Below are positions 1 to 37,572 of a stretch of DNA of 37,572 nt, in pieces. Source of the stretch: a virus. Positions within the stretch are counted from its first letter, which is position 1; the number at the start of each line of letters is the position of its first letter. The notes below the pieces were generated by a model. It saw only the letters and a list, made by a program, of their open reading frames with translations. It was not told where the DNA came from and ran no database searches. The position numbers were made by a program, and so were the translations under genes. The DNA is taken from IMG/VR virus record IMGVR_UViG_3300042868_011649, positions 1 to 37,572 of that record, one strand, 5' to 3'.

Positions 1-405
1 ATTCTTTTTTTATGGACAACCGATGCTCACTTGGAAGAAGCGATGAAAGTAATAAACGCTTGGGGCTTTAAATACAAAACGATTGGTTTTACTTGGCTTA
101 AAAAAGAGAAAAGCGGTGTGCAAAGTTGTTATGTGGGTTTTTGGACTACTAAGTGTGGGGAAATATGTTTGTTAGCAACAAAAGGCAATATGAGCAAACA
201 TTTAAAGAAACGCAATGTAAGGCAATTAGTAGAAGCAACAAGGGGTAAACACTCTGAAAAGCCAAATGAAGTAAGACAAAGAATAGTTGAAATGTTTGGA
301 GATGAATTGCCAAAGATTGAATTATTTGCAAGGCAAAATTATAATGGATGGGATGCTTGGGGTAATGAAGTTGAAAACAGTATTGATATTACCGACTATG
401 AATAA
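1..405 (+). CDS. MT-A70 family DNA adenine methyltransferase, 3' part (5' end outside window)
   Basis: The frame is open from base 1 and reads ILFLWTTDAHLEEAM, so the gene starts left of the window; in-window start codons are internal. The visible part is the C-terminal half of an MT-A70 (N6-adenine methyltransferase) fold: GFWTTKCGEICLLATKG, then a basic stretch ending in RQLVEA, the HSEKPNEV segment, and the closing IELFARQNYNGWDAWGNE, all typical of phage MT-A70 proteins. The family transfers methyl from S-adenosylmethionine to adenine N6, here presumably for protection against host restriction. The catalytic DPPW-type motif would lie upstream and is not visible. It is followed by a second, C5-type methylase gene. 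Confidence 0.85.
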   Translation: MLFLWTTDAHLEEAMKVINAWGFKYKTIGFTWLKKEKSGVQSCYVGFWTTKCGEICLLATKGNMSKHLKKRNVRQLVEATRGKHSEKPNEVRQRIVEMFGDELPKIELFARQNYNGWDAWGNEVENSIDITDYE

Positions 406-543
406 ACGTGCGGTGGCTTTTTTCTTTTTATTTTTCCTTCACGGATTTTCAATTGGAAACGGTCAGCAAGGCATTTCATATAACGTTATGCGGCTTTGTG
501 ATGTTGCCGAAAAAACACACACTAATTTTTAAATTTAAGACAA
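406..543 (+). repeat. Intergenic region with stop-anchored repeat, copy A (481-543)
   Basis: No convincing gene. From 481 the sequence follows a pattern shared with 15078-15157 and 15416-15477: TAACG, a GC-rich GCGGC, CTTTGT, a short stem, TTGCC, the complement of the stem, then CTAA, T/A-rich sequence and an ATG. Here the stem is TTGTG pairing with CACAC, and CGGC pairs with GCCG. The same stem positions in the other copies differ but stay complementary, which points to a conserved RNA or DNA fold rather than chance. It directly precedes the C5-methylase start. Confidence 0.6.
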
Positions 544-1698
544 ATGTTTAAAGATATTAACGAGCCTTTAATTTTAGCCGAAAACGGCAATAGCACAAAA
601 CCGATGTTACAAGCAGTACTTTCTCTTTTTGACGGAATGAGTTGTGGACAAATTGCATTGAATAAAAACGGATTTGAAATTAAAGAATATTACGCTTCTG
701 AAATTGATAATCACGCAATAAATGTAACTCAAAACAATTTTCCTAAAACAAAACAAGTAGGAAGTGTAACAGAATTAAAAACTGATAATTTACCTAAAAT
801 AGATTTATTAATTGGTGGTAGTCCTTGCCAAAGTTTTAGTAACGCTGGATTAAGAAACGGTTTTGATGGTAAAAGCAAATTATTTTATGAATATGTAAGG
901 GTTTTAAAAGAAGTAAAACCAACTTACTTTTTACTTGAAAACGTGAAAATGAAAAAAGAATGGCAAAATATTATTTCTAAAGAATTAGGAGTTGAACCAA
1001 TAGAAATATGCAGCTCTTTATTTTCTGCCCAACAAAGAAAGAGATTGTACTGGACTAATATAAATGTTGATTTATCAAAGTTGCCAAAATCAAACAATGT
1101 GATTGCTGATGTTTTAGATTTACCAATTAAAAATAAAAGAGAAAATAAAATATTAATGAGCAAATCTGATTTTAAAGTAAAAGTTAGAAAAAACTATATT
1201 GATAAAAAAGAACTTGCTTTGTTTTTAAGAAGTTACAAAACTAAAACCATTAATGAAATATCTATTTTTTGTAATGCTCCAAAAACTATGGTTGAGCATT
1301 GGTTTAGAAATGATAATAGTTTTTCAATTCCTGATGCTGAATATTGGTTTAAATTAAAAGAATTTCTTGAAATAGAAGATTGTAAATACGATAAAGCAGT
1401 TACTGAATTTGAGTTAAAAAACAATTCATTTGATATGGCTAAACGAATTTACCATATTGATGGAAAACACCCAACACTTACAACACTTACTGGTGGCGGA
1501 CAAAGAAAAACTATTACAGATGGAAACGAAATGTTTTATTTAAACCCTGAACATTGCGAAAAATTACAAACCGTTCCATTAGGATATACAAAAACAGCAA
1601 GTGAAAGACAAAGATTTAGAATGTTGGGTAACGGATGGACAGTTGATGTTATTGCCTTTATTCTTTCTTTTATACCGCAGTCGCAGTATTGCTTGTAA
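544..1698 (+). CDS. C5-cytosine DNA methyltransferase
   Basis: 384 residues, complete. Motif I LSLFDGMSCG (about 26-35) binds S-adenosylmethionine. Motif IV GGSPCQSFSNAG (91-102) holds the nucleophile Cys95. Motif VI is LLENVKM (131-137) and motif VIII QQRKRLYW (163-170). The region before the C-terminal motifs carries a VEHWFR segment (about 256) and then TLTGGGQRKT, as in several phage and type II C5 methylases. It methylates cytosine at a target I cannot predict. The first 20 residues precede the fold and contain ENGNSTKPML, which resembles the start of the unrelated gene at 15478. An alternative ATG at 604 would remove this segment. Role: probably anti-restriction. Confidence 0.93.
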   Translation: MFKDINEPLILAENGNSTKPMLQAVLSLFDGMSCGQIALNKNGFEIKEYYASEIDNHAINVTQNNFPKTKQVGSVTELKTDNLPKIDLLIGGSPCQSFSNAGLRNGFDGKSKLFYEYVRVLKEVKPTYFLLENVKMKKEWQNIISKELGVEPIEICSSLFSAQQRKRLYWTNINVDLSKLPKSNNVIADVLDLPIKNKRENKILMSKSDFKVKVRKNYIDKKELALFLRSYKTKTINEISIFCNAPKTMVEHWFRNDNSFSIPDAEYWFKLKEFLEIEDCKYDKAVTEFELKNNSFDMAKRIYHIDGKHPTLTTLTGGGQRKTITDGNEMFYLNPEHCEKLQTVPLGYTKTASERQRFRMLGNGWTVDVIAFILSFIPQSQYCL

Positions 1699-1742
1699 CA
1701 TAAATATATACTCAACTGTATTGAAACACTAATAAAATCAAC

Positions 1743-2546
1743 ATGTTAAACGAAAAAATTATAAAGATTTGCGAACAAAAGTTTATATATCTTAATTACT
1801 CTCCACGAACAAAAGAAAACTATATTTATCACATAAAGGATTTTGTAAAAAGTATTGGAGATAAACAAATATCACATTTAAATGCTAAAGATTTTCAAAA
1901 CTATTTAGATAATTATAAATTTAGTTCAGTTTCTCAACAAAATCAAGTGATAAATTCTATTAGATTTTTATATAAATACGGATTAGAGAAGAAGTATGAT
2001 AAAGTGTCTTTTAAAAGACCAAAATCAGAGAAAAAATTACCAAGAGTAATTGATAAAGATTTTTTACTTGATAAGATTTCAAAAATTGAAAATTTGAAAC
2101 ACAAAGCTATTATCACTTTAGCTTACTCTACAGGAATGCGAGTTAGTGAAGTTTGTAATTTAAAAATTGAGAATGTTGATAGTAAAAGAATGTTGATTCA
2201 TATTGTTAATAGTAAAGGTAGGAAAAGCCGTTTTGTTCCTCTATCTTCTACTGTTTTAAATCTTTTGCGCGAATACTTTAAAGAATGTAGACCAAAAGAG
2301 TTCTTGTTTAGTGGTCAGTTTGGATTGAAATATTCGCACAGAAGTTGTAATGAAATAGTTAAGAAATATATTGGTAAAGATTATCATTTTCATTTACTAA
2401 GGCATTCACAAGCAACGGCATTATTGGAAGCAGGAACAGACCTGCGAATCATACAAAAATGTTTAGGCCACAGCTCCTCAAAAATAACCGAGGTCTATAC
2501 TCACGTGTCAAACCAAATTTTAAGTAAAATAAATTTGCCAATATAA
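1743..2546 (+). CDS. Tyrosine recombinase (XerC/D-like integrase)
   Basis: 267 residues, complete. An N-terminal SAM-like core-binding domain (about 1-90) starts with NYSPRTKENYIYHIKDF. The catalytic domain shows the first Arg in STGMRVSEVCNL, a Lys in the NSKGRKSRFVPL beta-hairpin, HFHLLRHSQAT (His-x-x-Arg), the LGHSS His, and the nucleophilic Tyr in TEVYTHVS. All active-site residues are present, so it should be active. It may integrate the element, resolve genome multimers, or act on nearby cassettes. Length and layout are typical of XerC/D-like enzymes without an arm-binding domain. No att site is recognisable beside it. Confidence 0.93.
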   Translation: MLNEKIIKICEQKFIYLNYSPRTKENYIYHIKDFVKSIGDKQISHLNAKDFQNYLDNYKFSSVSQQNQVINSIRFLYKYGLEKKYDKVSFKRPKSEKKLPRVIDKDFLLDKISKIENLKHKAIITLAYSTGMRVSEVCNLKIENVDSKRMLIHIVNSKGRKSRFVPLSSTVLNLLREYFKECRPKEFLFSGQFGLKYSHRSCNEIVKKYIGKDYHFHLLRHSQATALLEAGTDLRIIQKCLGHSSSKITEVYTHVSNQILSKINLPI

Positions 2547-2548
2547 AG

Positions 2549-2671
2549 ATGAAATATAATACATTTTGTAGAAGTAAAAATGGTTCTGAATACATAGATT
2601 GGCAGTTTTCAGGAGAAATAAAAGAAACTGAACAAGGGGTTAAATATTTAAAAATAAATTTGCAAGAGTAA
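2549..2671 (+). CDS. Small hypothetical protein (40 aa)
   Basis: ATG two bases after the recombinase stop, reading MKYNTFCRSKNG and ending KYLKINLQE. Mixed charge, no membrane segment, no family recognised. Its last codons overlap the promoter at 2660-2690, so it would belong to the recombinase transcript. Confidence 0.5.
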   Translation: MKYNTFCRSKNGSEYIDWQFSGEIKETEQGVKYLKINLQE

Positions 2672-2690
2672 AATAAAAAGAATATATTTG
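2660..2690 (+). promoter_or_regulatory. Bacteroidota-type promoter
   Basis: TTG at 2660-2662, 20 bases, then TATATTTG at 2683-2690, matching the -33/-7 pattern TTG-N19-21-TAnnTTTG of Flavobacterium sigma-A. The ATG at 2711 lies about 14 bases beyond the expected start of transcription. Drives the nuclease gene block. Confidence 0.75.
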
Positions 2691-2710
2691 CATAATTAAA
2701 TAACAGAAGG

Positions 2711-3502
2711 ATGAAATTAGGATATAAAGGAACAGACAAAAATTTAAAGTGCAGAGATGTAGCTTTTGAAGTGGGTAAAACTTACTATATTGATGACAAA
2801 AATGAAGTTAAAGAAGTAAAAGACGGTTCAATAATAATTAGTCCTGAACTAAAACTTTGCACAAAAACAGCTCTTCATTATTGCAATAACTTGGAAGATA
2901 CTTTTGATTATTATACAAATAACGGCGGTAATAGATTTTTTGAGATTGAAATAATAGGTAATTTTGAAGATGGTTCTGACAAAAAGAGCGGGGCAAAGTG
3001 TATTAAATTCTTAAGAGAAATAACTAAGGAAGAGTTAAATAAAATCGAAGCAGATAAAAAGAAAAAACTGCTTGATAAAGCTATGAAAATAGAAACTGTA
3101 AGAGCATTACAAGAATTGAATCCTCATCTTATAGTTGGAGGAAGTATAGCACTTTATTTACAGGGTGTTAGACTTAACCGTTTTTCTTCAGGTGTTGGAG
3201 ATTACGATTTTATTTTACCATTTTACTCAAAACTTTTAACCAAAGAAGGCATTAAGGTTGACGAAGATGGAGGAGAAGAGAGGTTTAGCGGAAGTGATTA
3301 TGATGATTGTATCTTAATCAATAGTTTAAAAGCCGACATAAAAATTGACCCAAAACAAAAATATGAACTGTTAAAATACGATGATTTTGAATTTAAAGTT
3401 GTACCACTGTGGACGATTTTGGAGGCAAAGGCAAAATATGCTCAAACAAAAAATGGTCAAAAACACAGAGAAGACATTTTAGAAATGATTTTAAATAAAT
3501 AA
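2711..3502 (+). CDS. DUF7666-like domain fused to a nucleotidyltransferase-like domain
   Basis: 263 residues. Residues 1 to about 105 have the look of the phage domain DUF7666: a start like YKGTDKNLKCRD, then FEVGKTYYID, KLCTKTALHYCNN and RFFEIEIIG. From about 115 there is a nucleotidyltransferase-type core: VGGSIALYLQG followed by GVGDYDFILP (G-G-S ... D-x-D) and a third acidic strand, KADIKIDP. A C-terminal helical segment ends EDILEMILNK. The motif order is that of minimal or AbiEii-like nucleotidyltransferases. The substrate is unknown; a toxin, RNA-modifying or anti-defence role are all possible. The family assignment is by eye. Confidence 0.65.
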   Translation: MKLGYKGTDKNLKCRDVAFEVGKTYYIDDKNEVKEVKDGSIIISPELKLCTKTALHYCNNLEDTFDYYTNNGGNRFFEIEIIGNFEDGSDKKSGAKCIKFLREITKEELNKIEADKKKKLLDKAMKIETVRALQELNPHLIVGGSIALYLQGVRLNRFSSGVGDYDFILPFYSKLLTKEGIKVDEDGGEERFSGSDYDDCILINSLKADIKIDPKQKYELLKYDDFEFKVVPLWTILEAKAKYAQTKNGQKHREDILEMILNK

Positions 3503-3505
3503 CAG

Positions 3506-4468
3506 ATGAACAGTAAAATTAAAAATTTAGATTACTCAAAACTTCTTTTTGCAGATTGTGAAACCATCAGAGGAGAAGAGACTTTTGACCAAAGCCACCC
3601 ATATTATAGTGTTTGGCAGTGGAAACAGAGAAATAAAGAGACTAATGAATTTCTTTCAGATGAAGAAAATATTCGCCTTTATTATGATAAATCGGCATTA
3701 TTCCCTGAGTGGGGTAAAATAGCTTGTATATCTGTTGGATTTATACATAATGATGAACTTCATATTAAGTCTTTTGTTGGGGAAGAGAAAGAAATACTGA
3801 CTAATTTAATATCTTTAGTTAAATCCACGGGCAGGAGTTTAGTCTTTCATAACGCTGAGTTTGACATGCCCTACATAAGAAAAAGGTGGTTCATAAATGG
3901 ATTAAAGACAGAAGATTATTTATCTGAGACACAAGGTAATGATGTAGGGATGAAAGTGTGGGATATGGAAAAATCTGTACATGACAGTATGAAATTATGG
4001 AAGGGGATAAATTTTGGAAACACTTCTTTAGATGAATTGGCAATGTGCTTTAAGATTCCATCAAGTAAACTCATTATGCATGGTAATGAAACTTCTGACT
4101 ATTTTTATTCAGGTAGAATTAAAGAGCTACAATCTTACTGTGAATCAGATGTTGCAGTATTAAGTAACCTAATAAGAGTTTGGAAAGGAGATAATATTTT
4201 AGAGCCTATTTTTAGGCAAGATATTAAAACAGAAGAGTTACCTCTGTTACAAAAGATTTATACAAATAAGGTAATTACAATAAAAGATAAACAGAAGTTA
4301 GAGGAAATTTTAAAAAAGAATAAATTATCTAAAAAAGAAAAAGACATTGTATTAGATTTAGTTAAAGCATCTTTAGCCGAAATTGATTCTAATTTTGGAA
4401 AGGTAACCAATCAAAAACAGATAGATGAAATTATAAACCAATTAAAAGAAGAATTTGAAAGCAATTAA
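3506..4468 (+). CDS. DnaQ-like (DEDDy) 3'-5' exonuclease
   Basis: 320 residues. The RNase H-like exonuclease signature is complete: LLFADCET (D-x-E) near residue 16, VFHNAEFDMPYI (Asp) around 115, and LQSYCESDVAVL (Y-x3-D) around 212. This resembles the exonuclease domain of family B DNA polymerases without the polymerase domain. It likely degrades single strands or proofreads in trans during phage replication or recombination. The C-terminal 90 residues are lysine-rich and helical. Only two bases separate it from the upstream gene, and its stop overlaps the next nuclease gene. Confidence 0.85.
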   Translation: MNSKIKNLDYSKLLFADCETIRGEETFDQSHPYYSVWQWKQRNKETNEFLSDEENIRLYYDKSALFPEWGKIACISVGFIHNDELHIKSFVGEEKEILTNLISLVKSTGRSLVFHNAEFDMPYIRKRWFINGLKTEDYLSETQGNDVGMKVWDMEKSVHDSMKLWKGINFGNTSLDELAMCFKIPSSKLIMHGNETSDYFYSGRIKELQSYCESDVAVLSNLIRVWKGDNILEPIFRQDIKTEELPLLQKIYTNKVITIKDKQKLEEILKKNKLSKKEKDIVLDLVKASLAEIDSNFGKVTNQKQIDEIINQLKEEFESN

Positions 4469-5168
4469 AATAAATTTACCTAAGTTGTATGAAAATGAAT
4501 TAGGTAATTACCCACAACATAAAAATAAACAGAAAATTAGTTATAGTCAACTTAATTCTTTTAAAGATTATAAAGAGCAGTACATACAAGGATATTTTTT
4601 AGGAAACTCCTCTGAAAGTGGTATGTTTGCATTTTTTGGTAATCTTGTAGGGACTTATTTCTCTGATGGCGAGAGGGATAAAAATCTGTCTGAATTTGAC
4701 ATGAACACTATTAATCAGTTAGTTAAACATGAAAGTTCTAAATACGAGTCTGAAATAGTAATTGACCTTGAACCTTTTGGACTTAAAGATTGTGTTTTAC
4801 AGGGGTTTTCAGACCATGAATACGAGATTGATAGTATGTTATTTATAGAAGATTTAAAGACAGGTGCATCTAAAAGTATGCAAGAGAAGTATGGAGATAT
4901 AAAAAAGTATTATCAAACTCGTATGTATGCTTATCAAAGAGAATTAGAAGGTTTTGATATCGGTGGTTGCAGAGTAAATCATTTAGACCGCAAAGGAAAT
5001 AATTTAATAATAGGTGATAAAAACTGTTTAAGGTTAACGGGTCAGATTGATTATATCTATACACCATATAAAAAAGAAGATGTAGAATACTATTTAAAAA
5101 ATTCTGTTGTATCTGTTTGCAAAGAAATTTCAGAGTATTTTAAAATTTATCAAAAATATTTTAAATAG
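4455..5168 (+). CDS. PD-(D/E)XK nuclease (RecB/Cas4-like)
   Basis: 237 residues from a TTG start at 4455 that overlaps the exonuclease stop; no ATG is available before residue 50, so TTG is the best choice. The core reads LQGFSDHEYEID (Asp) and then LFIEDLKTGAS (E-D-x-K), the PD-(D/E)XK active site. A later Gln-Tyr segment, YYQTRMYAYQRELEG, matches the RecB-family Q-x-x-x-Y motif. YSQLNSFKDYKEQY at the N-terminus is the usual first helix of this family. It should cut DNA, and may cooperate with the adjacent exonuclease. No Cas4-type cysteine cluster is visible. Confidence 0.8.
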   Translation: MKAIKINLPKLYENELGNYPQHKNKQKISYSQLNSFKDYKEQYIQGYFLGNSSESGMFAFFGNLVGTYFSDGERDKNLSEFDMNTINQLVKHESSKYESEIVIDLEPFGLKDCVLQGFSDHEYEIDSMLFIEDLKTGASKSMQEKYGDIKKYYQTRMYAYQRELEGFDIGGCRVNHLDRKGNNLIIGDKNCLRLTGQIDYIYTPYKKEDVEYYLKNSVVSVCKEISEYFKIYQKYFK

Positions 5169-5963
5169 ATGTCAAAATTCAGTTTTAAAAATACAACTAT
5201 TCAAAAAATTAAAGATTATTTTAATGAGGTACATAAAGATTTCTATGATTATAGTTTATTTACAGAATATATAAATTCTGAGTGTCTTGTTGAAATAATT
5301 TGTCCTAATCATGGTATTTTTAAACAAAGTTGTTATCTGCACTCTAAAGGACATGGTTGTAAAAAATGTATTAGAGAAAAAGTTGAATCTGAAAAGTATA
5401 AAGGATATAAGGATAATTTTATAAATAGTATAACAACTAAATTTAAAGATAAACTTTCTATAACAGGTGATTATGTAAATAATGGTACAAGAGTAAAATA
5501 TAAGTGTAATAGTTGTAACATAGAGTATGAAAACACACCTAATAAACTTTTAAGTAAAGGGAACGTAGGTTGTGCATACTGTTATGGTGATGGTAAAAAT
5601 AAACAAACCATTTCATATTTTGAAAAATATAAAGAGTTATTGATAAAAGAAAAAGGATTTGTATACATTGTAAAACTATATAACACAAGTGAAGAATTCA
5701 TTAAAATAGGTATCACAAAAGAAGAGTCCTGCGAAAAAAGATTTGCAAAAATACCATACAATAAAGAAATTTTATTTTTGCAAGAAAATAGTATGTATAA
5801 TTGTTTTAAAATAGAACAGTATTTACTCAAAGAGGGAAGAGATTTTTTATACAAACCCTCAATTTGGTTTGGAGGTGCTACGGAGTGCCTTTTATTAGAG
5901 TCTTTACATAATGTAGAGATAAATGTAAAACTTTTAATGGCTGAATCTTTAGGACAAATTTAA
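5169..5963 (+). CDS. GIY-YIG homing endonuclease with zinc-ribbon repeats
   Basis: 264 residues. The N-terminal half has two zinc-finger-like units (CPNHGIF then CKKC, and CNSCNIEY then CAYC), as in DNA-binding repeats of phage endonucleases. The C-terminal half is a GIY-YIG domain: GFVYIVKLYN, then FIKIGITKEE, an Arg in KRFAKIPYNKE, and a Glu in GATECLLLE. It starts directly after the nuclease gene. Such genes are selfish elements that cut a site in related phages lacking them. No intron boundary can be seen around it, so it appears free-standing. Confidence 0.82.
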   Translation: MSKFSFKNTTIQKIKDYFNEVHKDFYDYSLFTEYINSECLVEIICPNHGIFKQSCYLHSKGHGCKKCIREKVESEKYKGYKDNFINSITTKFKDKLSITGDYVNNGTRVKYKCNSCNIEYENTPNKLLSKGNVGCAYCYGDGKNKQTISYFEKYKELLIKEKGFVYIVKLYNTSEEFIKIGITKEESCEKRFAKIPYNKEILFLQENSMYNCFKIEQYLLKEGRDFLYKPSIWFGGATECLLLESLHNVEINVKLLMAESLGQI

Positions 5964-5992
5964 AGTATTTCGGCAAAAAAGATTAAAAATAT

Positions 5993-6023
5993 TTGCACAA
6001 GTAAAAAACTATTTGTACATTTG
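5993..6023 (+). promoter_or_regulatory. Bacteroidota-type promoter (TTGCACAA class)
   Basis: TTG at 5993-5995 inside TTGCACAAGT, 20 bases, then TACATTTG at 6016-6023. Spacing is exactly that of the other promoters here. It drives the structured leader at 6037-6099, the small gene at 6144 and probably the tRNA-like cluster. Confidence 0.78.
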
Positions 6024-6036
6024 TAACGAAGAATGA

Positions 6037-6099
6037 AACAGAGGTAGGTGAACCTAAGTAATACGTGGTAGCATAATATATAATGTCTTCTCCTCTGTT
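6037..6099 (+). ncRNA. 63-nt leader RNA closed by an 8-bp stem
   Basis: AACAGAGG at 6037-6044 pairs perfectly with CCTCTGTT at 6092-6099. Inside is at least one small hairpin (AGG-TGAA-CCT at 6046-6055). The stem begins 14 bases after the -7 box, so the RNA starts just before it, and is followed by TTTATCTTTTT. A structure of the same length, same stem length and same place relative to a promoter lies at 23655-23717. It could be an attenuator, riboswitch-like leader or excised small RNA. Confidence 0.6.
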
Positions 6100-6143
6100 T
6101 TTATCTTTTTCGCGCAAAAAATTAATAATTAAATAAATAAAAA

Positions 6144-6269
6144 ATGAAAGAAGTATCAAAAGATTTTTACAGTGATAAAAATTCACGAGATTACAACGAA
6201 GAAGTACAAGGAAGCCGTTCTTACGACCATGAGACAGAAAGATGGACGGTAACACATTATGAAGATTAA
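6144..6269 (+). CDS. Small acidic hypothetical protein (41 aa)
   Basis: ATG after an A/T-rich leader (AATAAATAAAAA), typical of Bacteroidota starts without Shine-Dalgarno. Reads MKEVSKDFYSDKNSRDYN and ends WTVTHYED. Charged and soluble, no family recognised. It is the only likely gene in the 1.3-kb RNA-rich region. Confidence 0.6.
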   Translation: MKEVSKDFYSDKNSRDYNEEVQGSRSYDHETERWTVTHYED

Positions 6270-6353
6270 TTAAGATTCGACCCTTGCCCTGATGAAGATT
6301 AGGTACTAAGGGATGCTACCAAAACTGATAAGTGACAGCCCACGCTGTAAAAT

Positions 6354-6446
6354 GGGGGAATTATGCAAGTGGTTAAAGCAATGAAAGGTAAACATAGAAA
6401 CCTCATCATCCAAAAGGTTCGCAGGTTCGACTCCTGTATTCACCCA
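6354..6446 (+). tRNA. tRNA-like module 1 (identity unclear)
   Basis: Acceptor GGGGGAA pairs with TTCACCC (one G/A mismatch). The D-arm is TGC-AAGTGGTTAAA-GCA with the conserved GG. A perfect T-arm, GCAGG-TTCGACT-CCTGT, sits at 6421-6437. At 93 nt it is too long for a class I tRNA. Between D and T arms a stem AGGT/ACCT encloses AAACATAGAA, and AACCT/AGGTT is an alternative; neither gives a normal 7-base anticodon loop. CAT in the first loop is the best anticodon guess. It may be a class II tRNA, or one with an insertion or decay. Confidence 0.45.
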
Positions 6447-6689
6447 CAAAACACCGATGTTTAACTACGTATAGTGTCTATGCGTGCTAGGGACAAACCT
6501 AGAAACAGTTTTTCTGTTAAGTATTAAATGAGTTTCAGTTCGCGTTTTGAACCTAAAAAAAGTTATGACTTTGAATACATTCAGATGTAGAATAGAGTTT
6601 ACCCTGTTTAGATACCTACACAATTTGGATAAGTCTTAACGTGTGATGATATTTTTTAGCTACGGCGGAAATTTTTTGATTCACAAATT

Positions 6690-6759
6690 GGCGTGATAGC
6701 TTAGGGGTAAGCGTCTGTGTGGATAGCAGAAGAGTTAGGTTCGACACCTAGTCTCGCCA
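6690..6759 (+). tRNA. tRNA-like module 2 (anticodon loop centre GGA)
   Basis: Full cloverleaf: acceptor GGCGTGA/TCTCGCC (one T/T mismatch), D-arm GCT-TAGGGGTA-AGC, anticodon stem TCTGT/GCAGA, T-arm TTAGG-TTCGACA-CCTAG, discriminator A. The 7-base loop GTGGATA puts GGA at the anticodon, which would read TCC (Ser). The variable loop is only 4 bases, whereas Ser tRNAs normally have a long one, and position 37 is T rather than a purine. Real identity is therefore uncertain. Confidence 0.62.
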
Positions 6760-6878
6760 CAAAAACAGAAATAGAAAGACAAACAAGTAATAATTTTTAC
6801 CTGTGTAAGTAAAACGCAAACCCGTAGTTGAATATAACCGTAAGCTTTGCGACAAGGGATATAAATAAGGGGCACACT

Positions 6879-6937
6879 ACAACACTGGATAACCTCTACA
6901 TGGGAAAAGATTGTTACAACATTAGAAGAAGTGTTGT
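6879..6937 (+). ncRNA. Structured RNA closed by an 8-bp stem (59 nt)
   Basis: ACAACACT at 6879-6886 pairs perfectly with AGTGTTGT at 6930-6937. It lies between tRNA-like modules 2 and 3. It has no T-arm, so it is not a tRNA; size and closing stem resemble the elements at 6037, 7212 and 23655. Confidence 0.4.
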
Positions 6938-7058
6938 GTTTGTTGAGTATGACAGTATATCCCAATGCACCGATATGTAGGTGATAGATTGTTGCAAGCT
7001 AATTACTTGTGCATGAAAGTATCGCTGTTCCTATCTTCAAGGATTTCTGTTTTTATTC

Positions 7059-7136
7059 TTCCCCATATCGGCTTTCGCTCATAACGAATAGAAACCGTAA
7101 TTTGGTTACATGTGTGTTCGAGTCACACTGGGGAAA
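7059..7136 (+). tRNA. tRNA-like module 3 (anticodon loop centre AAT)
   Basis: Perfect 7-bp acceptor TTCCCCA/TGGGGAA and perfect T-arm GTGTG-TTCGAGT-CACAC. The anticodon arm has four pairs (AACC/GGTT) around the loop GTAATTT, centring AAT (would read ATT, Ile). The D region is large and lacks a normal D-stem (only TCG/CGA possible). Position 37 is T, as in module 2. Length of 77 plus discriminator A fits a tRNA. It may be a divergent, edited or decaying tRNA. Confidence 0.52.
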
Positions 7137-7211
7137 CAGAGTCGTTAAGTCACTCGTTCAAAACAGATACCCAGTGTGGTTACTTAATTGAAGTCTGTTA
7201 TTTTAAAGATT

Positions 7212-7268
7212 CAGAGTAGTACGGAAGCTATTAAAGTGTGCCTCAATAAGACCAAGGCATCTACTCTG
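7212..7268 (+). ncRNA. Structured RNA closed by an 8-bp stem (57 nt)
   Basis: CAGAGTAG (7212-7219) pairs perfectly with CTACTCTG (7261-7268); TGCCT/AGGCA forms an inner hairpin. A T-rich tract (TTTCTTTATTTTTT) follows, then the gene at 7306, so it could act as a leader or terminator for that gene. Confidence 0.5.
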
Positions 7269-7305
7269 TTTCTTTATTTTTTATCGGCGAAAAAACTAAA
7301 AACAA

Positions 7306-7740
7306 ATGAATAATAAAATCACAGACTTCATAATGGAAGTCAATGCAGACTTAGATTACACAATATTAGACCAAGTACACAATGGTATTACAGAAGCTAT
7401 AAAACTAAGAGAGATTTTTGTATTCGATGATGATAACGACTCAGCTGAATTTTTTAGACAACGTTCTTTAGCGAGAACTTTTAAACACATCTCTTTAGTA
7501 AGAGAAATTATCGAACCTATGTTAGATAAAGAAGTTTATAAATTTTTCGCGGAAAAAGTTAAAAATATGAGAGAAAAGTTTACAGACGCTAAATTAAAAT
7601 ACCATAAAACAGATAGTTATAGATACAATGTTTCTGCCTCTGGAAAATACAATGAAGATATTATGGAACAGTTTTTAGAGCAAGTAGCAGAAGATTTTAG
7701 ATATATTTTTGAAGGTTTTATTATAGATGTGGAATATTAA
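7306..7740 (+). CDS. Hypothetical phage protein (144 aa)
   Basis: Soluble, helical and acidic. It reads MNNKITDFIMEVNADLDY, has an acidic patch FDDDNDSAEFF, and ends FEGFIIDVEY. No domain recognised. It follows the structured region and its own T-rich leader, and precedes a promoter, so it is probably the last gene of that transcript. Confidence 0.75.
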   Translation: MNNKITDFIMEVNADLDYTILDQVHNGITEAIKLREIFVFDDDNDSAEFFRQRSLARTFKHISLVREIIEPMLDKEVYKFFAEKVKNMREKFTDAKLKYHKTDSYRYNVSASGKYNEDIMEQFLEQVAEDFRYIFEGFIIDVEY

Positions 7741-7752
7741 TCAACAAAATTC

Positions 7753-7783
7753 TTGCACAACTAAAAACAATGATATATCTTTG
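7753..7783 (+). promoter_or_regulatory. Bacteroidota-type promoter (TTGCACAA class)
   Basis: TTG at 7753-7755 in TTGCACAACT, 20 bases, TATCTTTG at 7776-7783. The ATG at 7808 follows by 24 bases. Heads the cluster of very small genes to 8962. Confidence 0.78.
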
Positions 7784-7807
7784 TAGAAGAAATAAAAACA
7801 ACAACTT

Positions 7808-8044
7808 ATGAATCATTTAGGAAGCATTAGAGACAAGTACAGAAACTCAGATATGAAAGCCGAGGAAGATTTAAAACAAATATTTGATACATATTTAATG
7901 GAAAAGTCCGTATTAAAACTACACGGTTTGGAAATAATATATGTTGACTACGGCTTACACAGACTATACCAAAACGGAGAATTCTTAAATGAGGGAGAGG
8001 AGCACTATTGTTTGGAGAGAGCCTATGAAATAATTTATAAATAA
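7808..8044 (+). CDS. Hypothetical protein (78 aa)
   Basis: First gene after the promoter at 7753. Soluble and charged: MNHLGSIRDKYRN at the start, then YLMEKSVLKLHGLEII. No family recognised. Confidence 0.68.
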   Translation: MNHLGSIRDKYRNSDMKAEEDLKQIFDTYLMEKSVLKLHGLEIIYVDYGLHRLYQNGEFLNEGEEHYCLERAYEIIYK

Positions 8045-8053
8045 GAACAGCTT

Positions 8054-8128
8054 ATGAAAGACATTTTATACAGAGCCATAAAAATAAAAGACAGATTACC
8101 TAACATAGGAGAACGAATTTTATTTTAG
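8054..8128 (+). CDS. Tiny ORF (24 aa)
   Basis: ATG nine bases after the previous stop; reads MKDILYRAIKIKDRL and ends GERILF. Kept because it sits in a tight run of same-strand ORFs; it could be non-coding. Confidence 0.35.
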   Translation: MKDILYRAIKIKDRLPNIGERILF

Positions 8129-8151
8129 ATGAAAATTACAAAGGAACTTTT

Positions 8152-8295
8152 ATGAAAGAGTATTTACCCGACGAAGAAATAGAAATTAAGAAAGGTAAAT
8201 TTATACAGATTAAAGACTGTAAAATAGCAACAGATTATTTATTAAATAACTTTACACATTGGCTAGAGAGGTATGAAAACAGAAACAACAACTGA
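8152..8295 (+). CDS. Small hypothetical protein (47 aa)
   Basis: Reads MKEYLPDEEIEIKKGKF and ends HWLERYENRNNN. Amphipathic and charged. Its 3' end overlaps the next ORF by 23 bases, as is common in this cluster. Confidence 0.5.
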   Translation: MKEYLPDEEIEIKKGKFIQIKDCKIATDYLLNNFTHWLERYENRNNN

Positions 8296-8392
8296 AACTA
8301 AAATAACTCTCACAATAGAGGACTTAAAAGAAATACTATGTGAGAAATTCAAACTCAAAAACAACATATATGAGCGATTTTACAGAATTTGA
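8273..8392 (+). CDS. Small hypothetical protein (39 aa)
   Basis: Reads MKTETTTETKITLTIEDL then LKEILCEKFKLKN. A Thr-rich start is followed by a helix. Overlaps both neighbours in different frames. Confidence 0.45.
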   Translation: MKTETTTETKITLTIEDLKEILCEKFKLKNNIYERFYRI

Positions 8393-8447
8393 AGACTACA
8401 GTGAAGACCATATATTCGCGGGAATAATATTAAAAACAGTAAGATGA
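8370..8447 (+). CDS. Tiny acidic ORF (25 aa)
   Basis: Reads MSDFTEFEDYSEDHIF and ends ILKTVR. Its stop overlaps the next start as ATGA, supporting translational coupling. Contains the core TTCGCGGGAA (8415-8424), one of the GC cores seen through the window. Confidence 0.42.
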   Translation: MSDFTEFEDYSEDHIFAGIILKTVR

Positions 8448-8647
8448 GAAAACAAAAATTAGCAGAGGCTCTCAAAGAAGAGTATGAAAGATTGGCAGAC
8501 AGAGGCAATTTAAATTCAGAGGATTATGCCTTAACTATCAAATATTTAGAAATAGGAGAATATCCAAGACACTATAATGACTATGATATGCTCTATGCTT
8601 GTATCGAAGATTTTGAACAGTTATGTATGGATTATGATATTAATTAA
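8444..8647 (+). CDS. Hypothetical protein (67 aa)
   Basis: Starts in the ATGA overlap with the ORF upstream. Reads MRKQKLAEALKEEYERLA and ends LCMDYDIN. Helical and acidic; no family recognised. Confidence 0.65.
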   Translation: MRKQKLAEALKEEYERLADRGNLNSEDYALTIKYLEIGEYPRHYNDYDMLYACIEDFEQLCMDYDIN

Positions 8648-8659
8648 ACAATAGCTAAA

Positions 8660-8962
8660 ATGCACACAATATTTAAAAACATGAATACAGACAGAATTGA
8701 ATTAACAGACGGTTATCACTTAGAGCCTGATGGCTACAGAGGCTTAGTTTTAGTACACGAGGAAATCGGCGAAAAAGAAAATAAAAAGACAGGAGAAATA
8801 GAACCAACAGTAAAAAGACAGTCTCACTTTTATCCTAAATTATCTCAGATTTTCTCTAAATACTTAATGGTAACAACTAATGAAGCAAAATCAATAGAGG
8901 AATTAAAACAGATTTTAGAGAGAGTTGAAGGAAAAATTGACAACATGAAAGATTATTTTTAA
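8660..8962 (+). CDS. Hypothetical protein (100 aa)
   Basis: Reads MHTIFKNMNTDRIELTDGYH; the middle has KKTGEIEPTVKRQSHFYPKL and a C-terminal helix IEELKQILERVEGK. Resembles a small conserved phage protein of unknown role (judged from style only). Last gene before the ribonucleotide reductase promoter. Confidence 0.7.
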   Translation: MHTIFKNMNTDRIELTDGYHLEPDGYRGLVLVHEEIGEKENKKTGEIEPTVKRQSHFYPKLSQIFSKYLMVTTNEAKSIEELKQILERVEGKIDNMKDYF

Positions 8963-8986
8963 AAAACAAATTAAAAATTAATTAAC

Positions 8987-9017
8987 TTGCACAAATCATA
9001 TAAAAGAATTATATTTG
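8987..9017 (+). promoter_or_regulatory. Promoter of the ribonucleotide reductase operon
   Basis: TTG at 8987-8989 in TTGCACAAAT, 20 bases, TATATTTG at 9010-9017. Transcription should start near 9024, giving a leader of about 135 bases before nrdB. Confidence 0.82.
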
Positions 9018-9032
9018 TATCAAATTAAAAAG

Positions 9033-9132
9033 GCTGTCCGAGATAGCGGTGTAAAAGAATCTTTTTTAAGAACTTGGTACACGAAACATAAAAATAATGC
9101 TCCTGTCGCAAATTAATGGCAGGAGTTTTTTT
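9033..9132 (+). promoter_or_regulatory. Structured nrdB leader with terminator-like hairpin
   Basis: GCTGTC/GATAGC with a 3-base loop lies at 9033-9047, and GTGTA (9049-9053) can pair with TACAC (9078-9082). CTCCTG (9100-9105) pairs with CAGGAG (9120-9125), followed by seven T (9126-9132). This is an intrinsic terminator form between the promoter and the nrdB start at 9161, so read-through must be controlled or partial. An attenuator is the simplest reading. The ATG at 9116 lies inside the hairpin and is not the gene start. Confidence 0.6.
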
Positions 9133-9160
9133 GTCTAAAATAATTAAATCAATAATAAAA

Positions 9161-11104
9161 ATGAGTAAATACTTAAATATTACAAATGGTGAACGTAACA
9201 CTAAATTTCCTATCTACCACACAGAGTTGTGGGATTATTTTAAAAAACAACAACAAGCTATTTGGACAGCAGAAGAATTAGATTTAAGTAAAGATACTTT
9301 TGAAGGGATACCTGATAAAACAGTTTCTATTTTAAAACATCTATTAGGTTTCTTTGGTGTTTCTGATAGTATAGTTCAAGATAATTTAGCCGATGAAATT
9401 ATTTCAGAATTTTCCTCTATTGAAGAGATTAAATCTAACTATGTTTATCAAGCATATATAGAAGATGTCCATTGTGTCAGTTTTGATACAAAAATCCTTA
9501 CAGATAAAGGGCAATTAAAAATTGGGAAATTAGTCGGAGAATCGGTTAATGTATGGAACGGGGAAGAATTTTCAAAGGTAAGAATTGTTGAAACAGGTGT
9601 TCAAGATTTATATAGAGTTACCTTATCCGATGGTAGTTATATAGATTGTACAGATGGGCATAAGTGGTTCATAAGACATGGTAATCAAAACCACCCAGAA
9701 AATTGTAAGTTAATAAAAAAACCAACAAACACATTAAGTTTAGGGGATGTTATATATGATTTCAATTTACCAATTGTAGATTTACAAGACGAAGATTTTT
9801 TACTAAATCCTTATATACATGGATTCTTTTGTGCAGATGGTAGTTACACAAATAATGCACCATATATTAAATTATATGGAGAAAAGAAGAATCTTTTGCC
9901 TTATTTTGGAGATTTAAGTGCAGAACGTAAAGATATTTATAAGTTCTACCTAACCAATAAATTAAATAAACCTAAGTTTTTTACACCAATAAACTATTCA
10001 GTAAAAACAAAAATAGAGTGGTTAGAGGGGCTTTTTGATGGTGACGGCTGTATAAATTATAATAAAAAAAGGACAGCTACTGCTATTCAGTATACTTCAA
10101 TAAACTTAGATTTCATAAAAAATGTAAAACTTTTACTAACTACTTTAGGAATATCTGCAAATTTAAAAGTGGCTAAAAAAGAAGGGTTTAGTTTATTACC
10201 TGATGGTAAAGGAGCTAACAGACTATATGAAACAAAAGAGTTATACTGCTTGTATATAACAACAGCAAACGTTAAAAAGCTCGCTAAGTTAGGGTTTAAT
10301 CCTAAAAGGTTACAGATTAAAACTGATGAATTAGTTGTAGAAAGAAAAAAGTTAATTAAAGTTGTAAATATAGAAAAAATACAGACCGAGATGACTTATT
10401 GTTTTAGCGAGCCTCTTAGAAATGCAGGGGTATTTAATGGTATTCTGACAGGGCAAAGCGAAACATATAGTAGATTAATTGAACAACTTATAAAAGATGA
10501 CCAAGAAAAGTTTGAAATGTTTAATGCTATTAAGACCAATCCCATTGTAGCTGAAAAAGTTAAGTGGGCTAAAAAATGGTTAGAGAATGGCAGTTTAATT
10601 CAAAGAGTAGTTGCGTTCTCATTGGTTGAGGGAATGGCTTTTAGTTCTACTTTTGCTTTTTTAATGTTTTTCCGCCAAAAATATCCACAATTAGCGGGAC
10701 TTGGACAAGCAAATGAATTGATTTTAATTGATGAATTAATGCACATGAACTTTGCAATACTTCTTTATAACAAATATATTAAAGATGATTATAAGTTACC
10801 ACAAGAAGAAGTTAGAGAGATGATTTTAGACTGTTATAACACTGAAAAACTATTTGTAGAGTCTATCTATGAGCAAGGAGATGTTATTGGTTTACCAAAA
10901 GAGAAGATGTTACAATATGTTCAATATGTTGCTGATAATTTACTTTATTATTATCAACTACCATTAGAATTTAACGTTTCACAACCTTTGGATTTTATGT
11001 CGAACATTAGTTTAGTAGTAAGACAAAACTTTTTTGAAAGTAAGAGCGGTGCATATCAAAAATTGGAAAATATGGGTGGGGATTTATTTAATGATGATTT
11101 TTAA
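9161..11104 (+). CDS. nrdB: Class I ribonucleotide reductase small subunit, intein-containing
   Basis: 647 residues from ATG 9161 (MSKYLNITNGERN), preceded by an A-rich start region. Removing the 328-residue intein leaves about 319, normal for a phage R2. Metal-site signatures: WTAEELDLSKD near 40, AYIEDVH (Glu101, His104), VEGMAFSS (Glu) and LIDELMHMNF (Glu and His). The radical Tyr is in SETYS, directly after the intein. R2 holds the metal/tyrosyl cofactor that starts ribonucleotide reduction by NrdA. The partner nrdA is downstream, separated by a methylase gene. Function depends on intein splicing because the insertion falls between metal ligand His104 and the radical Tyr. Confidence 0.95.
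   Translation: MSKYLNITNGERNTKFPIYHTELWDYFKKQQQAIWTAEELDLSKDTFEGIPDKTVSILKHLLGFFGVSDSIVQDNLADEIISEFSSIEEIKSNYVYQAYIEDVHCVSFDTKILTDKGQLKIGKLVGESVNVWNGEEFSKVRIVETGVQDLYRVTLSDGSYIDCTDGHKWFIRHGNQNHPENCKLIKKPTNTLSLGDVIYDFNLPIVDLQDEDFLLNPYIHGFFCADGSYTNNAPYIKLYGEKKNLLPYFGDLSAERKDIYKFYLTNKLNKPKFFTPINYSVKTKIEWLEGLFDGDGCINYNKKRTATAIQYTSINLDFIKNVKLLLTTLGISANLKVAKKEGFSLLPDGKGANRLYETKELYCLYITTANVKKLAKLGFNPKRLQIKTDELVVERKKLIKVVNIEKIQTEMTYCFSEPLRNAGVFNGILTGQSETYSRLIEQLIKDDQEKFEMFNAIKTNPIVAEKVKWAKKWLENGSLIQRVVAFSLVEGMAFSSTFAFLMFFRQKYPQLAGLGQANELILIDELMHMNFAILLYNKYIKDDYKLPQEEVREMILDCYNTEKLFVESIYEQGDVIGLPKEKMLQYVQYVADNLLYYYQLPLEFNVSQPLDFMSNISLVVRQNFFESKSGAYQKLENMGGDLFNDDF
9473..10456 (+). mobile_element. Intein with LAGLIDADG homing endonuclease in NrdB
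   Basis: The N-terminal splice block is CVSFDTKILTDKGQ (Cys1), and a later TDGHKWF is the block B Thr/His region. Two LAGLIDADG-type motifs follow, GFFCADGSYTNN and LEGLFDGDGCINYN. The C-terminal block is AGVFNGILTGQ, followed by extein Ser433. The last intein residue is Gln instead of the usual Asn, and the nucleophile downstream is Ser. Both endonuclease motifs keep their acidic residue, so homing activity may be intact. The insertion point is the conserved R2 active-site strand, as expected for inteins. Confidence 0.9.
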
Positions 11105-11107
11105 TAT

Positions 11108-11866
11108 ATGAAATACATGGGAAGCAAGGCACGATTTACCAAAGAAATTTTGCCGATAATATTAAAAGATAGAACAACCGACCAATGGTATATTGAGCCA
11201 TTTGCAGGTGGAATGAACGCTATTTGCGAGGTAGGTGGTAATAGGCTTGCCAATGATAAAAACTACCACTTAATTGAAATGTGGAAAGGGTTAGCAAATG
11301 GAATTAAATATCCAACGGACATACCAAAAGAATTGTATGACCTTGCAAGAGATGTTTACAACGGCAGAGAAACAAGATTTGAACATAAAACGAATATAAC
11401 TGATGATATGGTGGGTTGGATTGGTTGGATGGGTTCTGCAAACGGTAGATTTTTTGATGGCGGATATTCGGGTAAATCAAATACAAAAATTGGAACGGTA
11501 AGAGATTACATTAAGGAAGCAATAAGTAATATTGAAAAGCAATTACCAAAGATGTGGGGTGTTCAATTTGAGAACAAAGATTATACTGAATTGGAAATAC
11601 CCGCAAACAGTATTATTTATTGCGACATTCCATATCAAGGAACTAAACAATACTCCACATCAAAAGACTTTAATCATTCAAATTTTTGGATTTGGTGCAG
11701 AGAAAAGGCAAAGCAAGGACACACAATTTTTGTAAGTGAATATGAAGCACCTACTGATTTTGAATGTGTTTGGCAAAAGGAAGCAAAATCTTCTTTATCG
11801 GCAAATGGTAAAATCGGTGGTAATAAGGTAAGCGTGGAAAAACTTTTTAAACTAAGAAATAATTAA
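11108..11866 (+). CDS. D12-class (Dam-like) adenine methyltransferase
   Basis: 252 residues. The N-terminus MKYMGSKARFTKEILPII and then YIEPFAGGMNAI (SAM-binding FxGG motif I) are typical of the D12 class. The catalytic motif reads IIYCDIPYQGTKQY, DIPY in place of the common DPPY. A target-recognition insertion lies between about 70 and 165. It starts 3 bases after the nrdB stop and ends directly before nrdA, so it splits the reductase operon. Family members often methylate GATC, but I see no GATC in this window, so its target is likely different. Probably anti-restriction. Confidence 0.9.
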   Translation: MKYMGSKARFTKEILPIILKDRTTDQWYIEPFAGGMNAICEVGGNRLANDKNYHLIEMWKGLANGIKYPTDIPKELYDLARDVYNGRETRFEHKTNITDDMVGWIGWMGSANGRFFDGGYSGKSNTKIGTVRDYIKEAISNIEKQLPKMWGVQFENKDYTELEIPANSIIYCDIPYQGTKQYSTSKDFNHSNFWIWCREKAKQGHTIFVSEYEAPTDFECVWQKEAKSSLSANGKIGGNKVSVEKLFKLRNN

Positions 11867-13999
11867 ATGAAGATAATAAAAACTAACGGAAAAGAGGAAA
11901 GCTTTTCACCAAACAAAATTTTAAACAGAATTAAGAAGCAAGGGGAGGGTTTAAACGTAGATTGTGATACGTTAACACAATCAGTTATAGGACAAATTAA
12001 AGATGGTATAACCACTAATGAGATTGATGAAATCATTATTAGCGAGGCTTTGGGTAAGATTGTATTAGATTCTGATTATAGTTTTTTTGCGGCGAGAATT
12101 GCCTTAACAAGAGATTTCCGCAAAACAAATAAAAACAGATTTTCTTTTGACATAGACAAAGATATTAAATATGATTATTTAGCCTATTCGACATTTAAAA
12201 AAACCTATCAACAAGGAAATGAAACTCCGCAAGAAATGTATGCAAGAATAGCAGACTACTTTGGAGAAACAACAGAAGAAAAGCAAGAAATGTTTGATAT
12301 GCTAATTTCAAAACAAATTAATTTTGCTACACCTACAACTTTAAATGCTGGAACAGGTTCTGAAACTTTTATAAGTTGTGATTCCAGTATGTTGGCAGGG
12401 GATGACCTTGATTCAATACAAGAAAGTTTAAAAGAGATTGCAAAATCAAGTAAAAATGGTGCTGGTATAGGTGTTTATATTGGTAATATAAGAAGTAGTA
12501 AATCAAGAGTAGGAGGTCAAGGTTTTGCAAGTGGTGTAGTTCGTTTAGCGGATATGATGCAAGCCACTTTAAGGTTTTACAATCAAAAGGGCAGAAGACC
12601 TGGAAGTGCCTCAATATATTTACCAATTTATCATAAAGATATTATTCCGTTTTTAGAATTAAGACTAAACGAGGGAGATGAGAGATTAAGAACAAGAGAT
12701 ATTTTCACAGGAGTTGTTATCAATGATTTCTTTATGGAATCGTTAATTAACCAAAAAGACTTTTATCTGTTTTGTCCTTATGACCTTGAAAAACATAATA
12801 TTAGATTATATGAATTAGTAGGGCAAGAAGCGACAGATGCTTATAATAAAGCAGTTGAATTAGGTATTGGCGAAAAAATAAACCCTTTAGAAATTTGGCA
12901 AAAAATGATTGCATCACAAGTTTCAACAGGAACACCTTACATAAACTACATAGATACTATTAATAAGTATAATATGCAAAGACATTTAGGTGTTGTAAAG
13001 TCAACTCAACTTTGTGCAGAAATAACCAACATAGCAACCCCTGATGAAACAGGGCAATGCGCTTTAGGTTCTATTCCTTTACCATATTGCAAAGATATAA
13101 AAAAAGCGGCAGAGGTACTATGTTATAATATTAATAGAGTAATTGACAGAAATAAATATCCAACAGAAAGAGCTTTAAAAGGTGGATTAAATCAAAGGTC
13201 AGTTGGAATCGGTGTTGCTGGTTTAGCAGAGTATTTATATGATAGAGGATTACATTTTGAACACCCTGACGCACCAAAAGAAATGAAAGAGGTAATGAAA
13301 CAGATTTATGAAGGAGCAATTAAAGGTAGTCAAAGATATTATGAAGATTACGGTATTCAATTTAAAGATTATGAAAAATCAGATTATGCAACTTGGAATT
13401 TACACCCCTGTAAGTATGGAATAGACATTAAAGATTTAGATGTTGATACTTCTAAACCAGTTTGTAACACCTTATTTGTAGCTTTAATGCCAACAGCATC
13501 AAGTTCTAATTTATTATCTTGCACAGAGGGATTTGAAGTTCCACAATCTATGATGTATGTTAGAAAATTAGATAAAGGTGAATTTGTAGTAGTTCAAGAT
13601 ACTTTAGTAAAAGAATTAAAAGCTATTGGTTTGTGGGATAAAGATATGGCAGATATGATTATCCAAGCAGAAGGTAGTATTCAAAGTATTGCATTTATAC
13701 CAAAACCTATAAGAGATAAGTATAAAACAGCTTATGAAGTAAAGCAAAGACATAGGATTGATATGTTAGCAGAATCTGCTCCTTTTATAGACCAATCTTA
13801 CAGTTTTAATACTTATTACTTGGATGCTGATTTTACTAAGATTTCAAGTGCTTTAATTTATGCGTGGCAAAAAGGATTAAAAACGGGTGTCTATTACACT
13901 CGCACAAAAAAGAAAAAAGTAGGAACTGAATCTTTATATAAAAGAACTGTTTTTGAAAAGCCAAAAGAGGGAGAGGATTGTTTAGCCTGTTCTGCATAA
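11867..13999 (+). CDS. nrdA: Class I ribonucleotide reductase large subunit
   Basis: 710 residues, complete. Residues 1 to about 90 form an ATP-cone (KIIKTNGKEESFSPNKI), the allosteric site. Core motifs: FATPTTLNAGT, FISCDSSM (first redox Cys), NGAGIGVYIGNIRS, STQLCAEITN (thiyl Cys and the Glu two residues on), ETGQCALGSI (second redox Cys), PTASSSNLLSCTEG (loop), and QSYSFNTYYLDADF with the radical-transfer tyrosines. The C-terminal CLACSA is the thioredoxin/glutaredoxin-accepting CxxC. It reduces ribonucleotides to deoxyribonucleotides together with NrdB. Starts immediately after the methylase stop; ends at a clear terminator. Confidence 0.96.
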   Translation: MKIIKTNGKEESFSPNKILNRIKKQGEGLNVDCDTLTQSVIGQIKDGITTNEIDEIIISEALGKIVLDSDYSFFAARIALTRDFRKTNKNRFSFDIDKDIKYDYLAYSTFKKTYQQGNETPQEMYARIADYFGETTEEKQEMFDMLISKQINFATPTTLNAGTGSETFISCDSSMLAGDDLDSIQESLKEIAKSSKNGAGIGVYIGNIRSSKSRVGGQGFASGVVRLADMMQATLRFYNQKGRRPGSASIYLPIYHKDIIPFLELRLNEGDERLRTRDIFTGVVINDFFMESLINQKDFYLFCPYDLEKHNIRLYELVGQEATDAYNKAVELGIGEKINPLEIWQKMIASQVSTGTPYINYIDTINKYNMQRHLGVVKSTQLCAEITNIATPDETGQCALGSIPLPYCKDIKKAAEVLCYNINRVIDRNKYPTERALKGGLNQRSVGIGVAGLAEYLYDRGLHFEHPDAPKEMKEVMKQIYEGAIKGSQRYYEDYGIQFKDYEKSDYATWNLHPCKYGIDIKDLDVDTSKPVCNTLFVALMPTASSSNLLSCTEGFEVPQSMMYVRKLDKGEFVVVQDTLVKELKAIGLWDKDMADMIIQAEGSIQSIAFIPKPIRDKYKTAYEVKQRHRIDMLAESAPFIDQSYSFNTYYLDADFTKISSALIYAWQKGLKTGVYYTRTKKKKVGTESLYKRTVFEKPKEGEDCLACSA

Positions 14000-14004
14000 A
14001 ACCA

Positions 14005-14030
14005 AATCCTCCTTAATTGGGGGATTTTTT
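14005..14030 (+). terminator. Intrinsic terminator of the nrd operon
   Basis: AATCCTCC (14005-14012) pairs with GGGGGATT (14019-14026) around TTAATT, followed by TTTT. It starts six bases after the nrdA stop. Confidence 0.85.
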
Positions 14031-14060
14031 ATGCTCTCTACGTTTTTTAACACAAATAAC

Positions 14061-14091
14061 TTGCACAGTTAAAAAATAGGTTATATATTTG
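14061..14091 (+). promoter_or_regulatory. Bacteroidota-type promoter (TTGCACA class)
   Basis: TTG at 14061-14063 in TTGCACAGTT, 20 bases, TATATTTG at 14084-14091. The ATG at 14105 is 13 bases on. Confidence 0.82.
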
Positions 14092-14104
14092 CCGTATAAA
14101 ACAG

Positions 14105-14326
14105 ATGAATATGACAACAACAGATTTTTTATTCTCCTTTACTTTAGTATTTGGAGTTTTACATTTACTAAGTTTTACAAAATTATTTAATGTACCTCTT
14201 GTAACTTTTACAGAAGTTTTTACAATTGTAACGCCTAAATGGCTAAAGCTTGTAGGGTTTTGGATTTTTTACAGTTCTCTTTTTTATCAGTCTTATTTTT
14301 GGGCGAGATTTTTAAACATTATATAA
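14105..14326 (+). CDS. Small membrane protein (73 aa)
   Basis: Two hydrophobic stretches: residues 6-25 (FLFSFTLVFGVLHLLSF) and about 47-67 (LVGFWIFYSSLFYQSYF). No lipobox. A phage inner-membrane protein of unknown role, directly behind a promoter. A holin-like role is possible, but there is no lysis gene next to it. Confidence 0.7.
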   Translation: MNMTTTDFLFSFTLVFGVLHLLSFTKLFNVPLVTFTEVFTIVTPKWLKLVGFWIFYSSLFYQSYFWARFLNII

Positions 14327-14336
14327 TATAAGCATT

Positions 14337-14486
14337 ATGAAATATTTAATATTTTTAAAAAACAGAATTGGTGGAGGTAGGTATTTTGGGTACTTTAACA
14401 GCGGGTACTTCCATATCTATGATGAACTTAAAGGTAGTTTTACTGTACATGAAAGAAATGTTAAAAGAAGTTATCTAAAAAATTAG
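14337..14486 (+). CDS. Small basic protein (49 aa)
   Basis: Reads MKYLIFLKNRIGGGRYFGYF and ends VKRSYLKN. Basic, with a Gly/aromatic-rich middle. Its stop (TAG, 14484-14486) shares its last base with a GTG codon; the next gene's ATG is at 14489. Confidence 0.55.
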   Translation: MKYLIFLKNRIGGGRYFGYFNSGYFHIYDELKGSFTVHERNVKRSYLKN

Positions 14487-14488
14487 TG

Positions 14489-14683
14489 ATGGAAAACTTA
14501 TTAGAAAAATTGACAAAAGAAGATTTGATTAAAGTAATTGGTAATATTTCCGATACAATTCAAAGTACCTATGAATGGAAAGGACACGGAATGTTAGAAG
14601 CAGATGCGGAAATAATTACAAAGATTGGAAATGCTTGTAAAGAGTATTGCGTTAAAAATGATTGGACATTGCCTATTGTGTAG
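14489..14683 (+). CDS. Hypothetical protein (64 aa)
   Basis: Reads MENLLEKLTKEDLIKVIGN and ends KNDWTLPIV. The GTG at 14486 is possible but the ATG at 14489 is preferred. Soluble and helical, no family recognised. Its stop codon lies in the right arm of a terminator hairpin. Confidence 0.65.
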   Translation: MENLLEKLTKEDLIKVIGNISDTIQSTYEWKGHGMLEADAEIITKIGNACKEYCVKNDWTLPIV

Positions 14684-14699
14684 GCAATTTTATTTTATT
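14668..14699 (+). terminator. Intrinsic terminator overlapping the stop codon of 14489-14683
   Basis: ATTGCCTA (14668-14675), loop TTGTG, TAGGCAAT (14681-14688), then TTTATTTTATT. The right arm begins with the stop codon TAG. Confidence 0.75.
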
Positions 14700-14713
14700 G
14701 CTTACGTAGTTTT

Positions 14714-14824
14714 GCAGTTACACGAGCGGTTGAGGTAAAAAAAGCCTATACTTTCGGAGTTGAAACAGAACTTAAAAACAATAACAGAAAATTAAAAACA
14801 AAGCCCAAACTGCCGTGTAACTGC
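14714..14824 (+). repeat. 11-bp perfect inverted repeat in a gene-free gap
   Basis: GCAGTTACACG (14714-14724) and CGTGTAACTGC (14814-14824) are perfect complements 89 bases apart, with a further imperfect match (AGCGGTT/AAACTGC) just inside. A short hairpin CTGCT/AGCAG follows at 14821-14836 and would compete with the long pairing. No gene lies in 14684-14873. It resembles the fold of a cassette-type or small mobile element, but I cannot assign a class. Confidence 0.5.
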
Positions 14825-14873
14825 TGTTATAAGCAGGTGTAGGTAATTAAAAAATAACTTAAATTATAAAATT

Positions 14874-15080
14874 ATGTTTAAAAAAAGAAAATGGAGTAAA
14901 TGGGAACATATTAGTTTTGTTCAAGATTTTAGAAGTGGAATAAAAACAGTTGAATTATTGAGGCGTGAAGATGAATTAACTGGGTTGGTAGAATGGAAGC
15001 GGATTTATGTAAAAAGTTGCGTTCATAATCTTGTTGGGTTATTGTCTAATTTATGGACTAAACGTAACACTTGCTTATAA
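14874..15080 (+). CDS. Small basic hypothetical protein (68 aa)
   Basis: Reads MFKKRKWSKWEHISFVQDF and ends LWTKRNTCL. Basic with a Trp-rich start. Its stop TAA (15078-15080) is the first three bases of repeat copy B. Cassette-like gene: isolated, with its own leader and no overlap with neighbours. Confidence 0.55.
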   Translation: MFKKRKWSKWEHISFVQDFRSGIKTVELLRREDELTGLVEWKRIYVKSCVHNLVGLLSNLWTKRNTCL

Positions 15081-15157
15081 CGTTTGGTCGCTTTGTCTAG
15101 TGGCGTAATTTAAGACTAGACTTTACAAAAATACACTAACTTTTAAATTTAAAAAAT
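15078..15157 (+). repeat. Stop-anchored repeat, copy B
   Basis: Begins TAACG (TAA is the stop of the gene upstream), then GTCGCTTTGT. The stem is GTCTAGT (15105-15111) pairing with ACTAGAC, and the end is CTAACTTTTAAATTTAAAA before the ATG at 15158. Same order of elements as copies A and C, with a different but complementary stem. Confidence 0.62.
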
Positions 15158-15418
15158 ATGATTTCAGATAATACCCAAGCCAAGCCATTAGACAAAACGA
15201 TTGTTAGCGGTAGTTTTTCCGTTGACGAAGTAAAATGGTTGGTTTTTTATGGAGAAAATAAAGAAAAAAACTTTGACTTAAAAACAGAAGATAAAGGCGA
15301 GCTTGATTATGCTATTACTCAAATGTTTTTAATGATGAAAGAAAGTAGCCGTTTTGATATGGATAGAGTTGAAAAAGTTTTTTGGGAACGAGTTACGGCT
15401 CTCGCAAATTACCGCTAA
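15158..15418 (+). CDS. Hypothetical protein (86 aa)
   Basis: Reads MISDNTQAKPLDKTIVSG and contains VDEVKWLVFYGENKEKNFD. The first residues (NTQAKPL) resemble those of the genes behind copies A and C. Soluble, no family recognised. The stop is the start of repeat copy C. Confidence 0.62.
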   Translation: MISDNTQAKPLDKTIVSGSFSVDEVKWLVFYGENKEKNFDLKTEDKGELDYAITQMFLMMKESSRFDMDRVEKVFWERVTALANYR

Positions 15419-15477
15419 CGGATTGTGGCTTTGTCTTGTTGCCAATAAAATAAGACCTAATATTTAAATTAAACACA
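15416..15477 (+). repeat. Stop-anchored repeat, copy C
   Basis: Begins TAACG on the stop codon of the preceding gene, then GTGGCTTTGT. GTCTT pairs with AAGAC, and TGGC with GCCA. Ends CTAATATTTAAATTAAACAC before the ATG at 15478. Confidence 0.62.
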
Positions 15478-15687
15478 ATGAATACAAGTACAAAACAAAC
15501 TGAAAATTTAATCGAATGTGGCAATAAGTCAAAACCACTGTTATGTGATGTTTTTTCTGTCGGAGATACAGTAAATTATTGCAACGGTTTAATTTTTAAA
15601 ATAGCTAAAATAAATAAAGAAGCTGAAACTTGTTATGATGAAAAAGGAATGTGGTACGCTTTAGTCAACTGCGTAAATATCACATAA
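15478..15687 (+). CDS. Hypothetical protein (69 aa)
   Basis: Reads MNTSTKQTENLIECGNKS, then KPLLCDVFSVGDTVNYCNG. ECGNKSKPLL matches ENGNSTKPML near the start of the C5 methylase at 544, while the rest is unrelated. The remainder looks like a small beta-rich domain (VGDTVNYCNGLIFKIAKI). No family recognised. Confidence 0.62.
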   Translation: MNTSTKQTENLIECGNKSKPLLCDVFSVGDTVNYCNGLIFKIAKINKEAETCYDEKGMWYALVNCVNIT

Positions 15688-15720
15688 CTAATCGCTAATC
15701 GCTATAAATGTATTACAATT

Positions 15721-15789
15721 ATGAAATTATATACTAAAACAAGGTTATACGAATTTCAGAAACGCAACACAAAACTTTATAAAAGATGA
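15721..15789 (+). CDS. Tiny basic ORF (22 aa)
   Basis: Reads MKLYTKTRLYEFQKRN and ends KLYKR. Very basic. Overlaps the next start as ATGA, suggesting coupled translation. Confidence 0.38.
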   Translation: MKLYTKTRLYEFQKRNTKLYKR

Positions 15790-15902
15790 AATATTATAAC
15801 GTAGATGTAGGTAAATTCATCAGAGATGCGATATCGGAAAAATCAAAAAAAAAGTACAAAAATTTAATTCCAAAACCTGAGAAATCAGAAACACCTTTTT
15901 AA
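15786..15902 (+). CDS. Small basic protein (38 aa)
   Basis: Reads MKYYNVDVGKFIRDAI, then a Lys-rich run, ending KSETPF. Starts in an ATGA overlap and ends one base before the next gene. Confidence 0.5.
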   Translation: MKYYNVDVGKFIRDAISEKSKKKYKNLIPKPEKSETPF

Positions 15903-15903
15903 A

Positions 15904-16359
15904 ATGAAAAAACTATTTTTACTACTAATTTTGCCAACAATGGCAATTTCTCAAAACGTTGGAATCGGAACGAAAAACCCAACGGCTAAGCTAGAAGTTA
16001 ATGGAAACGTAAAACTAAAAGCCTCAATAGGCACGGTAAACGACACTATTTTAGTTATCCGAAACGGGGAAATTATGAAAGTTCCAGCATCTTATTATCA
16101 ATACACACCGCCTACAAATTGCCCTATTTTGGTAACTGGACAAGGTCAAAGTAATGGGTTTTATTTGAAATTTCAATCAAATGTCCCAATCGTAAACCCA
16201 AACGCTACTTTAGTAATTCAAGGAAAAACTTTTCAGCCAGCGGGAACGTGGGTAAGTGGCAATACTTACTTTTACTCTTACACGAATACAAGTGGACAAC
16301 CTTTAAATATTAACCAGCCTTTTACTGTTAATTTTACGGGGCAAATTTGTCAGTATTAA
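15904..16359 (+). CDS. Secreted protein with NVGIGT..PTAKLEVNG motif
   Basis: 151 residues. A signal peptide (MKKLFLLLILPTMAISQ) is followed by NVGIGTKNPTAKLEVNG, the common segment of Bacteroidota surface and tail-fibre-like proteins. The rest is beta-rich: NGEIMKVPASYYQY, GQGQSNGFYLKF, and a C-terminal GQPLNINQPFTVNF. It could be a surface protein made during infection or lysogeny, or a fibre-like part; the signal peptide argues against a virion protein. Followed by small membrane proteins. Confidence 0.7.
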   Translation: MKKLFLLLILPTMAISQNVGIGTKNPTAKLEVNGNVKLKASIGTVNDTILVIRNGEIMKVPASYYQYTPPTNCPILVTGQGQSNGFYLKFQSNVPIVNPNATLVIQGKTFQPAGTWVSGNTYFYSYTNTSGQPLNINQPFTVNFTGQICQY

Positions 16360-16376
16360 CGTTATCTTAATAATAT

Positions 16377-16523
16377 ATGTTAGCAACAATCATAATATTA
16401 ATAGTCATCATTCTACTTTTGTACAAATATAAGCCAAATTTAGAATATGTAGAAGAAAGTAAAATACTAATAATTCACTATAATGGAAAACAAACAAGGA
16501 ATCGTATCCTCTTTAAAGTCTAA
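16377..16523 (+). CDS. Small single-pass membrane protein (48 aa)
   Basis: The N-terminal segment MLATIIILIVIILLLYKY is a clear membrane helix, followed by a charged tail ending RNRILFKV. Overlaps the next gene by 41 bases in another frame. Size and topology would fit a small membrane partner of the next genes, but the function is unknown. Confidence 0.5.
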   Translation: MLATIIILIVIILLLYKYKPNLEYVEESKILIIHYNGKQTRNRILFKV

Positions 16524-16812
16524 TTGGCAGTTAATTTTAATATTAATTTTAATCATTATCTTATTTTTTCAGTGGCGGAATACTAATGAACTCTTAGAAT
16601 ATAAAGATGAACAAACTAAGAAAGAAATTCAAAAGTACGAAGCAAAAGAGAGAGAACAACAGAAACAAATAGACAGTTTAGACGGTCTAATAGTAGAGAC
16701 AAAAACAGTTATTAACAACATCACAAAAGAGAGAGAAGTCCAAATTAAATATATCGACAGATACTCTAATGAAGATTTATCTAAATATTTTGAAGAACGA
16801 TATGGAAAGTGA
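16483..16812 (+). CDS. Membrane-anchored coiled-coil protein (spanin-like)
   Basis: 109 residues. A short N-terminal tail, membrane helix WQLILILILIIILFFQW (residues about 12-28), then a long charged coiled coil (EYKDEQTKKEIQKYEAKERE) to the end. This layout is that of inner-membrane spanins (Rz-like), though structural roles are possible. Its stop overlaps the next start. Confidence 0.6.
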   Translation: MENKQGIVSSLKSNWQLILILILIIILFFQWRNTNELLEYKDEQTKKEIQKYEAKEREQQKQIDSLDGLIVETKTVINNITKEREVQIKYIDRYSNEDLSKYFEERYGK

Positions 16813-17251
16813 ACCAATACAGTTACTCCCTACTGACTTAATAGCGGTGGAAGTGCCGATAAATTCAGAAAGATATTTATTTTCGTTGTTAGGAAATATG
16901 TATTTAACTTACGATGTCGGCTCGTCAAGATTTGAAATAAATTTAGGAAGCAATGAAGATTTCGAAATACTCGGAGAAGTAACAGCTAATTCAATTTTAA
17001 CAGCACTTGACGATTATATCAGGCAAGATTTAAAGTTAGATTTTGATGAGTTTTTAAACCTATTAAAAGCAAATGGATTGCATTGGGTTAATCCGATTGA
17101 AAAGCCAAATATTGATAAATTTAAAGACTTAGATGACAGAACAGAGTCTTTTGATAAATTTGAAAAATGGCAAGACACTGTAAAAAGATTTGATGAAGCC
17201 GAAAGCAAAGTAATAAAAGGTAAACTAATAATTTTAAAACAAGTAAAATGA
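16802..17251 (+). CDS. Hypothetical acidic phage protein (149 aa)
   Basis: Start chosen at ATG 16802 (MESEPIQLLPTDLIAVEVP), overlapping the upstream stop by 11 bases; the upstream in-frame ATG (16769) would overlap far more. Soluble: LLGNMYLTYDVGSSRFEI, then a helical C-terminus with FDEFLNLLKANGLHWV. No family recognised. Confidence 0.65.
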   Translation: MESEPIQLLPTDLIAVEVPINSERYLFSLLGNMYLTYDVGSSRFEINLGSNEDFEILGEVTANSILTALDDYIRQDLKLDFDEFLNLLKANGLHWVNPIEKPNIDKFKDLDDRTESFDKFEKWQDTVKRFDEAESKVIKGKLIILKQVK

Positions 17252-17631
17252 AAAATAAACTAACAATAATTTGCATATTACTTTTTTCCGCCGTATCTTT
17301 GTATGGACAAGAGAAAACTAAGAGTGAGGTTGACACAACAAAAGTAGTTTTAAAGAATGAGGTCGCAAGAAAAGTTATAAAAGATTTAATAAAAGGTGAT
17401 TACTGTGAGCTAGAATTACAACAGACTAAAAAGCTAGTGTTACAATTAGAAACTAAGTCAAATCTAAAAGACACTGTAATAAACAATAAGAATAATCAAA
17501 TATTACTTTATAAAGAGTTGGCAGAATCGCAGGAAAAACAAATAAAACAACAAAAAAACAAGACATTGTGGAGTAAAATATTACTCTATGGAAGTTTAGC
17601 AATTAACGGATATTTATTATGGACAAAATAA
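17248..17631 (+). CDS. Exported coiled-coil protein with C-terminal membrane helix
   Basis: 127 residues. Signal peptide MKNKLTIICILLFSAVSLYG, a long Gln/Lys-rich coiled coil (about 60-105), and a C-terminal membrane segment (KILLYGSLAINGYLLW). With the coiled-coil protein at 16483 this could be a lysis (spanin-like) pair, but no lipobox is present. Starts in an ATGA-type overlap with the gene upstream. Confidence 0.6.
   Translation: MKNKLTIICILLFSAVSLYGQEKTKSEVDTTKVVLKNEVARKVIKDLIKGDYCELELQQTKKLVLQLETKSNLKDTVINNKNNQILLYKELAESQEKQIKQQKNKTLWSKILLYGSLAINGYLLWTK
17271..17301 (+). promoter_or_regulatory. Possible internal promoter
   Basis: TTG at 17271-17273 (TTGCATATT), exactly 20 bases, TATCTTTG at 17294-17301, inside the signal-peptide codons of 17248-17631. 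A chance match is possible; it would serve 17619 onward. Confidence 0.3.
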
Positions 17632-17852
17632 TTTTAGAATTTAGAGGAGTAGAACTTACAATTGAAGGTAACTATGACCCAGGAGAAGAAGAGGTTAGAT
17701 ATTATAGTGACATGAGCGGAACGCCTTCAACTCCGTCGAGTTTTGAAATCCAAAGTATTACAGTAAGAGACTCAGATGTTGATTTATTTGACTTACTTGA
17801 AGACCACCTAGAAGTTTTAGAAATAATGTGTTTAGAAAAGATTGAGGAGTAA
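17619..17852 (+). CDS. Small acidic protein (77 aa)
   Basis: Reads MDKIILEFRGVELTIEGNYD, has an acidic segment PGEEEVRYYSD, and a C-terminal helix DLFDLLEDHLEVLEIM. Resembles small acidic phage proteins of unknown function. Overlaps both neighbours slightly. Confidence 0.68.
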   Translation: MDKIILEFRGVELTIEGNYDPGEEEVRYYSDMSGTPSTPSSFEIQSITVRDSDVDLFDLLEDHLEVLEIMCLEKIEE

Positions 17853-18424
17853 TGGAAAACAATTGTAAAATAGAGTGTAACGAACAGCAACTGAGGTTAA
17901 TTCAAAGAGCTTTAGATTTCTATAGTCGCTGTGGTATGGGACAGTTCACCGAAATTAAAAATCATCCAACATTTGAAAATTCTGTATTGAGACTCACTTC
18001 TCCAAAAACTCCTTTAAAAGTTGGCGATAGAACAATGAGAGGAGAAATAACTAAAATAACTAAGACAGCTATTTGGACTAAAGGTACATGGGGTAATGGA
18101 GAGGAAATTAAAAAATGGACTGACTTAGAAAATATTCATCATTCTCCTGATTGGGAACAATACCACGGAATAAGAGAAGAAGTAGATAGACAGCTTAATG
18201 TGGCTCGTAATTTATTATATGGAGAAGATATGGGAGTGAATGGCTCTTGGGGGATATATAATTCTAAAGTGGATGAGTCTTGTAGAGAAGCTTACTCACT
18301 TGTACAACACATAAGACATCAATTTTGGTTAGCTGACCCTCAAAGAAGTGACATAACAGTTGATAGTAGTGTAGATAGTAGAGCTTGTCCTAATGTAAAA
18401 GTAAGTTATGAAAAAATTATTTAA
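17852..18424 (+). CDS. Conserved-looking phage protein of unknown function (190 aa)
   Basis: The N-terminal segment CNEQQLRLIQRALDFYSRC precedes GMGQFTEIKNHPT; later there is RNLLYGEDMGVNGSWGIYN, then a helical segment with VQHIRHQFWLADP and a C-terminal SSVDSRAC. The block order matches a protein often seen in phages, without known activity. Residues about 48-95 (SPKTPLKVGD to DLENIHH) look like an inserted beta domain. Starts on the last base of the gene upstream. Confidence 0.7.
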   Translation: MENNCKIECNEQQLRLIQRALDFYSRCGMGQFTEIKNHPTFENSVLRLTSPKTPLKVGDRTMRGEITKITKTAIWTKGTWGNGEEIKKWTDLENIHHSPDWEQYHGIREEVDRQLNVARNLLYGEDMGVNGSWGIYNSKVDESCREAYSLVQHIRHQFWLADPQRSDITVDSSVDSRACPNVKVSYEKII

Positions 18425-18692
18425 GTGGATTAATAAACCTGGTGGAAATTGTCCTGTACAAGCCGAAGGTTATTTTCTTGGTTATTTCTTTTATTTTAGG
18501 GCGAGACATCAATCAGCCACTATTGAATTTTATAATAACAGAGAAGATTTTGAAGGCGATATTTGGGTTGAATCAATTGCTCACATAACTTTAAAAACTA
18601 CAGAACCTTATGAAGCTGGATGGTTATCAAAAAGAGAATGCACTTTTTTAGTTTTTAAAGGCTGTTTTTTGTTTCTTTTCTTGCACAAGTGA
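18408..18692 (+). CDS. Hypothetical protein (94 aa)
   Basis: Reads MKKLFKWINKPGGNCPVQAE, then YFLGYFFYFRARHQSAT. Aromatic-rich, with a hydrophobic C-terminus FLVFKGCFLFLFLHK. Overlaps the upstream stop by 17 bases. Its last codons contain the -33 part of the next promoter. Confidence 0.6.
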   Translation: MKKLFKWINKPGGNCPVQAEGYFLGYFFYFRARHQSATIEFYNNREDFEGDIWVESIAHITLKTTEPYEAGWLSKRECTFLVFKGCFLFLFLHK

Positions 18693-18711
18693 AAAATATT
18701 TAATATCATTA
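18681..18711 (+). promoter_or_regulatory. Promoter (TTGCACAA class, weak -7)
   Basis: TTG at 18681-18683 in TTGCACAAGT, 20 bases, TATCATTA at 18704-18711 (departs from TAnnTTTG). Five bases before the ATG at 18716. The conserved TTGCACAA and correct spacing favour function. Confidence 0.5.
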
Positions 18712-18715
18712 TAAA

Positions 18716-18967
18716 ATGAAAAACCAACCAAATAAAATATTTTTGCAGACAGGATTAGAAGACTGTGGAGAAACCTGTAGTGACTTTGATGAACTGTATA
18801 TGGTTTCTTGGTGCGCTAATAAAATTTACAGTGATGATTTAGAATATATCTCTTCTAATTTTATTCGCGCCGAAATTGACAAACTTAAAGATTATGCAAA
18901 CTCATCAGACGATTATGAAAGAGCTGAATTTGCAATTAACATCCTTAAAAGAATTATTACAACATGA
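18716..18967 (+). CDS. Small phage protein (83 aa)
   Basis: Reads MKNQPNKIFLQTGLEDCGE, then DFDELYMVSWCANKIYSDD. The shape (strand, acidic loop, 'SWCANKI') resembles a family of small phage proteins of unknown role. Overlaps the next gene as ATGA. Confidence 0.65.
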   Translation: MKNQPNKIFLQTGLEDCGETCSDFDELYMVSWCANKIYSDDLEYISSNFIRAEIDKLKDYANSSDDYERAEFAINILKRIITT

Positions 18968-19215
18968 AAAAACTAGACAAACTAATCCTAGAAATACTAA
19001 CACAAATGTATGCAGAGGCAACTCCTCCACTAGACTTAGAGAAAGCTATGGCGGAAGAAAAAACTAAACAAGAGTTTTGGTTTCATAACCATATTCTACT
19101 ACAAGAGCGTCAAGACACTATTTTAGAAGAAGCTTTAAAAGGTAAAAGATTAACTAATCTGTCAAAAGCTAGTATTAGATTTAATGTTCATAATTACGCA
19201 CCAAAGGGGATATGA
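18964..19215 (+). CDS. Hypothetical helical protein (83 aa)
   Basis: Starts in the ATGA overlap. Reads MKKLDKLILEILTQMYAEAT, and the middle has KQEFWFHNHILLQERQDTI. Charged helices, soluble. Overlaps the VirE-N-like gene as ATGA, so possibly co-translated with it. Confidence 0.65.
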   Translation: MKKLDKLILEILTQMYAEATPPLDLEKAMAEEKTKQEFWFHNHILLQERQDTILEEALKGKRLTNLSKASIRFNVHNYAPKGI

Positions 19216-20129
19216 GTTATTTAGAAAAAGAATTTTATTATTATCCAGCCAATGTGAAGATAACTAAACCTTTGGGAAAGATAACACTGAAAGAATTTAT
19301 TCGAGCAAACACTTCTCCTTCCGATGATATGAGGCAAACTTTTATTAAAATTCACGAAGCTTCTAAAAATGGGGATGAAGAATTAAAAAGAAAATTAAAA
19401 GAAAACTTATTTTATTTCACTCCTTGTGTAAGAACAAATGGTCTTGGAAGAAGTTATAGTGACATCGAATCATTTCTTGGCGTTGCCGTGATGGAATTTG
19501 ACAAAGTAGAATTTGCTTCGGAACTTAGAGACTTTATTTTTGAAAACTTAAAATCTTGTATATGTGCTTATATCAGTCCTTCTGGAAAAGGGGTTAAGAC
19601 AATTATAAGACTACCTGATGGAATAAGAACGGTTGACGAATTTAAGGCTTATTTCTATGGTTTGGGGTATTGGTTCTCTAAATTTACAGGCTTCGATGGT
19701 ACTTCACAGTCACCTATTTTACCTTTATACCTTTCTTGGGACGAAAATCTAAAGTGGAGAGATGATGCTGAAATTTGGACTCAGAGGGGTGAAAAAATTG
19801 ACGAGTTTAAAATTTATGATGGGATTTTTCAAGAAGTTGAGAATGTAAGCGAAATTGACTTAGATAGAATTTATAGGATAATTGACAGAACATTTGAAAA
19901 AATAGACCGTGAACAAACAGCACACTATAGTCTACGAAATTGCGCCTTATTAATTGGTGGCTACGTAGGCGCAGGATATCTAAGTTATGATGAAGCTTGT
20001 GATTATATGTGTGATAAAGTTTTAGAATCTGGGTATTGTTCCAAAAATAGAAAAGGATACTGTGATACTATTAGATATATGGTTCAGAAGGGTACTCTAG
20101 CACCGATAACACTTGAAGAAAATGATTGA
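19212..20129 (+). CDS. BT4734/VirE N-terminal-like protein (primase-related fold)
   Basis: 305 residues. The segment VRTNGLGRSYSDIESFLGVA, MEFDKVE and SCICAYISPSGKGVKTIIRL matches the BT4734/VirE_N domain common beside Bacteroidota mobile-element helicases and primases, as does the aromatic stretch FYGLGYWFSKFTGFDGTS. The C-terminal 80 residues (RIIDRTFEKIDREQTAHYSL) form a helical domain. A DNA-replication role is inferred from the family's usual context; no polymerase or helicase motif is visible in this protein itself. Part of an overlapping run with 18716-20268. Confidence 0.75.
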   Translation: MSYLEKEFYYYPANVKITKPLGKITLKEFIRANTSPSDDMRQTFIKIHEASKNGDEELKRKLKENLFYFTPCVRTNGLGRSYSDIESFLGVAVMEFDKVEFASELRDFIFENLKSCICAYISPSGKGVKTIIRLPDGIRTVDEFKAYFYGLGYWFSKFTGFDGTSQSPILPLYLSWDENLKWRDDAEIWTQRGEKIDEFKIYDGIFQEVENVSEIDLDRIYRIIDRTFEKIDREQTAHYSLRNCALLIGGYVGAGYLSYDEACDYMCDKVLESGYCSKNRKGYCDTIRYMVQKGTLAPITLEEND

Positions 20130-20268
20130 TTATAAAAAGTTTTTAAAGGCAGAAAATAAAATCAAATACAGATTACTTTGTAATTTATGTACAGCCAATT
20201 TCCCTCAAAAGTTTTCGGCGAAAGAAAAAGTAAAACAGAGAATAATAATAACAGAATATGAGAAATAA
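20122..20268 (+). CDS. Small basic protein (48 aa)
   Basis: Reads MIDYKKFLKAENKIKYRL, with LCNLCTANFPQKFSAKEK. Two close Cys pairs are not clearly zinc-binding. Overlaps the upstream stop by 8 bases and the next start by 11. Contains the TTTTCGGCGAAAG core. Confidence 0.5.
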   Translation: MIDYKKFLKAENKIKYRLLCNLCTANFPQKFSAKEKVKQRIIITEYEK

Positions 20269-20656
20269 TGTAGGACTTAGAGCCTTGTTTGGTGAGAATA
20301 CAAAAGCAATTAAAGTTTTTATAGACTACTGTGAAAACAATGGGGAACTTTGTGAATATGATGTAGAACATATAAAAATAGCTTTGGCTTTAGGTTCAAT
20401 TAATAATTTAGAGATGTTTTTTCATTTTCATACGGGAAATATTTTGGATTTTTTAGAGACCAAAGGTTATTATATTGGACTTCCTTTGAGGGGCGAATAT
20501 AAATATGTAACTTGTTGTTATTTTAAGGAAGAAGACGGGAGTAAATTCCCTCACGTAAAAAGACCGTTCTACAATAATTCGGGAATAATCGGAAGAACAA
20601 AAGCTCTAGAAATTGGCGTTAAGAGGTGTATTGAACATTTAGAAAAAACATTATGA
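20258..20656 (+). CDS. Hypothetical protein (132 aa)
   Basis: Reads MRNNVGLRALFGENTKAIKV; contains EYDVEHIKIALALGSINNLE and a C-terminal helix RTKALEIGVKRCIEHLEK. Soluble. No family recognised. Confidence 0.68.
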   Translation: MRNNVGLRALFGENTKAIKVFIDYCENNGELCEYDVEHIKIALALGSINNLEMFFHFHTGNILDFLETKGYYIGLPLRGEYKYVTCCYFKEEDGSKFPHVKRPFYNNSGIIGRTKALEIGVKRCIEHLEKTL

Positions 20657-21045
20657 CAAACAGAACAGAAAAACAACAGAAAGACCTTTTAAAAGTTATT
20701 GAAGGTGCTTGGAAAACAACAATAAAAGAGCAAGAGTTTTTAGAGGAAGCTTTAGAAATGATTAGGAATAGAGATATTTCTAAATACATTTTCTATGAAA
20801 ATTGGGATGACGTTTTAAATGAAGTTCCTAATTACAAGATTAGAGATTACGCCACAGAATATTTAGACTTAGTAGAAGAGTGTGATGAAAATGAATTAAG
20901 TGATGATGAAATTGAAGATAAGTGTTTTAGAAGGTTTTCTATGGAAAATAATGTTGTTTTTGATATGCAAATTCAAGAACTTTTTTCTAATTTTTTATCC
21001 GCAGATTTTAATAAAAGAGAAGAAATTTTAAAACATTCAAAATAG
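20653..21045 (+). CDS. Hypothetical acidic protein (130 aa)
   Basis: Starts in ATGA overlap. Helical and acidic: EFLEEALEMIRNRDISKYI, then an acidic patch ECDENELSDDEIEDK. No family recognised. Confidence 0.67.
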   Translation: MTNRTEKQQKDLLKVIEGAWKTTIKEQEFLEEALEMIRNRDISKYIFYENWDDVLNEVPNYKIRDYATEYLDLVEECDENELSDDEIEDKCFRRFSMENNVVFDMQIQELFSNFLSADFNKREEILKHSK

Positions 21046-21272
21046 TGGAAGATAAATTAGACATTTTTGTTCGCCGATTAAAAAAGATAGGAATAGAAAC
21101 AGACTATTTTGCAAACTACCCCTGGATTTACTTTAATTCAATTAATGGTAAAAGAGTAACAGAAAAGTTTCAAAGTGACTATGGATTTGTAGTAGGTTAT
21201 AGAAATAAAGGATTTACATTTGAAGACCTTACTAAAATATTTGAACTATTAAGAAAGTATAAAGATGTATAA
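21045..21272 (+). CDS. Small phage protein (75 aa), GTG start
   Basis: GTG at 21045 overlaps the last base of the upstream stop; no ATG nearby in frame. Reads EDKLDIFVRRLKKIGIETD, then WIYFNSINGKRVTEKFQSDY and a C-terminal TFEDLTKIFELLRKY. This layout is common in small phage proteins; function unknown. Confidence 0.65.
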   Translation: MEDKLDIFVRRLKKIGIETDYFANYPWIYFNSINGKRVTEKFQSDYGFVVGYRNKGFTFEDLTKIFELLRKYKDV

Positions 21273-21501
21273 AATCACTCGCATAAACGACGGAAAAACA
21301 TTTGAAACAGAACACTATAAATTTGTAGTTTTTGAGAATGGTAGAGGAAAAGAACTAATAGATAATCCTGAAATAGAAACAGCTTTAATTTTGCCTCCAT
21401 ATAACAGCATGTTTCGGTGGATGACAACAGAGATTATTGAAATAATTAACGACAGGCATTTTAAAACTAAAAATTCGGAATATGAAATAAAGGAGATATG
21501 A
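21265..21501 (+). CDS. Small hypothetical protein (78 aa)
   Basis: Beta-rich: MYKITRINDGKTFETEHYKF, FRWMTTEIIEIINDRHFKT, ending SEYEIKEI. Possibly a small barrel. Overlaps both neighbours by a few bases. Confidence 0.65.
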   Translation: MYKITRINDGKTFETEHYKFVVFENGRGKELIDNPEIETALILPPYNSMFRWMTTEIIEIINDRHFKTKNSEYEIKEI

Positions 21502-21899
21502 AAACATTAAACTTACACCGTTTGTGGGGAATCTGTGATAAACTTTCAAACAAACAATCAGAGTTGTGGGAGCAAGATATTTATGTGTATTTATTAGGTC
21601 ATAGGTCTAAATATGTAGAGAGGAGTTTTGAAAGTTTTTTAAACTATTATTCATTTAGTATAGACGGAGATAAAATTGTTGTATTTAATAATGATGGAAT
21701 TCCCTACGAATCATACACTAACAATGATTTTTCTACTATCCCTTCCTTTTTACTTAAGCTTAGTGAAAAAGGCTTTAAAAAGTGGTTTGACGGTGAAATA
21801 GAGATACAATTAAAAAAGCAAGAAGAAGATAAATCGGCGGAAAAAGATAGAATTAGAGAACAGATAAACCGTCTACAAAAACAGCTAGAAAATGGATAA
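21498..21899 (+). CDS. Hypothetical protein with C-terminal coiled coil (133 aa)
   Basis: Reads MKTLNLHRLWGICDKLSNKQ, with YSFSIDGDKIVVFNNDGIPY in the middle. A charged coiled coil (EIQLKKQEEDKSAEKDRI) runs to the end. No family recognised. Confidence 0.67.
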   Translation: MKTLNLHRLWGICDKLSNKQSELWEQDIYVYLLGHRSKYVERSFESFLNYYSFSIDGDKIVVFNNDGIPYESYTNNDFSTIPSFLLKLSEKGFKKWFDGEIEIQLKKQEEDKSAEKDRIREQINRLQKQLENG

Positions 21900-22005
21900 A
21901 TACATAGAACAACTAGCAAAAGCTTGGAACATAGAAATAGAAAAATTAGACGACTTAAAAGAACTATTAAAACAACGTGAAATTAAAAATAAAGTAGATG
22001 AGTAA
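21892..22005 (+). CDS. Tiny helical protein (37 aa)
   Basis: Reads MDKYIEQLAKAWNIEIEK, ending REIKNKVDE. Overlaps both neighbours by 8 bases, supporting coupled translation. Confidence 0.5.
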   Translation: MDKYIEQLAKAWNIEIEKLDDLKELLKQREIKNKVDE

Positions 22006-23584
22006 AAAGACAAAGTATCCAGAAGAGTATATAACCTTTGTAAAAAATCTTGTAGACCAAGGAAGTAGTGTAACACCTGCGGCAAGAAAGATGTGTGAAC
22101 ATTTTGGACTTACATTTGATGATGACACTTATGGCAGAGGAATGAGAAAAGCTATGCAAAGATTAGGAGTTACTAACAATGTAGTCACAATTGAAGACAC
22201 GGATGACTTTAAGGAAGCTCAGAAAAAACAGCATGATAATTCTAAGAAGAGATTTTTGATAAGTTGGGCACAGTCAGACACACAAGTCCATAAGGGCTTT
22301 CTAAAAAATATGGAAGCCTATGCTGAAGAAATTGATGCACAAATATTAATAATTGCTGGACGTTATAAAAATCCAAATTCTCTTGCATCTAGTAAAGCAT
22401 TAGAAAAGGCTGAAAAAAATGTAAATACTTGGGATAAATCTATTTTACCTTATCTTGATGCTAACAGACATAATTTACACAAGCATTTAGTTGTTTTAAG
22501 CGACGTAAAAATTCAACCGACATCAGTACTTCCCCTTACCTCATTAAATGGTTTGACGGGTCTAGAATCGTGTATTGTTGGGCATCCTCGCTCCCACATG
22601 AGATTTTTACCAGTATTGGACGGGTATCCAAGTAAAGTTCTACTAACCACAGGAGCATGTACAGTTGAAAACTATACGGATACAAAAATTGGAAAATCTA
22701 GTGAATTTAATCATGTCATAGGGTGTGTTGTAGTAGAGTTAGATGGTGATATTTTTCACATACGTCAAATTGTTGCCGAGAAAAACGGAAATTTCTATGA
22801 CTTGAATAATCGTCTTACTGATGGTGTGATTCATAATAATGATAAAATTGAGGTTGCCGTTTTAGGTGATTTACATTTAACAGCAGAGGATATAGAAAAT
22901 GTAGAAGTTACTTTTGGTATGTTAGATAAATTTAAACCTAAACACGTAATACTCCATGACATCGCGGATATGTCGAGCATCAGTCATCACGAGAAGTCCA
23001 ATCCATTTCAGTTATTGAAGAGAGAAGAAGACGGTTCTCACTCTTTAGAAAAAGAAATTAACTACATAAGAGAGTGGTTTAAAGTTAAGCCTAAATACAA
23101 CTACATTATTCCGTCTGCAAATCATAACGACTTCATTGACAGATGGTTACAAAGCGGTGATTGGAGAAAAGAAGGGAATAGAAAACTATATCTTGAATAT
23201 GCAAACATTACAGCAAAAGGTTTAGCTCCTAAAGGTATTATAGCTTATATATTAGAATCTGAGTTCAACCATATCAAGTGTCTTGGAGCAGATGAGTCTT
23301 ACAATGTTTTAGGTTTTGAATTGTCCATCCATGGGAATCGTGGGGCATCTGGGTCGAGAGGCAGCATTACACAATATAAAAACCTAAATGTTAGAACGGT
23401 CACTGCACATTCACATACTAGTTCAAAAACGGATGGGCATTTATGTGTTGGAACTCTTACTAAACTTAGGATGGGGTATAATCTTGGAATGTCAAGCTGG
23501 AATGCCTCTAACGTGGTTATATACCCTAATGGAAAAGCTCAACACATTCATATTACCCAAGGTAAATACACCACTTTCTACTAA
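21998..23584 (+). CDS. Metallophosphoesterase-like phage protein (T5 A1-like)
   Basis: 528 residues. The N-terminus (PEEYITFVKNLVDQGSSVTP) looks like a helix-turn-helix segment. The C-terminal half has the calcineurin-like metal motifs in order: VLGDLHL (D-x-H), LHDIADM (Asp), PSANHNDF (N-H), SIHGNRGA (His) and TAHSHTS (H-x-H). The middle (120-270) contains PLTSLNGLTGLESCIVGHPR, of unknown function. The layout recalls the A1 protein of T5-like phages, involved in DNA transfer and host DNA degradation; that link is by memory. Probably a nuclease or phosphodiesterase acting early in infection. Confidence 0.8.
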   Translation: MSKKTKYPEEYITFVKNLVDQGSSVTPAARKMCEHFGLTFDDDTYGRGMRKAMQRLGVTNNVVTIEDTDDFKEAQKKQHDNSKKRFLISWAQSDTQVHKGFLKNMEAYAEEIDAQILIIAGRYKNPNSLASSKALEKAEKNVNTWDKSILPYLDANRHNLHKHLVVLSDVKIQPTSVLPLTSLNGLTGLESCIVGHPRSHMRFLPVLDGYPSKVLLTTGACTVENYTDTKIGKSSEFNHVIGCVVVELDGDIFHIRQIVAEKNGNFYDLNNRLTDGVIHNNDKIEVAVLGDLHLTAEDIENVEVTFGMLDKFKPKHVILHDIADMSSISHHEKSNPFQLLKREEDGSHSLEKEINYIREWFKVKPKYNYIIPSANHNDFIDRWLQSGDWRKEGNRKLYLEYANITAKGLAPKGIIAYILESEFNHIKCLGADESYNVLGFELSIHGNRGASGSRGSITQYKNLNVRTVTAHSHTSSKTDGHLCVGTLTKLRMGYNLGMSSWNASNVVIYPNGKAQHIHITQGKYTTFY

Positions 23585-23607
23585 AAAGTTAAAATTTTAA
23601 CACTCAT

Positions 23608-23638
23608 TTGGAAGTGTAGAGTTAAAGGTGTATATTTA
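23608..23638 (+). promoter_or_regulatory. Promoter upstream of leader RNA
   Basis: TTG at 23608-23610, 20 bases, TATATTTA at 23631-23638 (last base differs from consensus). It lies 17 bases before the closed RNA at 23655, the same arrangement as at 5993/6037. Confidence 0.6.
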
Positions 23639-23654
23639 CACTCAGTAATTACTC

Positions 23655-23745
23655 GGTAGGATGCTTAATTACCTTTAAAGAATTTTTATTACCCCCGCTT
23701 ACGAAGACTATCCTACCTAGTTTTTGTTTGCGGGATTTTTATTTT
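23655..23745 (+). ncRNA. 63-nt leader RNA closed by an 8-bp stem, with overlapping terminator
   Basis: GGTAGGAT (23655-23662) pairs perfectly with ATCCTACC (23710-23717), 63 nt in all. CCCGC (23694-23698), inside the loop, pairs with GCGGG (23730-23734), followed by ATTTTTATTTT, a terminator form. The two pairings cross: they either form a pseudoknot or exclude each other. This is what an attenuator or switch would look like. The HNH gene starts at 23755. Confidence 0.65.
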
Positions 23746-23754
23746 AAATTAAGT

Positions 23755-24366
23755 ATGAAACAAACAACGCAAGAGTTAAGAAAAATGGTAATTGAGTTTA
23801 CTAAAGAAGAATTAGAAAGTGAAATTTGGCTACCTATTAAAGGTTTTGAAGATTATTATGAAGTGAGTAGTTTAGGTAGATTTAGAAATAAAGATAGATT
23901 ATTAACTAGAAGTAATGGTATAAAGCAATTCACCAAAAGTAAGATTTTAAAAAACAACTATTATTCAAATGGTTATGTGCAATTAATATTGTATGTAGAT
24001 AGTGTAAGATTTAATTTTTTAGGGCATAGAGTTGTAGCTGAGCACTTTGTGAATAATCCTGAAAACCTACCAATTGTAAATCATCTAAACCTTAAGAAAT
24101 GGGATAACAGAATTTCTAATATAGAATGGTGCACTAAGTCTGAAAATGGATTACATGCTTACATAAATGGCTGTTTTGATAACGTTAAAAAAGTAAAAGG
24201 AGAACAACATTCCAACACCAACCTTACCAATGAAGATGTAAGATATATACGAGCTAATTATAAAAAAGGTAAAAATAATGATAATCTATATAAATTATTC
24301 TCCGATAAAGTTGGCAGAGCTGGTTTTGATAAAATATGTTATGGAGTTGGATGGGATTCGGTATAA
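23755..24366 (+). CDS. HNH homing endonuclease with NUMOD4 domain
   Basis: 203 residues from ATG 23755; an open frame upstream runs through the leader and is ignored. NUMOD4 signature: EIWLPIKGFEDYYEVSSLGR. HNH core: FLGHRVVAEHFVNNPENL, IVNHLNLKKWDNRISNIEW, CTKSENGLHAYINGC. The C-terminus (LTNEDVRYIRANYKKGK) is a helix-turn-helix. A free-standing selfish endonuclease, typical of phage genomes. The gene has a structured leader of its own, so it may have arrived together with it. Confidence 0.9.
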   Translation: MKQTTQELRKMVIEFTKEELESEIWLPIKGFEDYYEVSSLGRFRNKDRLLTRSNGIKQFTKSKILKNNYYSNGYVQLILYVDSVRFNFLGHRVVAEHFVNNPENLPIVNHLNLKKWDNRISNIEWCTKSENGLHAYINGCFDNVKKVKGEQHSNTNLTNEDVRYIRANYKKGKNNDNLYKLFSDKVGRAGFDKICYGVGWDSV

Positions 24367-24452
24367 TTACCATTCATATCACTCTAGTCAGGTTTGAACT
24401 GATATTTTTACTATAAAATGTCTGTTTTTTATCCTTTTTCCGCGAAATTTAA

Positions 24453-24483
24453 TTGCACAACATAAAAATTAATCATATCTTTG
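24453..24483 (+). promoter_or_regulatory. Promoter of the ligase gene (TTGCACAA class)
   Basis: TTG at 24453-24455 in TTGCACAACA, 20 bases, TATCTTTG at 24476-24483. The ATG at 24501 follows by 17 bases, which rules out the longer ORF starting at 24453. Confidence 0.82.
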
Positions 24484-24500
24484 TCAAAAATAACACAATT

Positions 24501-25556
24501 ATGACACAAACAATTTACAAAAAAGACTCAAAAGGAAAGTTAAGATTTTTAACTATTAGAACTGAGGGTAACACACTTTTCCAAGAGTCAGGATTACTAG
24601 ATACAGATAGTCCTATAATTCATTCAAAGGAATGTAAAGGTAAAAATATTGGAAAAGTAAATGAAACTACAGACTATGAACAGTGCTTAGTAGAGGCGGA
24701 AGCTATGATTGCTATAAAGCTTAAAGAAGATTACTACCCAACACAAGAAGAAGCTTTAAATGGAGAGAAGTTATTTCCAATGTTAGCTAAAGATTTTGAA
24801 AAGGAAAAGAAGAAAATAGATTGGGATGGAGATGTTTTTATTCAAGCTAAGTTGGACGGCATGCGTTGTTTATCAACTGTTAAGAATGGAGAAGTAGAAA
24901 TGCTTTCAAGAGACGGTAAAACTATTACAACTCTTCCTCACATAGTAGATGCTTTAAGTGAACTGCCTGATGGAGTTTATGATGGAGAATTATATATCCA
25001 TGGTAAAAGTTTTCAAGAAAATATGAGACTTATTAAGAAGTGGAGAGAAGAGTCTTTTGATGTTTGGTATCATATTTATGATTTTGTTTCCGCCGAAAAA
25101 TTTAAAAATAGAAGTAACCACATTAAAAGTTTAAATCTAAATTTACCACTAAAAACAGTTGAAACCTTTGAAGTAAACAGAGAAGATTTAGAGAGAATTC
25201 ACATTAATTTTGTACAAGAAGGTTATGAGGGCTCTATTGTAAGACATGGTAATGAAGGTTATAAATTAAATGGTAGAAGTTCTAATTTATTAAAGAAAAA
25301 AGACTTTGACGATGTGGCTCTTCCTCTCATAGACGTTGTTCCAGGAATACAAAGACCTGAATGGGGTACACCTGTTTTTGATTTTAAAGGTAAAAGAAAT
25401 GAAGCAGGTACAAGATTGACACATGAAGAAAGAGTAGACTTATTAAAAAACAAAGCTGATTACATTGGTAAAACTTGCGAAGTTAGATATTTTGGAGTAA
25501 GTGAAGAGGGTGTTATGAGGTTTCCTGTATTTGTTGGATTTAGATTAGATAAATAA
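24501..25556 (+). CDS. ATP-dependent DNA ligase
   Basis: 351 residues from ATG 24501. Motif I QAKLDGMRCL (adenylated Lys; K-x-D-G), a conserved MLSRDGKTI, motif III DGELYIHGKSF, motif IIIa WYHIYDFV, motif IV EGYEGSIVRH, motif V SNLLKKKDF, and a C-terminal OB-fold region (KTCEVRYFG). An N-terminal 90-residue extension (LRFLTIRTEGNTLFQESG) is common in phage ligases. It seals nicks with ATP in replication, recombination or repair. A promoter before and a terminator after make it a one-gene unit. Confidence 0.95.
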   Translation: MTQTIYKKDSKGKLRFLTIRTEGNTLFQESGLLDTDSPIIHSKECKGKNIGKVNETTDYEQCLVEAEAMIAIKLKEDYYPTQEEALNGEKLFPMLAKDFEKEKKKIDWDGDVFIQAKLDGMRCLSTVKNGEVEMLSRDGKTITTLPHIVDALSELPDGVYDGELYIHGKSFQENMRLIKKWREESFDVWYHIYDFVSAEKFKNRSNHIKSLNLNLPLKTVETFEVNREDLERIHINFVQEGYEGSIVRHGNEGYKLNGRSSNLLKKKDFDDVALPLIDVVPGIQRPEWGTPVFDFKGKRNEAGTRLTHEERVDLLKNKADYIGKTCEVRYFGVSEEGVMRFPVFVGFRLDK

Positions 25557-25564
25557 TTAAAATC

Positions 25565-25594
25565 AAGGAGAGCTGAAAAGTTTCTCCTTTTTTG
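25565..25594 (+). terminator. Intrinsic terminator of the ligase gene
   Basis: AAGGAGA (25565-25571) pairs with TCTCCTT (25583-25589), then TTTTG. It starts nine bases after the ligase stop. Confidence 0.82.
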
Positions 25595-25596
25595 TT

Positions 25597-25626
25597 TTGT
25601 CATTTAAAAACTATTCTTTATCTTTG
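25597..25626 (+). promoter_or_regulatory. Bacteroidota-type promoter
   Basis: TTG at 25597-25599, 19 bases, TATCTTTG at 25619-25626. It directly follows the ligase terminator. With transcription starting near 25633, the ATG at 25646 is the likely start of the next gene. Confidence 0.7.
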
Positions 25627-25645
25627 TGGAATGAATATAAATATT

Positions 25646-25873
25646 ATGAAAAAATTAATTTTACTGTTTTTAGCTTTTTGCGCGATTTCTTGCACTACAA
25701 CAAATGTTGAACCTATTCAAAAATATAAGGGTTTTATTTATGTAGGGTGGTCTCAGACTTTTTCTAGTAATAGTTCTGTGAACATATACATTAAAAATAC
25801 AGACACTGTTCGTATTATAAGAGTTTTAAAGTTTGATGTGAAGAATTTAAAAGCGGGGGATACAATTAAATAA
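25646..25873 (+). CDS. Small lipoprotein (75 aa)
   Basis: Start at 25646 (MKKLILLFLAFCAISC), chosen because the upstream ATG at 25631 falls at the expected transcription start. Lipobox FCAIS-C gives lipidated Cys16. The mature part (QKYKGFIYVGWSQTFSSNSS) is short and beta-rich. A phage lipoprotein may act in superinfection exclusion or as an outer spanin; no specific evidence for either. Confidence 0.72.
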   Translation: MKKLILLFLAFCAISCTTTNVEPIQKYKGFIYVGWSQTFSSNSSVNIYIKNTDTVRIIRVLKFDVKNLKAGDTIK

Positions 25874-25875
25874 TT

Positions 25876-26064
25876 ATGGAAAATCAATTTGAAAGGGGTT
25901 TTTTATGGGGTTGTATTTTTGGAGGTATTGTAATAGGGGTAGTTAGTATGACATTATTACCTAGCGGAACTGAAATAAGTTCAAAAAATAAAATAATTCC
26001 CAAATACAGACTTACAACCGATGGTAAGACCGTCGATACTTTGTGGATATATAAAACAAAATAA
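25876..26064 (+). CDS. Small membrane protein (62 aa)
   Basis: A membrane helix near the N-terminus (GFLWGCIFGGIVIGVVSM) is followed by a charged tail ending VDTLWIYKTK. Two bases from the lipoprotein gene, so probably an envelope pair. Confidence 0.62.
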   Translation: MENQFERGFLWGCIFGGIVIGVVSMTLLPSGTEISSKNKIIPKYRLTTDGKTVDTLWIYKTK

Positions 26065-26069
26065 AAATT

Positions 26070-26234
26070 ATGAAATCACTGTACAATTTAGGACTACATG
26101 AAGGATTGCAAACTGAATTTGGTATCTTTATAATGAAAGTTCCAGGAGGATGGTTATATGACTGTTGGGATATAGAATTAGACAGATTTAAAACAGGTAC
26201 TTTTGTTCCTTTTAGTAACGAATTTAATAATTAA
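26070..26234 (+). CDS. Small hypothetical protein (54 aa)
   Basis: Reads MKSLYNLGLHEGLQTEFGIF, then MKVPGGWLYDCWD. Sits five bases after the preceding stop and three before the next start. No family recognised, but such small Trp-rich proteins recur in phages. Confidence 0.58.
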   Translation: MKSLYNLGLHEGLQTEFGIFIMKVPGGWLYDCWDIELDRFKTGTFVPFSNEFNN

Positions 26235-26237
26235 AAT

Positions 26238-26591
26238 ATGCTAGAACTACAGAGTGGATTAAACTTCCACAACTTCTATTTAGACTGTCAACCACGTACA
26301 TTTTTTAAACGTATTAAAGGAGAAACAGTTGGTGACTGGTTAACTAGAACTGCTTATCAAGGAGATGCAGGATTTCTTGGTAGAATAGGTTGGAGAAAAA
26401 TTAATAAGTATTGGTTAGATAGTTCTTTTGAAATTTCTTTTGCTGTTTTATCTTTTTTGCGCGAAAATAAAATAGAAAAAGAAGAGTTAGAGGAAACAGT
26501 TGGTTTTGAACTGAATTTAAAAGGTGAACATGATTGGACTTTGAGTGAGATTAAAAAATTAGAGTTAATATTAAAAGTAGAATTATTATGA
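26238..26591 (+). CDS. Hypothetical protein (117 aa)
   Basis: Reads MLELQSGLNFHNFYLDCQPR, then GETVGDWLTRTAYQGDAGFL and a helical C-terminus WTLSEIKKLELILKVELL. Soluble. No family recognised. Contains the TTTTTTGCGCGAAAAT core. Confidence 0.65.
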   Translation: MLELQSGLNFHNFYLDCQPRTFFKRIKGETVGDWLTRTAYQGDAGFLGRIGWRKINKYWLDSSFEISFAVLSFLRENKIEKEELEETVGFELNLKGEHDWTLSEIKKLELILKVELL

Positions 26592-26827
26592 TAGAAATTA
26601 TATTATTAGGGTATGTATTACCTTTGATTCTTATGCTTTTATACTCGATTTATTTAGATAAGGACGTAAAAACTGTTGGGGATTTGTTTAAGTATGGGGT
26701 TTTTATTTTTATTCCTATACTCAATTGGGGAGGTGCAATTATTATTACAATAGATGCACTAATTGAAAGAGTTAATACATCTGTTTTGTGGAATAGGTTT
26801 TTGAACATTAAATTTAAGAAATTATGA
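26588..26827 (+). CDS. Small membrane protein (79 aa)
   Basis: Two membrane segments: IEIILLGYVLPLILMLLYSI and VFIFIPILNWGGAIIITI. Starts in an ATGA overlap. Looks like generic small phage or plasmid membrane proteins. Confidence 0.65.
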   Translation: MIEIILLGYVLPLILMLLYSIYLDKDVKTVGDLFKYGVFIFIPILNWGGAIIITIDALIERVNTSVLWNRFLNIKFKKL

Positions 26828-27138
26828 GAAGTAAGGTAGTTGGAGTTACAAAGACTATGTATTTATTATGTTTGGAGTTAGAAAGATTAGAAGAGAGTGA
26901 TGAAATTAATTTTGCTGCTTTTTATTCTTTTGCGGAAATTTTAGAATCCTCACATTATTGTCCAGGATTTGAATTTGATAAGAGATATTTTGAAGTTCAA
27001 TATAATAAAGATAACTGTTTACAACTTATAGTATTTCCGTTTAGCGCACACATGGGAGACGAAGGTACAGTGTTGTCAGAAGAAGGCGTTTTAGAATTGA
27101 TTGAGGAATTAAAAACACTAACAAATGAACAACTATAA
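26824..27138 (+). CDS. Hypothetical protein (104 aa)
   Basis: Reads MRSKVVGVTKTMYLLCLELE, and the middle has ILESSHYCPGFEFDKRYFEV. Acidic and soluble. Coupled to both neighbours by short overlaps. Confidence 0.63.
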   Translation: MRSKVVGVTKTMYLLCLELERLEESDEINFAAFYSFAEILESSHYCPGFEFDKRYFEVQYNKDNCLQLIVFPFSAHMGDEGTVLSEEGVLELIEELKTLTNEQL

Positions 27139-27328
27139 AAAGTGCAAACCTGCAAAACGATTTGAGGTAGGTGGTTTAGTCTTACCCGATGATTGGGATG
27201 AAAAAGAAGCTAGATTAATAACCGAAGTACTTCCAAAAGGATATAAATATTTATTTGAGGGTGTTGAGTATAATAGTGAAAATTGTAAATACGACCCTTA
27301 CATGATTTGGTGGGGCAAGATAAATTAA
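27125..27328 (+). CDS. Small hypothetical protein (67 aa)
   Basis: Reads MNNYKKCKPAKRFEVGGLVL, ending YDPYMIWWGKIN. Beta-rich. Overlaps the upstream gene by 14 bases. The following 49-base gap holds TTCGGCA / TTGCC pairing, faintly like the stop-anchored repeats. Confidence 0.6.
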   Translation: MNNYKKCKPAKRFEVGGLVLPDDWDEKEARLITEVLPKGYKYLFEGVEYNSENCKYDPYMIWWGKIN

Positions 27329-27377
27329 ACTTCGGCAGTAAACATTTGTTTTTGCCAAAACTTAATCAAATAAAAAT

Positions 27378-27641
27378 ATGATTTATTCCGCAGAAAATTA
27401 CAAAGTTCTCAGTGAAAGATTCAACAGTCAAACACTACTTGGAAAACTTGTTTTAGTTAAATCTAATCCACAATTATTTCAAATAGAATCAGACGGCTAT
27501 AACATTCGATTAAGGCTTCTCGACAATGAAGCAATGATTTTGGCGATTGATTCTTATTTCTCTTTCCCCGAATTCATAGATTTCGAGTTTATTAGTGCTT
27601 TATCGTCTTTGGCAGATTTGCCCGTAAAAAAATTAAAATGA
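27378..27641 (+). CDS. Hypothetical protein (87 aa)
   Basis: Reads MIYSAENYKVLSERFNSQTL, contains QLFQIESDGYNIRLRLLDNE, and ends LADLPVKKLK. Soluble, alpha/beta. Has its own short intergenic leader, unlike its overlapping neighbours, so it may be a recent arrival. Confidence 0.62.
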   Translation: MIYSAENYKVLSERFNSQTLLGKLVLVKSNPQLFQIESDGYNIRLRLLDNEAMILAIDSYFSFPEFIDFEFISALSSLADLPVKKLK

Positions 27642-27901
27642 AAATAACAGAAATAGATTTAAGAGAAACATCAATAGATGTTAGTGAAGTAAGTAATAGT
27701 ACAAAATTAAAGATATATAATCAACTTAAAAAATTAGGTTATAGAAACAGTTCTATAGAAAAAGATACCTATTATCATAAAGAGTTTGCTTTTAATATGG
27801 TGATTGCTTTTTGGATTAGAGCTGATGGACTTATAGAAGGTAAATTATATGACTTTCAAACAAAACCGAAAGGTTATAAATATATTAAAATATCAGAATA
27901 A
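27638..27901 (+). CDS. Hypothetical protein (87 aa)
   Basis: Starts in an ATGA overlap. Reads MKITEIDLRETSIDVSEVSN, with YHKEFAFNMVIAFWIRADG later. Resembles small phage alpha/beta proteins; function unknown. Confidence 0.63.
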   Translation: MKITEIDLRETSIDVSEVSNSTKLKIYNQLKKLGYRNSSIEKDTYYHKEFAFNMVIAFWIRADGLIEGKLYDFQTKPKGYKYIKISE

Positions 27902-28118
27902 ATCGTTGGGCGGATTACGTGCTTTACTTTATATTAAAGAGGCGATGTATGATTTTCCGACTTACTATAAAAATAGAGTAAACACCAGTAATTTTAAAGA
28001 ATATTTGATGATAGGTTGGAGTGATAGTAGAAGAAGAGATATTTATAAAAGATTAGAGAAAGAAGGATTTCAGTTTGGAACTTATGAAGGTAAAAAAGTA
28101 TTAATGAAAAAATTATGA
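27849..28118 (+). CDS. Small basic protein (up to 89 aa)
   Basis: ATG 27849 overlaps the upstream gene by 53 bases; a TTG at 27906 or ATG at 27945 could be the real start. The conserved-looking part is from GLRALLYIKEAMYDFPTYYK to KKVLMKKL. Basic, helical and possibly nucleic-acid binding. Ends in an ATGA overlap with the endonuclease-like gene. Confidence 0.52.
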   Translation: MTFKQNRKVINILKYQNKSLGGLRALLYIKEAMYDFPTYYKNRVNTSNFKEYLMIGWSDSRRRDIYKRLEKEGFQFGTYEGKKVLMKKL

Positions 28119-28879
28119 CAAATAAAGAAAGACAAGAATTAAATAGTAATTTTTACACTAATATGGTCTTTATAACTAAGCAAGATTATAAAGTAACTAT
28201 AGTTGAGTATGTAGATAAAAATAATGTTTATATAAAATTTGAGAATAGTTTTATTATGAAAGTTAGACTATCTAATCTAAAAAGGGGGAGTGTTAAAAAC
28301 CCTTACCATAAAGAAATTTTTGGTGTTGGATATTTTGGTTACGGTGACCATATTTCCTCAGATAAAGGTAATACTAACAAGCAATATAGAACATGGTATA
28401 ATCTTTTGTTAAGATGTTATAGTGAAAAAACACAAGAAAAACAACCCACTTATAAGGGATGTAGCGTAGTAGAAGAGTGGCACAACTTTCAAAACTTTGC
28501 ACAATGGTTTGAAAATAACTATATTGATGGTTGGCAATTAGATAAGGACATTTTAATCAAGGGTAACAAAGTTTATTCACCTGAAGCTTGTTGCTTTGTA
28601 CCACAAGAAATCAATACACTTTTTATTAAAAACAATATTAATAGGGGTAGTTGTCCAATAGGAGTAGTAAAAGAAGGTAATAAATATAAAGCTTATTTAA
28701 AAATAGGAAATGGTATTCAGAAATATTTAGGATTGTATAAAACTATAGAAGAAGCGTTTCAAGCGTACAAAGAAGCAAAAGAAATATACATAAAAGAAAT
28801 TGCTAATAAATGGAAATCCCTAATTTTAGATGAAGTTTACCAAGCAATGTGTGCTTACCAAGTAGAAATAACAGATTAA
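28115..28879 (+). CDS. AP2/HNH-type phage endonuclease-like protein
   Basis: 254 residues. The N-terminal beta domain (VTIVEYVDKNNVYIKFE) resembles the SH3-like part of these proteins. The central block YRTWYNLLLRCYSEKTQEK, then CSVVEEWHNFQNFAQWFENN, WQLDKDILIKGNKVYSPEAC and FVPQEINTL is the typical phage 'AP2 endonuclease' region. The C-terminus has an AP2-like DNA-binding repeat (GVVKEGNKYKAYLKIGNG, KYLGLYKTIEEAFQAYKEAK). Likely a selfish DNA-cutting element, the fourth such family in the window. Activity is inferred from family only. Confidence 0.78.
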   Translation: MTNKERQELNSNFYTNMVFITKQDYKVTIVEYVDKNNVYIKFENSFIMKVRLSNLKRGSVKNPYHKEIFGVGYFGYGDHISSDKGNTNKQYRTWYNLLLRCYSEKTQEKQPTYKGCSVVEEWHNFQNFAQWFENNYIDGWQLDKDILIKGNKVYSPEACCFVPQEINTLFIKNNINRGSCPIGVVKEGNKYKAYLKIGNGIQKYLGLYKTIEEAFQAYKEAKEIYIKEIANKWKSLILDEVYQAMCAYQVEITD

Positions 28880-28882
28880 ATA

Positions 28883-29068
28883 ATGAAACAATGTGTTAAA
28901 ATAAGATATACGGAAGAAGAGGCTTCAAATGAGCTGAGAAGAATTGTTGAAGTAAATGACTATAGAGTTTGGAAAGGCTTAACGCCAGGTCGTAAGTACT
29001 ATTGTAAATACTGTGACTGCTACCATCTCACTTCAGCGATTAAACTCCAAAAATATAGCCCCACTTAG
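28883..29068 (+). CDS. Small zinc-finger-like protein (61 aa)
   Basis: Reads MKQCVKIRYTEEEASNELRR, then YYCKYCDCYHLTSA near the end, a C-x-x-C-x-C-x-x-H knuckle found in many small phage proteins. Last plus-strand gene; its stop lies in the loop of a bidirectional terminator. Confidence 0.72.
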   Translation: MKQCVKIRYTEEEASNELRRIVEVNDYRVWKGLTPGRKYYCKYCDCYHLTSAIKLQKYSPT

Positions 29069-29078
29069 GGGCTTTTTT
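29057..29078. terminator. Bidirectional terminator between convergent gene blocks
   Basis: AGCCCC (29057-29062), loop ACTTA, GGGGCT (29068-29073), then TTTTT on the plus strand. On the minus strand the hairpin is followed by ATATTTTTGG. It separates 28883-29068 (plus) from 29077-29334 (minus). Confidence 0.85.
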
Positions 29079-29334
29079 ATTTTAACAAATCTTGTAGTGT
29101 TTCTATCCTTATCTCTAACTCTCTTACTTTGTCTTGGTTTACTCTCTTGTCTAGCTTAGCAGAGGTTAACTCTTTTAGTTGACTTTTGTAGTGGTTTAGT
29201 TTATCGAGCAGTTTCTTTTCCGCCGAATTAAAACCTTCTAAAAAAGACTGAATTATTTTATCTTGTGTCAAAGGAACTCCTTCCACATCTCTTTTATAGT
29301 ACCACAGTGCTAATTGTTCTTTAGTTTCTTTCAT
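29077..29334 (-). CDS. Coiled-coil protein (85 aa)
   Basis: Reads MKETKEQLALWYYKRDVEGV, then a long coiled coil (NSAEKKLLDKLNHYKSQLKE) to the end. No family recognised; last gene of the minus-strand block. Confidence 0.65.
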   Translation of the reverse strand: MKETKEQLALWYYKRDVEGVPLTQDKIIQSFLEGFNSAEKKLLDKLNHYKSQLKELTSAKLDKRVNQDKVRELEIRIETLQDLLK

Positions 29335-29344
29335 TCTATCAATT

Positions 29345-29674
29345 TTAATATTCTATTTCTTTTCCACAAATTTGGCAGGTTTTAATATATTGTGTATGCC
29401 CATTGTCTCCTTCAGCTTCTTCCCCTGTCCAATTATCTGTATAAGTGTATATATCTGAAATCCAATACCTCGATTCCTTAAAAGCTGTACTACCATCATC
29501 TAAAGTGTGTTTACATGAATTTGTGTAAACTCTTTGCTCTTTTAAAATATTATCTATTTTGTTTTTTGCAACCTGTATCTTATCCTCTTCTTCCTTTATT
29601 TTAGAAGTAAATTCTTTGTGTGCATTCTCAAACCGTTTTATTTCTTCTAATACCATTTTATTTTTCATCTTCAA
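29345..29674 (-). CDS. Coiled-coil plus Cys-rich protein (109 aa)
   Basis: The N-terminal half is a coiled coil (EEIKRFENAHKEFTSKIKEE). The C-terminal half has SCKHTLDDGST and YIKTCQICGKEIEY, a possible zinc site (Cys-x-His, Cys-x-x-Cys). Several start codons are possible (29674, 29668, 29656). Overlaps the gene upstream. Confidence 0.65.
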   Translation of the reverse strand: MKMKNKMVLEEIKRFENAHKEFTSKIKEEEDKIQVAKNKIDNILKEQRVYTNSCKHTLDDGSTAFKESRYWISDIYTYTDNWTGEEAEGDNGHTQYIKTCQICGKEIEY

Positions 29675-29819
29675 ATTGTTTTAAATACTCTTCCACTCCT
29701 ATTTCTTGTACTTTTAACCAATTCTCGTGCCATATCTGCTGTAGCACTTCATTACTTCTTAGTGTATTTAATTCTTTTACAACTAAAAATTCTTCTACAT
29801 CAATCCATTTATTTTTCAT
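29658..29819 (-). CDS. Small hypothetical protein (53 aa)
   Basis: Reads MKNKWIDVEEFLVVKELN, with LQQIWHENWLKVQEIG, ending KQFEDEK. Acidic and helical. It starts one base from the Rieske gene stop and overlaps the next gene by 17 bases. Confidence 0.55.
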   Translation of the reverse strand: MKNKWIDVEEFLVVKELNTLRSNEVLQQIWHENWLKVQEIGVEEYLKQFEDEK

Positions 29820-30320
29820 CTATTCTATCAATTTTTTAGTCTTTGCATCAAATTTTAAGCTGTGTAGTGGACAAGTTATAACTCCATCAATAGGATTTAT
29901 ATTGCTCAAATCGAAACCCCTGTGTGGACATTTTCCTTTGTGAATACATTTATGCTTTAACTTTGAATTTTTAATGCGTTCCACAGATGTTCCTCCTGAA
30001 TGATTTTCTGAATGTCTTATCAAATTAAAATACCTTGTTTCAAATTGTCCTTTTATAGGTCGAGTAGAATCTACTTGAATTTTATATTTTCCCAAGCTAG
30101 GTTGTTCTCCATTATACCTCATATCAGCATGATAATGGATTTCTCTTTGCCCGTTTTCTATGTCAGAATGTGGATGGTCAATAAGAGGTATTATTTTGTA
30201 ATAGAAATTCTTTGTCTTTAATGAATAATCTTCTAAATCCATCCACAAATCTTCTTCATTTATATCTTCAAAAACTGCTTCTGGAATTATGGCACATAAA
30301 ACTTTATCTTTTATCATCAC
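29820..30320 (-). CDS. Rieske [2Fe-2S] domain protein
   Basis: 166 residues. The C-terminal 45 contain the complete Rieske cluster motif: CPHRGFDL (Cys131, His133) and TCPLHSLKFD (Cys150, His153), spacing C-x-H-x16-C-x2-H. The N-terminal 110 residues have YYKIIPLIDHPHSDIENG and a strand-rich region, resembling no known oxygenase domain. Rieske proteins pass electrons, often to a mononuclear iron oxygenase. The start is preceded by GGGGGTG, one of the few Shine-Dalgarno-like sites here. It lies downstream of the NAD cassette on the same strand. The electron partner is unknown. Confidence 0.85.
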   Translation of the reverse strand: MMIKDKVLCAIIPEAVFEDINEEDLWMDLEDYSLKTKNFYYKIIPLIDHPHSDIENGQREIHYHADMRYNGEQPSLGKYKIQVDSTRPIKGQFETRYFNLIRHSENHSGGTSVERIKNSKLKHKCIHKGKCPHRGFDLSNINPIDGVITCPLHSLKFDAKTKKLIE

Positions 30321-30336
30321 CCCCTGTTTTTAAAAT

Positions 30337-30417
30337 TTATTCCGCCCACTTTTGAACTCTTTCCTCAGTTTCTTGTGGAGTTTCTTCTATTATCCTTTCT
30401 GCTGTCTTACTTCTCAT
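30337..30417 (-). CDS. Tiny acidic ORF (26 aa)
   Basis: Reads MRSKTAERIIEETPQETE, ending VQKWAE. Fills the gap between two genes and overlaps the upstream stop by 11 bases. Confidence 0.42.
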   Translation of the reverse strand: MRSKTAERIIEETPQETEERVQKWAE

Positions 30418-30763
30418 TTCTAATAATGTATTTAATTTGTTCACTAATTCTATTTGATTTTTCTACAAATTTTATATATTCACTGTGTTCTATTTTTTCC
30501 GCGGAAGAAGAATTAAAAACAACAGAATACGCACTATCAACCCAAGTCCCACAATTAGAAAAGTGAACTCTTTTACCATAAAACTCTCCACTGTTTTCTT
30601 TAAAACTTTCTATGTAAAAAACATCTAAAGAATCTCCAAAGACAATATCTTCTTTAAACTGTTTATAAAACTGTCCTTCATATTGAGACAAGTCTTCATT
30701 CAAACTGTCTAATATCTCTCCTACTGTTGTTTCTCTGCTGTATTTTTCTAGTTGTTCTTTCAT
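30407..30763 (-). CDS. Hypothetical protein (118 aa)
   Basis: Reads MKEQLEKYSRETTVGEILDS, with VFYIESFKENSGEFYGKRVH, a WVDSAYSVVF strand and a helical end. Contains the TTTTTTCCGCGGAAG core. No family recognised. Confidence 0.65.
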   Translation of the reverse strand: MKEQLEKYSRETTVGEILDSLNEDLSQYEGQFYKQFKEDIVFGDSLDVFYIESFKENSGEFYGKRVHFSNCGTWVDSAYSVVFNSSSAEKIEHSEYIKFVEKSNRISEQIKYIIRNEK

Positions 30764-30767
30764 AATC

Positions 30768-31085
30768 TTAAATCGTTTTAAATATTTCTAAAGCCTCTCC
30801 TATTTTTTTTGATATTTCAAGTTGTTTTTCCATCATAATCTGTTCTCTTTTGCTAGATTCATAACCTGAATAAGCGTAATGTGTCGAGACCTCTCTTTCA
30901 ATAGTTTCTTGGGAGTGATTCCATACATTTCTAATGTAATTTAACATAACTTCAACGGTGAATTTACTTTCACAAGATTTATAAGCGTTTATATATGCTT
31001 CAATAGTTTTTTCATTTACTATTTTTCTTTTTACGGCGTAATCTAACGCTTCTACTTTTAAGCCATATTCTGTTTGTGTTATCAT
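30768..31085 (-). CDS. Helical hypothetical protein (105 aa)
   Basis: Start at 31085 (MITQTEYGLKVEALDYAV); the longer frame from 31115 would begin inside the -7 box of the promoter. Helical throughout, with NYIRNVWNHSQETIEREVST and a charged end. First gene of the Rieske transcript. Confidence 0.68.
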   Translation of the reverse strand: MITQTEYGLKVEALDYAVKRKIVNEKTIEAYINAYKSCESKFTVEVMLNYIRNVWNHSQETIEREVSTHYAYSGYESSKREQIMMEKQLEISKKIGEALEIFKTI

Positions 31086-31104
31086 AATTTCTAATTTTAT
31101 TCCA

Positions 31105-31135
31105 CAAATATACAAGTTATTTTTATATTAAACAA
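31105..31135 (-). promoter_or_regulatory. Promoter of the Rieske block
   Basis: Minus strand: TTG (31135-31133), 20 bases, TATATTTG (31112-31105). It shares bases with the T tail of the terminator upstream (31133-31139). Confidence 0.8.
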
Positions 31136-31164
31136 GAAAAAGCGGAGAAAATTAATCCCCGCTT
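31133..31164 (-). terminator. Intrinsic terminator of the NAD cassette
   Basis: Minus strand: AAGCGG (31164-31159) pairs with CCGCTT (31145-31140), followed by TTTCTTG. Sits right after the Prs-like gene stop. Confidence 0.78.
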
Positions 31165-31168
31165 CAAA

Positions 31169-31996
31169 TTAAAATAAATCAACTACTATTAGATTTTTAG
31201 GTTTTTTACCATATTTATCATAACTACCTACCGTTACAATATAATCTAAACCTTTAGAATTAGTGGTAAAAACTCTGTCGAAAAGTTTCCATATTTCAGC
31301 ATTTGGAGACTCTATTGTAATATGAGACAAAGCTAAATATAATCTACCGCAATTACGTTCCTTCAACATTTTAGCTAAGCCTACAAATGTTGAGCCTCCT
31401 ATCATTAAATCATCTATAATCAGCACATCCTTACCTCTAAAATCTTCTCTGTCAACAACTTGTACTAATTTTGATTTACCATCTTCATACTTTCGTGACT
31501 TAGAAGCTCCATATACTTCTCCTTTCCATTGTAATTTATCGGCTAACTTCATTAAAGGTTTAAATCCACCTGCATCACTTGAGAATAAAACCAAATTGTT
31601 TTGAAATTCTCCGTGTATACCTTTTCCATTATTGAAATGCTCAGAAAGAATTCTGCCTATAAAACCAAAGTTATCAATTATTTTTACACTGTCCATTAAA
31701 CCTTCTACAAGTTCTCCGTTGTGAGGGTGAAAAACTTTAAAATCAGCTTTCATAGAATTTAAAAACTTACAAATTAGTTTTAAACCACTACTTTGATTTT
31801 TAGCAAATCTTCTATCAGCTTGTGCATCTAAAAGATTAGGAATTGTAACTGTTGGGGTAATTCCTAAATTATTTAAAGCATCCACTGTTTGATTTAAGTG
31901 CCACACATCTTCATAATTATTTAGTCTAAAAGTAAATTCTGATATGGGATGAACAGTTACATAAGAACTTCCGTCGGGATATTTAGTGATTTCCAT
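31169..31996 (-). CDS. Ribose-phosphate pyrophosphokinase (Prs)-like; probable ADP-ribose pyrophosphate synthetase (Adps)
   Basis: 275 residues. Prs-fold motifs: DAQADRRF (58-65, like the Prs ATP-binding RQDRRF), VFHPHNG (the VDxH-type metal site, 88-94), LFSSDAGGFKPLMKLA (138-152), and the PRPP-binding loop VLIIDDLMIGGST (191-203). A Prs makes PRPP from ribose-5-phosphate and ATP. In the known phage system NARP1 a Prs-like enzyme (Adps) makes ADP-ribose pyrophosphate from ADP-ribose and is paired with a NAMPT-like enzyme. That pairing is seen here, so Adps is the better guess; sequence alone cannot prove the substrate. Overlaps the 119-residue gene by 14 bases. Confidence 0.88.
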   Translation of the reverse strand: MEITKYPDGSSYVTVHPISEFTFRLNNYEDVWHLNQTVDALNNLGITPTVTIPNLLDAQADRRFAKNQSSGLKLICKFLNSMKADFKVFHPHNGELVEGLMDSVKIIDNFGFIGRILSEHFNNGKGIHGEFQNNLVLFSSDAGGFKPLMKLADKLQWKGEVYGASKSRKYEDGKSKLVQVVDREDFRGKDVLIIDDLMIGGSTFVGLAKMLKERNCGRLYLALSHITIESPNAEIWKLFDRVFTTNSKGLDYIVTVGSYDKYGKKPKNLIVVDLF

Positions 31997-32342
31997 CTAG
32001 TATTATTTTATTTGTTAGTCTAAAAGTACCCTGTTTGATTATGTAGTGACCAAATTTGTCATAAAATCTGAAATCTTGGGATTCATACTCGTGAATGTAC
32101 CAACCGTGTTCTTGAAGTTTTAAGATATCGTCTTTTGAAAACCACTGATATAAATCATCAATATTATCAACTACCGAAATCCATCCTACAAGGTCTTCAT
32201 CAAAATCCATTTTTAAATCGCTATTATTGCAGAAATTAAATTTGTCGTGAATAAACCCTGAAAATTCTCCGTCGAAGTGATACCATAATCCTTGATTAGT
32301 ATCTGTATTTGATACTCTGTAGAATTTCTTACTTTTGTTCAT
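31983..32342 (-). CDS. Uncharacterised protein between the NAD-cassette enzymes (119 aa)
   Basis: Reads MNKSKKFYRVSNTDTNQGLW, YHFDGEFSGFIHDKFNFC, LVGWISVVDNIDDLYQWFSK and a C-terminal QDFRFYDKFGHYIIKQG. Well-formed alpha/beta protein with no known catalytic motif. From memory, similar proteins occur beside phage NAMPT/Prs genes, which would suggest a joint role. Overlaps the Prs-like gene and lies 12 bases after the NAMPT-like gene, so all three are in one operon. Confidence 0.72.
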   Translation of the reverse strand: MNKSKKFYRVSNTDTNQGLWYHFDGEFSGFIHDKFNFCNNSDLKMDFDEDLVGWISVVDNIDDLYQWFSKDDILKLQEHGWYIHEYESQDFRFYDKFGHYIIKQGTFRLTNKIILDGNH

Positions 32343-32354
32343 AGCTCTTTCATT

Positions 32355-33923
32355 TTATTCAGTAATTCTCTCTCTGATTTTGGTTAACGTTGTTTGGTTA
32401 TAATACTTACCATCTTTAAATCTAACTTTAAGTTGATTTTCTTCTGAATTAACTTCTGCTAATGTGGCTTGGTCTTTCAAATAATAATCTCCATTTTCAT
32501 CTTTATAAACAACTGTTAACCCTTTTGCAGATTTTTTAATTCCGTCATCTGTAATAGGGTCTTTAAAGATTTCAACTATCTTACCATTTCTTTGTTGAGC
32601 AATACACTTTAAAGCCATCCCCCAAGTATCTCTAGTTACCATTTGCATTGAATAACTACCTTGTCCAAAGAAACAATTACTTGCCGCAAAACCTTTAGCT
32701 TCTAATCTTTCAAAGATTTGTTTAATATTATCTTGGTTGATAGCCTCACCGTAAATCATTCCAATATGGGAGTCTAATACTTTAAAGCCTTGCTCATTTA
32801 TAGTACCTCCAAAAACGTCCCAAAGTAATTCAATGACACCTTTAATTTCAGAATGGGAGTATTTCACATTTGATTTCTTTTCCCAATACCAATTTGGTTC
32901 TCTTTCATTTCCTCCATTATCTCTTACATATTCTTTTTCAAATTTAAATACTTGTTCATTTTCAACTTTACAGTTGTTTATCCCACAAATAATATCCACA
33001 GGATTTCCTGAGTCAGGGCGAATAACCAATTTACCATCACGAGCCATGATAATATCTTTCAGTTTAGGTAAATAGTCTGTCAAAACTCTCCATAAATCAA
33101 AACTGTCTGATACTAAAGACATAATTCCATTAGGAAATTTAGTCAGTAAGTTTTTATAAATTTCAAACTCTCCTTCTACTCCCCCCGCAGTCATTTGTGA
33201 ATGCTCACTAGCCCGAACTGAAAAGACAGGAGTTTCTGTTTCATCATAATAATGCTGAGAAGCTTTAATTGTAGGTAGACTATCAGAACCTTTTGATACA
33301 GAGGCAAAAGCTAATCCTGAACCAATTGTAGCATCTAATCCTGTTAAACCACGCATAGAAAAATCATGTAACATAAAATCAACAGCTCCTACATTATCTT
33401 TGTCGGTTCTTAATACTGCTTCTTTTACAATTCGTTTCATAAGTAAAACATTTGTAGCCGTTGTAAGGGGTTGCCATAAAAGATTACTTAAAATAGTTTC
33501 TATGTAGTTAGTAACCCAAGCAAACCTAATGTCTGTATTATATAAAAATAAAATAGGAATTTTAATTGCAGACTCTGTACCCTCATCCAAGGTTCTAATT
33601 TCTATAGGTAAATACCCTAAATCATGTAATTCTGAAATGTGGTTTGTATCGTAGTCTACACCAAGGTATGCAGAAAAATTTGTTTTAATATCTTGAATTA
33701 CTTCTTCTTTATTTAGATTGAAGAAATTTTCATTAAAATGTTCAACAATAAACCTAATTGCATACTGATGTCCAAAGTTTAAAACTTTCCCATTATTGCC
33801 TTTTGGAGCATACTTATTACTTCTTGGAGTAAAATTACTGTATACTACTTCAGTCCCATCTTGATACATGTTAAAATGACCAACTTTGTAACCATCTGCT
33901 AAAAACATACTATTCATTCTCAT
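32355..33923 (-). CDS. NAMPT-like nicotinamide phosphoribosyltransferase; probable Namat of a NARP1 system
   Basis: 522 residues from 33923 (MRMNSMFLADGYKVGHF); the longer frame begins in the promoter. NAMPT landmarks: YSNFTPRSNK, MLHDFSMRG (Asp187, contacts nicotinamide in NAMPT), SVRASEHSQMT (catalytic-type His241), SLVSDSFDLWRVL, VIRPDSGNPVD (Arg302, Asp304, phosphate and ribose binding), and FGQGSYSMQMVTRDTWG near the C-terminus. NAMPT joins nicotinamide to PRPP to give NMN. In NARP1 the homologue (Namat) joins nicotinamide to ADP-ribose pyrophosphate, giving NAD+ directly. The Prs-like partner favours the latter. Has its own promoter. Confidence 0.9.
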   Translation of the reverse strand: MRMNSMFLADGYKVGHFNMYQDGTEVVYSNFTPRSNKYAPKGNNGKVLNFGHQYAIRFIVEHFNENFFNLNKEEVIQDIKTNFSAYLGVDYDTNHISELHDLGYLPIEIRTLDEGTESAIKIPILFLYNTDIRFAWVTNYIETILSNLLWQPLTTATNVLLMKRIVKEAVLRTDKDNVGAVDFMLHDFSMRGLTGLDATIGSGLAFASVSKGSDSLPTIKASQHYYDETETPVFSVRASEHSQMTAGGVEGEFEIYKNLLTKFPNGIMSLVSDSFDLWRVLTDYLPKLKDIIMARDGKLVIRPDSGNPVDIICGINNCKVENEQVFKFEKEYVRDNGGNEREPNWYWEKKSNVKYSHSEIKGVIELLWDVFGGTINEQGFKVLDSHIGMIYGEAINQDNIKQIFERLEAKGFAASNCFFGQGSYSMQMVTRDTWGMALKCIAQQRNGKIVEIFKDPITDDGIKKSAKGLTVVYKDENGDYYLKDQATLAEVNSEENQLKVRFKDGKYYNQTTLTKIRERITE

Positions 33924-33950
33924 TTTTAAAAATTTAATTATTTTATTCCA

Positions 33951-33981
33951 CAAATATACAAACTATATTTTAAACCTGCAA
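33951..33981 (-). promoter_or_regulatory. Promoter of the NAD cassette
   Basis: Minus strand: TTG (33981-33979) in TTTGCAGG, 20 bases, TATATTTG (33958-33951). The ATG at 33923 follows by 27 bases. Consensus match is perfect. Confidence 0.85.
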
Positions 33982-34007
33982 AAGATTTATTATTTATTTT
34001 CAAAAAA

Positions 34008-34040
34008 CAAAAAAACCAGAAGAAATTAATCAACTGGCTT
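34008..34040 (-). terminator. Probable terminator of the helicase operon
   Basis: Minus strand: CCAG (34037-34034) pairs with CTGG (34019-34016), with flanking A/T and G pairs, followed by TTTTTTTGTTTTTTG. The stem is short and the T tract long. Confidence 0.55.
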
Positions 34041-34041
34041 T

Positions 34042-34143
34042 TTAAAGATGACTTACAGCTTCACTAAGGTTTAATCCTTTTCGGGTCTTTCGAGCATCCT
34101 GAGTCATCTTTGGCTTAAGTCTAATACGATGCTTTTTTCGACT
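34042..34143 (-). other. Region after the helicase: closed RNA structure and in-frame basic reading frame
   Basis: After the helicase stop (TAA, 34146-34144) the same frame stays open for 33 codons: SRKKHRIRLKPKMTQDARKT, then RKGLNLSEAVSHL and a stop at 34042. The peptide is strongly basic. A separate 21-residue ORF could start at the ATG at 34107. AAGATGACT (34110-34102) pairs with AGTCATCTT (34053-34045), a perfect 9-bp stem closing 66 nt and burying that ATG. Either a small gene, a read-through tail, or another closed RNA like those at 6037 and 23655. Confidence 0.4.
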
Positions 34144-35211
34144 TTAAAATGGACTGTCTTCTTCGGGAATATCAAATGCTGTATTCATATTGAAATTAGG
34201 AATTACAGGAGAGGGTTTTTCAAATACAGGTGTTTGGATAATATTTTTACTGCTAGGAATATTAGTTTCTTCTTTTGTAAACATTTGTTCTATAAATAAA
34301 TCTTGTATATTTTTTTCATCCTTAACAGACCTTAATTTCAAATAAAAATAAAATGCTCTACCAAAAGGGTCAAAACTTGCTGTATTACCGCTCCCAAATA
34401 TCTTATGTTCATCTAACCAATGATACATATCTTTTCCAAAAACCATAAATTTTTCTCTTATACCTAACTTCCAAGGAATTAGTTTTACATATAATACATC
34501 ACAAAGTTTGAAAAGTTGGTCAGAACCGTAGATATCACTCTCAATAGGTCTTTGGTTTTTAGGATTATCCATTCTCAAAATATAGTTTTGGTTCATTTGG
34601 TTCAACACTATAAAGCAGATATAAGGGTGTATATTTTTTAGTCTGTTTACTTGATAAAGCAAGGCATCCATAGACTCTTTTTGAGAACCTTTTGTATTTA
34701 AAATGTTTTCTAAATTATCAATTGCTACTACTATTTTTTTTGTAGGGTTTTCTAATATTACTTTTTCAATATCTTGCCTAAAAGTTTCAGCATCTACTGG
34801 TTCATTTTGGTATAGTACATTCTCGGTTCTATTATCATCACAAATTTCTTTTAGTTTAGCCAATTGTTCCTCCGTAGGTTTTTCAAAAAGTATTTTACCA
34901 ATGTTGTCCCCTGTACGTTGTGAAATATCTCTTAGGAGAAGTTTAAAGTGAGAGAGTTCCCAATTACAGTTTATATAAATTACATCTGTTTGTGTTTTTA
35001 AAATATGGCGTTGAATACGCTCCATATCATAGCTTTTTCCATGTTGACTCCTGCCAATTATTCCAAGGACAATTCCTGGGGTTAACCCTGATAATAAACT
35101 GTCATCTAAATGCACTATTCCTGTAGAAATGGGTCTCAGCTCTCCTGATTGGAATTTTCCTATTGTGATAACTGTTTCATCTGTAAGTTGTTTACCCGTT
35201 TTTAATGCCAT
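34144..35211 (-). CDS. DnaB-type replicative helicase (RecA-fold ATPase)
   Basis: 355 residues. P-loop IIGRSQHGKS (51-60), DnaB-like Walker B KIVVAIDNLENI (159-170), motif H3-like CFIVLNQMNQN (199-209), then SDIYGSDQLFKLCDVLYVKL as in DnaB family proteins. The N-terminal primase-binding domain of DnaB is missing; the ATPase domain starts at about residue 25 (STGIVHLDDSLLSGL). The C-terminal 60 residues are Pro/Ser-rich. It should unwind DNA at the phage fork. The gene directly upstream (35212) may be its loader. Start ATG follows that gene's stop without a gap. Confidence 0.87.
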   Translation of the reverse strand: MALKTGKQLTDETVITIGKFQSGELRPISTGIVHLDDSLLSGLTPGIVLGIIGRSQHGKSYDMERIQRHILKTQTDVIYINCNWELSHFKLLLRDISQRTGDNIGKILFEKPTEEQLAKLKEICDDNRTENVLYQNEPVDAETFRQDIEKVILENPTKKIVVAIDNLENILNTKGSQKESMDALLYQVNRLKNIHPYICFIVLNQMNQNYILRMDNPKNQRPIESDIYGSDQLFKLCDVLYVKLIPWKLGIREKFMVFGKDMYHWLDEHKIFGSGNTASFDPFGRAFYFYLKLRSVKDEKNIQDLFIEQMFTKEETNIPSSKNIIQTPVFEKPSPVIPNFNMNTAFDIPEEDSPF

Positions 35212-35796
35212 TTAATCTTTTATTTTTATTTTAAAATATTGTCTTATCTCTTGTTCCTTCTGTTCCCAAAATTGGAATAAGACTGAACTATCAATATTAT
35301 TTTTAAATTCTCCATAACGGTTCTTATTCTTGTCTAGAAAAATATTCTCTAGCTTTTTCGTGAACGGATATTCTGCTAAGAAGTATTCACAAAGGTAGAA
35401 AAATTCATGTAAAGATAAGTCTAAATGATTTCTAAGAATAGCTATGTATTTTGTGATAGCTTTTTTATTGCCTAGAACCCTTTCTTCATCTTCGTGGTTA
35501 AGGTACATTGAAAATAAATATTCTGCCATTTTTAAATCTCCCTCAGCAACTTCAGGAATATCCAAAGTGTTAAAAAATTCTAACCCTTTCTTTGACAAAC
35601 GTATATTATAGTCAGGATTATCCCCTTTCTTCCCCTTTATACTAGTCAAGAGAGAAAGTGCCTCTAATCTCATAAAAACATCACTAGGGAGCTTTTCTAA
35701 CACTTCTTTTTCAATTTGTTTTATTGCCAAAAGATAATATAAATCCTCGGGCTTTAAACCTTTACTGTGAAATAATTGGAAATTTAAAAACATCAA
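35212..35796 (-). CDS. Helical protein, possible replication/helicase-loader protein (194 aa)
   Basis: Reads MMFLNFQLFHSKGLKPEDLY; residues 10-75 look like a winged helix (DLYYLLAIKQIEKEVLEKLP, EALSLLTSIKGK). The rest is helical (ITKYIAILRNHLDLSLHEFF). Its stop lies directly before the helicase start, the common position of a helicase loader or initiator. No family recognised, so the role is inferred from position. Confidence 0.6.
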   Translation of the reverse strand: MMFLNFQLFHSKGLKPEDLYYLLAIKQIEKEVLEKLPSDVFMRLEALSLLTSIKGKKGDNPDYNIRLSKKGLEFFNTLDIPEVAEGDLKMAEYLFSMYLNHEDEERVLGNKKAITKYIAILRNHLDLSLHEFFYLCEYFLAEYPFTKKLENIFLDKNKNRYGEFKNNIDSSVLFQFWEQKEQEIRQYFKIKIKD

Positions 35797-36088
35797 TTTC
35801 TACTTTTTTAGGTGGTTCAACAACAGGTATAACTTGCGTAGGAAATAAATTTTTAAGTCCATCTTTAACTTCAAAACTCTTAACTTCTGTTTTTGTAGTC
35901 TCAATTACTTGGGATGGAAATAAATTCTTAACTCCTGAGTTGGTTTCATAGACAGTTGTAGTGTTACCTTGAGTTTCAATGATTTTTGATGGAAGTACGT
36001 TGCGCACACCGTTTACAGTTTCATATACTTCTACTCTTGTCTGTGCAAATAAGATTGTAGGAAATAGTAATAATGTTAATTTTTTCAT
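35762..36088 (-). CDS. Exported protein with three tandem repeats (108 aa)
   Basis: Signal peptide MKKLTLLLFPTILFAQ, then three copies of a unit of about 25 residues: YETVNGVRNVLPSKIIE, YETNSGVKNLFPSQVIE and FEVKDGLKNLFPTQVIP. The tail is Pro-rich (VVEPPKKVE). Likely periplasmic or surface. Overlaps the next gene by 35 bases, odd between an exported protein and a replication protein. No family recognised. Confidence 0.7.
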   Translation of the reverse strand: MKKLTLLLFPTILFAQTRVEVYETVNGVRNVLPSKIIETQGNTTTVYETNSGVKNLFPSQVIETTKTEVKSFEVKDGLKNLFPTQVIPVVEPPKKVEIDVFKFPIISQ

Positions 36089-36091
36089 AAT

Positions 36092-36296
36092 TTAATTAAT
36101 TAATTCGTCTATGTTTGTATCGTATTCTTCTAGTAGTGAGTGAAAATGGTCGAACACATTATCTGCTGTGTATTTTTCCTCGTTTTCAAGTTTTTTTGCG
36201 CGAATTGTAAATAAACTGTCAAATAACGTGACATCTTAAATGAGACCTTTTATCTTCCAAGTCGTCTAAATTAAATTCTAAAATAGCTTTTGCCAT
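36092..36296 (-). pseudogene. Frameshifted small phage protein
   Basis: From ATG 36296 the frame reads MAKAILEFNLDDLEDKRSHL then RCHVI and stops at 36219. The +1 frame continues as coding-like DVTLFDSLFTIRAKKLENEE, then KYTADNVFDHFHSLLEEYDT and NIDELIN, ending at 36092. Together the two halves match the layout of a common phage family (KAILEFNL at the start, acidic helix ending NIDEL). Neither half is a normal protein alone. A one-base indel, sequencing error or programmed frameshift near 36230 would explain it. Confidence 0.65.
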
Positions 36297-36376
36297 AAGT
36301 GAATTATTAGTATTATTTCTAAGATTATTAGTGCTATATAGGGTAGTATTGTCAGGTAAAATTTAATTTTTTTCAT
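36278..36376 (-). CDS. Tiny membrane protein (32 aa)
   Basis: Reads MKKIKFYLTILPYIALIILE, then IILIIHLWQKLF. Single membrane helix. Overlaps the frameshifted gene by 19 bases. Confidence 0.45.
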   Translation of the reverse strand: MKKIKFYLTILPYIALIILEIILIIHLWQKLF

Positions 36377-36515
36377 TTGTCGGCGAAATATTTAAAAGTA
36401 TTAGTGTCATTATAAACCACCATCCTGAATAGTCTAGTATAAATACGACATAACCTGTCAAACATATAACTACTAAAGCGTAGATGTAGTAAATCAATAT
36501 TGTGTAATTATTCAT
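36363..36515 (-). CDS. Small membrane protein (50 aa)
   Basis: Two membrane segments, YTILIYYIYALVVICLTG and WWFIMTLILLNI. Overlaps the next small membrane ORF by 14 bases. Confidence 0.5.
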   Translation of the reverse strand: MNNYTILIYYIYALVVICLTGYVVFILDYSGWWFIMTLILLNISPTNEKN

Positions 36516-36517
36516 TA

Positions 36518-36721
36518 TTAGTTTAAATCTATATTAGTTATTTCTATCCAACTTTCTACCGAGTCATAAAAAGATACTCCCTCTGTATCTCGCCATTCTA
36601 ACCATTGTTCTCTAAATCTCTCTAGGTCAAAATCTTGTGGTAATACAGCAACATCAATTAAGAATGTTGAGCCTATCATAGCGTATTGAAGCCCTAAAAT
36701 TGGATGATAGTATATATTCAT
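36518..36721 (-). CDS. Small hypothetical protein (67 aa)
   Basis: Reads MNIYYHPILGLQYAMIGSTF, with DFDLERFREQWLEWRDTEGV, ending EITNIDLN. Overlaps the dUTPase stop by one base. No family recognised. Confidence 0.62.
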   Translation of the reverse strand: MNIYYHPILGLQYAMIGSTFLIDVAVLPQDFDLERFREQWLEWRDTEGVSFYDSVESWIEITNIDLN

Positions 36722-37185
36722 TATTTATCTGTACTTCCGTACCCTCCTCTATTATTTTCAAAATCAAACTCTTCTACTTCTTCAAACTCAATATGAATAA
36801 CTTCTTCTAAATAAACTTGCCCAATCCTATCTCCAACTTGATAAGGAAATTTAGGGTAGGTTAATACAATACCTCCAAACCCATCTACAGTATCGACATC
36901 TTCAGGTAAAGCCCTAAATCTAAAAGAGTATTCTTGCAGAAAATCTGCATCTCCAAGACCAGGGCTATTCTGTAAAATCCATTTAGTTTTTGTTAAACTA
37001 CTTCTTGGAACTAAAATAAGACGGTAATTTGTAGGTAACTGTAATGCGAATCCTAATTTGCAAATAACCAAATCACTTTCAACCTGTTCAATTTCTGTTA
37101 CTGTTACATCCCACCCTCCTGCTAATTCAGTTGCTTGTTTTGGAATTGTAGCATTTTCGTTAATCTTTTTAATTTTTACTTTCAT
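36721..37185 (-). CDS. dut: dUTP diphosphatase (trimeric type)
   Basis: 154 residues. Motifs: 1 ATELAGGWDV (Asp), 2 LVPRSSLTKT, 3 NSPGLGDADFLQEY (variant of GVIDSDYRGE, Asp kept), 4 DRIGQVYLEE, 5 NNRGGYGSTDK (glycine-rich lid). It splits dUTP to dUMP and pyrophosphate, keeping uracil out of DNA and feeding dTMP synthesis. This fits the ribonucleotide reductase on the other strand. Motif 3 and the insertion RALPEDVDTVDGFGGIVL differ from bacterial enzymes but are usual in phages. Confidence 0.9.
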   Translation of the reverse strand: MKVKIKKINENATIPKQATELAGGWDVTVTEIEQVESDLVICKLGFALQLPTNYRLILVPRSSLTKTKWILQNSPGLGDADFLQEYSFRFRALPEDVDTVDGFGGIVLTYPKFPYQVGDRIGQVYLEEVIHIEFEEVEEFDFENNRGGYGSTDK

Positions 37186-37412
37186 TATGTATTTTTTAGT
37201 TTTATAAATTCCGCTAATTCTAAAATAACCTTCTCCGCATCTACACTGAGCTTACCTGAAATATAACTCAACTGCATTTGAAAGTCTTGTTGTCTGTATA
37301 ACTTAAAACCTCTACCTAAACCATTTAAAAGATTTGCTTGTGTGTGGTCATCTGAATGAGCTATGTCAAACCCTATGTTTTCTGCTATTAATTCTATTGA
37401 ACTTTTTATCAT
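37185..37412 (-). CDS. Small hypothetical protein (75 aa)
   Basis: Start at 37412 (MIKSSIELIAENIGFDIA), because the upstream frame runs through a promoter. Contains HSDDHTQANLLNGLGRGFKL, then a helical end. Similar short proteins sit near replication genes in phages. Overlaps the dUTPase start by one base. Confidence 0.65.
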   Translation of the reverse strand: MIKSSIELIAENIGFDIAHSDDHTQANLLNGLGRGFKLYRQQDFQMQLSYISGKLSVDAEKVILELAEFIKLKNT

Positions 37413-37435
37413 TTTTATAGTTTTTAATTCTTCTA

Positions 37436-37466
37436 CAAATGTACAATTAATTTTCGGCAAAAACAA
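37436..37466 (-). promoter_or_regulatory. Promoter of the dUTPase-helicase operon
   Basis: Minus strand: TTG (37466-37464), 20 bases, TACATTTG (37443-37436). A CGGC core flanked by A and T tracts (37455-37458) lies between the two boxes, where a regulator could block or help polymerase. Confidence 0.78.
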
Positions 37467-37485
37467 AAGAAAATTGAATAAATTT

Positions 37486-37572
37486 TTAAAATATTTCTGC
37501 ATTTCTAATTTCTCTCTTTGCTACTAACTTATCTTCCAAAGACAAAACACTGTATAGTATTAACAAGTCCTT
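37486..37572 (-). CDS. 3' end of an unknown gene (5' part outside window)
   Basis: Minus-strand frame open from the window edge, reading KDLLILYSVLSLEDKLVAKR then EIRNAEIF and a TAA at 37488-37486. Helical and charged. Too short to assign. Confidence 0.5.
   Translation of the reverse strand, partial: KDLLILYSVLSLEDKLVAKREIRNAEIF

Follow-up and report, generated by a model that had tools for sequence, protein, structure and literature searches.

A probable NARP1 operon of a Bacteroidota phage contains a small candidate accessory gene that recurs beside both versions of phage NAD+ reconstitution

Phage NAD+ reconstitution has been described in two versions. NARP1, represented by phages SpBetaL1 and Bas63 and by the NrsAB system of ICP1, combines a Prs-family enzyme, Adps, with a NAMPT-family enzyme, Namat. 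In the published accounts NARP1 is presented as a two-enzyme pathway, and it is established for these systems that Adps forms ADPR-PP and that Namat makes NAD+ from ADPR-PP. NARP2, represented by Vibrio phage KVP40, pairs Nampt with an NMN adenylyltransferase (NMNAT). Accessory genes have also been reported at NARP1 loci. RyDEP, a RyR-domain (PF02026) glycosidase, is an ADPR-producing accessory encoded within the NARP1 operon of mycobacteriophage DyoEdafos (PMC13232231), and a macro-domain gene beside the NARP1 genes of Pakpunavirus Adele has been proposed to serve as a source of ADP-ribose or to neutralise an ADP-ribose signal (PMC12846349). The study that deposited the SpBetaL1 Namat crystal structures (9W5W and 9W5X) defined a Namat-specific ADPR-PP selectivity clamp (PMC12774641). 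This clamp comprises a helix motif, GSX.X.X.TRD, with aromatic residues at positions 3 and 7, and a loop with either Arg or Lys/Tyr with a stacking residue after it, the Lys form being described for Bas63 (PMC12774641).

The window analysed here, the 37,572-nt IMG/VR fragment IMGVR_UViG_3300042868_011649, is incomplete as a virus record. Another contig, of 79,494 bp (G001), derives from the same virus (99.99% identity over 35,877 bp) and contains the same operon. Three genes are tightly packed on the minus strand of the window: a Namat-like, NAMPT-family enzyme (522 aa, 32355..33923), a 119-aa protein that we refer to as MID (31983..32342) and an Adps-like, Prs-family enzyme (275 aa, 31169..31996). 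The end of the Namat-like gene and the start of MID are separated by 12 bp, and the MID and Prs-like genes overlap by 14 bp. The first-pass annotation had described a two-gene operon of NAMPT-like and Prs-like reading frames; both are present and both gave family matches, but the MID reading frame between them (32342..31983) had been overlooked. The neighbourhood of the Namat-like and Prs-like genes is conserved in relatives.

Bacteroidota promoters follow a TTTG/TAnnTTTG consensus, and a motif of this type, TTTG-N20-TATATTTG, lies upstream of the Namat-like gene (33951..33982, minus strand). It occurs 13 times in the window, compared with 4.3 times in shuffled sequences. The earlier description of this promoter as perfect holds for the Bacteroidota consensus but not for sigma-70, a search for which was uninformative (46 promoter-like sites versus 40.8 in shuffles). 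An exact 21-bp promoter core, TTGTATATTTGTGGAATAAAA, is found twice on the minus strand, at 33941-33961 and, ahead of the next gene group at 31115, at 31095-31115; this duplication suggests that the NARP1 operon and that gene group are expressed in a coordinated way. Because the TTG at 33953, from which the listed 532-aa reading frame starts, sits within the promoter, the ATG at 33923 is the better start for the Namat-like gene. As had been claimed, an intrinsic terminator-like hairpin with a 10-bp stem and a T-rich tail (31139..31165, minus strand) follows the Prs-like gene and closes the operon. Downstream of the operon, a reading frame at 29820-30320 has a match to a Rieske-type [2Fe-2S] domain.

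The NAMPT-like protein matches NAPRTase (PF04095, E 1e-32), NAMPT_N (PF18127) and phrog_448 (E 3e-170). Its best solved relatives are the two SpBetaL1 Namat structures, at about 381 bits, compared with about 199 bits for human NAMPT. A tree of 21 phage proteins places it in the Namat (NARP1) clade with support of 100/99, on the same side as proteins from Bacillus FADO, Staphylococcus K, Felix O1, Vibrio phi 3, Pakpunavirus EPA3 and crAss-like phages and opposite KVP40 (NARP2), VH7D, KP27, DLP6 and Magneto. A wider tree repeats this split (SH-aLRT 100), with each reference set on one side of the branch. The catalytic core is conserved (HDFSMRG, GSD, EHS and RPDSG), and the Nampt-type motif GGGLLQ/GGKLLQ is absent from the protein. 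The clamp loop, TPRSNKY, has Lys followed by Tyr, as in the Bas63 form. The clamp helix, GSYSMQMVTRD, keeps the motif frame and has Tyr at position 3, whereas its position 7, Tyr or Phe in most Namats, is occupied by Met. Met, His or Cys also occupies this position in other members of the NARP1 clade (L102, L104, L106, L103 and EPA3), and Asp361, which contacts the AMP phosphate, is replaced by Glu in the window protein and in L008. Clade, clamp motif and the SpBetaL1 structures bear out the expectation that this protein would group with Namat and not with ordinary NAMPT. By its sequence characters it is a Namat-class protein with an altered clamp, and the substitutions at position 7 and at Asp361 could weaken its preference for ADPR-PP.

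The Prs-like protein matches PF00156 (E 1e-10) and phrog_619 (E 1e-33) and contains the catalytic residues of its family, namely the KxR flexible-loop pair, the PHN histidine and a DD..GGST loop. This PRPP-type loop (DDLMIGGSTF) reads GGST in the window protein and YGGT in close relatives, a departure that weighs against the NARP1 reading. Clustering gave a mixed answer here: the window protein falls among phage Prs-like proteins that adjoin Namat, but the tree, which includes a single cellular Prs (from E. coli, on a long branch and with weak support), leaves Adps and cellular Prs unseparated.

Compared with described NARP1 systems, the window operon has the same enzyme families in neighbouring genes, membership of the Namat clade, the catalytic core, most clamp residues and, as far as detected, no phage NMNAT. 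It differs in the Met at clamp position 7, the Glu for Asp361 and the presence of MID between the enzymes. From these features, the operon is very probably the NARP1 of a tailed phage infecting Bacteroidota. The suggestion of a Flavobacterium phage was not upheld, as, judged by virion protein, Cellulophaga phi4:1 and phi17:2 come closest among sequenced phages, at 41% identity. Two further features of this genome were observed. The two contigs diverge where window positions 1-1695 are compared with L110 (G001 77824-79494) and encode different C5 cytosine methyltransferases (384 aa versus 309 aa), which amounts to a gene swap at strain level. A 662-aa reading frame for the ribonucleotide reductase small subunit (9116-11104) contains a LAGLIDADG/intein-like insert.

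We next consider MID. The protein matches phrog_23161, a family annotated as of unknown function, from end to end, as do 33/33 aligned members, and it has no match among Pfam, NCBIfam or PADLOC families. A literature search returned no paper naming phrog_23161, which is a family without assigned function or described genomic association. Alignment-driven scans located MID relatives in 42 virus records, 29 of which contain NAMPT and 22 Prs. No match was obtained in plasmids, and a single-protein scan of bacterial genomes returned none.

MID occurs beside both NARP1 and NARP2 genes. On the NARP1 side, the gene order is Namat-MID-PRS in the window, PRS-MID-Namat with overlaps on both sides in L047, PRS-DRT-MID-macro-Namat in L046 and Namat-MID-DRT-PRS in L059. 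On the NARP2 side, some loci place the MID relative between the NMNAT gene and the Nampt gene, with the orders NMNAT/Nudix-MID-DRT-Nampt in L049 and NMNAT..macro..MID-Nampt in L105. The L049 locus encodes a fused NMNAT-Nudix protein (4090-4989), the gene for which overlaps that of MID by 4 bp. Across loci, the MID gene overlaps PRS (window), PRS and Namat (L047), NMNAT (L049) or DRT (L059).

MID might instead be an unrelated passenger in a variable slot, close to NAD genes because large Bacteroidota phages gather their accessory genes in common hotspots. Consistent with such an origin, the slot is filled in relatives by a HAD-like protein with a DFDDTL motif, a macro domain or an HNH endonuclease. 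In many records MID is also remote from NAMPT, and roughly half of all records place it at a large distance from NAMPT/PRS; the complete phage phi4:1 and Rhizobium phages encode it without NAMPT/PRS. Because it is present in these phages and is often distant, MID is not an obligate partner. Against a passenger origin, 12 of the 26 non-redundant records that contain NAMPT or PRS have one of these genes within 3 kb of MID, where uniform placement predicts 3.3. Since uniform placement is an optimistic null, control genes from the same genomes matter here: of 41 cases of ribonucleotide reductase, dUTPase or thymidylate synthase, 1 has MID within 3 kb (Fisher p 1.6e-5). Linkage to two different routes, NARP1 and NARP2, and reading-frame overlaps with several different partners likewise speak against a passenger. 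The recurrent linkage is established, and we regard the passenger explanation as a real but minority possibility.

The slot itself seems to host varied ADP-ribose- or nucleotide-related genes. In other Bacteroidota phages, including crAss-like ones, a HAD-like DFDDTL protein of ~135-143 aa lies between Namat and Prs (L008 2162-2572, L009 5613-6014 and L005 5511-5942), and its L009 member has no Pfam match. A similar protein is encoded in cr111_1 and DAC15; their middle gene, a candidate MID homologue by position, was rejected when alignment identified it as this different protein. The Felix O1 slot gene is an HNH endonuclease. Macro-domain or macro-like genes recur in or beside phage NAD+ reconstitution loci (L033 2489-2962, L035 4888-5367, L046 5505-6029 and L105 3577-4107; in Vibrio phi 3, between PRS and Namat), and many MID-bearing genomes have a macro-domain gene beside NAMPT. 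A nucleoside 2-deoxyribosyltransferase-like protein (PF15891) also recurs in these NAD islands (L046 4337-4810, L049 5453-5899 and L059 5339-5803).

Structure prediction provides a further view of MID. Two AlphaFold2 models, built from 12 and 33 sequences, are mutually consistent with a pLDDT of 88. Searched against the PDB, the model places ADP-ribosyltransferases (ARTs) on top (ParT and TreTu, with Arr-2 lower), with E of 0.4-0.7 (best 0.4-0.6) and TM of about 0.36-0.41, values that are below significance. A viral library yielded two ART-annotated phage proteins, with an ART match at probability 0.93 and E 0.02, and a sequence search against the PDB gave chance matches only. Residues invariant in the 33 members include Arg9, a GLWY motif, His32, Ser56, Trp67, Phe68 and His99. 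The models point to a likely ART-like or ADP-ribose-binding fold.

An active ADP-ribosyltransferase that modifies a host target with the rebuilt NAD+, the NARP genes supplying its substrate, would fit these fold neighbours, and the invariant Arg9 (strand 1), Ser56 (strand 2) and His99 are arranged in a way reminiscent of ART active sites. We nonetheless consider such an enzyme unlikely, as the 33 members have no invariant catalytic Glu, the PDB similarity is below significance and Pfam and NCBIfam gave no ART match. By analogy with RyDEP, which likewise is a third gene within a NARP1 operon (PMC13232231), MID would instead be an accessory that handles NAD+ or ADP-ribose. Identity with RyDEP itself is ruled out by the lack of PF02026: RyDEP is a RyR-domain glycosidase, whereas MID matches no Pfam family and is predicted to adopt an ART-like fold. 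The Adele locus offers a similar parallel in having an ADP-ribose-related accessory gene beside NARP1 (PMC12846349). It differs in that the window encodes MID but lacks a macro domain; both occur together in some other MID-bearing genomes.

The assignment to NARP1 also depends on whether an NMNAT is encoded elsewhere. Neither the 79 kb of G001, itself an incomplete sequence from this virus, nor a 142-kb relative (G018) with a Namat-like protein 83-88% identical to that of the window yielded an NMN adenylyltransferase (PF01467); the KVP40 positive control was detected. The NARP2-like alternative that the first-pass annotation had raised for such a gene thus found no support in either genome. 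Among MID-bearing records, a sample selected by MID and so not random, genomes with the Namat motif have PRS in 13/13 cases and an NMNAT-like gene within 10 kb in 0/13, compared with an NMNAT-like gene within 10 kb in 7/11 and Prs in 4/11 of those with the Nampt motif. Because Prs is also present in these 4/11 Nampt-type genomes, its position next to NAMPT is insufficient alone as proof of NARP1. The window shares a NAMPT-family enzyme with NARP2 but has a different NAMPT clade and motif, no NMNAT in the sequences searched and a Prs-family partner instead. On clade, motif and the lack of an NMNAT in G001 and G018, we reject NARP2, and the original identification as NARP1 is supported by these same features together with the Prs-family partner. 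Plain NAD+ salvage, in which PRPP from the Prs-like enzyme is turned into NMN by the NAMPT-like enzyme and a host NMN adenylyltransferase completes NAD+ in a NARP2-like or metabolic role, is very improbable, given that the protein sits in the Namat clade with a GS-type clamp motif, that neither the 79 kb nor the 142-kb relative has an NMNAT-like gene and that phage NMNAT genes in the MID-bearing set adjoin Nampt-type and never Namat-type genes, even though Namat retains PRPP-dependent NMN synthesis in vitro (PMC12774641), the window clade has Met at clamp position 7 and Glu for Asp361, and Prs extends to some Nampt-type genomes.

From the characterised relatives, we infer the reactions of the window operon, its counter-defence role and the activity of MID. 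The Prs-like enzyme, acting as Adps, would pyrophosphorylate ADP-ribose with ATP to give ADPR-PP, and the NAMPT-like enzyme, acting as Namat, would join nicotinamide to ADPR-PP, producing NAD+ directly from both products of NADase immunity. MID would be produced from the same transcript as both enzymes and most likely handles NAD+/ADP-ribose species, for example by binding an immune signal or by liberating ADP-ribose from such a signal or from an adduct. By analogy, its most economical role would be supply of ADP-ribose or neutralisation of an ADP-ribose signal. We see an even balance for and against MID as a functional accessory of NARP1. More tentatively, and with somewhat less confidence than that, MID could be a third component of phage NAD+ reconstitution, common to NARP1 and NARP2, with an ART-like fold that releases or captures ADP-ribose species from NADase immunity.

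MID may thus be an overlooked partner, a small, previously undescribed gene that recurs beside both versions of the pathway. Judging from the window locus and those related to it, the pathway in Bacteroidota phages seems to be embedded in a larger, modular island of NAD+/ADP-ribose genes, with Namat/Nampt, Adps/Prs, NMNAT-Nudix, a macro domain, a nucleoside-deoxyribosyltransferase-like protein and MID as its parts. Should immune ADP-ribose signals prove to be its targets, MID would represent a new family of anti-Thoeris or anti-NADase proteins.
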